Virus record (IMG/VR): IMGVR_UViG_3300025131_000181
Coordinates: 1 to 36,244 of that record
Reading direction: 5' to 3' (one strand)
Source: a virus
DNA: 36,244 nucleotides
Shown here: piece after piece, positions 1 to 36,244 of the stretch
How positions within the stretch are numbered: position 1 is the first letter of the stretch
How the letters are laid out: every line of letters begins with the position of its first letter
Notes under the pieces: generated by a model
Database searches by the model: none
Told to the model about the DNA's origin: nothing
Seen by the model: the letters and a program-made list of their open reading frames with translations, nothing else
Position numbers and translations under genes: made by a program

Positions 1-97
1 AACTCACAAAGAAATACACGAGTTTTATAGGTAGGGGTAGGCGATTTTTGGTAACTTAGTAACCAACTTCATAATGGAGTCAAAAAGGAGCGCAATA

Positions 98-643
98 ATG
101 AACATGAAAAAAACAAAGTTGGAAGAATTAGTTTTCGATGATGAGAACGCAAGACGGCACAGTGAAGAAAATAAGTTTGCAGTTAAAACTTCACTTGAAA
201 AGTACGGTCAGCAAAAACCAATTGTCATAAACGAAGACAAGAAAATCATTGCCGGAAACTGCACCGCGGTTGTTGCAAAAGAACTTGGTTGGAAAACCGT
301 TGATACGGTTACAACAAAACTAACAGCAGAGCAAGCAACCGCGTATGCAATTGCAGACAATAGAACGAGTGAGTTGGGTGAATGGGAAGGCGATGTGTTG
401 AAGTTCTTGGTTGAGTCAAATGAAATAGATTTGGAATCAATCGGTTTTGACGTTGATTCTTTTAACATTGCGACAGGTGAAGCAGATTGGGGTGGTACTG
501 ATATTGACCAAACGCCTGAGAATGTTATAGAACCAACTTCAAAAATAATTGTTACTTGTGAAATGAACATGAAGTTAGAAGTAGAAGAAGCAATTAAAAA
601 ACTAATTTACAAAAACAAGTGGGAAGATGTAGAAATTAAGTAA
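98..643 (+). CDS. ParB/sulfiredoxin-fold domain protein
   Basis: N-terminal ParB-like nuclease/Srx domain, about residues 5-100. Visible hallmarks are the early K-x-E-E-L-V-F-D-D-E-N-A-R-R segment, a P-I-V-I-N strand, the I-I-A-G-N turn followed by a helix ending in LGW, and the A-Y-A-I-A-D-N-R-T motif typical of phage ParB-like proteins. The C-terminal part (about 60 residues) is not recognised. I prefer ATG 98 over ATG 74 because AAGGAG at 85-90 lies 7 nt upstream of it, whereas 74 has no ribosome site. The stop overlaps the start of the DpdA-like gene. ParB-like domains in phages often sit beside DNA-modifying enzymes, and the bacterial dpd DNA-modification island includes a ParB/DndB-like protein (DpdB). 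A role in target selection or NTP-driven assistance to DpdA is inference. Confidence 0.8.
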   Translation: MNMKKTKLEELVFDDENARRHSEENKFAVKTSLEKYGQQKPIVINEDKKIIAGNCTAVVAKELGWKTVDTVTTKLTAEQATAYAIADNRTSELGEWEGDVLKFLVESNEIDLESIGFDVDSFNIATGEADWGGTDIDQTPENVIEPTSKIIVTCEMNMKLEVEEAIKKLIYKNKWEDVEIK

Positions 644-1662
644 TGATTAGTTTTCCAAATGTTTTATGTTCTTATGCTTATTGCTACAACAGTAGGCACA
701 TGACAAGTATGCTTTGCAAATTAACAAGTGAAGCAAACACAAGGTTGCTGATTGACTCTGGTGCGTACACCGCTTTTAAATTAGGCAAACCTGTTGTTCT
801 TCAGAATTATATTGACTATATTAAATTGTTAGATGCTCATGGTGGAGCGTGGAACACAATTCAACTCGATGTTATTGGCAACAGTGAAAAAACAAAGCGA
901 AACTTAGACATCATGTATGAGCAAGGAGTTACTCCAATGCCTGTGCTGACTGTAGATATGAAGTCTAGTGAGTCATTAAACTTAATCGAATACAACAAGT
1001 ATATCTGCATAGCGGGTGGTCAAAAGTTTTGGTCTGGTGCAAAGGATTGGCAATGGCGAAGAACTTTAGATGTTGAGAAGTTTACAAACGGCAAAGCGTT
1101 GGCTCACTTTCTTGCCTTTGTAAGAATACCCGACTTATACAAGTTGCCAGTTAATTCAGCAGATGCTTCAACGTGGTTAGCAGGACAGCAGTATTCAAGA
1201 ATTGCTTGTTATGTGTCTGGTGGGAAAATGACAGGCGGTACTTTTTATCACCAGTTAAGACACTTGCCTAAGAATAAACTTAATAAAGATTTGATAAGGC
1301 ACTTAAACAGAGACAAGATAACAAAAACTCAATGGCAAGATAGAGAGTTAATGTCTGTTGGTGCGGGTTCATATTGTTCTTTTAAAACAGTTGCTAGTTT
1401 TGTTGCCTTGTGCAATGATGCAAGAAAGAGAGGCAAGAAAATCTTTTTAGTTGTATCTGGATGTGGTGACTTAAATACACTTGCAAGTGCTTGTATAAAC
1501 TCTGATGACAAAGGGTACTTGAATTGGACAAAAGCAAAAAAAATGTTTTTTGAATTAAAAGCATTGCGGAAAAAAAGTCAAACCGATTGGGAGTCAATGA
1601 TAGTTTCAATTATAAATAAACTTAATAAAGGAATAGAAATTGAAAACACGAATAGTAGTTAG
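643..1662 (+). CDS. dpdA: DpdA-like DNA guanine transglycosylase
   Basis: Probable TGT-fold (beta/alpha barrel) enzyme that swaps guanine in DNA for a 7-deazaguanine base. Visible signatures: an N-terminal strand, then D38-S-G-A-Y, comparable to the base-binding DSGA segment of DpdA and tRNA-guanine transglycosylases; Q74-L-D-V at the end of a barrel strand; and P-M-P-V-L-T on the next. A later C-terminal V-S-G-C-G-D lies where barrel strands continue. At 339 residues it is in the short phage DpdA size range, with no PUA domain as in archaeal ArcTGT. Its location four to nine genes upstream of queD, queE and folE supports the call. The start overlaps the preceding stop and the 3' end overlaps the next gene by 23 bp. 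The exact catalytic Asp cannot be fixed without alignment. Confidence 0.75.
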   Translation: MISFPNVLCSYAYCYNSRHMTSMLCKLTSEANTRLLIDSGAYTAFKLGKPVVLQNYIDYIKLLDAHGGAWNTIQLDVIGNSEKTKRNLDIMYEQGVTPMPVLTVDMKSSESLNLIEYNKYICIAGGQKFWSGAKDWQWRRTLDVEKFTNGKALAHFLAFVRIPDLYKLPVNSADASTWLAGQQYSRIACYVSGGKMTGGTFYHQLRHLPKNKLNKDLIRHLNRDKITKTQWQDRELMSVGAGSYCSFKTVASFVALCNDARKRGKKIFLVVSGCGDLNTLASACINSDDKGYLNWTKAKKMFFELKALRKKSQTDWESMIVSIINKLNKGIEIENTNSS

Positions 1663-2005
1663 AACAAGTCATCAAGGTTTTCACAGATGGAAGAATGCAG
1701 TTGGAACTTTTGACTGGTTGCTCATGAGAAAGCATCGGCACATATTTAACTTTGAACTAGAAGTTGAGGTGACTGACGATGATAGGCAAATAGAGTTTTT
1801 TGACTTTAAAGATAAAGTAGATACTGCACTTCGAGTTTTGTATCAAGATAAAGACAACCCATTTTACTTGGACTTTAAAAGTTGCAGTTGTGAACACATT
1901 GTAAAACAATTAGCAAAACAATTAAAAATGGGTTCAGAGTTAAAGTCAATTTCTGTTTTTGAAGATACAGAAAATGGTGCAAAGGTTTTGTTTGATGATA
2001 ACTAA
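1640..2005 (+). CDS. Divergent T-fold protein, QueD/6-PTPS-like
   Basis: Short protein (121 aa) with the layout of the 6-pyruvoyl-tetrahydropterin synthase/QueD family: H15 in a G-F-H-R-W turn, then H32-R-H34 placed like the zinc HxH pair of QueD, a strand ending in a V-T-D-D-D-R turn, a C-E-H-I-V-K-Q-L-A helix, and a final acidic strand with E-D-T-E-N-G. The catalytic Cys that normally precedes HxH is absent (W-L-L-M-R there), so it is probably not a simple second QueD. It begins at TTG 1640, served by AAAGGA at 1627-1632 (7-nt spacing), and overlaps the DpdA-like gene. A canonical QueD follows at 4525, so this paralogue may act on another pterin or 7-deazaguanine intermediate, or assist DpdA. 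Function is inferred only. Confidence 0.55.
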   Translation: MKTRIVVRTSHQGFHRWKNAVGTFDWLLMRKHRHIFNFELEVEVTDDDRQIEFFDFKDKVDTALRVLYQDKDNPFYLDFKSCSCEHIVKQLAKQLKMGSELKSISVFEDTENGAKVLFDDN

Positions 2006-2432
2006 AAAGATATTTTTTGGTATTGAATGTGAAGGCAAGTGGAATGGGTTGCCGACTATTTTTATTCCTTGCAGTTGCATGAAAACAAAGTTGCCTAAAG
2101 ATATGCCATTGCATTTGTATATTGGTGCGGGATGCGACTTAGTAAAAACACAAACTCAACTTGATAGTGCAATTGAACTTGTTGAAAAATACAACGATAA
2201 ACTTTTTACAATTGAAATAGATATAACTGCAAAGTTAAAGATACCAACTTGTTTGAACTCTCGGAGCGTAAGGTTGCTTTTTAACTTTAATCCCGAACTA
2301 AAAGATTTATCGCATATTTTAACTTGGACTAATTCTGAAGTAAAAATAACAAGCAAAGAATCACTTGCAGTTTACTCAGCCCCGCAATTTTTAGAAATCA
2401 ATTATTTGGAGGACTACTTGCATGAAGTTTAG
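1995..2432 (+). CDS. Unrecognised protein of the deazaguanine cluster
   Basis: I do not recognise this 145-residue protein. It has no signal peptide or membrane segment. It starts with an alternating hydrophobic strand (F-F-G-I-E-C-E-G) followed by a G-L-P-T-I-F-I-P-C strand. This pair loosely recalls the opening S-L-Q-G-E-G...T-x-F-V-R of QueE, but no Fe-S cysteine motif follows. The rest is predicted alternating strands and short helices with a charged C terminus. ATG 1995 is preferred over an upstream in-frame codon because AAAGG at 1981-1985 precedes it at normal distance. The start overlaps the previous stop by 11 nt and its end overlaps the glycosyltransferase start by 11 nt, so it is translated within the modification operon. 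A structural partner of DpdA or of the T-fold protein is possible. Confidence 0.65.
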   Translation: MITKKIFFGIECEGKWNGLPTIFIPCSCMKTKLPKDMPLHLYIGAGCDLVKTQTQLDSAIELVEKYNDKLFTIEIDITAKLKIPTCLNSRSVRLLFNFNPELKDLSHILTWTNSEVKITSKESLAVYSAPQFLEINYLEDYLHEV

Positions 2433-3600
2433 AAAATTATTTTATATGGGTCTCGAACCATACGAAGGTAGATATACCTTGCAGTTGCAAAAATGGAGTG
2501 AACAAGCGTTTGCTAAACTTGGTATCGACTATGTAATTGTTGAAGGCAAAACTATTGACGATACGAAAGCAATATCTGTTGGGCAAGTTTTAGACGCACA
2601 TGGTCGGTCGTTTTTTGGCATGAGCCAACTTATGAACTTGGTGCAACTAATGAAGTCGGGCGAATGCTCGGGTGAAGATGTGGTTTTTTTTGAAGATATG
2701 TTTCAAGCAGGAATGGAATCTTTGCCTTACATACTGTGCCAAATACCAGAAAACCAACGACCTACAATTTACTTAAGGTGTTTGGCTCAGTCAATAGACC
2801 CAGACGACTTTGTTCATGTTTGGGGAATGAGTAGATGGATGAGTTGTTATGAGCAGATGTGCAATGAGATTCCAAATGTGAACATACTGGCAACCAGCGA
2901 AGAAATGGTTGCGAATATGAAAGTTGCTAATTGGTCTGCTCCTATATTTAACATTGCAGGACTTAGTTTTGGTAAAGACGAAGTTATTTCTAGGGTTAAG
3001 TCCGTCAAAAAATGGAGCGAGAGAAAAGATAGAGTTTATTTTTCTGCAAGGTTTGACCAAGAGAAGCAACCAGATTTTTATATGGATTTAGTTTTGCAAG
3101 TCAAAAACATTATGCCAGATGTTGAGTTTGCAATTTTCAGTGGTGGCGATTTGAAAAGCAATAACCAAAAATATGTAGACAGGGCTTTAACTATGCAAGA
3201 CGAAGGCTTGCTTTCGATGTACGAAAACCTTTCTAAGAACGAGTATTATGAGTTAGTGAATGATAGTAAAGTCCTTTTCAATTGTGCTTTGCAAGATTGG
3301 GTAAGCAACACGGTTTCAGAAGCAGATGCTCTTGGTTGCAATGTTGTGTTTCCTGCATATCGTTCTTTCCCAGAAACTTTTGCAAATGACCACAGGAGAA
3401 TGTATGTTCCTTGGTCTATGCAAGATGCAGTTAATAAAGTCGTTGCTTCATTGAAAAATGCAAGTAATGACATTGGAAAGATTAGCGATTGGACAAACTG
3501 CACTATTGAAAGAATGGTTGACATAATGCAAGGCGAAGGCGAGCAATGGGCGAGGAACAGTAATCGTTATAGGGATAACATACAAAAGGCAAAGTTTTGA
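2422..3600 (+). CDS. GT-B fold glycosyltransferase (GT4-like)
   Basis: A 392-residue protein with the two-domain pattern of GT-B glycosyltransferases. The C-terminal Rossmann half opens near residue 200 with R-V-Y-F-S-A-R-F-D-Q-E-K-Q-P. It continues with a helix, a strand I-M-P-D-V-E-F-A-I-F-S-G-G-D, and the nucleotide-sugar-binding stretch Y-E-L-V-N-D-S-K-V, then D-W-V-S-N-T-V-S-E-A-D-A-L-G-C and V-F-P-A-Y-R-S-F-P-E. The E-A-x-A-x-G segment is where family 4 enzymes bind the donor phosphates. There is no membrane segment. A GGAGG (2408-2412) precedes ATG 2422. It overlaps the GalE-like gene (TTGA). Donor and acceptor are unknown. Its place between dpdA and queD suggests that the acceptor is the modified base in phage DNA, or its precursor. 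Confidence 0.75.
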   Translation: MKFRKLFYMGLEPYEGRYTLQLQKWSEQAFAKLGIDYVIVEGKTIDDTKAISVGQVLDAHGRSFFGMSQLMNLVQLMKSGECSGEDVVFFEDMFQAGMESLPYILCQIPENQRPTIYLRCLAQSIDPDDFVHVWGMSRWMSCYEQMCNEIPNVNILATSEEMVANMKVANWSAPIFNIAGLSFGKDEVISRVKSVKKWSERKDRVYFSARFDQEKQPDFYMDLVLQVKNIMPDVEFAIFSGGDLKSNNQKYVDRALTMQDEGLLSMYENLSKNEYYELVNDSKVLFNCALQDWVSNTVSEADALGCNVVFPAYRSFPETFANDHRRMYVPWSMQDAVNKVVASLKNASNDIGKISDWTNCTIERMVDIMQGEGEQWARNSNRYRDNIQKAKF

Positions 3601-4532
3601 AAGTTTTAGTAACAGGAGCAAGTGGTTATATTGGTTCGCAAACTTGCAAGTGTCTTGTTAAGAATAACCATACTGTGACTGCAAATGACTTGGAAGATAT
3701 AACTCATGATTATTTTTCAACAAAAAAAATCTGTAACTATAAAGATTTGAAAGTTAAAGATGTAGATTGTTTGGTTCATATTGGAGCGACAAGTCTTGTA
3801 ACTCCAAGTCTTATCGACCCGCGACAGTATTGGGAAAACAATGTTAGCAACACAGTTGAGTTATTAAAAAATTGCAACAAAAAAACCAAAGTTATATTTG
3901 CTTCGAGTGCAGGAGTATATGGCGAACCAAGTAATGGAGTTTGTTTTGAAGATATGGAGTTTAATCCTTGTAGCCCTTATGGTTGGAGCAAGCGAATGGT
4001 TGAACTAATACTTGAAAGTTATTACTCGGCTTATAACCAATCGAGTATTAGTTTGCGTTTTTTTAATGTTGCAGGAGCAGACACCGAAAGTGAAATGGGT
4101 CAAAAAAGTAATGCGAGTCATATTATCGCGAAGGCAATGGAAAGTGCAATTTCAAAAAAGCAGTTTACATTGTTTGGCAATGACTACGATACTCCGGATG
4201 GAACTTGTGTTAGGGATTATGTTCATGTAGAAGATATTTCTCAAGGTATCCTAGATAGTATTGCTATGTTGCAAAATAAAGTAGGTGCTTATCAAATTAA
4301 CTTGGGCGGTAAATCTTGCTACAGTAATTATGAAATACTTGAAGCAATTACTAGTCAAACAGGATTAAAAATCAACTTAAAAATAAGCGAGTCAAGACAA
4401 GGCGAGCCAAGTGTTCTTATTGCTGATACAGCAAAAGCAAAGCAACTATTAAATTGGAAACCTTGTCACTGCTTAAACTCAATTATTAAAACAGCGTATC
4501 TTTGGTATCAAAAAGGAAACAAAAATGATTAG
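3597..4532 (+). CDS. UDP-glucose 4-epimerase-like SDR enzyme
   Basis: Extended short-chain dehydrogenase of the GalE type. NAD-binding G7-x-x-G10-x-x-G13 sits at the N terminus with D31 at the end of the second strand. Catalytic Y128-x-x-x-K132 lies in S-P-Y-G-W-S-K, and A-S-S-A-G-V-Y-G-E precedes it. The later R-F-F-N-V-A-G-A-D, D-G-T-C-V-R-D-Y-V-H-V-E-D-I and the E-x-R-Q-G-E-P type C terminus are typical of UDP-hexose 4-epimerases (311 aa, slightly short for the family). It would interconvert UDP-glucose and UDP-galactose or related UDP-sugars. The start is TTG 3597 with AAAAGG 6 nt upstream, overlapping the glycosyltransferase stop as TTGA. It probably supplies the sugar donor to that glycosyltransferase. 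The exact substrate is not determined. Confidence 0.82.
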   Translation: MKVLVTGASGYIGSQTCKCLVKNNHTVTANDLEDITHDYFSTKKICNYKDLKVKDVDCLVHIGATSLVTPSLIDPRQYWENNVSNTVELLKNCNKKTKVIFASSAGVYGEPSNGVCFEDMEFNPCSPYGWSKRMVELILESYYSAYNQSSISLRFFNVAGADTESEMGQKSNASHIIAKAMESAISKKQFTLFGNDYDTPDGTCVRDYVHVEDISQGILDSIAMLQNKVGAYQINLGGKSCYSNYEILEAITSQTGLKINLKISESRQGEPSVLIADTAKAKQLLNWKPCHCLNSIIKTAYLWYQKGNKND

Positions 4533-4941
4533 TTGCACAAGGAAACTTTGGTTTTGTGCAGGGCATAGAGTAAAAGGACATGAAGGGAAATGCAGACACC
4601 TTCACGGTCATAACTACATTGTCTACATAACAGCACAAGCAAGTTTAGATTCGATTGGTAGAGTTATTGACTTTAGTGTATTGAAGCAAGAGTTTGGTTC
4701 GTTTATTGATGACAACTTCGACCACGGTTTCCTTGTTTGGGAAGATGACAAGGAAGTGATTGATGTACTAAAGAATATGGGTGAGCAAAAGATTTTTGTA
4801 ATGCCAACAAACCCAACAGCAGAAAACATTGCACAATTCTTGTTAGATAACAGTGGGGATATTCTTGACAGCAAAGGAGTTGAAGTTACGATGATAAAAG
4901 TATACGAAACTGAAAACTGTTTTGCAGTAGCAACCAGATGA
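4525..4941 (+). CDS. queD: 6-carboxytetrahydropterin synthase QueD
   Basis: T-fold enzyme converting dihydroneopterin triphosphate to 6-carboxytetrahydropterin, the second step of 7-deazaguanine synthesis. Zinc ligands H14, H27 and H29 are present in A-G-H-R and L-H-G-H. The catalytic Cys is C23 in G-K-C-R-H. The downstream signatures are G-R-V-I-D-F, the N-F-D-H base, N-P-T-A-E-N and the final V-Y-E-T-E strand. The 138-aa length is normal. ATG 4525 has AAAAGGA upstream and overlaps the epimerase stop by 8 bp. Together with QueE and FolE in the same chain it completes the route from GTP to CDG. Confidence 0.93.
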   Translation: MISCTRKLWFCAGHRVKGHEGKCRHLHGHNYIVYITAQASLDSIGRVIDFSVLKQEFGSFIDDNFDHGFLVWEDDKEVIDVLKNMGEQKIFVMPTNPTAENIAQFLLDNSGDILDSKGVEVTMIKVYETENCFAVATR

Positions 4942-5387
4942 CTTTCAAAACAGATTTGAAATATGGCAAGGATGCGGAGTGCCTTATTCTGAAAAGAATA
5001 CAAAAAAAATATCCACTTGCCTTTATGATTGAAGGGAAGTTCAAAGCGTTCGACTTATTCGTACCCGAGATAGAAAAAGGTGTAGAAATTAAGTCAGACA
5101 GACAAGCGGAACAAACTGGCAACGTATTTATTGAAATAGAATGCAACCATGAGTATTCGGGGATTCAAACTACAAAAGCAACGTGGTATGTGTACCAAAC
5201 CAAAAGCAGAATGTTTTGGGTAACAACAGAAGCGATAAGGCAATACTTGATTAGTAAAGCAAAAGAATTGCGGTTGTTTAACAATACTCCTAAAGGCGAG
5301 TATTCTGCGGTGCGTGGTTACTTGGTGCCAATAGATGACTTTGAAGAACTTTCATTCCATGTAGATTCTGAAGGAGAAAAACTATGA
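4938..5387 (+). CDS. PD-(D/E)XK nuclease-like protein
   Basis: 149-residue protein with the restriction-endonuclease-like core: an N-terminal helix carrying G-K-D-A-E14, D39 in K-A-F-D-L-F-V-P, then E50-I-K52 after a G-V strand. This E-D-ExK layout is the metal-binding signature of the fold. A following E-I-E-C-N segment and a W-Y-V-Y-Q-T strand fit other members in which the chain continues as sheet. No DNA-recognition domain is apparent. It overlaps queD by ATGA and queE by ATGA, so it belongs to the modification operon. Possible roles are degrading unmodified host DNA (self DNA being protected by the modified base) or recombination/repair; neither can be chosen from sequence. Confidence 0.7.
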   Translation: MTFKTDLKYGKDAECLILKRIQKKYPLAFMIEGKFKAFDLFVPEIEKGVEIKSDRQAEQTGNVFIEIECNHEYSGIQTTKATWYVYQTKSRMFWVTTEAIRQYLISKAKELRLFNNTPKGEYSAVRGYLVPIDDFEELSFHVDSEGEKL

Positions 5388-6019
5388 AAGGCTACTGGGT
5401 AAACGAAATCTTTTACTCGTTGCAAGGTGAAGGCGTAAGGTCTGGTACGGCTAATGTATTCGTGAGGTTCAAGGGTTGCAACTTAGAGTGTGCAATGGAA
5501 GAAGGCGAAAAGTCAATAGGTGGGTTTGACTGTGATACCGAGTTTGAGTCAGGTATTAAGATGTCACCTCATGACTTGGTTGATGCTTGCGAAGCAATGG
5601 CTGTAAAGCAAGCGAATAGTAACCATGTTCAGTTCAGTGTAATTTTTACAGGTGGTGAACCTGCAATCCAATTGGACAAAGAATTAGTTTCAATGTTCAA
5701 AGACAATGGTTGGTATACAGCAATAGAAACAAATGGAAGCATGGACGTTTCAGATTTAGGTTTAGATTGGATTACAGTTTCGCCAAAGGTTGCGGAGCAT
5801 TGCGTAAGACAACTAACAGCAGACGAAGTTAAATATGTAAGAGGCAACCTGCAAGGAATACCTAAACCAAAATGCAAGGCGAAGAATAAAGTTATATCCC
5901 CTGCGTTTAATGGTTTAGAAAAAAACCAAGATGCTGTTCTTTGGTGCATCGAATTAGTAAAGCAAAATCCAGATTGGCAACTAAGTGTGCAAGACCATAA
6001 GTTATGGAGAATAAGGTAA
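5384..6019 (+). CDS. queE: 7-carboxy-7-deazaguanine synthase QueE
   Basis: Radical SAM enzyme that rearranges 6-carboxytetrahydropterin to CDG. N-terminal N-E-I-F-Y-S-L-Q-G-E-G and V-F-V-R-F-K-G-C-N are diagnostic, and T-G-G-E-P binds SAM. Cluster cysteines appear as C32, C36 and C50 (C-x3-C-x13-C), followed by D-T-E-F. This differs from both the ordinary CxxxCxxC spacing and the C-x14-C-x2-C form of E. coli QueE, so one iron ligand is uncertain. I-E-T-N-G and the V-S-P-K strand are present. ATG 5384 overlaps the nuclease stop, and the stop adjoins folE. Length (211 aa) is normal. Confidence 0.92.
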   Translation: MKGYWVNEIFYSLQGEGVRSGTANVFVRFKGCNLECAMEEGEKSIGGFDCDTEFESGIKMSPHDLVDACEAMAVKQANSNHVQFSVIFTGGEPAIQLDKELVSMFKDNGWYTAIETNGSMDVSDLGLDWITVSPKVAEHCVRQLTADEVKYVRGNLQGIPKPKCKAKNKVISPAFNGLEKNQDAVLWCIELVKQNPDWQLSVQDHKLWRIR

Positions 6020-6573
6020 TGAGTATAGGCGAAGAAGGTATTAGAGATTTACTTATTGAGATTGGGCAAGACCCAGACAGAGAAGGATTGATAGACACGC
6101 CAAAGCGTGTAGTAAAAGCAATGAAAGAAATGACCATAGGTTACAACCAAAGTCCAAAAGAAATACTAAGTAGACAATTTGAAGGTGATAACTACGATGA
6201 CTTAGTTATTGTGAGAGGTATTAGGTTTGCTTCTTTATGTGAACACCACCTCTTGCCTTTTGTTGGAACTTGCGGAGTTGGTTATTTGCCAAGAAGAAAA
6301 GTTGTTGGCTTGTCAAAGTTACCGCGACTTGTCGAGTGCTATTCTAAACGGTTACAACTACAAGAAAGAATGACTAGGCAGATAGCCAACGCGGTAATGA
6401 TTCACTTAGTGCCAAGAGGCGTTGGAGTTTATGTGCAAGCGACCCATCAGTGTATGGCTTGCAGAGGTGCAAGGCAACCCGATGCAGACATGGTAACAAC
6501 AACTGTACTTGGAGAGATGCGGGAAAACCCTTCGCTAAAGTCAGAGTTCATACAAGCGGTGCATCATGGGTAG
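6019..6573 (+). CDS. folE: GTP cyclohydrolase I (FolE)
   Basis: Converts GTP to dihydroneopterin triphosphate, the entry step for 7-deazaguanine (and folate) synthesis. In the numbering from ATG 6019, zinc residues are C74, H77 and C145, in C-E-H-H-L-L-P-F and H-Q-C-M-A-C-R-G. E-G-L-I-D-T-P-K-R-V and V-G-L-S-K-L-P-R complete the family signature. About 185 aa, like the catalytic core of bacterial FolE. I prefer ATG 6019 (TAATG overlap with queE; GGAG at 6006-6009) over ATG 6004, which lacks a ribosome site but would add five residues. It is the last gene of the CDG block and probably boosts flux from the infected cell's GTP pool. Confidence 0.94.
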   Translation: MSIGEEGIRDLLIEIGQDPDREGLIDTPKRVVKAMKEMTIGYNQSPKEILSRQFEGDNYDDLVIVRGIRFASLCEHHLLPFVGTCGVGYLPRRKVVGLSKLPRLVECYSKRLQLQERMTRQIANAVMIHLVPRGVGVYVQATHQCMACRGARQPDADMVTTTVLGEMRENPSLKSEFIQAVHHG

Positions 6574-6588
6574 ACAAGGAAAAAAACG

Positions 6589-7242
6589 ATGTGTGGCAAA
6601 ATGAAACTAATTAAAAAGAATGGTTACTATTCGGGTGATGTGTGGGAGTTCAATTTACCTGCGGGGCATTCCTGTCCTTACGCTTGCAAATGTTTAACCA
6701 AAGCCGATAGACAAACAGGCAAACAAACATCTGGTCAGCAAAGAACCTTTAGGTGTTATGCCGCAAGTGCCGAGCGTTTTCCTGCGGTCAGAAAAAGCCG
6801 TTGGGCAAACTTTGAAGAACTTAAAGAAATGAAAAGTGAAAAAGAAATATATGTGGCACTTTTTCAAATGTTCACAGGAAAAGAAAGTGCAGTTCGTATC
6901 CACGGAAGTGGTGACTTTTTCAATCAAAGATATTTCAATGCTTGGGTACTTATTTGTCAACTAATGCCAGAGGTTGAGTTTTGGGCTTTCACAAAGTCAG
7001 TGCCGTTCTGGTTAAACTGTGAGTATTCCATACCAAGCAATTTTACTTTAACTGCAAGTCGTGGTGGTTCTCACGACCATCTCATTGACAAGCACCAACT
7101 CAAAAACTGTGAAGTCTTTTTAACAAGCAAGGACGCGGTGGCTTCGGGTCTACCGATTGATACAGATGATACCCTTGCTAGAGAATCAACAACCAACTTT
7201 GCTTTGGTCGACAATTACGAGAGGAAAGAGCAGTATGGGTAA
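6589..7242 (+). CDS. Gp88-family phage protein
   Basis: Resembles the phage 'gene product 88' family. It has N-L-P-A-G-H-S-C-P-Y-A-C-K-C near residues 22-35, then an F-R-C-Y-A-A-S-A-E-R-F-P segment, V-R-I-H-G-S-G-D-F-F, Y-F-N-A-W, and F-W-A-F-T-K-S, and ends near an L-T-A-S-R-G-G turn. C29, C33 and C35 with the C58-like Cys of FRCYA suggest a metal or Fe-S site; the order recalls radical SAM-like barrels, but this is unproven. ATG 6589 has AAGGA 8 nt upstream. It follows folE by 15 nt and its 3' end overlaps the small terminase start by 8 nt. Biochemical role is unknown to me; neighbours would allow one in base modification or DNA processing. Confidence 0.75.
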   Translation: MCGKMKLIKKNGYYSGDVWEFNLPAGHSCPYACKCLTKADRQTGKQTSGQQRTFRCYAASAERFPAVRKSRWANFEELKEMKSEKEIYVALFQMFTGKESAVRIHGSGDFFNQRYFNAWVLICQLMPEVEFWAFTKSVPFWLNCEYSIPSNFTLTASRGGSHDHLIDKHQLKNCEVFLTSKDAVASGLPIDTDDTLARESTTNFALVDNYERKEQYG

Positions 7243-7717
7243 GCGTGGTCCGAAACCAACACCAACCGCAATGTTAAAACTACGAGGTAGTTGGCGTGGT
7301 GATATAAACAAAGACGAGCCAATGCCAGACGTTGGTGTGCCTGAATGCCCAAAAGAAATAGAAGGCATAGCAAAAGATTGTTGGGATGAGTTAGCGCCAA
7401 TGTTAGTTGGCATGAATGTTTTAACTGTCGCTGATGGAAAAGCGTTTGAGTTGTTATGTGTTACATTTTCTAATTGGAAACGGAGTGAAGCAATGTTACA
7501 AAAGCATGGTGACGTTTACCCAATAAGAGATGCCAATAACAACGTGAAGTATTTACAACAGTCGCCTTATGTTGCAATGGCTAGAAACTTTGGCAAGGCA
7601 TTTAAGGAAATGCTTTGTGAGTTTGGTTTAACTCCATCATCTAGGAGTAGAATTGTTACAGGTGGTGATAAGCAAGCAACAAAAGCAGATGAGCGAATGA
7701 AGTATCTATCAGGATGA
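7235..7717 (+). CDS. terS: Terminase small subunit (P27 family)
   Basis: DNA-recognition subunit of the packaging motor. The start M-G-K-R-G-P-K-P-T-P and L-K-L-R-G-S-W-R-G-D, then E-P-M-P and C-P-K-E-I-E-G-I-A-K-D-C-W-D-E-L, are the standard opening of P27-type small terminases. The helical C-terminal half with S-P-Y-V-A-M-A-R-N and L-T-P-S-S-R-S-R also fits. ATG 7235 is preferred to the in-frame upstream extension because it restores the normal N terminus and follows GAGGAAAG. The stop overlaps the large subunit start (ATGA). Confidence 0.9.
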   Translation: MGKRGPKPTPTAMLKLRGSWRGDINKDEPMPDVGVPECPKEIEGIAKDCWDELAPMLVGMNVLTVADGKAFELLCVTFSNWKRSEAMLQKHGDVYPIRDANNNVKYLQQSPYVAMARNFGKAFKEMLCEFGLTPSSRSRIVTGGDKQATKADERMKYLSG

Positions 7718-9336
7718 CAGATAAAGAAACTGAAGTAGATTTAATGTTACCTGACTATAACCCTTACGACCAGTGCGGTGATAGTGAGTTTAAGATTGAA
7801 GTTGCAACAAGGGCAGTTGATTTCTTTTCTTTATTCTTAAAACATGACAAAGGAAAGTGGGCGGGGAAACCTTTTCACCTTTCGGCTTGGCAAGTTAGTG
7901 TTGTGGCGAATATGTTTGGCTGGATTAGACCTGATGGCACAAGAAGGTATCGTTCTTCATTGGTTGAGTTACCACGAAAGACAGGCAAGAGTCATCTTTG
8001 CGCTGGGCTTGCTTTGTATTGTTTGGTTGCTGATAAAGAAGAAGGTGCTGAAGTTTATACAGCAGCCGCCGACCGTGACCAAGCAAGCATTGTGTTTGGT
8101 ATTGCTAAAAGATTTGTTGAAGCAGACGAATACCTTTCCAGAATGTGTATTGTTTACAGGAATGCCATTGTTGTAGAAAGCACAGGTTCAACTATGAAGG
8201 CGTTATCTTCTGATGCTCGAACTGCTCATGGATTAAATGCTAGTGCAGTTATCTGCGATGAGTTGCACGTCTGGACTAAACCAGATGCTAGAGATTTGTA
8301 TGAGGCATTGGTTACGAGTCAAGGAGCAAGAAATCAACCTTTGACAATATCAATTACTACAGCAGGAACAGCAGAGCCAACATTGTGGAAAGAACTCCAT
8401 CACTATTCTGAACAGGTAAGGGATAACGTGGTCGAAGAACATTCTTTTCTTCCTGCGTTGTGGTGTGCAAAGAAAGACGAAGCATGGGATGACCCAAAAG
8501 TGTGGCATAGAGTTAATCCGTCACTTGGTATAACTACGCCTGTAGAGTTTTACGAGCAAGAGTGTGCAAAGGCAAAAGCGTTGCCCAGTTATTCAAATGC
8601 TTTCCGAAGGTTGTACTTGAACCAACCAACCGAAGCATTGAGCCGTTGGTTATCAATGGATGCCTATGACGAGTGCGAAGAAAGATATACTGAAGAACAA
8701 CTTGAAGGCAGGGCTTGCTATGTGGGTCTTGACTTGTCATCAACACTTGACTTGACTGCGTTGGTATTGATATTTCCAAGAACTGATGAAGAAGGAAAGG
8801 GCTATGATGTGTTGCCTTATTTCTTTATACCATCTGAAAACATTGAAAGAAGATACAAGCGAGATGGTGTGCCTTATCCAAATTGGCGGGATGGCGGTTT
8901 TATTTATTGCACTGAAGGAGACGTAATAGACTATGGTTATGTTAAAAACAAAGTGATTGAACTAGGTAGAAGATACGATATTAAAGAGATAGCAATAGAT
9001 AGATGGAATGCTACACAACTGGCAATCACTTTGGAGAACTCAGGTTTTACTGTCGCTTACTTTGGTCAGGGCTATAAAAGTATGTCCGCACCTGCAAAAG
9101 AATTAGAAGCGTCAATCATAGGAAAACGATTTAGACACAATGGACACCCTGTACTTAAATGGAATGCGAGTGTATGCTCTGCCGAGGAAGACCCCGCAGG
9201 TAATATCAAGCCCTCAAAGAAAAGAAGCAATGAAAGGATTGATGGTATAGTGGCTTGCGTTATGGGTATTGGTAGAGCAATAGCAAACAACGATAGCACA
9301 AGTGTCTATGAGGATAGGGGTCTGGAGACTTTATAA
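7714..9336 (+). CDS. terL: Terminase large subunit
   Basis: Packaging ATPase/nuclease of the Terminase_1 type, 540 aa. The N-terminal ATPase has the adenine-side W-Q motif near residue 59, Walker A P-R-K-T-G-K-S at 87-93 and Walker B with D182-E183 (I-C-D-E-L-H). The I-T-T-A-G coupling motif comes near 214-218. The C-terminal RNase H-like nuclease starts with Y-V-G-L-D340-L-S-S, has a second Asp in I-A-I-D-R-W and a third in R-I-D-G-I-V-A. All parts are intact. Expressed directly after the small subunit by overlap, and followed without a gap by the portal gene. Confidence 0.95.
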   Translation: MTDKETEVDLMLPDYNPYDQCGDSEFKIEVATRAVDFFSLFLKHDKGKWAGKPFHLSAWQVSVVANMFGWIRPDGTRRYRSSLVELPRKTGKSHLCAGLALYCLVADKEEGAEVYTAAADRDQASIVFGIAKRFVEADEYLSRMCIVYRNAIVVESTGSTMKALSSDARTAHGLNASAVICDELHVWTKPDARDLYEALVTSQGARNQPLTISITTAGTAEPTLWKELHHYSEQVRDNVVEEHSFLPALWCAKKDEAWDDPKVWHRVNPSLGITTPVEFYEQECAKAKALPSYSNAFRRLYLNQPTEALSRWLSMDAYDECEERYTEEQLEGRACYVGLDLSSTLDLTALVLIFPRTDEEGKGYDVLPYFFIPSENIERRYKRDGVPYPNWRDGGFIYCTEGDVIDYGYVKNKVIELGRRYDIKEIAIDRWNATQLAITLENSGFTVAYFGQGYKSMSAPAKELEASIIGKRFRHNGHPVLKWNASVCSAEEDPAGNIKPSKKRSNERIDGIVACVMGIGRAIANNDSTSVYEDRGLETL

Positions 9337-10896
9337 ATGGGAATAATAAATTGGTTACGGTCAGGCGAGAAAGAAATAAGGGGGCAATTGAAAGACCCGT
9401 CTTGGTGGGAGTCAGTGTTTACTGGTTCTTCCACAAGTTCTGGGATAAAAATTACACCAGATAGTGCACTGCACCAACCTGCTGTCTTTGCTTGTGTTAG
9501 GGTGATTAGCGAAGACGTGGCATCGCTTCCAATAAAAATCTACTCAAAGGTTTCTGATATGGTGCGGGAAGGTATTGATTCTCATCCTATATCACAACTA
9601 CTAACAAAGAAACCCAACTCAGAAATGACCCCTTTTACTTTCAAAGAAGTTCTAACTGCTCATGTTTTACTTTATGGAAATGGTTATGCAGAAATAGAAA
9701 AAGACAATGCGGGAAATGTTATTGGTCTTTGGATATTACTTCCAGAGAAAATGCAAGTTGGCGTAGTGAATGGCGAAGTAGTTTACGTTTATAACTCAGG
9801 AAGTGGTCAAATAAATTATTCAAGCGATAGAATCTTCCACATAAAAGGTCTTGGGCATGATGGGCTAATTGGATACTCGCCAATAGAATACGCAAGGGAA
9901 ACCATTGGCATAAGTGCCGCTATGGAAAAGAGTGGTGGTACATTCTTTTCAAATGCAAGCCGTCCTTCTGGCATCTTGTCGCATCCCGCAAAGTTATCTG
10001 AAACTGCCGCCAAGCGACTTCGAGAAGGGTGGCAAGGCATGTATTCCGGTTCAGAGAATACAGGACGTACTGCAATCTTAGAAGAAGGAATGAAGTGGGA
10101 GCAGTTATCAATCCCACACTCAGATTCTCAGTGGCTAGAGTCAAGGCAGTACTCATTACAAGACATTGCTCGTATGTATCGAGTGCCACCGCACATGATT
10201 GGCGACCTCAGTAGGAGTACTTTCAGCAATATAGAGTCACAACAGATTGCTTATATGCAAAGTACTTTGATGCCTTGGTTGCGTAGATGGGAACAAGAAA
10301 TTAACCGTAAGTTAATTGGTGACGATGAGCAAAAAGTTTATGCGGAATTTCTTGCAGAAGAACTGTTAAGGGGCAACACATTAGAAAGATACGATGCTTA
10401 TAGGATGGCAAGAGAATCTGGTTGGCTTTCAGTAAATGACATCCGCAAAAGAGAGAACCTGAATCCTGTTGAAGGTGGTGATTCTTATATCCAACCACTT
10501 AACTTCATTGATTCAAACTTGGCAAATGAAGTACAAGGTGGTGCGATTGAAGGCAGGGCTTGGTTGCATGATTCAGTCAAGAGGGCTGTTGCAATTATTA
10601 GAAACAGTTGTACTCGCAAAATGGAAAAGATGACTGATGAAGAATGGCAAGAATGGGTGATTAACCAAGATGTACAGTTAAAAGAAAAGGTAACAAAAAT
10701 TATAGATGGCTCATGTAGACAATTAGAATTAAATTCTTTAGACGTTGCCAATGTACTAATCGAAACTTGCGAGTCAGCAATTAAAACATCTCAAACAAAA
10801 AAGCGTAGTTGTGAAAACTGTACTGCATGGGCAAACAGTTTTATGGATGAAGCGACCTTAGACATAATACTTAAACGGAGTCAAGAAAATGAATAA
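9337..10896 (+). CDS. Portal protein (HK97 type)
   Basis: Dodecameric portal of the HK97/Phage_portal family, 519 aa. Signatures: H-Q-P-A-V-F-A-C-V-R-V-I-S-E-D-V-A-S-L-P near residue 47, L-L-Y-G-N-G-Y-A, the Y-S-P-I-E-Y-A wing segment, G-I-L-S-H-P, then Y-R-V-P-P-H-M-I-G-D and the long stem helix M-Q-S-T-L-M-P-W-L-R-R-W-E-Q-E-I-N. The C-terminal 120 residues include four Cys and are less conserved. ATG 9337 directly abuts the terminase stop, with GGAG in the end of that gene. Confidence 0.94.
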   Translation: MGIINWLRSGEKEIRGQLKDPSWWESVFTGSSTSSGIKITPDSALHQPAVFACVRVISEDVASLPIKIYSKVSDMVREGIDSHPISQLLTKKPNSEMTPFTFKEVLTAHVLLYGNGYAEIEKDNAGNVIGLWILLPEKMQVGVVNGEVVYVYNSGSGQINYSSDRIFHIKGLGHDGLIGYSPIEYARETIGISAAMEKSGGTFFSNASRPSGILSHPAKLSETAAKRLREGWQGMYSGSENTGRTAILEEGMKWEQLSIPHSDSQWLESRQYSLQDIARMYRVPPHMIGDLSRSTFSNIESQQIAYMQSTLMPWLRRWEQEINRKLIGDDEQKVYAEFLAEELLRGNTLERYDAYRMARESGWLSVNDIRKRENLNPVEGGDSYIQPLNFIDSNLANEVQGGAIEGRAWLHDSVKRAVAIIRNSCTRKMEKMTDEEWQEWVINQDVQLKEKVTKIIDGSCRQLELNSLDVANVLIETCESAIKTSQTKKRSCENCTAWANSFMDEATLDIILKRSQENE

Positions 10897-11521
10897 AGAA
10901 GAAAACAAAACAATGGAAAAAGAAACTCGGATTTGCGATGACTTGCATCTTGCGCATACTCGAAGTGAAGATGGCGTTGAATCTGAAGCACCAAAGATTG
11001 TTGGGTACGCTTCTGTCTTTGATTCTATGTCTGAAAATCTTGGTGGGTTCAGGGAGTTAATACAGCGTGGAGCGTTTGCAGAATCACTTGCAAACAATGA
11101 TGAGGTTCATGCTTTGTTTAACCATGACGATAATAAAATACTTGGTAGACGAGGTGCGGGTACTTTGAACTTGTGGGAAGATGACCATGGTTTAAGAGTT
11201 GAGATAGACCCACCAAACACAACAGACGGCAATGATGTAGTCGAACTTCTGAGAAGAGGTGACTTAGTTTCGATGTCTTTTGGTTTTTACAATATCAAAG
11301 ACGATTGGGAAACAAGAGATGGCGAGGACATTAGAACAATCAAAGAGGCAAAACTTTTTGATGTATCGGTTGTAACTAATCCTGCTTACCAATCAACTGA
11401 AGTCAATGTCCGTTCTCATGAGGAATATGTAGCAAGTAAAGAAGTTGAGAATACAGACTTCGATGCTGTTGGCGAAACTATCGACTTGCGACTTCGACTA
11501 CGTTTAGCAGAGGAAGCATAA
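10889..11521 (+). CDS. Prohead protease (HK97 S78 family)
   Basis: Capsid maturation serine protease, 210 aa. I-V-G-Y-A-S-V-F-D and F-R-E-L-I-Q-R-G-A-F start the herpes-assemblin-like fold. Catalytic His is H79 in F-N-H-D-D, and the catalytic Ser is in S-M-S-F-G-F (around S130). V-V-T-N-P-A-Y follows as in the family. It overlaps the portal gene by 8 nt. It should cleave the capsid protein's N-terminal delta-type domain; the downstream capsid gene does encode such a helical N terminus. Confidence 0.93.
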   Translation: MNKEENKTMEKETRICDDLHLAHTRSEDGVESEAPKIVGYASVFDSMSENLGGFRELIQRGAFAESLANNDEVHALFNHDDNKILGRRGAGTLNLWEDDHGLRVEIDPPNTTDGNDVVELLRRGDLVSMSFGFYNIKDDWETRDGEDIRTIKEAKLFDVSVVTNPAYQSTEVNVRSHEEYVASKEVENTDFDAVGETIDLRLRLRLAEEA

Positions 11522-11625
11522 TGTCTTATAAAACCAAATTGAAACTGTTTGAGTTAAGCACGATGATACTTACTGTCTGTATAACTTCGGTCATTGTTTT
11601 GCTCACTTGCAAGGCAACCCACTAA
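11521..11625 (+). CDS. Small single-span membrane peptide
   Basis: A 34-residue ORF starting in the TAATG junction with the protease stop. Basic start (K4-K8), then a hydrophobic stretch of about 18 residues (M-I-L-T-V-C-I-T-S-V-I-V-L-L) and a K-A-T-H end. Its stop in turn forms TAATG with the next ORF. Chained junctions and an apparent membrane segment suggest translation, but at this length coding is not certain. Function unknown. Confidence 0.4.
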   Translation: MSYKTKLKLFELSTMILTVCITSVIVLLTCKATH

Positions 11626-11699
11626 TGCTGTTCTGGAGCAGATACATAATAATAGCAAGACCAGAAACAATAGCAGTTGCTTTATTATTTTTATGGTGA
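11625..11699 (+). CDS. Very small hydrophobic peptide
   Basis: 24-residue ORF coupled to the previous one through TAATG, with W-S-R-Y-I-I-I-A-R near the start and a hydrophobic tail ending A-L-L-F-L-W. It could be a second small membrane peptide or chance. No ribosome site other than coupling. Between protease and capsid genes no known head function needs such a peptide. Confidence 0.25.
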   Translation: MLFWSRYIIIARPETIAVALLFLW

Positions 11700-11711
11700 T
11701 ACTATAACTAA

Positions 11712-11756
11712 TAGCCCATTGGCTAAACTTCGCTTGCCGTAGCAAGATTCGTTTTT
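11712..11756 (+). promoter_or_regulatory. Tandem hairpins upstream of capsid gene
   Basis: Two perfect small stem-loops: TAGCC-CATT-GGCTA at 11712-11725 and CTTGC-CGTA-GCAAG at 11733-11746, the second followed by T5 at 11752-11756. They lie 32-76 nt before the capsid ATG. They could be weak terminators, processing sites or stabilisers of the abundant capsid transcript; the stems are short. Confidence 0.4.
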
Positions 11757-11787
11757 AATTTTACAACAAACTTACAGAGGAAAGACT

Positions 11788-13005
11788 ATGTCTATTAAAC
11801 AAGCACAAGAAATGCGAGATGAGCGATGTAAACTTATTGCAGATGCTCGAGCAATAATGGATAGTGCTGAAACTCTCGATGTGGAACAACGCCAACAGGT
11901 AGATACCATGTTGGATGATTCCGACCTTCTAAAGAAGGACATTGACCGAGTGGAAGCATTGATGAAAGAAGAACGAGCAATTAAAGAATCAGCAGGTAAA
12001 TCTTCTGAACTTGCACTTGCCGAACCACAAGAAGAAGTACGGTCAGGTGTTGAAACAAAAGAATACCGTGATGCTTTTATGAACTATTTACGCAATGGTA
12101 CTTCCAAAATGTCAAGCGAAGAACAGCGAGTAATGGTTGAAGGTACAAATACTGCGGGTGGTTTTACTGCACCAATGTTTGCATTCGGTCAAGCAACTTT
12201 GCAAGATATGATTATTGAAACAATGGACTCGGCACAAAACTTTACACAGTACGCGACTTCAATGCAAGTTGGTGGTCAAATTACAGTGCCAGTACAGAAC
12301 GCAGTTGGAACAGCCGCTTGGACTACGGAAAATGCTGCTTACAATGACTCAGAAACCACATTCACTCAATTAGTTTTCTCGCCATACAAGGCAACAAGAA
12401 TCCTAACGGTTTCACAAGAACTTCTTTCAGATGCTTATGTAAACATGGAAGGTTTCTTGGCAGGAATGTTTGGTCGTAGTTTTGCAACTTTACTTAATAC
12501 TGCATTCATCTCTGCCGCATCGGCATCAACAACTTCACCAAGTGGTGTAATGAATGACTGCGATAACGGCGTTACTTCCGCAACTCGTGATACCATTATC
12601 TGGTCAGAAGTTTTAGACCTGTTCTATTCGTTGAAAGAATCCTACCGTGCAAATGGCACTTGGTTATTCAACTCACGAACTGCGGGTTACCTTCGCAACC
12701 TAAACACTGGTGCAGGTGGCTCATATATTTGGCAACCTTCAGCACTTGTTGGTGAGGCAGATACGCTAATGGGCAGACCTGTTGCAATTAACGATGCTTG
12801 CGATGACTACGATGCAGGAGTTGGTGGCAGAGCAATACTGTTTGGTGACTTATCTTACTATTGGATTACATACCAAAACGGTATGAACTTCCAACGCTTG
12901 GATGAACTTTATGCCGCTTCTGGAAATGTTGGACTGAAGGCTGATGTTAGAGTTGATGGTCAACTTACATCAAGCGAAGCAGTTAAAGCATGGACATCCA
13001 GTTAA
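11788..13005 (+). CDS. Major capsid protein (HK97 fold)
   Basis: 405-aa capsid protein. Residues 1 to about 100 are charged, helical and coiled-coil-like (repeated E, D, K around D-E-R-C-K and L-L-K-K-D-I-D-R-V), typical of the delta/scaffold domain removed by the S78 protease. The HK97-fold part then starts: E-G-T-N-T-A-G-G-F-T-A-P near residue 115, Q-I-T-V-P-V-Q, W-T-T-E-N-A, the strand S-P-Y-K-A-T-R-I-L-T-V-S-Q-E-L-L-S-D, and later L-M-G-R-P-V-A-I-N-D, I-L-F-G-D-L-S-Y-Y. It is preceded by AGAGGAAAG and flanked by RNA hairpins, consistent with high expression. Confidence 0.95.
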   Translation: MSIKQAQEMRDERCKLIADARAIMDSAETLDVEQRQQVDTMLDDSDLLKKDIDRVEALMKEERAIKESAGKSSELALAEPQEEVRSGVETKEYRDAFMNYLRNGTSKMSSEEQRVMVEGTNTAGGFTAPMFAFGQATLQDMIIETMDSAQNFTQYATSMQVGGQITVPVQNAVGTAAWTTENAAYNDSETTFTQLVFSPYKATRILTVSQELLSDAYVNMEGFLAGMFGRSFATLLNTAFISAASASTTSPSGVMNDCDNGVTSATRDTIIWSEVLDLFYSLKESYRANGTWLFNSRTAGYLRNLNTGAGGSYIWQPSALVGEADTLMGRPVAINDACDDYDAGVGGRAILFGDLSYYWITYQNGMNFQRLDELYAASGNVGLKADVRVDGQLTSSEAVKAWTSS

Positions 13006-13016
13006 TAAACTGAACG

Positions 13017-13066
13017 GCTACATAAAGGGAGAGGGTTAGACAATCGCCCTCTCCCTTAACCGTAGC
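13017..13066 (+). promoter_or_regulatory. Strong hairpin after capsid gene
   Basis: An 11-bp perfect stem (13025-13035 with 13047-13057, A-A-G-G-G-A-G-A-G-G-G and complement) with an 11-nt loop, and an outer stem GCTAC/GTAGC (13017-13021/13062-13066). There is no T tract, and a ribosome site (AGGAG) follows within 10 nt, so it is unlikely to terminate. A 3'-end-protecting element for capsid mRNA is the best guess. Confidence 0.65.
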
Positions 13067-13077
13067 AGGAGAATAAA

Positions 13078-13284
13078 ATGAAGTACGAAGTATTGAAAGA
13101 CGGCACTGCAAAAGATGGTCGCTCTTTTTCTGTTGGTGCAATAGTTGAACTTGATAAAGAATATGCCGAGCACTTAGTAAGCAAAGGTGTAGTTCGACCA
13201 GTAAACTTTGAAAAGCCACGACCAAAAAAAAGTAGGGCTGTTAGTAAACCAAATGACCTTGAACAAGCGGTAGACAAAGAATGA
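13078..13284 (+). CDS. Small head-module protein, unknown
   Basis: 68 residues. M-K-Y-E-V-L-K-D, then G-R-S-F-S-V-G-A-I-V-E-L-D-K-E-Y-A-E-H-L-V-S-K-G-V-V resembles the small SH3-like proteins encoded between capsid and connector genes in many HK97-type phages. The basic tail has K-P-R-P-K-K-S-R. AGGAG precedes ATG 13078; its end overlaps the connector gene by 4 nt. Exact role unknown. Confidence 0.7.
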   Translation: MKYEVLKDGTAKDGRSFSVGAIVELDKEYAEHLVSKGVVRPVNFEKPRPKKSRAVSKPNDLEQAVDKE

Positions 13285-13874
13285 GTTGGAGAAGTTTCAA
13301 AGTAACAACACCACCGGCTTCCTTACCAATCTCGGTTACAGAAGCCAAGTCACAGTTGCGGATTGATATATCAGATGATGATACTCTTCTCAGCAACTAC
13401 ATTACCGCCGCAACCAAAACGTTAGAAGTGTTGATGCGAAGGGCTTTTATTACTCAGACAATTACTTTGAAGTATGACAAGTTCCCTTCAACATCAGATG
13501 GTATTGTTTTACCAAGACCGCCATCTATTGCTGTTACAAGTATCCAGTATGTTGACACTGATGGTGCTACACAAACTTGGGCAGGTGGAAATTATACTTT
13601 GGATTCAACTTCTGAACCCGCAAGAATTACCCCTGTCTACAATGTAGATTTTCCTGATGTTAGAAGTGCAACGCCTAACTCAGTCACTGTTGTTTATACC
13701 GCAGGATATGGAACCGCTGGTTCAGATGTTCCTGAATCAATACGACTTGCAGTTCGTTTACTTGTTGGGTCTTATTATGAAAACAGAGAAGCAACAACAA
13801 TCCAAAGGGTAACTGAGTTGCCACTTGGTATTCAAATGTTAGTTGCTTCAAATGAAATACCAGAGGTGTTTTAA
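13281..13874 (+). CDS. Head-tail connector (gp6-like)
   Basis: 197-aa adaptor protein. L-P-I-S-V-T-E-A-K-S-Q-L-R-I-D and D-D-D-T-L-L-S-N-Y-I-T-A-A-T are the usual first helices of gp6/gp8-type connectors that bind below the portal. They are followed by the R-R-A-F-I-T-Q-T hairpin, an inserted sheet region, and the C-terminal P-E-S-I-R-L-A-V-R-L-L-V-G-S-Y-Y-E-N-R-E helix. It overlaps the preceding gene by ATGA, and the next gene starts in its TAATG stop. Confidence 0.9.
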   Translation: MSWRSFKVTTPPASLPISVTEAKSQLRIDISDDDTLLSNYITAATKTLEVLMRRAFITQTITLKYDKFPSTSDGIVLPRPPSIAVTSIQYVDTDGATQTWAGGNYTLDSTSEPARITPVYNVDFPDVRSATPNSVTVVYTAGYGTAGSDVPESIRLAVRLLVGSYYENREATTIQRVTELPLGIQMLVASNEIPEVF

Positions 13875-14194
13875 TGCTTGCGGGAACCATGAAACAACGA
13901 GTGAGTATCCAATCGCAAAGTACAACTTTGGATGGGTATGGTGAACCCGCAAATACTTGGACAACCGATTCAACAGTTTGGGCTTCAATCGTTCCACTAA
14001 GTGGAACTGAGCAACAAGTTGCAGAAGGAACTACAGGCATAATTACTCACCGAGTTATGATGAGATACAACACAGATGCTTCCCCACAGAAAAGATTATT
14101 ATTTGGTTCAAAGGTTTTAGGAATCGAGTCAGTTATAAATACAAATGAAGCAGACAAGGAATTGCAATTACTTTGCAGGGAAGAAATAAACTAA
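13874..14194 (+). CDS. Head closure protein (SPP1 gp16-like)
   Basis: 106-aa all-beta protein. It starts with M-K-Q-R-V-S-I-Q after L-A-G-T, then D-G-Y-G-E-P and W-A-S-I-V-P-L-S-G-T-E, and ends with a strand giving E-L-Q-L-L-C-R-E-E. These match the phage head-tail joining/closure family. It sits between the connector and gp10-like genes, the usual order. The stop overlaps the next ATG. Confidence 0.88.
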   Translation: MLAGTMKQRVSIQSQSTTLDGYGEPANTWTTDSTVWASIVPLSGTEQQVAEGTTGIITHRVMMRYNTDASPQKRLLFGSKVLGIESVINTNEADKELQLLCREEIN

Positions 14195-14871
14195 TGGTAG
14201 AAATACAAGATACAACTCTTGGTGTTGGTGGTTCTTTTGGTGGAATGAACTTTAATGTTGGCACAAGAAGTATGCAAACAATATCAATGGGTGACGCTAC
14301 GAGTGGCATTGTTGGTTTGAAGGCGTTGGATGATATGTTAGAAAGAATGCCCAAAAAGATTCAGCAAGCGATTATGAGAAAGGCAATGCAACAGGCACTA
14401 AAACCTTTTTACCAAGAAGCAAAAAGATTGGCACCAGTACAGTGGCAAAGGTATGAGATATGGAATTATAATGGTGGGTTCTATAGTGATGTGTTTAACC
14501 AAATAACTCGTAAGCGTAGAGGTAGATTGAAGAAGTCAGTTGCTCGAAGAACAAAAAGTAACAAGTGGGCTCACACATTTTCTGGTAACCTATATTCAAA
14601 CATCAAAAAGTTTAGGACATATTATTCTCACTTGACTGAATGGGGAACCCAAGGTCATTTCATAAACAATTACTTTGGACAAAAAGGTCACAAGAAATGG
14701 GTTAAAGGGCAAAAGGCGCAGAAGTGGATGACTAGAGCGTGGAAGAAAAAATGGAAAACATCAATGAGAAACTTTAGTAGAGTTATTAAAGCAGAAACGA
14801 AAAGGCAGTTTAGGATTTATGTGATGCAATTAAACATGGAAGAAAGACGAGCAATGGTATCGAGTATTTAG
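14194..14871 (+). CDS. HK97 gp10-like neck protein
   Basis: Tail-completion/neck protein. L-D-D-M-L-E-R-M-P-K-K-I followed by A-M-Q-Q-A-L-K-P-F-Y-Q-E-A-K-R-L-A-P-V and L-K-K-S-V-A-R-R are the gp10 family core. At 225 aa it is longer than usual, with a very basic, aromatic C-terminal half rich in K and W (around G-H-K-K-W-V-K-G). ATG 14194 is in a TAATG junction with the closure gene and removes a poor upstream extension. The stop directly abuts the next ATG. Confidence 0.82.
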   Translation: MVEIQDTTLGVGGSFGGMNFNVGTRSMQTISMGDATSGIVGLKALDDMLERMPKKIQQAIMRKAMQQALKPFYQEAKRLAPVQWQRYEIWNYNGGFYSDVFNQITRKRRGRLKKSVARRTKSNKWAHTFSGNLYSNIKKFRTYYSHLTEWGTQGHFINNYFGQKGHKKWVKGQKAQKWMTRAWKKKWKTSMRNFSRVIKAETKRQFRIYVMQLNMEERRAMVSSI

Positions 14872-15282
14872 ATGGCAGACGAAATAGAAAAAGCAATTAG
14901 AAGTGTACTTGTTGCGGATACAGATGTCAATGATTTGGTGTCTGGTCGCATCTATCCTTACATGAGGCAACAAGGGCAGGACTTTCCTGCAATAGTTTAC
15001 ACTTTGGATTCAACCGAACCTGCACATGGTTTGGGTGGCTCGTTAAGTTTGACAAGGGCTAACTTAGCAATCGAGCAATGGGCAGAAACTTATAATGAGG
15101 CAAAGCAACTTGCAGAAAAAGTTAAAAATGCCTTGGATAACTATTCTGGTACAAGTGAAAGCGTGGCAATAAAAAGTTGTTACCACGATAACGATAGTGG
15201 GAATGTGGACATCTCACCAATAGGTCTTGATAGAGGAATGTCCTCTATCGATAGTGATTATGTAATTTGGTATATTAGTTAA
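14872..15282 (+). CDS. Tail completion protein (DUF3168)
   Basis: 136-aa protein with the DUF3168/gp17-like pattern: I-R-S-V-L-V-A-D-T-D-V-N-D-L-V-S-G-R-I-Y-P, then F-P-A-I-V-Y, a long sheet, and a helix E-A-K-Q-L-A-E-K-V-K-N-A-L. It caps the tail tube next to the neck. Its ATG follows the previous stop without a gap. Confidence 0.88.
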   Translation: MADEIEKAIRSVLVADTDVNDLVSGRIYPYMRQQGQDFPAIVYTLDSTEPAHGLGGSLSLTRANLAIEQWAETYNEAKQLAEKVKNALDNYSGTSESVAIKSCYHDNDSGNVDISPIGLDRGMSSIDSDYVIWYIS

Positions 15283-15300
15283 CAACAAGGAGAAGCCCAA

Positions 15301-15681
15301 ATGGGAGCAGTAACATCAAATGGAACAACAATAACAGTAGACAGCCAGTTAATTGGTGACGTAATATCTATAGCCGCTGTATCGGTAGCAGTCGCAACAA
15401 TAGATTCAACAGACTTGGACTCAACGTGGCGAACCTTCATTGGTGGAATTAAAGATGGTGGCGACTGTAGTTTTGAGATAGCGTATGACCCAAGCGATGC
15501 AAGTCATACAGCATTAGAAGCAGATATTGACGGTGGAAGCAAGGATGTAAGCATTGCTTGGAGCGATGCCACAACTTGTACTTTTAGTGCAATAATTACT
15601 TCTTTCTCCCCAAGTGCAGCGATTGATGATAAACTTACTTGCAGTGTAGGAATGAAAATCACAGGAGCAGTTACTTTCTAA
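15301..15681 (+). CDS. Major tail tube protein
   Basis: 126-aa beta-rich protein with the phage tail-tube arrangement: short N-terminal strand G-T-T-I-T-V-D, the conserved D-S-T-D-L-D-S-T-W-R-T-F-I-G-G-I-K-D-G-G-D segment, then alternating strands ending in S-F-S-P-S-A and V-G-M-K-I-T-G. The loop and sheet pattern and gene position (between tail completion and chaperone genes) are decisive. Ribosome site AAGGAG precedes ATG 15301. Confidence 0.9.
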   Translation: MGAVTSNGTTITVDSQLIGDVISIAAVSVAVATIDSTDLDSTWRTFIGGIKDGGDCSFEIAYDPSDASHTALEADIDGGSKDVSIAWSDATTCTFSAIITSFSPSAAIDDKLTCSVGMKITGAVTF

Positions 15682-15693
15682 AACGGAGATACC

Positions 15694-16047
15694 ATGCTGG
15701 ATAAAAAAACTATTCTAAACGCTGATGACCTTCCACGGGAAAAAGTTTCCGTTCCACAGTGGGGCGGTGATGTATTTGTGAGAACGCTTACAGGTGCAGA
15801 ACGTGATGCCTTCGAGCAATCATGCGTAAGCAACAAAGGCAAGAGCAAGGACATAAATCTGGTCAACATTCGCGCTAGGTTATGTGTCTTGTGTATTTGT
15901 GAGGAAAATGGTATGCGCTTATTCAACGCCAAAGATGTTGAAGCCCTTGGAAAAAAATCTGCGGCTGCACTAGATTTATTGTTTAGCGTAGCCCAGCGAC
16001 TCAACGGGCTTGGGAATGAAGATGTTGAGGACTTGGTGGGAAACTAA
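15694..16047 (+). CDS. Tail assembly chaperone, G-like
   Basis: 117-aa chaperone that would coat the tape measure during tail assembly. It has P-R-E-K-V-S-V-P-Q-W-G-G-D-V-F-V-R-T-L-T-G-A-E-R-D, usual for phage tail chaperones. The end reads D-V-E-D-L-V-G-N and runs into a GGGAAAC slippery heptamer directly before TAA, where a -1 shift makes the longer G-T product. Confidence 0.88.
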   Translation: MLDKKTILNADDLPREKVSVPQWGGDVFVRTLTGAERDAFEQSCVSNKGKSKDINLVNIRARLCVLCICEENGMRLFNAKDVEALGKKSAAALDLLFSVAQRLNGLGNEDVEDLVGN

Positions 16048-16065
16048 AGAGCCGCCCAGAGCGGC
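16038..16065 (+). promoter_or_regulatory. -1 programmed ribosomal frameshift site
   Basis: In-frame heptamer G-GGA-AAC at 16038-16044 is a canonical XXXYYYZ slippery site, immediately before the TAA at 16045. Six nt further on, GCCGC-CCAGA-GCGGC forms a GC-only 5-bp hairpin (16051-16065). After slipping, the -1 frame stays open to 16373 and encodes a DUF4035-like domain. The layout is that of the lambda gpG/gpGT switch (GGGAAAG). Confidence 0.88.
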
Positions 16066-16373
16066 GTTTCTACTTTTCCCTTGCGTTGGCTTTAGGCATG
16101 ACAGTTAGAGAATTGTTGCTGCGAATAGATGCTAAGGAACTCGCTGAATGGTCTGCCTATTATTCGATTGAACCATTTGGTACATTTAGGTCTGACTTGC
16201 AAGCGGGAATTATTGCCAGTACAGTCGCAAACTGCAACAGGGCAAAAAACAGCAAGACGTTCTCGCCAGATGATTTTATGCCAATTGGACAGCATGGCAA
16301 ACCAAAGATAATGAGTGGTGAAGAAATGAAGTCGGTAATGATGGGAATAGCAAAAGAAAAGAGCGAGCAATAG
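16044..16373 (+). CDS. Tail chaperone frameshift extension, T-like
   Basis: The -1 frame adds about 109 residues, giving a G-T fusion near 226 aa. It opens L-K-S-R-P-E-R-R-F-Y-F-S-L-A-L-A-L-G-M-T-V-R-E-L and continues with E-L-A-E-W-S-A-Y-Y-S-I-E-P-F-G, the signature of the lambda T-like/DUF4035 domain, which binds tail tube protein. Part of this signature lies before the first possible independent start codons (TTG 16086, ATG 16098), which supports synthesis by frameshift. Followed immediately by the tape measure gene. Confidence 0.85.
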   Translation, partial: LKSRPERRFYFSLALALGMTVRELLLRIDAKELAEWSAYYSIEPFGTFRSDLQAGIIASTVANCNRAKNSKTFSPDDFMPIGQHGKPKIMSGEEMKSVMMGIAKEKSEQ

Positions 16374-16374
16374 C

Positions 16375-18879
16375 ATGGCGACAATAGGCAATCTTTGGAT
16401 AAACATAAAAGCAAACACTAGGAGTTTACAGCGTGGTGTAGGTGGGGCAAAAAACTCTCTTGCCGCTTTTGGTAAGTTTATGATGAACCCCGCGGTGCTT
16501 GGAGTTGCGGCTGTTACTGCTGCTATAGTGGTGTGGGCAAAGTTGGGAAAAGCAATAGTAAGTGGCTTGGTGTCTGCTGTAAAAGAATCTGCAAAGTTTA
16601 ACCAATCTATGGCAAAGGTTGGTGCGGTCACGATGAAAACTGGAAAAGAGTTTGATGTGATGAGGAAGAAGGCACTTGACTTAGGTAGAACAAGTGTCTT
16701 TACTGCTGACCAAGTTGCAAGTGGTATGCTTGCATTGGCAAGGGCAGGTCTTGATGGTATAGAAGTCATAAAGTCAATCGAAGGAGTAACAGACTTAGCC
16801 GCTGCTGCGGATATGGACTTGGCAGAAGCAAGTGGCGCTGTAGTAAATGCTATGCGGGCGTTTGGCTTACAAGCAGAAGATACTACACATATTGCAGATG
16901 TCTTTGCAATAACAATGTCCAGAAGTAACACAACAGTTCTTGAGATGGCAGATGCAATGGCTTACGTTGCTCCTGTTGCTCGCGCTTTAGGTTTCTCGAT
17001 TGAACACGTCTCAGCAATGATAGGTGTTCTTGCAGATGCGGGTATCAAAGGTTCAATGGCGGGTACAGGTTTAAGACGTGTAATGTCTGCACTTGCGAGC
17101 GAAATTGAAGAACATGGGGTAAGGGCTTTAGACGATTGGATAACTGCACAACATACAGTAAGTGAAGACTTGTTAAAGTTTGGACGCCGTGGATTCAACG
17201 TAACCCAAGTGCTTGCACTCATGAGAAAGAAAATGCTTGAGTTGGGTGAAGCAGGTATTACCGCTTCTGATGTTGTAAAGAAAATGGCTGAGATGAGAAT
17301 GGACACTTTGGAAGGTGACTTTATTAGATTGAAGTCTGCAGTTAGTGGGTTCAAGATTGTTGTTGGTGACGAACTCGAACCTGCACTTAGACAAGTAACC
17401 GAAGTGGCAACGCACTTAGTAAATGCAATGACTTCTGCGTTTGTTGAATGGTTAGCAGAATCAGACTCACTTGTGTTTAGTACAAGAGAGTTAGAACGAA
17501 TAGTAGAAAACTTAATTGTAACTGCGGGCATGGGAATTGCTGCAATGGTTCAATTCTTTAATGAATCAATAAGAGAAGCAAGAATTCTTTTTAATGTTGG
17601 GCAGATACTTACAGGTCTTTGGGATGCAATAAAAGGTATTGCTGATGGCAAAGACCCTTGGGGTGCAATGACTAACTTGTCTGACATGAAGACAGACGTG
17701 ATGGATATTAAAGATGCGATAGAAAAAGGGTGGTTGGGAGAAGGCGGTGCTTCGGTAGATGACTTGTTTGACAGGGTACTCAAAAAGTTTAGGGAGAACA
17801 GGGACAAACTTCAGAAAGAAATAAAAGCAACAGCAAACAAAAAAGGCAACCTGTTTTTAGAATCGCTTGGTTTGACAGGTGGCGCTGAAGGTCTAAAAGA
17901 TTTAGATGAAGCAACAATTAAAATCCTAGACAAGATGAGTCAGTTTGGCGAGAAATTAAATGACCAATGGGATTTTCACGGTTGGGAAAAGTTTGAGATA
18001 GATGCACATAAAGCAATAGAAGTTCTTAAAAAGATGGGCGGTGAAGAAGGTGCTATTGAACAAGTAAAGGCAATGGTTGAAAGGCAGAGATTGATTACGT
18101 CAATAGTAGAAGCAGAAGCAGAAGTCAATGCACTTATACAGACAGGAAATAATACTTGGAATGAAGGTCTTAGTATTCTTGATACTTATAACTTTCAATT
18201 AAATCAACTGAATGAAACAACAAAGGTACTTGAACTTAGTGCTGAAGAATACTCGCGTGCTTGGGCTGGTGCAATGGATAATTTAATAAAAAAAGGTCAA
18301 GCATTGACTGACGAACTTAGAACGCCGTTGGAAAAATATAAAGACGACCTGAAAGATTTAGAAGGCTTAATGGATTTTGGTTTTATAAGTGAAGATACTT
18401 TTAGTCGTGCCGTTGCAAAACTAGAAAAAGAACTGAGTAAGAATGATGTAACACTCGGTGTAGATACTGCTAGTGCGGTTAAGGATTTAACCGAAGGTTT
18501 ACAAACTGCTTTGGGTACGGTAAAAGTTGCTGGTCAAATATCAGAAACGGAAATGCTTGCAAAAAAATCTGCAAGCACACAAGCACAAATTGAAATACTT
18601 ACACGGGCGGTTAAAGATAGCAGCGAGGATGTTTCAACAAACACGAAGGACGCAGCCAAGTCCTTGAGTGGGACACTCAAGACAGACGTTGACGGTTTAC
18701 AAAATAAAATAGAAACAGGCGTTTCAAATGCAACCATCTCAGTACAAGGAATGTCTATGGCATATACCGAGGCGCTAATTCAAACAACCAACGACTTGAA
18801 TGCGAGGCAATGGACAGAACTACAAAATGTAAACAGGAACCTAATTGACTTAAAGCAAAGGGGTTCTCAACTCACATGA
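16375..18879 (+). CDS. Tail tape measure protein
   Basis: 834 aa, the largest gene. The N-terminal part has the TP901-type core: A-A-F-G-K-F-M, a hydrophobic stretch (about 35-75), then F-N-Q-S-M-A-K-V-G-A-V, T-S-V-F-T-A-D-Q-V-A-S-G-M-L-A-L-A-R-A-G and the M-A-D-A-M-A-Y-V-A-P-V-A motif. The rest is long charged helix, with D-L-F-D-R-V-L-K-K-F-R and several heptad stretches to the end. At the commonly used 0.15 nm per residue it would measure a tail of roughly 125 nm. No lysozyme or peptidase motif is seen in it. The stop overlaps the next gene. Confidence 0.93.
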   Translation: MATIGNLWINIKANTRSLQRGVGGAKNSLAAFGKFMMNPAVLGVAAVTAAIVVWAKLGKAIVSGLVSAVKESAKFNQSMAKVGAVTMKTGKEFDVMRKKALDLGRTSVFTADQVASGMLALARAGLDGIEVIKSIEGVTDLAAAADMDLAEASGAVVNAMRAFGLQAEDTTHIADVFAITMSRSNTTVLEMADAMAYVAPVARALGFSIEHVSAMIGVLADAGIKGSMAGTGLRRVMSALASEIEEHGVRALDDWITAQHTVSEDLLKFGRRGFNVTQVLALMRKKMLELGEAGITASDVVKKMAEMRMDTLEGDFIRLKSAVSGFKIVVGDELEPALRQVTEVATHLVNAMTSAFVEWLAESDSLVFSTRELERIVENLIVTAGMGIAAMVQFFNESIREARILFNVGQILTGLWDAIKGIADGKDPWGAMTNLSDMKTDVMDIKDAIEKGWLGEGGASVDDLFDRVLKKFRENRDKLQKEIKATANKKGNLFLESLGLTGGAEGLKDLDEATIKILDKMSQFGEKLNDQWDFHGWEKFEIDAHKAIEVLKKMGGEEGAIEQVKAMVERQRLITSIVEAEAEVNALIQTGNNTWNEGLSILDTYNFQLNQLNETTKVLELSAEEYSRAWAGAMDNLIKKGQALTDELRTPLEKYKDDLKDLEGLMDFGFISEDTFSRAVAKLEKELSKNDVTLGVDTASAVKDLTEGLQTALGTVKVAGQISETEMLAKKSASTQAQIEILTRAVKDSSEDVSTNTKDAAKSLSGTLKTDVDGLQNKIETGVSNATISVQGMSMAYTEALIQTTNDLNARQWTELQNVNRNLIDLKQRGSQLT

Positions 18880-19823
18880 CTATCCAATATACAGAACGAT
18901 TAGGCAGCAGAACACTTGCAAGGTCGGCAGGTTCTTATACTGCTTCTCGAACTTTTTTAGTTTACGATGATGGGGGCGCTTTTCTTTCAGTAGACTCTGC
19001 CGTGAACTATGCGGGTGGTGTGAGTTTTAGTGATACCCACCCAAACATAAGCGGCATCTTCGCTAACGGTTTTGATATTTCGGCTTCATCTGAAAGAGCA
19101 AATACATGGCAGTTAAAATGGACTTACGCTAAGCCAATAGAAGCGACAGATGCAGGCGGTGACGATGACGAGTGGGAAGATGATGGGGATAACACAGAAA
19201 TAGACCCTGAAGATGGTGGCGTATTTGAACCACCTGATGGTGAAGATGGCTCAAGTGGTGGTCACGATGAAATAGGCGAAGTTGGCATTGATACCAACTA
19301 CGGCGATGACGGTGAAGGTGGTGATGTTGAGCGACTATTTACTGGCTATGCTGTCAACGCAACAGTAGCACTGCTTGATGGTTACGTTGCTGGTGCAACT
19401 ATTCCCACAAATGGAGACCAAGGCGGTGATGACGGCTCACTAATAAGTAGTGGAACAGTTATCCACAAAGGCGGTAGACCTGTAACCATTCCAGTATGCG
19501 TTACAACCCTTGCTATTAGTGAAACTTTTTTTGGTCCTGTGTTCTATCTAACTCCCACCAACACAAAAGCGGGTAAAAGAAACAGTGGAAGTTTTTATGG
19601 TTTCGATGCGGGTTCTGTTTTATTTTCTGGTATGAGTGTGCAACGCCAAACTGAAACAGCGTGGGACGTTACTTACAACTTTTTATGGGACGAGTGGAGC
19701 CACATGCGACAGGTGCCAAACCGAAACTCCGATGGCGAAATTGAACCCAATGAAGATGAAACTCTCGACATCTTTTTTAAGCAACCGTTCCCAAGCCAGA
19801 CATCATTTAGTTTTTCACCATGA
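18876..19823 (+). CDS. Distal tail protein with acidic linker
   Basis: 315 aa, not recognised by family. The N- and C-terminal parts are beta-rich. Between them residues 92-151 are a low-complexity G/D/E segment with a net charge strongly negative, suitable as a flexible or Ca-binding linker. The first gene after the tape measure commonly encodes the distal tail hub; the C-terminal half (W-D-V-T-Y-N-F-L-W-D-E-W-S-H) looks like a virion structural domain. Overlaps its two neighbours by ATGA. Confidence 0.6.
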   Translation: MTIQYTERLGSRTLARSAGSYTASRTFLVYDDGGAFLSVDSAVNYAGGVSFSDTHPNISGIFANGFDISASSERANTWQLKWTYAKPIEATDAGGDDDEWEDDGDNTEIDPEDGGVFEPPDGEDGSSGGHDEIGEVGIDTNYGDDGEGGDVERLFTGYAVNATVALLDGYVAGATIPTNGDQGGDDGSLISSGTVIHKGGRPVTIPVCVTTLAISETFFGPVFYLTPTNTKAGKRNSGSFYGFDAGSVLFSGMSVQRQTETAWDVTYNFLWDEWSHMRQVPNRNSDGEIEPNEDETLDIFFKQPFPSQTSFSFSP

Positions 19824-20518
19824 CAAAAGGACAATACCCCACAATTCAACATGGTATGGGCAACCTTACGCCAGAATTATGGCGAAGGTTGATGGAGATG
19901 TTGCGAAAGTTTGAAGCACCCATACGGGATGAAACTTCTGAACAAAGTGAAGGCGTTAAGGTTTATGAGTCATTCCCTGTCGTTCTTGCAAAGGCAAAAT
20001 GTATTGACCCTAATAGATATATTTATTCTTGGTCGGCAGTTTCAATTCAAGAAGATAATAGTGTTGCTGCAACAAGTCCAACAAGAACATCAACAGGCGA
20101 TAATGACGAGTGGGATTATGCAGCAATTAACTTAATGGAAATTGCTAATACAGAAACAAGGGCTTCGGCGGGTGTAAACATGGCAGCAGATACTTACCCC
20201 GCAGGTTTTTCTATGCAAGCAATAGGCGGTGGTTCGTGTACAGAAACAGATTGTGAAATAGTTTTGGCTGTAAATCCAATAGTTATGTTGACCAAACTTA
20301 CTGGACGAACTACCCAAACAGTTGCAAGATATGTATTTAGTAACACCAACGAGCATGACGGCGGTTGTAATTCTGACTTCCTTATTGTTACAGATGGCGT
20401 AACGCCACCAACACCTGTTGCCGAAGATGATTTGGCGTATGTTTATGTTGATGAATCAGATGGCGATTTATATTACATGGATGCAGATGGCAATTCTGTT
20501 AAGATTGGAGATGTCTAA
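19820..20518 (+). CDS. Putative tail/baseplate protein
   Basis: 232 aa, unrecognised. A helical N terminus (L-T-P-E-L-W-R-R-L-M-E-M-L-R-K-F) is followed by a beta-rich domain. The C terminus is D-L-A-Y-V-Y-V-D-E-S-D-G-D-L-Y-Y-M-D-A-D-G-N, a repeat-like strand-turn pattern familiar in phage fibres and baseplates. Position within the tail operon supports a structural role. Confidence 0.6.
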   Translation: MTKGQYPTIQHGMGNLTPELWRRLMEMLRKFEAPIRDETSEQSEGVKVYESFPVVLAKAKCIDPNRYIYSWSAVSIQEDNSVAATSPTRTSTGDNDEWDYAAINLMEIANTETRASAGVNMAADTYPAGFSMQAIGGGSCTETDCEIVLAVNPIVMLTKLTGRTTQTVARYVFSNTNEHDGGCNSDFLIVTDGVTPPTPVAEDDLAYVYVDESDGDLYYMDADGNSVKIGDV

Positions 20519-21684
20519 TGAGGCAACGTCTTTGCTGTAACTGTTATCAAGGTGACTTGTGTGACGCAGAAATCTACACAGAATGTGAAGGAGCAGATAG
20601 AATTGATACTTGGTTAGTTGATTGTGGCGGTACGGTGTATGATTGTACACCTACGCCTGATTGTTCAGCATGTGCAATTGGCTATGTGACAGGTGTATCT
20701 ATGACTTTACATGTATATCATGGCGAGGATGAAGGAAGTGGATTTTGTGATGTGGAAACTACCTGTGGGGTGAGTGGTGCAGGGTGGCATTATTTTTATG
20801 ATGACTGGTGTGACTCGCACTACGAATTAGGCGCGGATGGAACATCATACGATGGCGATTGCCTAGATTCAGATTTGCCAGTTGATTTCTTTTCAGCATG
20901 TGGGGATTGTTACACCGAAGCCAACTCTGGTTACAAAGGTATGGTACAAGCGGCAGGAGTTGGAACTAGAGGTCACAGTTCTCTCAGCGAAGAAGATTTA
21001 ACATGGTACAAAGGTTTTGACATTTCAGGCGATTTGGTGAAGTTCAAAGAAGGCGAAGGTTGCGAAGAATACAGAACAGGTGAAAAGGCACTTTGGAAGA
21101 TTACGGTATACCAAGAAAATGAAAATACTGCGATAAGGTTTAGATGGTATTTTAGGGATTGTTGCTACCACGAAGAATACCTGTCCATCAACGGTGGTTC
21201 TTCGGACGGTGGAAACACATTAAGTGGCGTAGCAAACTGCATAAACCTTACATCAGACGAACATGGCGTAGTTGCCACGGGTGCTACTGACACGATTTTT
21301 GAAAAAATTAGTTTGGAAGTATGGGATGAAGAAAAAAACATAATTGAGGAAGATGCTTCGATATATTTTAAGAGGTGCGAAAAGATGCGCTATGGTGCGA
21401 GTGGGCTTGTTGACTTTGGATATATGGCGGGCGGGCAGCCAGAAGATTGTGATTGCTCACCGCCACGATATTGTGAAGTCCATTGGGGCGGCAATACTTA
21501 TGAGTGGACGGCATTTACAGATTGGGTTCAAATTGTAACTGTGGATGACTACAATAACTTTGATAGTTGCGTGGGCGGCAATACGTTTACAGGTTGGACG
21601 GGTTATGGTGACCCATATGGTGGTGTTTGTGATGCCGGTGACTGCTATATTACAGGTGTTACATTTACGGCAGTTTCAATATGA
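20518..21684 (+). CDS. Cysteine-rich tail-region protein
   Basis: 388 aa with 26 Cys by my count, starting L-C-C-N-C-Y-Q-G-D-L-C. Cys recur singly, as pairs (R-D-C-C-Y) and as C-x-C (D-C-D-C), spread over the whole length and mixed with acidic and aromatic residues. There is no signal peptide. It is coupled by TAATG to the upstream tail gene and by ATGA to another Cys-rich gene. Candidate roles are a metal-binding or disulphide-stabilised surface protein. I do not recognise the family. Confidence 0.65.
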   Translation: MRQRLCCNCYQGDLCDAEIYTECEGADRIDTWLVDCGGTVYDCTPTPDCSACAIGYVTGVSMTLHVYHGEDEGSGFCDVETTCGVSGAGWHYFYDDWCDSHYELGADGTSYDGDCLDSDLPVDFFSACGDCYTEANSGYKGMVQAAGVGTRGHSSLSEEDLTWYKGFDISGDLVKFKEGEGCEEYRTGEKALWKITVYQENENTAIRFRWYFRDCCYHEEYLSINGGSSDGGNTLSGVANCINLTSDEHGVVATGATDTIFEKISLEVWDEEKNIIEEDASIYFKRCEKMRYGASGLVDFGYMAGGQPEDCDCSPPRYCEVHWGGNTYEWTAFTDWVQIVTVDDYNNFDSCVGGNTFTGWTGYGDPYGGVCDAGDCYITGVTFTAVSI

Positions 21685-22118
21685 GTTTATTTGAACATAG
21701 AATTAGTTGGGTTTATGATGACATAGAATACTTTGCAATTCTTCAATGTGAAAATCATGCCAAGATTCTTGAGCAAGGCGTATCCGTTCATCCCAATCAA
21801 AAAGAACTGCCAAAAACTATTCCAAAAAAACAACTACCTAAACAGAAAGAAGGTTGTAGTGGCTGTGGCAAAGATGCAACACCCGAACAACTTGCTAAAC
21901 GAAACGCAGTTGGTTTATCTCGGTTGGTTCGTGGTGCTGCGGGAATGCTTAAGGCAGAATTAGGCATTGGTTCAGCAAGCAAGGAAGTTGTAGCAATGAG
22001 AAAAGAACAGTGTAATGATTGTAAGCACTATGACTTTGGAGTATGCACTAACTGTGGTTGTTTCTGTGCCGCCAAAGTTTTGCTAAAATCTGAAAAATGT
22101 CCAATAAGGAAATGGTGA
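21681..22118 (+). CDS. Zinc-ribbon-like protein (DUF6171-like)
   Basis: 145 aa. The C-terminal third has R-K-E-Q-C-N-D-C, then G-V-C-T-N-C-G-C-F-C-A-A-K and E-K-C-P-I-R-K-W, the spacing of small zinc-binding proteins of the DUF6171 kind. An earlier G-C-S-G-C-G-K follows a Lys/Pro-rich linker (about residues 41-57). This pattern is usual among phage tail-region genes. It probably binds one or two zinc ions. Overlaps the Cys-rich gene by ATGA. Confidence 0.7.
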   Translation: MSLFEHRISWVYDDIEYFAILQCENHAKILEQGVSVHPNQKELPKTIPKKQLPKQKEGCSGCGKDATPEQLAKRNAVGLSRLVRGAAGMLKAELGIGSASKEVVAMRKEQCNDCKHYDFGVCTNCGCFCAAKVLLKSEKCPIRKW

Positions 22119-22123
22119 ATTAA

Positions 22124-22981
22124 ATGAGCAACGTAATTTGGGTTGGAACTGATAGCGGTAATGAAGGCGATTGGGATACCGCAGCGAATTGGACTGTAAG
22201 TGGTGGTTCGCCTGCCGTTCCCGTAACTGGCGATGACGTTTATTTTGTTAGTGGCAGCCAAGATGTTACAGATGGCTTTGACCAATCTGCTGTTGCGTTA
22301 ACAAGTTTGAACTTTGGTACAAAGTATACAGGTAATGTCAATGCTTCATCGTTAGAAATAGACGTAACAACTTTGGACTATGCTTCGGTTGTTGGAGCGT
22401 TAGCAATAAAAGGAACACTGACCACCGTGAATGTCTTAACAACATCTATTGATAGCCCTGCACTTGAACTAGATGAATGTACCATAGGAACGCTGCGAGT
22501 TACAGGCGGAAAAGGAACTGTGCTACTTTCGGGAGCAGGTGAAGTAAGCGGTGAGACAAATATGATTGGTTGTAAGTCTGTGCGGATTGAAGTTGAAAGT
22601 ACTTTTGATGTAACTGGTTCTGATGTAACTATTGATGATGGACGGTTAGTAGTTTATTCACCAACAAATTCTATGACGCAGTACGGTGGCGTGTTTGAGT
22701 TTGTTGCTGCAACTGGTACACAAAATTCTATCACGATATATGACGGTGTTTGTAGATACAAACCAACAGAAGCAACCACCTTATCTACACTGTTGATGTA
22801 TGGCGGTTTCTTTGATATGCGGGGCTGCATAGCACCGAGCCACACAATTACAAATGCTACACTTTATTCAGGAGCATACATTGATGAGCGTAACGGTTTG
22901 AACAATGCCGTCTACACTAATTCGATTAGTTTAGGCGGGATTATTAAATGTGACTTAGGAAGGTCAGTAACGGTAACATAG
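22124..22981 (+). CDS. Beta-rich surface/fibre protein
   Basis: 285 aa with a V-W-V/I-W-V-G-type start: N-V-I-W-V-G-T-D-S-G-N-E-G-D-W, D-T-A-A-N-W-T-V-S-G-G-S-P-A-V-P and D-D-V-Y-F. This W..AANW...P...DDV module is common at the N terminus of repeat-rich secreted proteins. The rest is short regular strands (for example L-N-F-G, D-V-T-T-L) likely forming a beta-solenoid. Expected to be a virion surface or receptor-binding protein. Similar opening and solenoid segments occur in the next gene. Confidence 0.65.
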   Translation: MSNVIWVGTDSGNEGDWDTAANWTVSGGSPAVPVTGDDVYFVSGSQDVTDGFDQSAVALTSLNFGTKYTGNVNASSLEIDVTTLDYASVVGALAIKGTLTTVNVLTTSIDSPALELDECTIGTLRVTGGKGTVLLSGAGEVSGETNMIGCKSVRIEVESTFDVTGSDVTIDDGRLVVYSPTNSMTQYGGVFEFVAATGTQNSITIYDGVCRYKPTEATTLSTLLMYGGFFDMRGCIAPSHTITNATLYSGAYIDERNGLNNAVYTNSISLGGIIKCDLGRSVTVT

Positions 22982-22982
22982 C

Positions 22983-24371
22983 ATGGCAACAACTACAACA
23001 ATCTACGCGGATACTGACGCTAACCTGCGGGAGAATGCGCCCGATACAAATTACAGTGGCAACTCGGTATTTAGAATCGGTCAATATACTGGCTATCGTA
23101 GACACGCTGTACTGCACTTTGACGTATCGGCGTACAGTGTCCCTTCAGATATTGTTAGTGCAAAACTATATTTAACTGCTTCTGGCGATACAGGTCCTAC
23201 TAGAACGATGAAGATTGCACGACTAAACCAAGATTACGTTGAGGCAGAGGTAACGTGGAATGTTGCAAGTACAGGGGTATCTTGGACGGGTGGTGCAGGT
23301 GGTGAAGGGAATGGCGCATTTACAGAGCCAACTTATTCAATAAGTGTTGGCGATGGCGAAGGTGACCAAGAAGTTGATATTAAAGAATTGGTAGTTGATG
23401 CAATAAATAGAAGGGATGACGAGTTGTGGCTTATTATTTGCTTTGACCCTACGGATACTGCAACGGAAGCGGGAAGAAGTTATTTTTACCCTAGCGAATA
23501 CGGAACGGCATCATACCGACCAAAGATTGCAGTAACAGTTGCAAGAAGGGTCGTGTGGGATGGTGCATACGATGGTGACGCAGAGAACGGTCTTAATTGG
23601 GGTCTAGCAGGAACTGCACCAACAACCAGCGACTATGTACTATTTAATTCTGGCAGCGTTTCTGTGACATCGGGGAGCATTTCTTGTCATTCGTTGTTTA
23701 TTAGTAAAGATTACACAGGTGAGATTTTAGCAACAGGTGGCGGTGCGATTAATTTAGTTAGTTCAACTTCCGATACTGGCAATGTTGCGGTTATCAAAAA
23801 GAAAATTGGCAGGATTCATTTAAGCGAATATGATGATTATAACAGGACGGTTTACATCTTGGATACACCAAGCGATGAGTGTACTTTTGAAACAAGAGGG
23901 GGAAACAGTTTCGATGTATTTGTGGACAAAACTACTGGCATGTTGAATGTGGTTGGCGATAGCAACCTGATAGTTGGGTTTAACAAAAACAAAAAACGAG
24001 TAACAACATCGGGAACAGTAACAGATATTATTGCGTGTGGTAAAACGGTGTACTTAGATAATGGGTGTAACGATTTAACTATTTGTAATAATGGAAAAGT
24101 TGTATGCAACTCTGGTTCAGTAAATGATATAACGATTGGCAAAGGTATATTTTCTCAAAAGTCAATTGCAGTAAATGATGTCGTAATGTACGGCGGTGAG
24201 TTTAACTTTAAAGATAACGAGAATGCAGTATCAGACACAAATGATGTAACACTATACCAAGGGTCTAAGTTTATTGCGAAAAGCAATTCTGTCGATTGGA
24301 CTCCGCAAGGTGATTTAATTATATGGGGCGGGAACTTTACAGTTGATTCCGCACAGATTACAGTGGTGTAG
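22983..24371 (+). CDS. DNRLRE-type and solenoid fibre protein
   Basis: 462 aa. Residues 1 to about 185 match a DNRLRE-type domain: I-Y-A-D-T-D-A-N-L-R-E, Y-R-R-H-A-V-L-H-F-D-V-S-A, then A-K-L-Y-L-T and T-W-N-V-A-S. A second W-D-G...E-N-G-L-N-W...T-S-D-Y-V-L-F module follows near 190-215, then a solenoid-like string of short strands to the end. DNRLRE-type domains are carbohydrate- or matrix-linked modules in bacterial surface proteins, so a host-attachment fibre is likely. Close relation in architecture to its upstream neighbour suggests duplication or shared chassis. Confidence 0.7.
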   Translation: MATTTTIYADTDANLRENAPDTNYSGNSVFRIGQYTGYRRHAVLHFDVSAYSVPSDIVSAKLYLTASGDTGPTRTMKIARLNQDYVEAEVTWNVASTGVSWTGGAGGEGNGAFTEPTYSISVGDGEGDQEVDIKELVVDAINRRDDELWLIICFDPTDTATEAGRSYFYPSEYGTASYRPKIAVTVARRVVWDGAYDGDAENGLNWGLAGTAPTTSDYVLFNSGSVSVTSGSISCHSLFISKDYTGEILATGGGAINLVSSTSDTGNVAVIKKKIGRIHLSEYDDYNRTVYILDTPSDECTFETRGGNSFDVFVDKTTGMLNVVGDSNLIVGFNKNKKRVTTSGTVTDIIACGKTVYLDNGCNDLTICNNGKVVCNSGSVNDITIGKGIFSQKSIAVNDVVMYGGEFNFKDNENAVSDTNDVTLYQGSKFIAKSNSVDWTPQGDLIIWGGNFTVDSAQITVV

Positions 24372-24374
24372 CAA

Positions 24375-25151
24375 ATGACTAATTACGCAAAGTTTGCAGC
24401 CATCAGTTGTACACATTGCCCGTACCAAAGCGAACGTGCAATTGACAAACTACTTGAAGAATTAAAAGGCAGAAAACTTACGCACTTCATCCACTGTGGG
24501 GATGTGGTCGATGCAGAAGCGGCAAGTGTTCACAATGATAACGAACCAGTTGGGCATACGTTAATTGAAGAATATAAAGTTGCGGCACACATGCTTTCGA
24601 GAATCCGCAAGGCATTAGAACCTGACACTAAATTAGTGTTGTTAGATGGCAACCATGACGATAATATCCAACGCCCCGATTCACGCAGGATAAAATATGA
24701 CCTGCGTGAACTTTGCAACCCAAGAAAGATTGAAGGCGTAGCAGATGAATATAAACTTTGGCAGCACGTTCCGTACCGTCATGGTGCAAGAGGTTGTTAC
24801 CAACTTGGTGCGGTGATTTTCAGTCATGGTTTTTCAACTGGTGCAAACAGCGATGAGTTAGAAGCCATACAATTGGCGATGGCGTGTGGCGGTCATGCGC
24901 ACAGGTTGATTGTTAGAGGGCATACACACCGCCCTGTACCGCCCACACAGTGCAAGCGTAGTGCAAGGGTCAAACTACCGTGGCACTATTGCAATGTTGG
25001 CTATATGGCGTTTGATGACCGCCCCGCATATACTCACCGCTTCGACATCCAACAATGGGGAAGGGCTTGTTTAGTTGGGGAAACCAAAATAGGACGGGCA
25101 GACCGAGTTGGAAAAGATGCGTGGAAAGCACAACTAATACCACTCGATTAA
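24375..25151 (+). CDS. Calcineurin-like metallophosphoesterase
   Basis: 258 aa. Motifs: S-C12-T-H14, G-D43-V-V-D, G-N-H-D (92-95), H151 in F-S-H-G-F, and G-H-T-H (182-185). The first motif normally reads D-x-H; here Cys replaces the Asp, leaving other ligands intact. Substrate unknown: a cyclic nucleotide, DNA or phosphoester are all possible. It is the last gene before a terminator and so is transcribed with the tail genes. Confidence 0.85.
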   Translation: MTNYAKFAAISCTHCPYQSERAIDKLLEELKGRKLTHFIHCGDVVDAEAASVHNDNEPVGHTLIEEYKVAAHMLSRIRKALEPDTKLVLLDGNHDDNIQRPDSRRIKYDLRELCNPRKIEGVADEYKLWQHVPYRHGARGCYQLGAVIFSHGFSTGANSDELEAIQLAMACGGHAHRLIVRGHTHRPVPPTQCKRSARVKLPWHYCNVGYMAFDDRPAYTHRFDIQQWGRACLVGETKIGRADRVGKDAWKAQLIPLD

Positions 25152-25163
25152 ATACACAATCTC

Positions 25164-25190
25164 AAAAACTATCATATTTGATATGTTTTT
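25164..25190 (+). terminator. Terminator after tail operon
   Basis: AAAAAC...GTTTTT stem continued by TATCA-TATT-TGATA, with one bulged T, ending in T5. The A/T symmetry may let it work on both strands, but all genes here are on +. It follows the metallophosphoesterase stop by 13 nt. Confidence 0.6.
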
Positions 25191-25264
25191 CGTTTCATTC
25201 TTAAGTTGCGACAGTTTACGCGCTAGGTGCAACAACTTATACCTTATATGTATTTGGCTTGTTC

Positions 25265-25273
25265 TGTTATAAT
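25265..25273 (+). promoter_or_regulatory. Extended -10 promoter
   Basis: TGTTATAAT at 25265-25273 is a perfect extended -10 (TG-N-TATAAT). No good -35 lies at the expected distance, which is acceptable for extended -10 promoters. Transcription would start near 25280 and drive the replication operon. Confidence 0.65.
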
Positions 25274-25295
25274 GCACCGATATATCGAAAGGAAC

Positions 25296-25371
25296 GGACT
25301 CCAATCGTCAAACGAGATAGCCAATGTATTGGCAACGAGGGGAGTCCAAAAGTTAAAAGGAGTTGCCAATG
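25296..25371 (+). promoter_or_regulatory. Structured 5' leader with start-codon pairing
   Basis: GGACTCC (25296-25302) pairs with GGAGTCC (25341-25347), enclosing TCGT-CAA-ACGA (25305-25315) and GCCAAT-GT-ATTGGC (25320-25333), a three-way junction. ATTGGCAAC (25328-25336) is also an exact 9-nt complement of GTTGCCAAT (25362-25370), which covers the last SD base and start codon of the next gene. ACTCC (25298-25302) can also pair with GGAGT of the SD (25359-25363). The two folds exclude each other, so this looks like a translational switch. Confidence 0.6.
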
Positions 25372-26214
25372 GCACTCAAAGCAAAACAGCCGAAAGCGAA
25401 GGACGCTCGGCTAAAATTGTTTATGTATGGTGATGCAGGGGTGGGTAAAACTACTGCCTCTTGCGTACTACCTGCACCTTACATAATTGATACTGAACAA
25501 GGTACAAACAATTACTCGGAACTCATAACCAAGGCAGGTGGTGCTGTGTTCCAAACAACTTCAATGGATGAAATTATTGAAGAAGTAAGACAGTTGCGTA
25601 AAGAAAAGCATGATTACAAAACTTTGGTAATAGATTCATCCACACCCGCATACTTTGACTTGATTGAAAAGTGTGAGGAAAAAGTTGGCTCAGAGTTTGG
25701 CAGACACTATGGTGAAGCAAACAAATACATGAGGCGGTTAATTAACTTGCTCATGGATTTAGATATGAATGTTATCTTCACAGCACATAGTAAAGTTGTG
25801 TATGGCGATGATATGAAAAAGATGGGCACAACCTTTGATGGTTGGAAGCGTTTGGATTATATCTTCGACCTTGTTTTAGAATTGCGAAAGATTACACCAA
25901 CAAACAGGAAGGCAAAAGTTGTGAAGACACGGCTCGATGGCTTCCCAGATGGCGATGTATTCGATTGGACTTTTGATGCGTTGTCTAAACGATATGAAGT
26001 TAAAGAAATGGAACGTGAAACTGTTGCTGTTAAAGTTGCGACAAAGAAACAGATTGAACAGATAACAAAGATTGCCGAGAACATCAATGAAGGTAATGAG
26101 TTTGTTTCTGAATGTATTAAAAGAGCAAGAGTAGGCGTCTTAGAAGATATGCCACAAGACAAGGCAGACAAAATGATTGAAGCAATGAAAAAGAAAATAG
26201 GAGCAATAGAATGA
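25369..26214 (+). CDS. Sak4-like RecA-fold ATPase
   Basis: P-loop ATPase of the AAA_24/Sak4 type found in phage recombination modules. Walker A G21-D-A-G-V-G-K-T28 follows a short L-K-L-F-M-Y strand. I-I-D-T-E-Q-G is the next strand, T-L-V-I-D-S-S the Walker B, and N-V-I-F-T-A-H the sensor strand. The final 70 residues are charged helices. Sak4 proteins anneal or load on SSB-coated DNA, and an SSB-like gene follows directly. ATG 25369 is used, as AAAAGGAG at 25355-25362 gives 6-nt spacing; the TTG at 25363 touches the SD. Confidence 0.85.
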   Translation: MALKAKQPKAKDARLKLFMYGDAGVGKTTASCVLPAPYIIDTEQGTNNYSELITKAGGAVFQTTSMDEIIEEVRQLRKEKHDYKTLVIDSSTPAYFDLIEKCEEKVGSEFGRHYGEANKYMRRLINLLMDLDMNVIFTAHSKVVYGDDMKKMGTTFDGWKRLDYIFDLVLELRKITPTNRKAKVVKTRLDGFPDGDVFDWTFDALSKRYEVKEMERETVAVKVATKKQIEQITKIAENINEGNEFVSECIKRARVGVLEDMPQDKADKMIEAMKKKIGAIE

Positions 26215-26636
26215 TTGAGTATAACCCAGAAGATGCAACTGAAGCAAATGACTTTCAACCTTTTCCTGTTGGCGAGTATGAGGCAGAAGTTATTGAGGCA
26301 GACCAAATGGTTTCAAAAGCAGGCAATGATATGATACGCTTAAATCTTGTTGTTACTAATGACAAGGGTGGCACTACAAGAATTTATGACTACATAGTTA
26401 TTCCTAATACCTTGTTCAAACTTAAGTCTATTTGCAGGTGTTTAAGTATTGAGTTTGATGGTACACTTGATGAGCAGATTTTAGTAGACCAAAGAATGAA
26501 AGTTAAGGTTGGGATAGAAAAAGGTGATGACAAGTATCCCGCAAAGAATAGAATTGATAGATACATTGATGGCATAGGTTCAAACAGTACACCTGTTGAG
26601 ACTCCCACTATACCGAAAGATGATATACCATTCTAA
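26211..26636 (+). CDS. Single-strand DNA-binding-like protein
   Basis: 141 aa of DUF669 type. F-P-V-G-E-Y-E-A-E-V-I-E-A-D and N-D-M-I-R-L-N-L-V-V give an OB-like sheet, and T-L-F-K-L-K-S-I-C-R-C-L is the helix usual in this family. It ends with D-D-I-P-F, the acidic tip by which SSBs recruit partners, after a flexible P/T linker. Overlaps the Sak4-like gene by ATGA; the pair is a common phage recombination/replication unit. Confidence 0.82.
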   Translation: MIEYNPEDATEANDFQPFPVGEYEAEVIEADQMVSKAGNDMIRLNLVVTNDKGGTTRIYDYIVIPNTLFKLKSICRCLSIEFDGTLDEQILVDQRMKVKVGIEKGDDKYPAKNRIDRYIDGIGSNSTPVETPTIPKDDIPF

Positions 26637-26661
26637 AACTGAGTACCAAGTTATCCTTTCG

Positions 26662-26698
26662 CTTGTGGGGTGGGAGAAATCCTGCCCTGCAAGTTTTT
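26662..26698 (+). terminator. Terminator or attenuator
   Basis: 13-bp stem including four G-T wobbles, from CTTG to CAAG, with an AGAAAT loop (26662-26693) and T5 after it. It lies in the gap between the SSB-like gene and the winged-helix gene, which has no evident promoter of its own, so partial termination is likely. Confidence 0.65.
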
Positions 26699-26727
26699 GG
26701 ATACGGCAAAGATGAAAGGACTTATTG

Positions 26728-27546
26728 ATGCCGAAGAAAAAAACAAACAAGATGCCAGCGATATTATTTTATACTGGCGATTGGTTGAAAGACCCCGCCA
26801 TAAGATGTTGCAGTTTAGAAGCAAGAGGATTGTGGATTGAGATGTTGTGTTTAATGTATGAGTCACCACAACGAGGGTACCTATCTCTCGCAAACGGAGT
26901 TGGCGTGTCTGACGTTCAGTTGGCTAGGATGGTCGGAGCATCGATTGAAGAAGTCAAACGCATCACAGGCGAACTGAAGGCTTGTGGCGTGTTCTCAGAA
27001 ACCAAGGACGGAATTAAGTATTCAAGGCGTATGGTTTCAGATGAATTAGTTAGAGCAGATAAAAGTAAGGCAGGGAAGAAAGGAATGGAAAGCCGTTATA
27101 GCAGAAACGATAACAAGCCACCTAACAGAGAGGTAACAGTTGTTGAATATGAATATGAAGATGAATCTGTAATTGATTCTTCTAATAATTATTTAGTAAA
27201 TAGAAAGTCAAGAGAAAATAATAAAGCAATTGACTTTGTATTAAATGCAATACCTAAAAACCGTTTGCAGAATCCAAGCAAGACACGGATGCAGATTCGC
27301 AGGGTGTTAGATGTTGCAATTAGTAATGGTAAAGATGAGATGGATTGTGCGACATTGCTTGCCGAGCGTTTTGGTTTGTACTACAAGTCGCAAGAAGGTA
27401 GTGGTGAGTATTTTAAGTCACCGCACAAATGGTTAGAAGAAGATTGTCATTTAGTAGACCCAAGCGTTTGGGACTCACGAAAAAAACCCCAACCCACAAG
27501 TGGTTGGGATTCAATTAAGAAAGGAAATATAAGCAATGAATTATAA
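26728..27546 (+). CDS. Winged-helix replication protein
   Basis: Phage replication-initiation type protein, 272 aa. M-P-A-I-L-F-Y-T-G-D-W-L-K-D-P-A-I-R near the start with R-G-L-W-I-E-M-L-C-L-M is the standard opening of DUF1376/replisome-organiser-like proteins, followed by a winged helix (V-Q-L-A-R-M-V-G...E-V-K-R-I-T-G-E-L). The basic linker and the second domain (I-P-K-N-R-L...) resemble loader-binding C termini. ATG 26728 has AAAGGA at 26715-26720. Likely binds origin DNA. Confidence 0.8.
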   Translation: MPKKKTNKMPAILFYTGDWLKDPAIRCCSLEARGLWIEMLCLMYESPQRGYLSLANGVGVSDVQLARMVGASIEEVKRITGELKACGVFSETKDGIKYSRRMVSDELVRADKSKAGKKGMESRYSRNDNKPPNREVTVVEYEYEDESVIDSSNNYLVNRKSRENNKAIDFVLNAIPKNRLQNPSKTRMQIRRVLDVAISNGKDEMDCATLLAERFGLYYKSQEGSGEYFKSPHKWLEEDCHLVDPSVWDSRKKPQPTSGWDSIKKGNISNEL

Positions 27547-27994
27547 ACATACGGCAGAACGGATGAGGTATTTGGCTGAATCCCACCTAGAATTTGTTGA
27601 GTCGTTAGAAAACAAAGCACCACTCGTCTTACAAGACAAGACAGAGGTGTATAGTTTTTTGACTGACGATAATGTCTTGTACGCTGTGCATCTTACTTAT
27701 GTTTATGCTTGCAAGCAAAGACATGACATAGAATCTCAGGTTGAAGGCAGGAACTTTATGGTTACTGGTTTGTATTGGATACCCAATGCAAGTCAGACTC
27801 CTATTGAGGTTGATGGCTACGAAGAACTTACTGATAGATGTAATGAGTTTATGAAGATTAAGTTTGATATTGAAGATTGCTATACCAAATATGATTTTGG
27901 TTATGAAGAAGAAGAAGAAGAAGAACTTGCGTATGGTAATAAATCAAGTGATAACCCTAACCCTGTAGACCATGAGCGAGGACACTACTTATGA
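27536..27994 (+). CDS. Unrecognised acidic-tail protein
   Basis: 152 aa. Helical start, then a beta part with Y-S-F-L-T-D-D-N and a G-L-Y-W-I-P turn; near the end Y-E-E-E-E-E-E-E-L is a strongly acidic run before a polar tail. No known domain seen. Overlaps the replication protein by 11 nt and a small membrane protein gene by ATGA, so it is in the replication operon. Confidence 0.7.
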   Translation: MNYKHTAERMRYLAESHLEFVESLENKAPLVLQDKTEVYSFLTDDNVLYAVHLTYVYACKQRHDIESQVEGRNFMVTGLYWIPNASQTPIEVDGYEELTDRCNEFMKIKFDIEDCYTKYDFGYEEEEEEELAYGNKSSDNPNPVDHERGHYL

Positions 27995-28134
27995 GTGATA
28001 AGAAACAAAAAGAAAGCGAAACTTTTAAGGCAGTTGGTATGATGGTTGGATATGCGTTGGTAAACTTTACCAAAGGAGCATTCTTTGTACTCGGTGGTTA
28101 CTTTGTATTACGGTTAGTTGGTGTGTTGCAATGA
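27991..28134 (+). CDS. Small membrane protein
   Basis: 47 aa: an 11-residue charged start (M-S-D-K-K-Q-K-E-S-E), then one or two hydrophobic stretches with V-G-M-M-V-G-Y-A-L-V and F-F-V-L-G-G-Y-F-V-L. Both ends are ATGA overlaps with good neighbours, which strongly suggests that it is translated. Function unknown; it might tie replication to the membrane. Confidence 0.65.
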   Translation: MSDKKQKESETFKAVGMMVGYALVNFTKGAFFVLGGYFVLRLVGVLQ

Positions 28135-28655
28135 ATGAAATAGAAACAACAATAGACAGGAACGCCGAATGGGCAAAGTCAATTGAGGTAATGGAAGGTC
28201 TGTTTCCTAAATGGCAACCGTCAAAAGAACAAGCGGAATCATGGACAAAAAAGTTTGGGATGTTAAATCCTGAATGGTTTAGGGAAGCATTGCATTTAAC
28301 TTACCACACTTACAATAGCGATAGCCCAAAACCTAAATGGGTTGCAGAAATGTTTAGACAAGTTAGTGCAGGGCATCGAGGTATACCATTGAATGAGTCA
28401 GACGGTGCATCAATTCGACATCAACAAGAACAAGAGGAAAAGGAGTTACACGAGTTGCAAGCGAAGGCAGACAGAGAACGTGTTTGTAAAGAAGTTGCAA
28501 CGTGGACACCCGAAGACGCAACACATTGGGCAACCTTGTTTGCAAAAAAGTATAATGGTATGGTTTCTGAAAGGAATAAACTAAACGACATAACAACATG
28601 GTCGGACACCTTTACCCAGTTTGTTTTTGTGTTTAGGAAAATGCAGACGCAATAA
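28131..28655 (+). CDS. Putative replication-associated protein
   Basis: 174 aa, mostly helical. N-terminal W-A-K-S-I-E-V-M-E-G-L-F-P-K-W and M-L-N-P-E-W-F-R-E-A-L-H-L-T-Y recall the small helical helicase-loader or loader-adaptor proteins of phages, with P-K-W-V-A-E-M-F-R as in such proteins, but I cannot confirm a family. A long E/Q/K coiled segment lies at about 97-121. Last gene of this operon, followed by a terminator. Confidence 0.6.
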   Translation: MNEIETTIDRNAEWAKSIEVMEGLFPKWQPSKEQAESWTKKFGMLNPEWFREALHLTYHTYNSDSPKPKWVAEMFRQVSAGHRGIPLNESDGASIRHQQEQEEKELHELQAKADRERVCKEVATWTPEDATHWATLFAKKYNGMVSERNKLNDITTWSDTFTQFVFVFRKMQTQ

Positions 28656-28692
28656 TAAAAACAACCAACGCAAATACTGCACATAATGACAG

Positions 28693-28724
28693 CGCCCTCA
28701 CGATTCAATTGTGAGGGCGTTTTT
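28693..28724 (+). terminator. Rho-independent terminator
   Basis: CGCCCTCAC (28693-28701) and GTGAGGGCG (28711-28719) form a perfect 9-bp stem with a 9-nt loop followed by T5. It closes the replication operon. Confidence 0.9.
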
Positions 28725-28754
28725 GGCAATTGCGTCATATATATATGTATTGGT

Positions 28755-28774
28755 GCAGATTTATCTGCGTTTTT
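28755..28774 (+). terminator. Second short terminator-like hairpin
   Basis: GCAGAT-TT-ATCTGC followed by G and T5. Directly after it the sequence is very A/T rich to about 28860 with no gene; the whole 28656-28893 stretch holds only these two hairpins and A/T-rich DNA that could contain a promoter or origin. Confidence 0.5.
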
Positions 28775-28893
28775 AGCGTAATAAATGCAAAAATCACGTT
28801 TTTTTCATATTTATAGGCATATATGGCGATTATTGATGTATATTAAACAAATACAAATTGATTCTTATTGAGTTTAGGCACTAACGGTTGGGA

Positions 28894-28974
28894 ATGAAAA
28901 AGCCAACGAAGTACAATCATAAATCGAAAGTGATGGTTGGAACAAAAGTCAAACAAGAATTCAAAAAAAGTTAG
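28894..28974 (+). CDS. 5' part of a split small gene
   Basis: 26 codons from ATG (M-K-K-P-T-K-Y-N-H-K) to TAG. It ends in an A7 run (28963-28969); a -1 shift there would continue into the reading frame of the next entry, yielding one protein of about 100 aa. No good ribosome site. Alone it would not be called a gene. Confidence 0.25.
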   Translation: MKKPTKYNHKSKVMVGTKVKQEFKKS

Positions 28975-28979
28975 GCAGA

Positions 28980-29195
28980 TTGGACAATGACATTCAACCG
29001 CGAATCAAAGCGAAGCGAATCGAGTCAACAACTGCAACAATTTTTTTTGAGTTTGAAAGCGAACGGCGACACGCACAAGTAGCATCGAGAGAATCAACAC
29101 ATAAGAACGAATACGAAGTTGTAATCAAGTCAACAAATGTAGCAACGCACTATTGCACCAAGACATTACAAGTAATTAAAAGTTACGAGTTGTAA
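28980..29195 (+). CDS. 3' part of split gene, unknown
   Basis: 71 aa from TTG 28980 with no convincing ribosome site. The frame is open further upstream to the A7 run, giving K-L-G-R-L-D-N-D-I-Q-P. The protein has plausible strands (T-T-A-T-I-F-F-E-F-E-S, E-Y-E-V-V-I-K-S-T). Contains a T8 run at 29041-29048. Either a frameshifted/programmed-frameshift gene, an assembly indel, or a decayed gene. Nothing recognised. The following 29196-29411 shows no gene. Confidence 0.4.
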   Translation: MDNDIQPRIKAKRIESTTATIFFEFESERRHAQVASRESTHKNEYEVVIKSTNVATHYCTKTLQVIKSYEL

Positions 29196-29382
29196 AAGAA
29201 TGTTATTTACAATCGGGCAACACTTGTTAGTTGTAGTCGAGTGAACAAAGTGAAACTTGCAATTGCATAGTTGATAAGAATATTGAGTGCGTAAATTAAA
29301 CACTCACAAACTTAGCAAGGGGATAAGTAACACGAGCCGAAAGGTTGGTGTTGCTATTTGTTAGTTAGGTATTTTTATTAAA

Positions 29383-29411
29383 GCCGAAAGGCACAACGAA
29401 AGGAAACAGTT
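29383..29411 (+). repeat. Leader cassette type A, copy 1
   Basis: GCC-GAAA-GGC mini-hairpin (29383-29392) followed by CACAACGAAAGGAAA and an ATG 29412. The same GGCACAACGAAAGGAA string recurs at 30367-30382. Confidence 0.55.
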
Positions 29412-29648
29412 ATGAAATATGGACACAGAATTATTCTTGTACCACGCGAGTCATTCTATACGGAGTTTGCAGAAGAGATTGCAAAGAAAATCAATTCAGA
29501 TGATTCTGACAATGTGGAAACCTGTAAGCGGTTTGGATATGACTTAAAGAAACTTATTAAAACACTCGACTCACCACTTACTGATGAAGAACGAGATTGG
29601 TACGAAGGTCTTGCCGTATCGCTCGCAAAAAACGAAGTACGAAAATAA
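29412..29648 (+). CDS. Small unrecognised protein
   Basis: 78 aa, soluble, helical. It opens M-K-Y-G-H-R-I-I-L-V-P and has an E-E-R-D-W-Y-E-G-L helix near the end. It is the first of a run of small genes each with its own AAAGGA-type leader. ATG 29412 has GAAAGGAA upstream. No function can be assigned; small early genes like these are often host-takeover factors. Confidence 0.65.
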   Translation: MKYGHRIILVPRESFYTEFAEEIAKKINSDDSDNVETCKRFGYDLKKLIKTLDSPLTDEERDWYEGLAVSLAKNEVRK

Positions 29649-29675
29649 CAAACAATTCTTAGAAAGGATAAAACA
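29649..29675 (+). repeat. Leader cassette type B, copy 1
   Basis: ACAAACAATTCTTAGAAAGGA precedes ATG 29676 and is repeated before ATG 30140. The shared string starts just around the preceding stop codon. Confidence 0.55.
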
Positions 29676-30110
29676 ATGATTACTAGAAAAGATTTGAACG
29701 CAATAGCAAACACACTAAACCAACGTATTCAACTTTACTTGAAGCAAGACGAGTTGGACAAAGCAAAAGCAGTTTGGTTCACAGCAGAAGAAATGTACCA
29801 CACAATGGTTTCACTGAATCCAAAAGTACAATACACAAAATGGAAAGAAGCAATTTGTGTTGGGTTCAGTTATGGCGAGTTGTTTGAAGACCAACGTGCA
29901 ATGACTAACGCAGAATGCTTGGATACAGCAATGGCTTTGATTGAAGCAGGACATGAAATGGAAACAGTAACAATGGATGCCTTAACAACAGTTGACGAAA
30001 GTTGCCCGATAACAAGTAAGGATTGGGAAGTTGTTATGGAACGAATGAATACACTGGAACAGTGTGAACACTACGAAGCAATCGGACGAAAATTAACAGA
30101 ACGAAAGTAA
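29676..30110 (+). CDS. Unrecognised helical protein
   Basis: 144 aa, almost all helical: N-terminal L-N-A-I-A-N-T-L-N-Q-R-I-Q-L-Y-L, a W-F-T-A-E-E-M-Y helix and C-terminal W-E-V-V-M-E-R-M-N-T-L-E-Q-C. Three Cys scattered. No membrane segment or known motif. AGAAAGGA precedes ATG 29676. Confidence 0.7.
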   Translation: MITRKDLNAIANTLNQRIQLYLKQDELDKAKAVWFTAEEMYHTMVSLNPKVQYTKWKEAICVGFSYGELFEDQRAMTNAECLDTAMALIEAGHEMETVTMDALTTVDESCPITSKDWEVVMERMNTLEQCEHYEAIGRKLTERK

Positions 30111-30139
30111 ACAAACAATTCTTAGAAAGGAATTACACA
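30111..30139 (+). repeat. Leader cassette type B, copy 2
   Basis: Same ACAAACAATTCTTAGAAAGGA string as before 29676, then ATTACACA and ATG 30140. The ATTACACA part also occurs before 30390. Confidence 0.55.
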
Positions 30140-30352
30140 ATGAAGAAATTGACAAAAAATCAAGTACGAGTATCGACAAGCGACTTCAGGTTCGCACATG
30201 GAAAATCACCAAGAGGATTCGGTGGTTGGGTTTTCGAGTTCAACCACGCTTTTGTGGAACGCGCCCCAACTGGTTCATTCGCCGAGGCAAAGAAGTGGGC
30301 AATCAATCGAGCCGTTCAACTTGGAACAACAACCGTAGAAGTTTGCAGTTAA
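30140..30352 (+). CDS. Small basic protein, unknown
   Basis: 70 aa, net positive. F-R-F-A-H-G-K-S-P-R-G-F-G-G-W-V-F-E-F centre and an A-K-K-W-A-I-N-R-A helix. Compact alpha/beta composition. AGAAAGGA leader. The G-x-G-G-W and the A-K-x-W-A helix look like small phage proteins with dsRBD-like layouts, but there is no firm match. Confidence 0.65.
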   Translation: MKKLTKNQVRVSTSDFRFAHGKSPRGFGGWVFEFNHAFVERAPTGSFAEAKKWAINRAVQLGTTTVEVCS

Positions 30353-30359
30353 ACAAACC

Positions 30360-30389
30360 GCCAACTGGCACAACGAAAGGAATTACACA
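30360..30389 (+). repeat. Leader cassette type A, copy 2
   Basis: GCCA-AC-TGGC hairpin (30360-30369) followed by ACAACGAAAGGAATTACACA and ATG. Close to copy 1 at 29383 with a changed stem but the same downstream string. Confidence 0.55.
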
Positions 30390-30656
30390 ATGAAACTTAC
30401 CAAAACAAAAGCATCAGAATACAACTACGGTATACACATCGACCATTACAGCCACGCAATGTGGGCTGTTGTCGATTCAAATGGCAACCAAGTTTGTGAA
30501 GTATTGAATAGCAACATTCACGGTTGGCAAATAATAGTAACAACTGATGAAGGCAAGAAGCAAACAGTTGCAGACAGTGAAACAGGAATGACTTGGAAGC
30601 ACACAACCAGAAAGCAAGTTTCAGATTTAGCACTTGCTTGGGCAACGAATCTCTAA
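30390..30656 (+). CDS. Small unrecognised protein
   Basis: 88 aa, beta-rich with a final helix: Y-G-I-H-I-D-H-Y-S-H-A-M-W-A-V-V-D, then V-C-E-V-L, W-Q-I-I-V-T-T and the helix R-K-Q-V-S-D-L-A-L-A-W-A. No known motif. Same overall size and final K-x-x-S/W-A-x-A type helix as the preceding gene, so distant relation is possible. Confidence 0.65.
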   Translation: MKLTKTKASEYNYGIHIDHYSHAMWAVVDSNGNQVCEVLNSNIHGWQIIVTTDEGKKQTVADSETGMTWKHTTRKQVSDLALAWATNL

Positions 30657-30668
30657 AAGGAATTAGAT

Positions 30669-30872
30669 ATGAAACTTGAAACAGTAAAAGAAATTGCAAG
30701 CAAAAGAGGAATAAGCATTCAAGCGAATATAACTCATGTAACTTTGCTTACAGACACAAAAACAATTAGTCTGAACCTGACAGTTGCGGGCAATGTTGGA
30801 CATACGAGAAAACAAGTTGAGCGTATATGCGACAACTTGGTTGCAGGAAGAATTGGAATACAAAGAAAATAA
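30669..30872 (+). CDS. Small unrecognised protein
   Basis: 67 aa. Helix V-K-E-I-A-S-K-R-G, strands Q-A-N-I-T-H-V-T-L-L and T-I-S-L-N-L-T, then helix R-K-Q-V-E-R-I-C-D-N-L-V. An alpha-beta-beta-alpha layout. AAAAGGAATTAG leader 12 nt after the previous stop. Function unknown. Confidence 0.6.
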   Translation: MKLETVKEIASKRGISIQANITHVTLLTDTKTISLNLTVAGNVGHTRKQVERICDNLVAGRIGIQRK

Positions 30873-30903
30873 CAAACAAGGCGAAAGCCGAAAGGAATTA
30901 GTT

Positions 30904-31287
30904 ATGAGTAAGAAACAAAAGCACGAAGGTTTTAGTGAAGCGATGCAACCAACAATGGAAGCATCAGCAAAGGCAATGGAACAAATGATTGCCGACAACA
31001 CGCCAACTTACACAGACAACATCGAAGAGGTGTACAAAGGTCATACAATCATCGTTGATAGAATCAATGGTGACAATCCGTTTGGTTGTACTGACCAAAG
31101 AATGGGTTGCTATCCAAGAACGTGTATTGTGCCTGATGGTGAATACAAATGGATTGCAGTTACTTGGCATGTAAAAGCAGCCAAGCGCATCATTGACTTT
31201 TATGTTGGTGATATTACAGAAGAAAAGTTTGACAAACTTAATGGTTCAAACAATGACAATTGGTATGGAAATCTAATAGCGAAATGA
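30904..31287 (+). CDS. Unrecognised protein
   Basis: 127 aa. ATG 30904 is chosen because GAAAGGAA precedes it and a GGC-GAAA-GCC hairpin lies just upstream; an upstream in-frame extension would overlap the preceding gene. N-terminal K-rich helix (about 1-32), then sheet V-Y-K-G-H-T-I-I-V-D-R, two Cys in F-G-C-T-D...G-C-Y-P-R-T-C, W-I-A-V-T-W-H-V-K-A-A-K-R-I-I-D. No recognised family. Confidence 0.65.
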   Translation: MSKKQKHEGFSEAMQPTMEASAKAMEQMIADNTPTYTDNIEEVYKGHTIIVDRINGDNPFGCTDQRMGCYPRTCIVPDGEYKWIAVTWHVKAAKRIIDFYVGDITEEKFDKLNGSNNDNWYGNLIAK

Positions 31288-31328
31288 TGGGGAAGTATAT
31301 CAATTTTAATCAAGAAAGGAATTAAGTA

Positions 31329-31490
31329 ATGAAGTATCTTAAATGGATATGGGAATTGGTAAATGATTTGGCAAGGGCTTTAACCCAAAGTGGATACATT
31401 GAAGTATTGCCAGATGATAAAGACAAACACCGAGAAGATTATTTTGAAGGTGTTAGAAAAGAGTTAGAAATGTTAGAAGAAAACAAGTAA
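31329..31490 (+). CDS. Small protein, unknown
   Basis: 53 aa: K-Y-L-K-W-I-W-E-L-V-N-D-L-A-R-A-L-T amphipathic helix, then an acidic helix with E-D-Y-F-E-G-V-R-K-E-L-E. GAAAGGAATTAAGTA leader at normal spacing, of the same type as those of the neighbouring genes, supports it being real. Confidence 0.55.
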   Translation: MKYLKWIWELVNDLARALTQSGYIEVLPDDKDKHREDYFEGVRKELEMLEENK

Positions 31491-31519
31491 GCGTTTTACT
31501 TGTTACAAAAATTAGTATG

Positions 31520-31550
31520 GGGCTTGGTTGCACGGTGTAGCCAAGTCCCT
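31520..31550 (+). promoter_or_regulatory. Hairpin before DUF932 gene
   Basis: GGGGCTTGG (31520-31528) and CCAAGTCCC (31542-31550) form a 9-bp stem with one G-T pair and a 13-nt loop. Downstream tract is weak in T (TTGTTT), so processing or attenuation is as likely as termination. Confidence 0.5.
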
Positions 31551-31574
31551 TGTTTATGAAAGGACAAAAAAATT

Positions 31575-32576
31575 ATGAGTCACGAAATAGAAAAACATGA
31601 CAAGATAGTTGTTGCAAAGGAACAAGCATGGCATGGTTTAGGAATTGTTGTTGAGGAAGCACCAACACCATACCAAGCATTGCACATTGCAGGAATGAAT
31701 TGGGAAGTTGGCACTTGCCCATTGTATGGTTTGGTTGAGGGTGAAGGTACACAAGAACCAACTCGAGTAGTGTACGAAGACAGATATGGTTTGTATCGTA
31801 AAGACCTCAACCTAATGCTTGGCAACTGTTCTGAACATTATGTACCAATCCAAAACGTGCAAGTTGCAGACCTAATCTATGACGTTGCACATAGCGAAGA
31901 CATTAAAGTTGAGTCAGCAGGTTCATTAAAGAATGGACAACGCATTTTCTTTCTTGTTGAGTTAGGTTCGATGGGATTACAGAATGGCGATGACGTTATC
32001 AAGCAGTATGCGTTCTTTCACACTGGTCACGATGGCAAGACAGGTTTGAGTGTACGGCAAACAAATGTTCGGGTAGTTTGTGCAAACACCGAAGCAGCAG
32101 CAATGCGAGATTCAAGCATACGGTTACGGCACATGGGCGAGAACGCTTATGACCTTGATGCTGTACGAGCAAAGTTGGGTGACATTAGAGCACAAGCAAA
32201 GTTGTTTGAGCAACTCATGGAAACAGCCATTGAAACAGAATGGGATGACGCAATGATGAGTGAATACTTTATCAAGACTTGGAAGCAAGGTAAAGGCAAA
32301 CCGTTGCCAACAGACCAAGAGTCAAAAGCGTTTACTAAGTTTGCAAACACAATGCAGACATGGCATGACTACGCAATGAAGCATGAGCATCAAGCGAACT
32401 GTCATGGCACAGCATACTCAGCGTTCCAAGCAGTTACCCAATATGCAACTCACGATATGAACGTAAAGGATATGGGCAACGGCAAAGACCAAGCAAGACA
32501 GTTGAATACATTGTTTGGTGGCGGTAGCAGACTTGGTGATTCAGCAGGCAAGAACCTTACACTAGCACTTAAATAA
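31575..32576 (+). CDS. DUF932 phage/plasmid-like protein
   Basis: 333 aa of the DUF932 (phage/plasmid-like TIGR03299) family. W-H-G-L-G near the start with P-T-P-Y-Q-A-L; Y-G-L-Y-R-K-D and Y-V-P-I-Q-N-V-Q; the G-S-L-K-N-G-Q-R-I-F-F-L-V-E-L; V-R-V-V-C-A-N-T-E; and the C-terminal half with T-A-Y-S-A-F-Q-A-V-T-Q-Y. Exact biochemical function of the family is unknown. It is the largest product in this part of the genome, apparently monocistronic between two hairpins. GAAAGGA precedes ATG 31575 (spacing 8). Confidence 0.9.
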   Translation: MSHEIEKHDKIVVAKEQAWHGLGIVVEEAPTPYQALHIAGMNWEVGTCPLYGLVEGEGTQEPTRVVYEDRYGLYRKDLNLMLGNCSEHYVPIQNVQVADLIYDVAHSEDIKVESAGSLKNGQRIFFLVELGSMGLQNGDDVIKQYAFFHTGHDGKTGLSVRQTNVRVVCANTEAAAMRDSSIRLRHMGENAYDLDAVRAKLGDIRAQAKLFEQLMETAIETEWDDAMMSEYFIKTWKQGKGKPLPTDQESKAFTKFANTMQTWHDYAMKHEHQANCHGTAYSAFQAVTQYATHDMNVKDMGNGKDQARQLNTLFGGGSRLGDSAGKNLTLALK

Positions 32577-32584
32577 GAAAGGCG

Positions 32585-32629
32585 CAGCAATACAACATCG
32601 GCAATAGTGTCGATGTTGTTTGCTGTTTT
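32585..32629 (+). terminator. Long hairpin terminator
   Basis: CAGCAA-T-ACAACATCG (32585-32600) pairs with CGATGTTGT-TTGCTG (32611-32625), 15 bp with one bulge, loop of 10 nt, then T4. It ends the DUF932 unit and overlaps the 5' side of the next gene. Confidence 0.75.
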
Positions 32630-32633
32630 AATT

Positions 32634-32999
32634 ATGAAGATTACAATTTACGAAGTAGACACAGGATATTTTATTGCAGACAATGTAAAGCATGGACAAG
32701 AGTTTAACACAGGTGAACCAAAGAAATTTTTTACTAAGAAACTTGAAGCAGAAAAATGTTTTAGGCGGGAAACAAAGCGACTACGTTGTGATGATGTAGA
32801 TTGGTATGCTGTTACGCTGAAAGAAAAAACATTTGAAGGTTCACCAAGAGCAATAGTTGCAACAGCAAATGGCGATAGATTGGTTGAGCAATGTTGCGTA
32901 GTATGGAAATTATTAGATGCTTTTCAATTGACAGAACTCGAAGTAATAAAGCGAAGCAATGATATGAACAAGTGGAAAGTTAAAAGGATAAGAATATGA
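32634..32999 (+). CDS. Unrecognised protein
   Basis: 121 aa. ATG 32634 is chosen over an in-frame start inside the terminator stem. K-I-T-I-Y-E-V-D-T-G-Y-F-I-A-D and a K-L-E-A-E-K-C-F-R-R-E helix; V-D-W-Y-A-V-T-L strand; basic C terminus. No ribosome site is visible before the start, so it may depend on readthrough. Overlaps the next gene by 4 nt. Nothing recognised. Confidence 0.6.
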   Translation: MKITIYEVDTGYFIADNVKHGQEFNTGEPKKFFTKKLEAEKCFRRETKRLRCDDVDWYAVTLKEKTFEGSPRAIVATANGDRLVEQCCVVWKLLDAFQLTELEVIKRSNDMNKWKVKRIRI

Positions 33000-33385
33000 G
33001 TTTTTTAGAAAAAGCAATCGTGCAAATGTATACAAAGCAAAGTGACTTCAGGAAAAAGTATTACGATAACAATTCAGATAACCAGAAAGGAGTAATGCAA
33101 CCAACATCATTGGAAGCATTGGAAAGTATTGACCGCATGAGCATAATGGAAAAAGTTTTGTGTGAGTTAAAGATTTTACAATCGACTGATGATGAGTTGG
33201 AACAACGTATGGAACTGCGACACCAAACTCTTAGCAGTAGCCGTAGAGGTTGCGTAGTTAAAGGATGGGTAGTACCAACAGGAAAGAAACGACCAACACG
33301 TTCAGGCAGGAATGCAAATGTTTGGGAGTTGACTGAAGAAGGCAAAGCAAAAGTAAAAACTATTTTAGAAAGGATAGAACAATGA
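32996..33385 (+). CDS. Winged-helix DNA-binding-like protein
   Basis: 129 aa. Helix-turn-helix region: I-M-E-K-V-L-C-E-L-K, T-D-D-E-L-E-Q-R-M, R-H-Q-T-L-S-S-S-R-R-G-C-V-V-K-G-W-V-V (recognition helix and strand), wing with R-P-T-R-S-G-R-N-A-N-V-W-E-L-T. This is the pattern of small phage winged-helix regulators or recombination-associated proteins. Coupled to both neighbours by overlap. Confidence 0.72.
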   Translation: MSFLEKAIVQMYTKQSDFRKKYYDNNSDNQKGVMQPTSLEALESIDRMSIMEKVLCELKILQSTDDELEQRMELRHQTLSSSRRGCVVKGWVVPTGKKRPTRSGRNANVWELTEEGKAKVKTILERIEQ

Positions 33386-33591
33386 GTAATATGAGTTACT
33401 GTAGATTTGAAAATACCACAAGGGACATGAGCGATTGTATGGATGCACTAGAAGAAGCAGATTGGAATATGGATAGTCTAAAACAAGATGCTTCAGAAGA
33501 TTATGAGCAACCCGCAATGGACAGGTTTATAAAACTGTGCAGACGAGTTGTAAAGATTATGGGTGAAACAGAAAGGAAACAAAATGTTTGA
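33382..33591 (+). CDS. MSYCRFENT-type small phage protein
   Basis: 69 aa opening M-S-N-M-S-Y-C-R-F-E-N-T-T-R-D-M-S-D-C. The Y-C-R-F-E-N-T and D-C-x-D-A-L arrangement is a well-populated but uncharacterised small protein type in phages. Acidic middle, basic helical end. ATGA overlap with the winged-helix gene. Confidence 0.72.
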   Translation: MSNMSYCRFENTTRDMSDCMDALEEADWNMDSLKQDASEDYEQPAMDRFIKLCRRVVKIMGETERKQNV

Positions 33592-33787
33592 AGCAATTAA
33601 ATTGGCAAGTGAACTTCATCAGTTGAATACACACAACAGGCAAATGGTTTTTGGTTTGCTTAATGACTTACTTGAAAGGGATAAGGATAAGATGTTAGTC
33701 AGAGATGAAAACGGTGAGCCGTTTAATCGACATGGTGGCGTAGGTCAGTTGGTTCAGCCACAAAAGAAACTTGATGTCTATTGCTAA
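33584..33787 (+). CDS. Small unrecognised protein
   Basis: 67 aa from ATG 33584, which has AAAGGA at 33572-33577 (6-nt spacing) and overlaps the previous stop. L-A-S-E-L-H-Q-L-N-T-H-N-R-Q-M-V-F-G-L-L helix, then polar G/N-rich tail with C at the end. Last gene before a strong terminator. Confidence 0.55.
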   Translation: MFEAIKLASELHQLNTHNRQMVFGLLNDLLERDKDKMLVRDENGEPFNRHGGVGQLVQPQKKLDVYC

Positions 33788-33810
33788 GGTGATGGAATAG
33801 ATTGAGGAAG

Positions 33811-33847
33811 CCCTCATACAACGAAAGTTGTGTGGGGGTTTTTTTTT
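33811..33847 (+). terminator. Strong rho-independent terminator
   Basis: CCCTCATACAAC-GAAA-GTTGTGTGGGGG: 12-bp stem including two G-T pairs, GNRA-type tetraloop, then T9. Very likely an efficient terminator. The region up to 33906 has no gene; a promoter for the next unit may lie in its A/T-rich part but no good consensus is seen. Confidence 0.92.
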
Positions 33848-33906
33848 GGACTTTTTTTACCTAGGACAAAGAATAAACAGATACGATATTAAATAGAGCA
33901 AGTAGT

Positions 33907-34437
33907 ATGAAACTTACACAAGACATTATGGACGACCTAGCACATATCACGTTGAGGTGGTCGAGGCGAATGCACTATCTATTCCCACTATGGGAAGAAG
34001 ATGAGTTGCGTAATGAAGCATTCTTGGTAAGCATCAGATTACTTGAACGTGGACGATACAAACGAGAGTTGTCTTCGCTGTCCACCTTCCTCTGGCACGC
34101 ATTGAAGTTTGATGTTGGTCATAGGTACAAGCGTGCAAATGCCCAAAGGTACTTAACTTGCCCCGATGGTGTAAGGCGTTATCAGCAAAAGGAGTTGAGT
34201 CAATGCGACCTAACCAAAGCACAGCAGTACGAATATGACGAAAAAAATACTGATGACGATATGCCTCTGTCTTTCATTGATGTACAAGTAGTACACAATG
34301 AGTGGGCTTCGGGTAGAATTCAAGGACATACCGAAAAGGATTTGGTTATGCGAGGTATGAGTTTGAAAGAACAACGAAGGCAAGCACAGGAGTTCAAGAA
34401 TAACTATGAACAGCAGAGCAAAAGGTGCGAGAGGTGA
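33907..34437 (+). CDS. Sigma-70-like factor
   Basis: 176 aa. W-E-E-D-E-L-R-N-E-A-F-L-V-S-I-R-L-L-E-R-G, then Y-K-R-E-L-S-S-L-S-T-F-L-W-H-A-L-K-F-D-V-G-H-R-Y-K-R resembles sigma region 2 (the F/Y..f.tyl...lr helix). The end has a possible region-4-like helix pair (D-L-V-M-R-G-M-S-L-K-E-Q-R-R-Q-A). Phage sigma-like factors of this size serve late transcription. Divergent, so also possibly another helical regulator. Confidence 0.65.
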   Translation: MKLTQDIMDDLAHITLRWSRRMHYLFPLWEEDELRNEAFLVSIRLLERGRYKRELSSLSTFLWHALKFDVGHRYKRANAQRYLTCPDGVRRYQQKELSQCDLTKAQQYEYDEKNTDDDMPLSFIDVQVVHNEWASGRIQGHTEKDLVMRGMSLKEQRRQAQEFKNNYEQQSKRCER

Positions 34438-34738
34438 ACGGTATTATGCTAATTGGTTGAAACAAACTTTTGGTTTGAATGCAAGACGTGGACAACAGTA
34501 TTGTGGCTTGGCAGGTAACGCTGATGTAGTTGATGGCTTTCCAAATACTCATGCAGAGGTTAAGTTCGTTGAGAAACTAAACATTGATAAGGCAATGGAA
34601 CAGGCATCAAAGGATTGTGGAAACAGTATTCCTTATGTTGCACATAAGAAGAATAGGTGTGATTTACTAATTACTATTAAGGCAAAAGACTTAAAGGCGT
34701 TTAGCGAAAGTGTAATGGGTGTAATGAATGACAAGTGA
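34406..34738 (+). CDS. Hjc-like Holliday junction resolvase
   Basis: 110 aa with a PD-(D/E)XK core: R-A-K-G-A-R-G-E-R-Y-Y-A (conserved Glu), then A-D-V-V-D-G-F-P-N-T-H-A-E-V-K-F (Asp and ExK), and the K-A-M-E-Q-A-S-K-D-C-G helix. Length and order match small Hjc/VRR-type resolvases of phages. Overlaps the sigma-like gene by 32 nt with ATG 34406. Confidence 0.78.
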   Translation: MNSRAKGARGERYYANWLKQTFGLNARRGQQYCGLAGNADVVDGFPNTHAEVKFVEKLNIDKAMEQASKDCGNSIPYVAHKKNRCDLLITIKAKDLKAFSESVMGVMNDK

Positions 34739-34967
34739 CCAAGACCCATTCCAATCAATAAATGGTTGGACTGAAAACAAGAAATTAGTTCTACATAGAC
34801 TAGAGGAGATAGAACATCATGTGCGTAGTATGGAAAAAAGGATTAGCAAGATTGAAAAAGATATTGCCGTTCAGAATACACAGACTAGAATCTTTGCAGG
34901 TATCATTGGTGCGGTTGCAGGTCTTGTTCCTGCTTTGCTTTCTATCCTTATGGCAGGTAGGATGTAG
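34728..34967 (+). CDS. XhlA-like membrane protein, holin/lysis
   Basis: 79 aa. A coiled-coil (about 18-48: L-H-R-L-E-E-I-E-H-H-V-R...I-S-K-I-E-K-D-I) followed by one transmembrane helix (F-A-G-I-I-G-A-V-A-G-L-V-P-A-L-L-S-I-L-M). This is the build of XhlA-type holin-associated proteins. ATG overlaps the resolvase stop. It overlaps the next gene for 149 nt in another frame. Confidence 0.7.
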   Translation: MTSDQDPFQSINGWTENKKLVLHRLEEIEHHVRSMEKRISKIEKDIAVQNTQTRIFAGIIGAVAGLVPALLSILMAGRM

Positions 34968-35307
34968 TGCAATAGGTAGAATGTTTAATCCTGCACCAAC
35001 GATAGGAGAACAGGTTGGTCATGTTGCAAGGGAAGTAAGTAGCGCAGGTAACGAACTTGCTATGCTTAGTTGGATAGGTGGGATTGCCACGTTGGTTGGT
35101 ATCGCCTCACTTGTAATAACAAGAGGTAGTATGGGAATGAGGGCAATTATCATCGGCGTTATACTAATCGTACTCAACTTCGCAGTAGCAAACTACATGA
35201 GTTGGATATTAGTACCTGTGCTTGTTGCAACAGGTTTGATTAGTTTGGCGTGGTCATATAAGACAGTTAAAGAAATGTTACATAAAAAGGAGTTTAGGAA
35301 TGGCTAG
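34819..35307 (+). CDS. Nested multi-span membrane or lipoprotein
   Basis: 162 aa from ATG 34819, supported by AGAGGAG at 34802-34808 although it lies inside the XhlA-like gene in the +1 frame. Residues 1-49 read as a basic start and a hydrophobic stretch ending W-Q-V-G-C, like a lipobox. From about residue 77 there are three more hydrophobic segments: L-S-W-I-G-G-I-A-T-L-V, I-I-I-G-V-I-L-I-V-L-N-F, and W-I-L-V-P-V-L-V. A shorter start at ATG 34981 remains possible. Likely a lysis-region envelope protein; not a recognised spanin. Confidence 0.6.
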   Translation: MCVVWKKGLARLKKILPFRIHRLESLQVSLVRLQVLFLLCFLSLWQVGCSAIGRMFNPAPTIGEQVGHVAREVSSAGNELAMLSWIGGIATLVGIASLVITRGSMGMRAIIIGVILIVLNFAVANYMSWILVPVLVATGLISLAWSYKTVKEMLHKKEFRNG

Positions 35308-35407
35308 TTTATTAGGAACAGTTTGGTTTGTTGGTTTAGTTGGTGTTGTTTGTTTTTGTGCAGGTGTATGGTGGTCTGATAAGGTGAAGAACTTACTTGG
35401 CAAGTAG
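35300..35407 (+). CDS. Small membrane peptide
   Basis: 35 aa: T-V-W-F-V-G-L-V-G-V-V-C-F-C-A-G-V-W-W, one transmembrane helix, then S-D-K-V-K-N. AAGGAG at 35287-35292 lies 7 nt before ATG 35300. Overlaps the upstream gene by 8 nt. May be a small holin-type or pinholin-type peptide in the lysis region. Confidence 0.6.
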   Translation: MASLLGTVWFVGLVGVVCFCAGVWWSDKVKNLLGK

Positions 35408-35415
35408 AAATTATT

Positions 35416-35670
35416 TTGCAAGCAGTTAGAGTGAATCATTCAAACGCCCACATCCCATCACCAACAAAGGAATTGATACTTGAGTTGGCGCGTGGTATAC
35501 ATTGCACAATAGCAGGTATGGCAACTGATGATATAGGCGAGAAGCACGAACAGTTTGACAGATTGCCTGAGAATGTGCAGAGGTACTGGATTGCAGGTGC
35601 AAAGATAGCGTATGCTATTATTACAGTACACGGTGGCGGTCAAGTCGAGAAGATACCTGATGCCAAATAG
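35416..35670 (+). CDS. Unrecognised protein near lysis region
   Basis: 84 aa from TTG 35416 (a GTG at 35431 is also possible); the ribosome site is poor. L-I-L-E-L-A-R-G-I-H-C-T-I-A-G-M-A-T helix, L-P-E-N-V-Q-R-Y-W and A-K-I-A-Y-A-I-I-T-V. No known family. Its end overlaps the HNH gene by 11 nt. Confidence 0.5.
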   Translation: MQAVRVNHSNAHIPSPTKELILELARGIHCTIAGMATDDIGEKHEQFDRLPENVQRYWIAGAKIAYAIITVHGGGQVEKIPDAK

Positions 35671-35998
35671 AATCAAGAACTTCTGCCGTGGTTTGAATTG
35701 CAACAACAAAGCAAACGTAGGCAGTACGTTGTGTTGTGGCTGTGCTAAAGAAAAGAAAGAACAACAACTAACTCCATCGGAACAAGGATATGATTATCAT
35801 TGGTCGAAGGTAAGTAAGTTAGTAAGACGTAATGAACCAGTGTGCAGAATGTGCAAACAAAAACTTGCAACAATGGTTGACCATATTGTTCCATTGAAGC
35901 AAGGTGGCGAACGGTTGTCACTCGACAACTTACAACCATTATGTTTGCCATGTCATAACACAAAAACGAATAACGATAAAGCAAAGTATTCGTATTGA
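35660..35998 (+). CDS. HNH endonuclease
   Basis: 112 aa. C-terminal HNH core: V-C-R-M-C-K-Q, V-D-H-I-V-P-L-K-Q-G-G, S-L-D-N-L-Q-P-L-C-L-P-C-H-N. Two C-x-x-C knuckles hold a zinc ion; D-H and the final H are catalytic. An additional N-terminal Cys cluster (C-R-G-L-N-C, L-C-C-G-C) is present. ATG 35660 is preferred to an upstream extension. HNH genes beside terminases help cos cleavage in HK97-type phages; here the terminase pair is some 7 kb away, or near if the genome is circular. Confidence 0.88.
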   Translation: MPNRIKNFCRGLNCNNKANVGSTLCCGCAKEKKEQQLTPSEQGYDYHWSKVSKLVRRNEPVCRMCKQKLATMVDHIVPLKQGGERLSLDNLQPLCLPCHNTKTNNDKAKYSY

Positions 35999-36060
35999 AT
36001 CGCAACGTAAATAGCGAGAGAATCGCAACATCGTACAAATGCCCTCAAATGTGTATTGTA

Positions 36061-36090
36061 ATGCGTTATTAGGTGTAATACCTTACGCAT
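36061..36090 (+). repeat. Imperfect inverted repeat
   Basis: ATGCGT...ACGCAT outer arms with AGGT-GTAAT-ACCT inside. Lies in a 246-nt gene-free end together with the next element; could be an operator, origin or part of a packaging site. Confidence 0.5.
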
Positions 36091-36185
36091 ATCTTAGACG
36101 CAGTACAATCGCCTGTGCGACCGTTTAAGAACTCAGATGACAAATGGCATTCAGAACCCCATGAAACGCAGTACACGCAGTGCTA

Positions 36186-36221
36186 GCCCCCTTAAACGCA
36201 AAAGGGGGGCATATTGCGTTT
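36186..36221 (+). promoter_or_regulatory. GC hairpin with alternative pairing
   Basis: GCCCCCTT (36186-36193) pairs with AAGGGGGGC (36202-36210, one bulge). The 8-nt loop AAACGCAA (36194-36201) is an exact complement of TTGCGTTT at 36214-36221. The two foldings could alternate or form a pseudoknot. A GTTTTT tract lies downstream at about 36233. May be a leader of the modification operon if the ends join, or a cos-like element. Confidence 0.5.
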
Positions 36222-36244
36222 ATAACATGGCGTGTTTTTCGTAA

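Follow-up and report, generated by a model that had tools for sequence, protein, structure and literature searches.

The operon and its deazaguanine genes

The window, that is, the whole stretch of 36,244 nucleotides analyzed (IMG/VR record IMGVR_UViG_3300025131_000181), derives from a small phage and contains a gapless operon at positions 643 to 6573. Its genes share one strand, each overlapping or abutting the next, and encode, in this order, DpdA, a second PTPS/QueD-fold protein (PTPS2), a short unknown protein (145 amino acids), a GT-B glycosyltransferase (GT), GalE, QueD, a second unknown protein, QueE, and FolE (Table 1). The set of FolE, QueD, and QueE for the synthesis of 7-carboxy-7-deazaguanine (CDG) is present in full; none of the operon genes was recognized, without a dedicated search, as a QueA/QueG-type enzyme for the Q side chain. 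An earlier, sequence-only reading had placed the DpdA-like, QueD, QueE, FolE, GT-B, and GalE genes in a single overlapping operon, and all of them were confirmed at their positions and on one strand; its gene list was incomplete, as PTPS2 and the two unknown proteins of 145 and 149 amino acids had not been named. This gene content, together with the conserved motifs described below, is shown.

Table 1. Features of the operon and of its upstream flank in the window
Feature	Position	Strand	Evidence and remarks
ParB-like gene	74..643	+	phrog_620, E 5.4e-34; bounds the variable cassette on its upstream side; flank outside the proposed mechanism
dpdA, DNA-guanine transglycosylase, DpdA1-like type	643..1662	+	phrog_887, E 1.9e-19
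PTPS2, divergent second PTPS/QueD-fold protein	1640..2005	+	phrog_17812, E 1e-16
145-aa unknown	1995..2432 (start approximate)	+	between PTPS2 and GT; function not assigned
GT-B glycosyltransferase, DpdA-associated phage family	2422..3600	+	Pfam Glycos_transf_1, E 3.7e-5
galE, UDP-glucose 4-epimerase	3597..4532	+	NCBIfam TIGR01179 equivalog passed, 275 bits vs cut-off 262.3
queD, 6-carboxytetrahydropterin synthase	4525..4941	+	Pfam PTPS, E 2.6e-29
149-aa unknown	4938..5387	+	phrog_13596, E 1.6e-15; possible PD-(D/E)XK-like stretch DLFVPEIEKGVEIKSD
queE, 7-carboxy-7-deazaguanine synthase	5384..6019	+	TIGR04508 (queE_Cx14CxxC), E 2.5e-41, under that model's equivalog cut-off
folE, GTP cyclohydrolase I	6004..6573	+	Pfam, E 7.9e-69; TIGR00063 cut-off exceeded

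A ParB-like gene was also found upstream of dpdA in L221 and in the sister contig L003. The end and the start of the record are contiguous in L003, and by its appearance the record is likely a nearly complete genome; for this reason the absence of queC from it is probably real. A scan for promoters and terminators gave no signal above that of shuffled sequences.

The family of the window-type DpdA aligned with the protein annotated as DpdA in Pseudomonas phage Iggy at an hhalign E value of 6e-49, and the window protein alone matched it by blastp (E 7e-16). Residues D38, D76, H155, and D174 were invariant in eight diverse relatives. The best PDB match, the DNA-guanine transglycosylase 7ui4, was weak (E 0.15), and a single-protein search of viral contigs with the window DpdA gave no match. 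Diverse DpdA proteins aligned too variably to serve as a query; searches were run instead with GT, QueD, an alignment of PTPS2, and a closer DpdA subset. Another family, f2, was classified as DpdA2-like, where DpdA2 is our own label and does not imply that f2 is the nt-1 protein called DpdA2 by Hutinet et al. Its profile matched no PDB sequence and no Pfam or PHROGs family, and its assignment as a TGT relies on a DSGGFQ motif, on colinearity with E. coli TGT in hhalign (E 7e-4), and on a weak match to an annotated TGT-domain protein. As the window-type DpdA and f2 gave no mutual hhalign alignment, they were treated as separate types.

PTPS2 aligned with QueD profiles at an hhalign E value of 7e-8. 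Across 12 aligned members, the zinc-type histidines and the C-terminal Glu were retained, and the catalytic Cys and the Asp-His positions of QueD were lost. A search for QueC (PF06508) recovered its positive controls but nothing in the window record or in four complete phage records (W01, W02, W04, and W05); phage X1 (W03) gave only a PF06508 match below the cut-off. Since nearly all related phages with PTPS2 and GT lack QueC, the inserted base probably derives from CDG rather than from preQ0, preQ1, or archaeosine. The sequence-only reading, which cited preQ0, preQ1, and archaeosine-like bases as known cases, was corrected in this sense. PTPS2 likely acts on CDG, although its catalytic step is inferred. 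The protein is not specific to loci with sugar genes: of 80 PTPS2-seeded loci, 47 contained both DpdA and GT, nine DpdA only, none GT only, and 24 (approximately 30%) neither GT nor a recognized DpdA (Fisher p 2e-13 for GT and DpdA, uncorrected for kinship). It is also present in the Cellulophaga phages phiST and phi13:1.

The 145-aa protein is probably a homologue of family f5 (hhalign E 0.0011), with which it has the motif FxGxExE..G..T.F..HxYxGA and the cassette position in common; in large phages, f5 lies between the DpdA and GT genes. A structure model of f5 (pLDDT 86.7) had no PDB match at E ≤ 0.001.

The glycosyltransferase family and its linkage to DpdA

With 23.8 bits, GT narrowly missed the curated cut-off of Pfam Glycos_transf_1 (26.4 bits). 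The best PDB folds for its AF2 model (pLDDT 89.5) were those of retaining GT-B enzymes, with glycogen synthase (Foldseek E 4e-12) and also PimA, BshA, and MshA; this fold is shown. The donor-site residues R210 and K215 were invariant and E300 nearly so, and the enzyme is likely a divergent member of the GT4-type retaining GT-B enzymes. Neither the α- nor the β-glucosyltransferase of T4 was among the best 50 Foldseek matches or the 11 PDB profile matches. The tetrahydrobiopterin glucosyltransferases 5ze7 and 9v0l were among the structural matches; they ranked below many other GT4-type enzymes and were not found by the sequence profile.

The sugar hypothesis, which came at first from one locus, was examined on more than 200 related loci. 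Relatives of GT were confirmed in at least 598 stretches of IMG/VR, and only four MAG contigs were positive in approximately 85,000 bacterial genomes, indicating a phage-restricted family. DpdA was found beside GT in 79 of 80 GT-seeded viral loci and in all 47 GT-positive loci seeded by PTPS2; conversely, 31 of the 38 loci seeded with the DpdA type of the window contained GT, usually in the order QueD-QueE-FolE-PTPS2-(radical SAM)-GT-DpdA, and the GT and dpdA genes often overlapped in them. Where GT and DpdA occurred together (n = 160), they were always on the same strand, in 142 cases within 3 kb and in 28 cases overlapping or abutting. All inspected matches of the GT family among 50,697 phage records lay in deazaguanine contexts (PA5oct, X1, Phosso, ACP17, BUCT-ZZ01, and PhiXhv-12). 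The co-occurrence of DpdA and GT, suggested earlier as a check, is thus strongly positive, in unrelated phages and with each of three DpdA types, and this linkage is shown. The loci were sampled by sequence patterns, which biases the counts toward conserved relatives, and the models for DpdA detection were built from the very loci counted.

A GalE-type gene was located within 6 kb of GT in 75 of 83 GT-bearing loci. The sugar genes differ among relatives and comprise GalE, a DegT aminotransferase, UDP-glucose/GDP-mannose dehydrogenase, phosphomannomutase, and PIG-L. A PIG-L-type gene is paired with GT in L009, L219, and PhiXhv-12, with DpdA nearby in L009 and L219, QueC in L009, and, in PhiXhv-12, a Gat-QueC gene.

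In the GT tree, the three DpdA types were intermixed with 10 changes of DpdA type, and the window GT was nested in a clade of GTs from large phages with another DpdA type (support 100/96). It is 62 to 74% identical to this large-phage set, whereas identity is only 35% for PTPS2 and 32% for FolE. The mixed tree and the far higher identity of GT show that GT is passed from phage to phage and is taken up into deazaguanine operons. The exchange of cassettes is shown as well: in the sister phage L003, which has the same backbone and is approximately 90% identical elsewhere, QueC and a dehydrogenase replace the PTPS2-unknown-GT-GalE segment.

A putative sugar-bearing deazaguanine in phage DNA

We consider it likely (probability approximately 0.7) that the operon encodes a phage DNA hypermodification system that adds a sugar to an inserted deazaguanine, with the chemistry inferred. 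In the proposed pathway, FolE, QueD, and QueE would convert GTP to CDG, and PTPS2, in place of the missing QueC, would transform CDG to the base for insertion, perhaps via decarboxylation. DpdA would exchange guanine in phage DNA for the PTPS2 product, GalE would supply UDP-galactose, and, once the base is in DNA, the retaining GT-B enzyme would attach the sugar to it. Such a bulky group may shield the phage DNA from restriction by the host and from other defenses that read DNA. The idea that the sugar enzymes decorate a deazaguanine in phage DNA had been put forward in the sequence-only reading; it is supported by the GT-DpdA linkage, the restriction of GT to phages, and the operon content. 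What PTPS2 and GT catalyze is inferred throughout, as are the DNA acceptor, the identity of the sugar as galactose, and protection; the earlier claim of wide restriction resistance remains an inference.

Difficulties of this reading are that CDG offers only a carboxylate, that plain 7-deazaguanine has no obvious oxygen or nitrogen acceptor at C7, and that GT is far from T4-type DNA glucosyltransferases, its nearest folds being general GT4-type enzymes including pterin glucosyltransferases. A bolder and much less probable version is possible, in which PTPS2 would form plain 7-deazaguanine from CDG, DpdA would insert it, and GT would join a sugar to the nucleophilic C7, giving a C-glycoside in DNA. 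The sugar may then be interchangeable (galactose, an amino sugar, or another), because sugar-supply genes are swapped between phages.

The proposed system has FolE, QueD, QueE, and DpdA in common with the known 7-deazaguanine modification of phage DNA (dG+ in 9g, dPreQ0 in CAjan; Hutinet et al. 2019, PMC6884629), and post-replication base exchange and protection from restriction are proposed for it by likeness. Unlike the 9g and CAjan systems, the window lacks QueC and an amidotransferase and contains PTPS2, GT, and an epimerase. Cui et al. 2023 (NAR gkad657) reportedly describe phage DNA bases at the CDG level, without a sugar, and predict a CDG decarboxylase, DpdL. PTPS2 may be DpdL or a relative of it; its decarboxylase activity is inferred. 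Dedicated glycosyltransferases likewise place sugars on modified DNA bases in T-even glucosyl-hmC, RB69-type arabinosyl-hmC, base J, and glucosylated hmU; these are pyrimidines with a hydroxymethyl handle, whereas a purine analogue and a GT4-type fold are proposed here. Galactosyl- and mannosyl-queuosine of animal tRNA also have a sugar on a 7-deazaguanine, but in tRNA and on the cyclopentenediol of Q. BshA/BshB and MshA/MshB combine a GT of the same fold class with a PIG-L deacetylase, as in the GT/PIG-L pairs above; they belong to bacterial thiol pathways, whereas the phage pairs lie beside deazaguanine genes.

In the literature searched, from which key papers on deazaguanine variants were missing, no published case of a glycosylated 7-deazaguanine in DNA was found; the sequence-only reading also knew of none described in phage DNA. 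The term "glycosyl" is absent from the main text of Hutinet et al. 2019, a 2026 jumbo phage review mentions deazaguanine without glycosylation, and no nucleoside analysis of GT-bearing phages was found in searchable papers. To our knowledge, sugar-bearing DNA bases are confined to pyrimidines with a hydroxymethyl handle; a sugar on 7-deazaguanine, if confirmed, would open a new hypermodification class, and, judging from the loci, it would be common among environmental phages. It would also give a role to a GT family that is phage-specific and unannotated and to the QueD-like protein that goes with it, point out phages with a likely resistance to restriction and possibly to CRISPR nucleases, and provide enzymes for DNA labeling at G. 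As some of the phages with these genes are in culture and grow on laboratory strains, the prediction is directly testable; they include the Pseudomonas phages Paride, Deifobo, Cassandra, Ettore, and PA5oct (on P. aeruginosa PAO1), Acidovorax phage ACP17, and Synechococcus phage BUCT-ZZ01.

Among the rival explanations, glycosylation of the free base or nucleotide by GT, with subsequent insertion by DpdA, is unlikely. The adjacent and often overlapping positions of GT and DpdA, and of PTPS2 and GT in many loci, would fit it. However, where DNA bases or queuosine in tRNA are known to receive a sugar, this happens after insertion, and DpdA would have to accommodate a bulky substrate in a wider pocket, yet three DpdA types pair with GT. 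Slightly less probable still is a tRNA target, with the DpdA homologue and GT forming a glycosylated queuosine-like tRNA that aids phage translation. In its favor, DpdA and TGT are homologous, and f2, taken as its wide set, aligns with E. coli TGT; animal tRNA has glycosylated queuosine. Against it, the window transglycosylase groups with phage DpdA (Iggy, see above), a family for which modification of phage DNA has been demonstrated (PMC6884629), no tRNA gene was found in the window, and the cassettes are exchanged between close phages, as anti-restriction genes would be.

It is also very improbable that FolE, the PTPS proteins, and GT form a glycosylated pterin, similar to cyanobacterial biopterin glucoside, without a role in DNA. 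FolE and PTPS start pterin synthesis and 5ze7 and 9v0l match the GT structure, but at the low rank given above and without support from the sequence profile. Furthermore, QueE and DpdA have no role in pterin glycosides, DpdA recurs with GT, and in L009, L219, and PhiXhv-12 the GT sits in other gene sets with deazaguanine genes still present. Equally remote is the possibility that GT and GalE modify a virion protein or the host surface and that the adjacency to dpdA is passenger linkage. Sugar clusters of cyanophages are often read as surface polysaccharide genes (PMC7824862), but GT is linked repeatedly to three DpdA types in unrelated phages, its close subfamily is nearly missing from bacterial genomes, and a hydropathy check revealed no membrane segment in it. 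A protein or host-surface-sugar acceptor, named earlier as a refutation, thus found no support. On the same grounds, a role of GT as a host-surface or lysogenic-conversion enzyme was given low weight.

With regard to the preferred reading, a sugar on an inserted deazaguanine in DNA, the role of the 149-aa protein is uncertain. Its nuclease-like stretch was judged by eye only and is no more than a possibility; the gene was found in L002 and L004 and is missing from the GT-less sister L003.

Operon content and the sister phage

The record (36,244 bases, IMG/VR virus) appears to represent an almost complete genome that was opened arbitrarily, since the window ends 1 and 36244 adjoin, 8 bases apart, in L003, a sister phage lacking the GT-B glycosyltransferase (GT). 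Its operon runs without gaps in the order dpdA, PTPS2, an unknown of 145 aa, GT, galE, queD, an unknown of 149 aa, queE, and folE. What we take to be HK97-type head genes (terminase, portal, protease, capsid; named from their sequences without family search) follow downstream. The sequence-only reading, which proposed that the sugar enzymes decorate a deazaguanine base in phage DNA, held in its coordinates and gene calls; its gene list had left PTPS2, a divergent QueD-fold paralogue, and both unknowns unnamed.

The window's DpdA belongs with the DpdA1-like proteins of phages (family versus Iggy DpdA, hhalign E = 6e-49), and its H155 and last invariant aspartate, D174, match the Iggy sequence. 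PTPS2 (profile versus QueD, E = 7e-8) retains three histidines and the C-terminal glutamate and has lost the catalytic cysteine and Asp-His pair of QueD; in QueD, those histidines and the glutamate bind zinc and the pterin ring. Modeling of GT gave a confident GT-B structure (pLDDT 89.5) with top matches to retaining enzymes, e.g. glycogen synthase, PimA, BshA, and MshA. GalE scored above the galE equivalog cut-off.

L003 and the window share about 90% identity over most of the backbone common to both. Between its ParB and QueD genes, PTPS2, GT, and GalE are all missing and DpdA is just 59% identical to the window's; the place of PTPS2-unknown-GT-GalE is taken by two proteins, one QueC-like (phrog_1550, E = 1.7e-17) and the other, without PHROG match, reading like a lactate/malate dehydrogenase. 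This swap is what one would expect of a modification cassette under arms-race exchange. In a deazaguanine pathway, the dehydrogenase-like protein is unexpected.

The 149-aa protein contains a PD-(D/E)XK-like stretch and could be a nuclease acting on unmodified DNA, the motif having been recognized by eye only. The 145-aa unknown and the probably homologous f5 family of large phages represent a conserved small protein family; f5 gave a confident structure model without PDB match and may be a so far unrecognized partner of DpdA or GT. The gene between folE and terS is present in L003 and absent from the comparison loci L002 and L004; its product putatively resembles mycobacteriophage gene-88-type proteins.

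Positions of features in the window and in viral loci retrieved for comparison (L-numbers)
Record	Positions	Feature
Window	643-6573 (+ strand)	Modification operon
Window	1640-2005	PTPS2
Window	1995-2432	145-aa unknown, between DpdA and GT
Window	2422-3600	GT
Window	4938-5387	149-aa protein
Window	6589-7242	Gene between folE and terS
L003	4439-6894	Match to window 33788-36244
L003	6903-7382	Match to window 1-481
L003	8529-9972	QueC-like and dehydrogenase-like proteins
L012	8501-9031	f5 family, between DpdA and GT
L224 (Xanthomonas phage PhiXhv-12)	5669-8903	PIG-L-type gene immediately upstream of GT
L009	7434-8806	PIG-L-type gene immediately upstream of GT
L219	6507-7927	PIG-L-type gene immediately upstream of GT
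L193	5687-6982	Radical SAM protein (Pfam match checked)
L189	5314-6675	Radical SAM protein
L207	5589-6944	Radical SAM protein
L110	10278-11684	Radical SAM protein
L091 (Synechococcus phage BUCT-ZZ01)	9007-10350	Second GT-like gene immediately upstream of DpdA-type gene
L075	15194-15841	Vut_1/YhhQ-type transporter

Linkage of GT to deazaguanine insertion

The supposed tie between GT and deazaguanine insertion was tested across loci, and GT was recurrently found with DpdA. A GT-seeded IMG/VR search yielded at least 598 confirmed stretches; among the 80 fetched, the final models detected DpdA in 79 and PTPS2 in 78. Loci seeded with PTPS2 contained DpdA and GT (47), DpdA only (9), or neither (24), and never GT alone. 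Seeding with proteins related to the window's type of DpdA gave 38 loci, 31 of them with GT, where the prevailing order was QueD-QueE-FolE-PTPS2-(radical SAM)-GT-DpdA with overlapping GT and DpdA. Three loci (L221-L223) are arranged like the window itself, as ParB-DpdA-PTPS2-GT-QueD-QueE-FolE; their GT has only 22% identity to that of the window.

A search of 85,000 bacterial genomes revealed a close GT in only four contigs, all from MAGs, three with DpdA-PTPS2-GT and the fourth containing only part of GT. The family occurs in about 20 of 50,697 cultured phage records, and every representative inspected (PA5oct, Xanthomonas X1, Sinorhizobium Phosso, Acidovorax ACP17, Synechococcus BUCT-ZZ01, and PhiXhv-12) showed a deazaguanine context. 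In Phosso, a gene of the separate DpdA2-like type lies elsewhere in the genome, away from GT; in PhiXhv-12, GT adjoins Gat-QueC and the PIG-L gene, and no DpdA was recognized within the stretch inspected. The second GT-like gene of BUCT-ZZ01 possibly hints at a disaccharide or second sugar.

PTPS2 was also observed without GT in Cellulophaga phi13:1, Chryseobacterium MA9V-3, and Vibrio D479 (L094, L097, L098). Linked to it are MazG and/or a deoxynucleotide-kinase-like gene, together with an unknown phrog_20335 protein, and these loci may encode a different kind of base inserter.

Shared ancestry versus transfer

Common descent alone does not account for the linkage. On the GT tree, DpdA type must change 10 times, well-supported branches forcing at least 4-6 changes for each type, and the window's GT nests within large-phage GTs that have a different DpdA (support 100/96). 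Identity to that set is 62-74% for GT, about 35% for PTPS2, and about 32% for FolE. Thus, GT is passed between phages and comes to rest in deazaguanine operons. The Fisher test (p = 2e-13) takes no account of kinship, which the tree test remedies only in part, and several branches of the GT tree are long. The loci were fetched by sequence patterns, so that frequencies are not population estimates, and the DpdA, GT, and PTPS2 models derive from these same loci.

Putative route to a sugar-bearing deazaguanine

7-Deazaguanine DNA is already known (PMC6884629), as are sugar-bearing pyrimidines in DNA; the sugar is here inferred to reside on a 7-deazaguanine. No such base in DNA was found in the literature searched, the coverage of which lacked some key recent work, e.g. 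Cui 2023. The whole account is inferred from sequence, without wet data. By established pathway knowledge and gene content, FolE, QueD, and QueE would convert GTP to 7-carboxy-7-deazaguanine (CDG), from which PTPS2 is inferred to form the base that DpdA would exchange into DNA; GT would then transfer the sugar from UDP-galactose supplied by GalE. That this sugar is galactose is likely, as inferred from the presence of GalE. The weakest point is the acceptor atom. CDG offers a carboxylate, decarboxylated 7-deazaguanine only carbon C7 or ring nitrogens; therefore, a glycosyl ester, an N-glycoside, and a C-glycoside all remain possible.

Sugar genes differ among relatives and comprise DegT aminotransferase, UDP-glucose/GDP-mannose dehydrogenase, phosphomannomutase, and PIG-L-type genes. 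Gat-QueC or QueC lies near the PIG-L-type deacetylase gene in two of the three loci tabulated, and only the PhiXhv-12 copy passed the Pfam cut-off; the PIG-L and GT pair might point to a QueC-type variant in which GlcNAc is transferred and then deacetylated. The commonest small-phage arrangement (QueD-QueE-FolE-PTPS2-GT-DpdA loci) has, between PTPS2 and GT, a radical SAM protein that carries a GCPxGCxFCPST-type motif and is about 430-470 aa long (L193, L189, L207, L110, and others). It is absent from the window and might create the sugar-acceptor group in loci having it.

QueC was not found in the window or in nearly all GT- and PTPS2-containing records searched, complete phage genomes included. 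The record of L042 (G011) gave a partial match just above the cut-off; those of L065 (G014), L085 (G021), and X1 gave matches below it only. QueC was clear in L009 (GT, no PTPS2), L003 (no GT), and PhiXhv-12 (GT with Gat-QueC). From this distribution, two routes may exist, one using CDG with PTPS2 and one using QueC with a PIG-L-type deacetylase. A Vut_1/YhhQ-type transporter was observed near the cassette in some large phages (L075 and the f33 family, 13 loci); YhhQ is a preQ0 transporter.

Follow-up and report, generated by a model that had tools for sequence, protein, structure and literature searches.

What does the short stretch of DNA between a phage promoter and the first gene of a recombination operon do once it has been transcribed? 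The question is raised by positions 25265-25371 of virus record IMGVR_UViG_3300025131_000181, whose 36,244 bases were analysed as a whole and are called the window below. Terminase, portal, capsid and tape-measure genes are present in the window, which is therefore a tailed phage. The leader has a calcineurin-like phosphoesterase gene (24375-25151) on its 5' side and sak4 on its 3' side (Table 1), and a preliminary description had portrayed it as a switch between mutually exclusive RNA folds. Levels of phage SSB and annealase need balancing against single-stranded DNA, and RNA-level control of these proteins is known mainly from T4. A covarying leader of a Sak4-SSB pair in an unrelated, uncultured lineage offers a short, testable RNA with which to ask whether autoregulation evolved repeatedly.

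Table 1. Coordinates of the features discussed in the text (positions in the window).
Feature	Position	Strand	Basis or remark
Extended -10 promoter TGTTATAAT, without recognisable -35 hexamer	25265..25273	+	Sequence
Single-stranded 5' tail ATCGAAAGGAAC	25284..25295	+	Identical in 3/3 phages
Element A, irregular hairpin	25296..25347	+	Minimum-energy fold in 3/3 phages
P1 of element A, GGACTCC/GGAGTCC	25296-25302/25341-25347		
P2 of element A, UCGU/ACGA	25305-25308/25335-25338		AA/GG internal loop separates P1 and P2
P3 of element A, GCCAA/UUGGC	25320-25324/25329-25333		11x1 internal loop CAAACGAGAUA/A separates P2 and P3
Internal-loop/P2 strand AATCGTCAAACGAGATA	25303..25319	+	Identical in 3/3 phages
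Hairpin B at translation start, GAGU-(U bulge)-GCC-AAU-GGC-ACUC	25360..25377	+	-6.3 kcal/mol
Possible third hairpin AGCCGA/TCGGCT inside sak4 coding sequence	25388..25412	+	Weaker claim
sak4, RecA-like single-strand annealing ATPase, first gene behind the leader	25369..26214	+	PHROG 124 / Pfam AAA_24
ssb, DUF669 OB-fold single-stranded DNA-binding protein	26211..26636	+	PHROG 378, Pfam DUF669
Strong intrinsic-terminator-like hairpin, 15 pairs and U tract	26661-26694		19 nt 5' of rep SD
GAAAGGA copies	25287, 26714, 27519, 29398, 29662, 30125, 30375, 30890, 31314, 31558, 33368, 33571		
Queuine tRNA-ribosyltransferase-like gene	643-1662		
6-pyruvoyl tetrahydropterin synthase gene	4525-4941		
Radical-SAM gene	5384-6019		Weak match
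GTP cyclohydrolase I gene	6004-6573		

The sak4 product matched the Sak4-like family PHROG 124 (E 2.8e-29) and Pfam AAA_24 (E 1.5e-25). The DUF669 protein encoded by the following gene has an acidic C-terminus (DDIPF) and is predicted to be an OB-fold SSB; the closest solved structure to its predicted model (pLDDT 77.7) was the ssDNA-binding protein PrgE (E 1.3e-6). In HK620, the DUF669 protein adjoining sak4 is a true SSB that works together with Sak4 (PMC5928155). Elsewhere in the window, genes of a 7-deazaguanine DNA-modification route were found at 643-6573 and, given these genes, the phage DNA may be modified. The protein encoded at 22983-24371, directly 5' of the phosphoesterase gene, gave CBM96 carbohydrate-binding and disaggregatase-repeat matches, and the phosphoesterase gene itself was conserved at 80-86% among relatives.

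Searching with the Sak4 protein returned L001, which is an identical copy, L002 at 96% identity, and distant relatives; a pattern search with the leader core added L011, whose Sak4 is 72% identical. L035 is the L011 contig in the sense direction and counts with it as one leader version, not two. Three distinct versions (window, L002 and L011/L035), each lying 5' of sak4, are thus the leader sequences on which all alignment and covariation results given here rest. The leader was absent from Sak4 relatives at 58-65% identity (L036-L040), several of which have a promoter-like extended -10 and stems of their own 5' of sak4.

Folding indicated that the leader RNA is made of two elements. The first, element A, ends 21 nt upstream of the AUG. 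Its outer stem had been recognised correctly, GGACTCC being complementary to GGAGTCC, and the two arms proposed inside it (TCGT-CAA-ACGA at 25305-25315 and GCCAA/TTGGC) are present as letters. The three-way junction that these arms were thought to form was not confirmed: in each of the three phages an extended hairpin was more stable by about 3 kcal/mol. In the extended hairpin UCGU pairs with the second ACGA, whereas the junction uses the first one instead; because both ACGAG copies are invariant, UCGU may exchange between them.

The second element, hairpin B, went unnoticed in the earlier reading of the sequence. It pairs the GAG of the Shine-Dalgarno (SD) sequence (GGAG, 25359-25362), its loop contains the first two bases (A and U) of the AUG, and its stability is about -6.3 kcal/mol in all three phages; by fold energy, the sak4 start region ranks 4th among 43 start regions of the window. 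Analogous AGUGC...AUG...GCACU stems of similar stability were found in L037, L038 and L039, and no start-codon hairpin like B in L036 or L055.

Substitutions in the three leaders respected this structure. P1 changed from C-G to A-U in L035 with pairing kept; in P3, a C-G pair corresponded to G-C and another to U-A, both two-sided changes, one A-U pair became G-U, and none was broken. P2 was invariant in all three sequences and is therefore uninformative about which ACGA copy pairs with UCGU. In hairpin B, the U25363-A25374 pair was replaced by A-U in L002, a two-sided change in which 25374 is the silent third base of an Ala codon, and the sole change in L035 fell in the bulge. The possible hairpin inside the sak4 coding sequence contained one two-sided change (G-C to A-U, in L035) and no broken pair. 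Covariation in related phages, to which the preliminary description had looked for a check, was therefore found in P1, P3 and B.

Statistical controls pointed the same way. At most 2 of 200 dinucleotide shuffles folded as well as the leader in each of the three phages; the corresponding z-scores ranged from -2.5 to -2.9, and a longer segment of the window reached -4.3. The alignment kept 100% of the pairs and contained five two-sided changes, four in A and B and one in the coding-region hairpin; column shuffles matched this pair retention and covariation once in 500 and slid controls never did. When the observed substitutions were placed at random, zero broken pairs together with four two-sided ones did not occur in 200,000 trials. 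We have little doubt that the fold of the leader is real. Its compensatory changes and its recurrence 5' of sak4 in three contigs mark it as a conserved structured cis-regulatory RNA, and the covariation makes cis-control of sak4-ssb likely; the earlier description was upheld insofar as a recombination operon (Sak4-type AAA ATPase and DUF669/OB-fold SSB) has a structured leader next to its promoter, and the stems covary. The leader probably controls the amount of recombination proteins made.

Searches beyond these phages returned little. Four sequence patterns run across viral contigs recovered only the same three phages, and a covariance model run against 43 and 32 sequences only the same three leaders. 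The motif was not found with this model in 294 bacterial genomes from the phylum of L010, a search run without a positive control, nor in public phage records; a DNA similarity search gave no phage match, and plasmids yielded only a 26-nt chance match. A weak covariance-model match in L071 (761-840, E 0.057) was set aside, as three of its pairs are broken and it looks like chance. With three contigs and none found elsewhere, the distribution is therefore narrow. The fold matches no catalogued RNA family: none of 4227 Rfam families, riboswitches included, reached the gathering threshold in the window, and the best match below it, to a Bacillus-plasmid RNA, scored 16.3 bits against 31. A Planctomycetota host was considered since L010 sits in a Phycisphaerales MAG, and gained little support, close Sak4 and phosphoesterase relatives being rare there.

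Upstream of the stems, the perfect extended -10 reported earlier is present and recurs in L002 (TGTTACAAT) and L035 (TGATATAAT) despite diverged upstream DNA; judging from its position, transcription is expected to start at about 25280. The 5' tail contains the SD sequence GAAAGGA, but no start codon at SD distance. GAAAGGA is the canonical SD of this phage and precedes the start codons of about 10 other genes in the window. A leader peptide (MYWQRGESKS), and with it a leader-peptide attenuator, was rejected because L035 lacks a start codon in that frame, which reads ATG TAT TGG CAA CGA... TAA in the window and ATG TTT TAC CAA... TAA in L002. A longer open reading frame across the leader (25227-25433) was also discarded: a 2-nt deletion disrupts its frame in L002, as does an insertion of 1 nt in L035.

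The unpaired positions suggested what the structure could be for. Between the window and L035, 58 of 65 columns in the tail and element A agreed and the seven differences all fell in P1, P3 or the P3 loop; at fourfold-degenerate sites of sak4, 33 of 71 agreed (46%). Invariance of the tail and internal-loop bases against such a background is therefore as expected for a bound surface, and AATCGTCAAACGAGATA plus AACGAGG (25334-25340) is presumed to be the recognition surface.

We tentatively favour, at somewhat short of even confidence, a translational operator of the sak4-ssb mRNA in which B limits ribosomes and A is read by a protein. An RNA begun at the extended -10 promoter would fold into element A, with its invariant internal loop, and then into hairpin B, which takes in part of the SD and the start codon. 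B would hold translation at a modest level by limiting ribosome entry, and a protein bound to the invariant loop of A could spread over the start region, or stabilise it, and shut translation off. By analogy, the likeliest binder would be the operon's own ssDNA-binding protein, SSB or Sak4; produced in excess of phage ssDNA, it would repress its own mRNA as T4 gp32 and gp43 do. The autogenous operator is the leading idea because of the DUF669 SSB of HK620 and the precedents of T4 and RB69, where gp32 and gp43 repress their own mRNAs via an upstream folded element and the ribosome-binding site (RBS) (PMC535899, PMC3014915). Consistent with it, the leader sits directly between a conserved promoter and the RBS, every stem substitution keeps pairing, the tail and loop bases are as constant as a bound surface would be, B occludes SD and AUG (with B-like hairpins in L037, L038 and L039), and the operon encodes two ssDNA-binding proteins. 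Among the three functions suggested at the outset, protein autoregulation thus stays the most plausible; thermosensor and riboswitch found no positive evidence.

Several observations weigh against the operator. The binding partner is only putative and element A is known from three phage sequences. B-like hairpins occur in relatives without A, and A and B therefore need not act jointly. The start region is folded, unlike the unstructured A+U-rich operator of T4 gene 32. Finally, the loop has stayed constant while the SSB diverged (57-67% identity), a pattern compatible with a conserved host ligand as well.

An unlikely but respectable competitor is a leader that binds no ligand, with A as a 5' stabiliser or spacer and the unpaired GAAAGGA tail as a ribosome standby site, loading 30S subunits close to the folded start site B. 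The tail does carry a canonical SD without a start codon, and B is of the modest stability that standby binding can surmount. L055 uses the promoter-proximal CGAAAGGAGG directly as SD, and in L037 and L038 the same CGAAAGGA is followed by another stem; the arrangement looks like a structured insert placed between two SDs. A stabiliser needs pairing alone, however, and would leave the invariant internal-loop bases of A unexplained. In L037 and L038 (2380-2500 in each), the different sak4 leader has a stem TAGTTTTGG/CCAAAACTA 3' of ACGAAAGGA; structured sak4 leaders may therefore have more than one origin.

A put-like antiterminator is distinctly less probable. Nascent A would bind the host RNA polymerase and allow read-through of the intrinsic terminator predicted between ssb and rep, linking the recombination genes to the replication genes. 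Like HK022 putL (about 70 nt, just 3' of PL; PMC9378689), A opens the transcript, and every rep transcript must read through the terminator-like hairpin because this hairpin comes so shortly before the rep SD. Its U tract is U5-U6 in the window, L002 and L011, the three phages with A, and L036 and L039 lack both A and a good U tract. This match is a hint only, because it is confined to a single clade and hence to one event. Moreover, the best fold of A is one irregular hairpin, favoured by 3 kcal/mol over the two-arm junction, whereas put consists of two stem-loops; the termination at 26694 is itself predicted, and there was no Rfam match of any kind.

The ssb-rep junction (26637-26735) has alternative pairings of its own. 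CCTTTC (26655-26660) has two alternative partners, GGATA 3' of the terminator-like hairpin and the rep SD GAAAGGA (26714-26720), giving 5-9 bp after the GC-rich hairpin versus 8-9 bp with the rep SD, G-U pairs included. Both pairings were possible in all six phages examined (window, L002, L011, L036, L038 and L039) and both tracked sequence changes, ACC with GGT in L039 and ATTCC with GGAAT in L038. The predicted best fold was the hairpin-flank state in the window, L002 and L011 and the rep-SD state in L036, L038 and L039. This junction is a better candidate for a two-state element than the sak4 leader. The ssb stop codon lies shortly upstream, and translational coupling would therefore be a natural reading of the junction. 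The rep start region (26705-26732) may itself form a hairpin with the SD in the loop, with stems GGC...GCC in the window clade, GACAC...GTGTC in L036 and TGTCA...TGACA in L038. A scan with the rep protein added, among the matches listed, distant rep relatives.

Improbable, in our judgement, is a riboswitch with an aptamer made of the internal loops of A, where a bound metabolite would alter access to the start site B. Covarying stems enclosing invariant internal loops are the usual look of an aptamer, and with its 7-deazaguanine precursor genes the phage could have a nucleotide-like ligand available. On the other hand, the leader matches no Rfam riboswitch family, the motif was confined to these phages when public phage records, other covariance-searched loci and the 294 sampled bacterial genomes were considered, and no conserved alternative pairing connects A with B.

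The switch originally proposed is very improbable. In that model, the junction alternates with a state in which ATTGGCAAC (25328-25336) leaves P3 and pairs over 9 nt with GTTGCCAAT (25362-25370) at the start codon. The complementarity is perfect in the window, and GTTGCCAAT does contain the A and U of the AUG (25369-25371), but not the whole codon. ATTGGCAAC is replaced by TTTACCAAC in L002 and TTTGCCAAC in L035, where the start region reads GATGCCAAT and GTAGCCAAT, respectively; L002 keeps 5 of the 9 pairs and L035 keeps 7, the lost ones are uncompensated, and the competing hairpin retains all its pairs. Enforcing the pairing in the window gave a best fold of -21.6 versus -29.9 kcal/mol, a cost of 8 kcal/mol that rose to about 23-27 in the relatives. 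The second proposed contact, ACTCC (25298-25302) with GGAGT (25359-25363) at the SD, is complementary in the window but loses one pair in each relative. Among contiguous helices of at least 5 bp possible in all three sequences, none joins A to the start site; those returned were P1 and P3 together with two helices in the coding region, namely the stem described above and a weak A-U-rich one. Neither pairing being kept in relatives, the argument for exclusive states describes a coincidence in one phage and is refuted as a conserved mechanism. Perfect 9-nt complementarity to a start codon can thus be coincidental while the real structure sits elsewhere.

That the leader is a feature of the DNA (a dyad-symmetric operator or a replication-origin hairpin) is hardly credible: P1 is an inverted repeat in DNA too, but stem letters vary freely if pairing is kept, unlike in a sequence-specific operator, and the element has the promoter on one side and the RBS on the other, with a second covarying hairpin that includes the SD coming after it.

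It is possible, though we regard it as doubtful, that A represents a new class of phage cis-RNA whose loops are read by a protein or by RNA polymerase and which couples Sak4-SSB production to replication. If so, A would be the first known autogenous operator for a Sak4-SSB pair, or a put-like antiterminator outside lambdoid phages.

Four known systems resemble the leader in part. HK022 putRNA is likewise a structured RNA opening an early phage transcript, about 70 nt long and with bulges that matter (PMC9378689); it has two stem-loops where A has one in its best fold, and antitermination is only putative here. The HK620 module shares a sak4 gene adjoining that of a DUF669-type SSB whose C-terminal tail is acidic, and differs in that PMC5928155 describes no structured leader and makes no mention of mRNA, RNA or autoregulation. 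The gene 43 operator of T4 and RB69 comprises, about 40 nt 5' of the start codon, a hairpin whose loop bases are invariant, and in addition sequence that extends to the RBS (PMC3014915). It resembles A in having an upstream hairpin with invariant loop bases, but that hairpin is a simple one of 16-18 bases, whereas A has 52 nt and two internal loops, and gene 43 encodes a DNA polymerase, another protein family than Sak4 or SSB. Gene 32 of T4 and RB69 encodes a phage ssDNA-binding protein, and its mRNA likewise has a folded element 5' of the RBS. There is no sequence relation to the leader of the window, where binding is only putative, and T4 has a pseudoknot about 67 nt upstream of an unstructured A+U-rich start, compared with an irregular hairpin that ends 21 nt upstream and a start folded into hairpin B. 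Between related phages, the structure of the gene 32 operator has been kept while its sequence diverged (PMC535899, PMC3014915).
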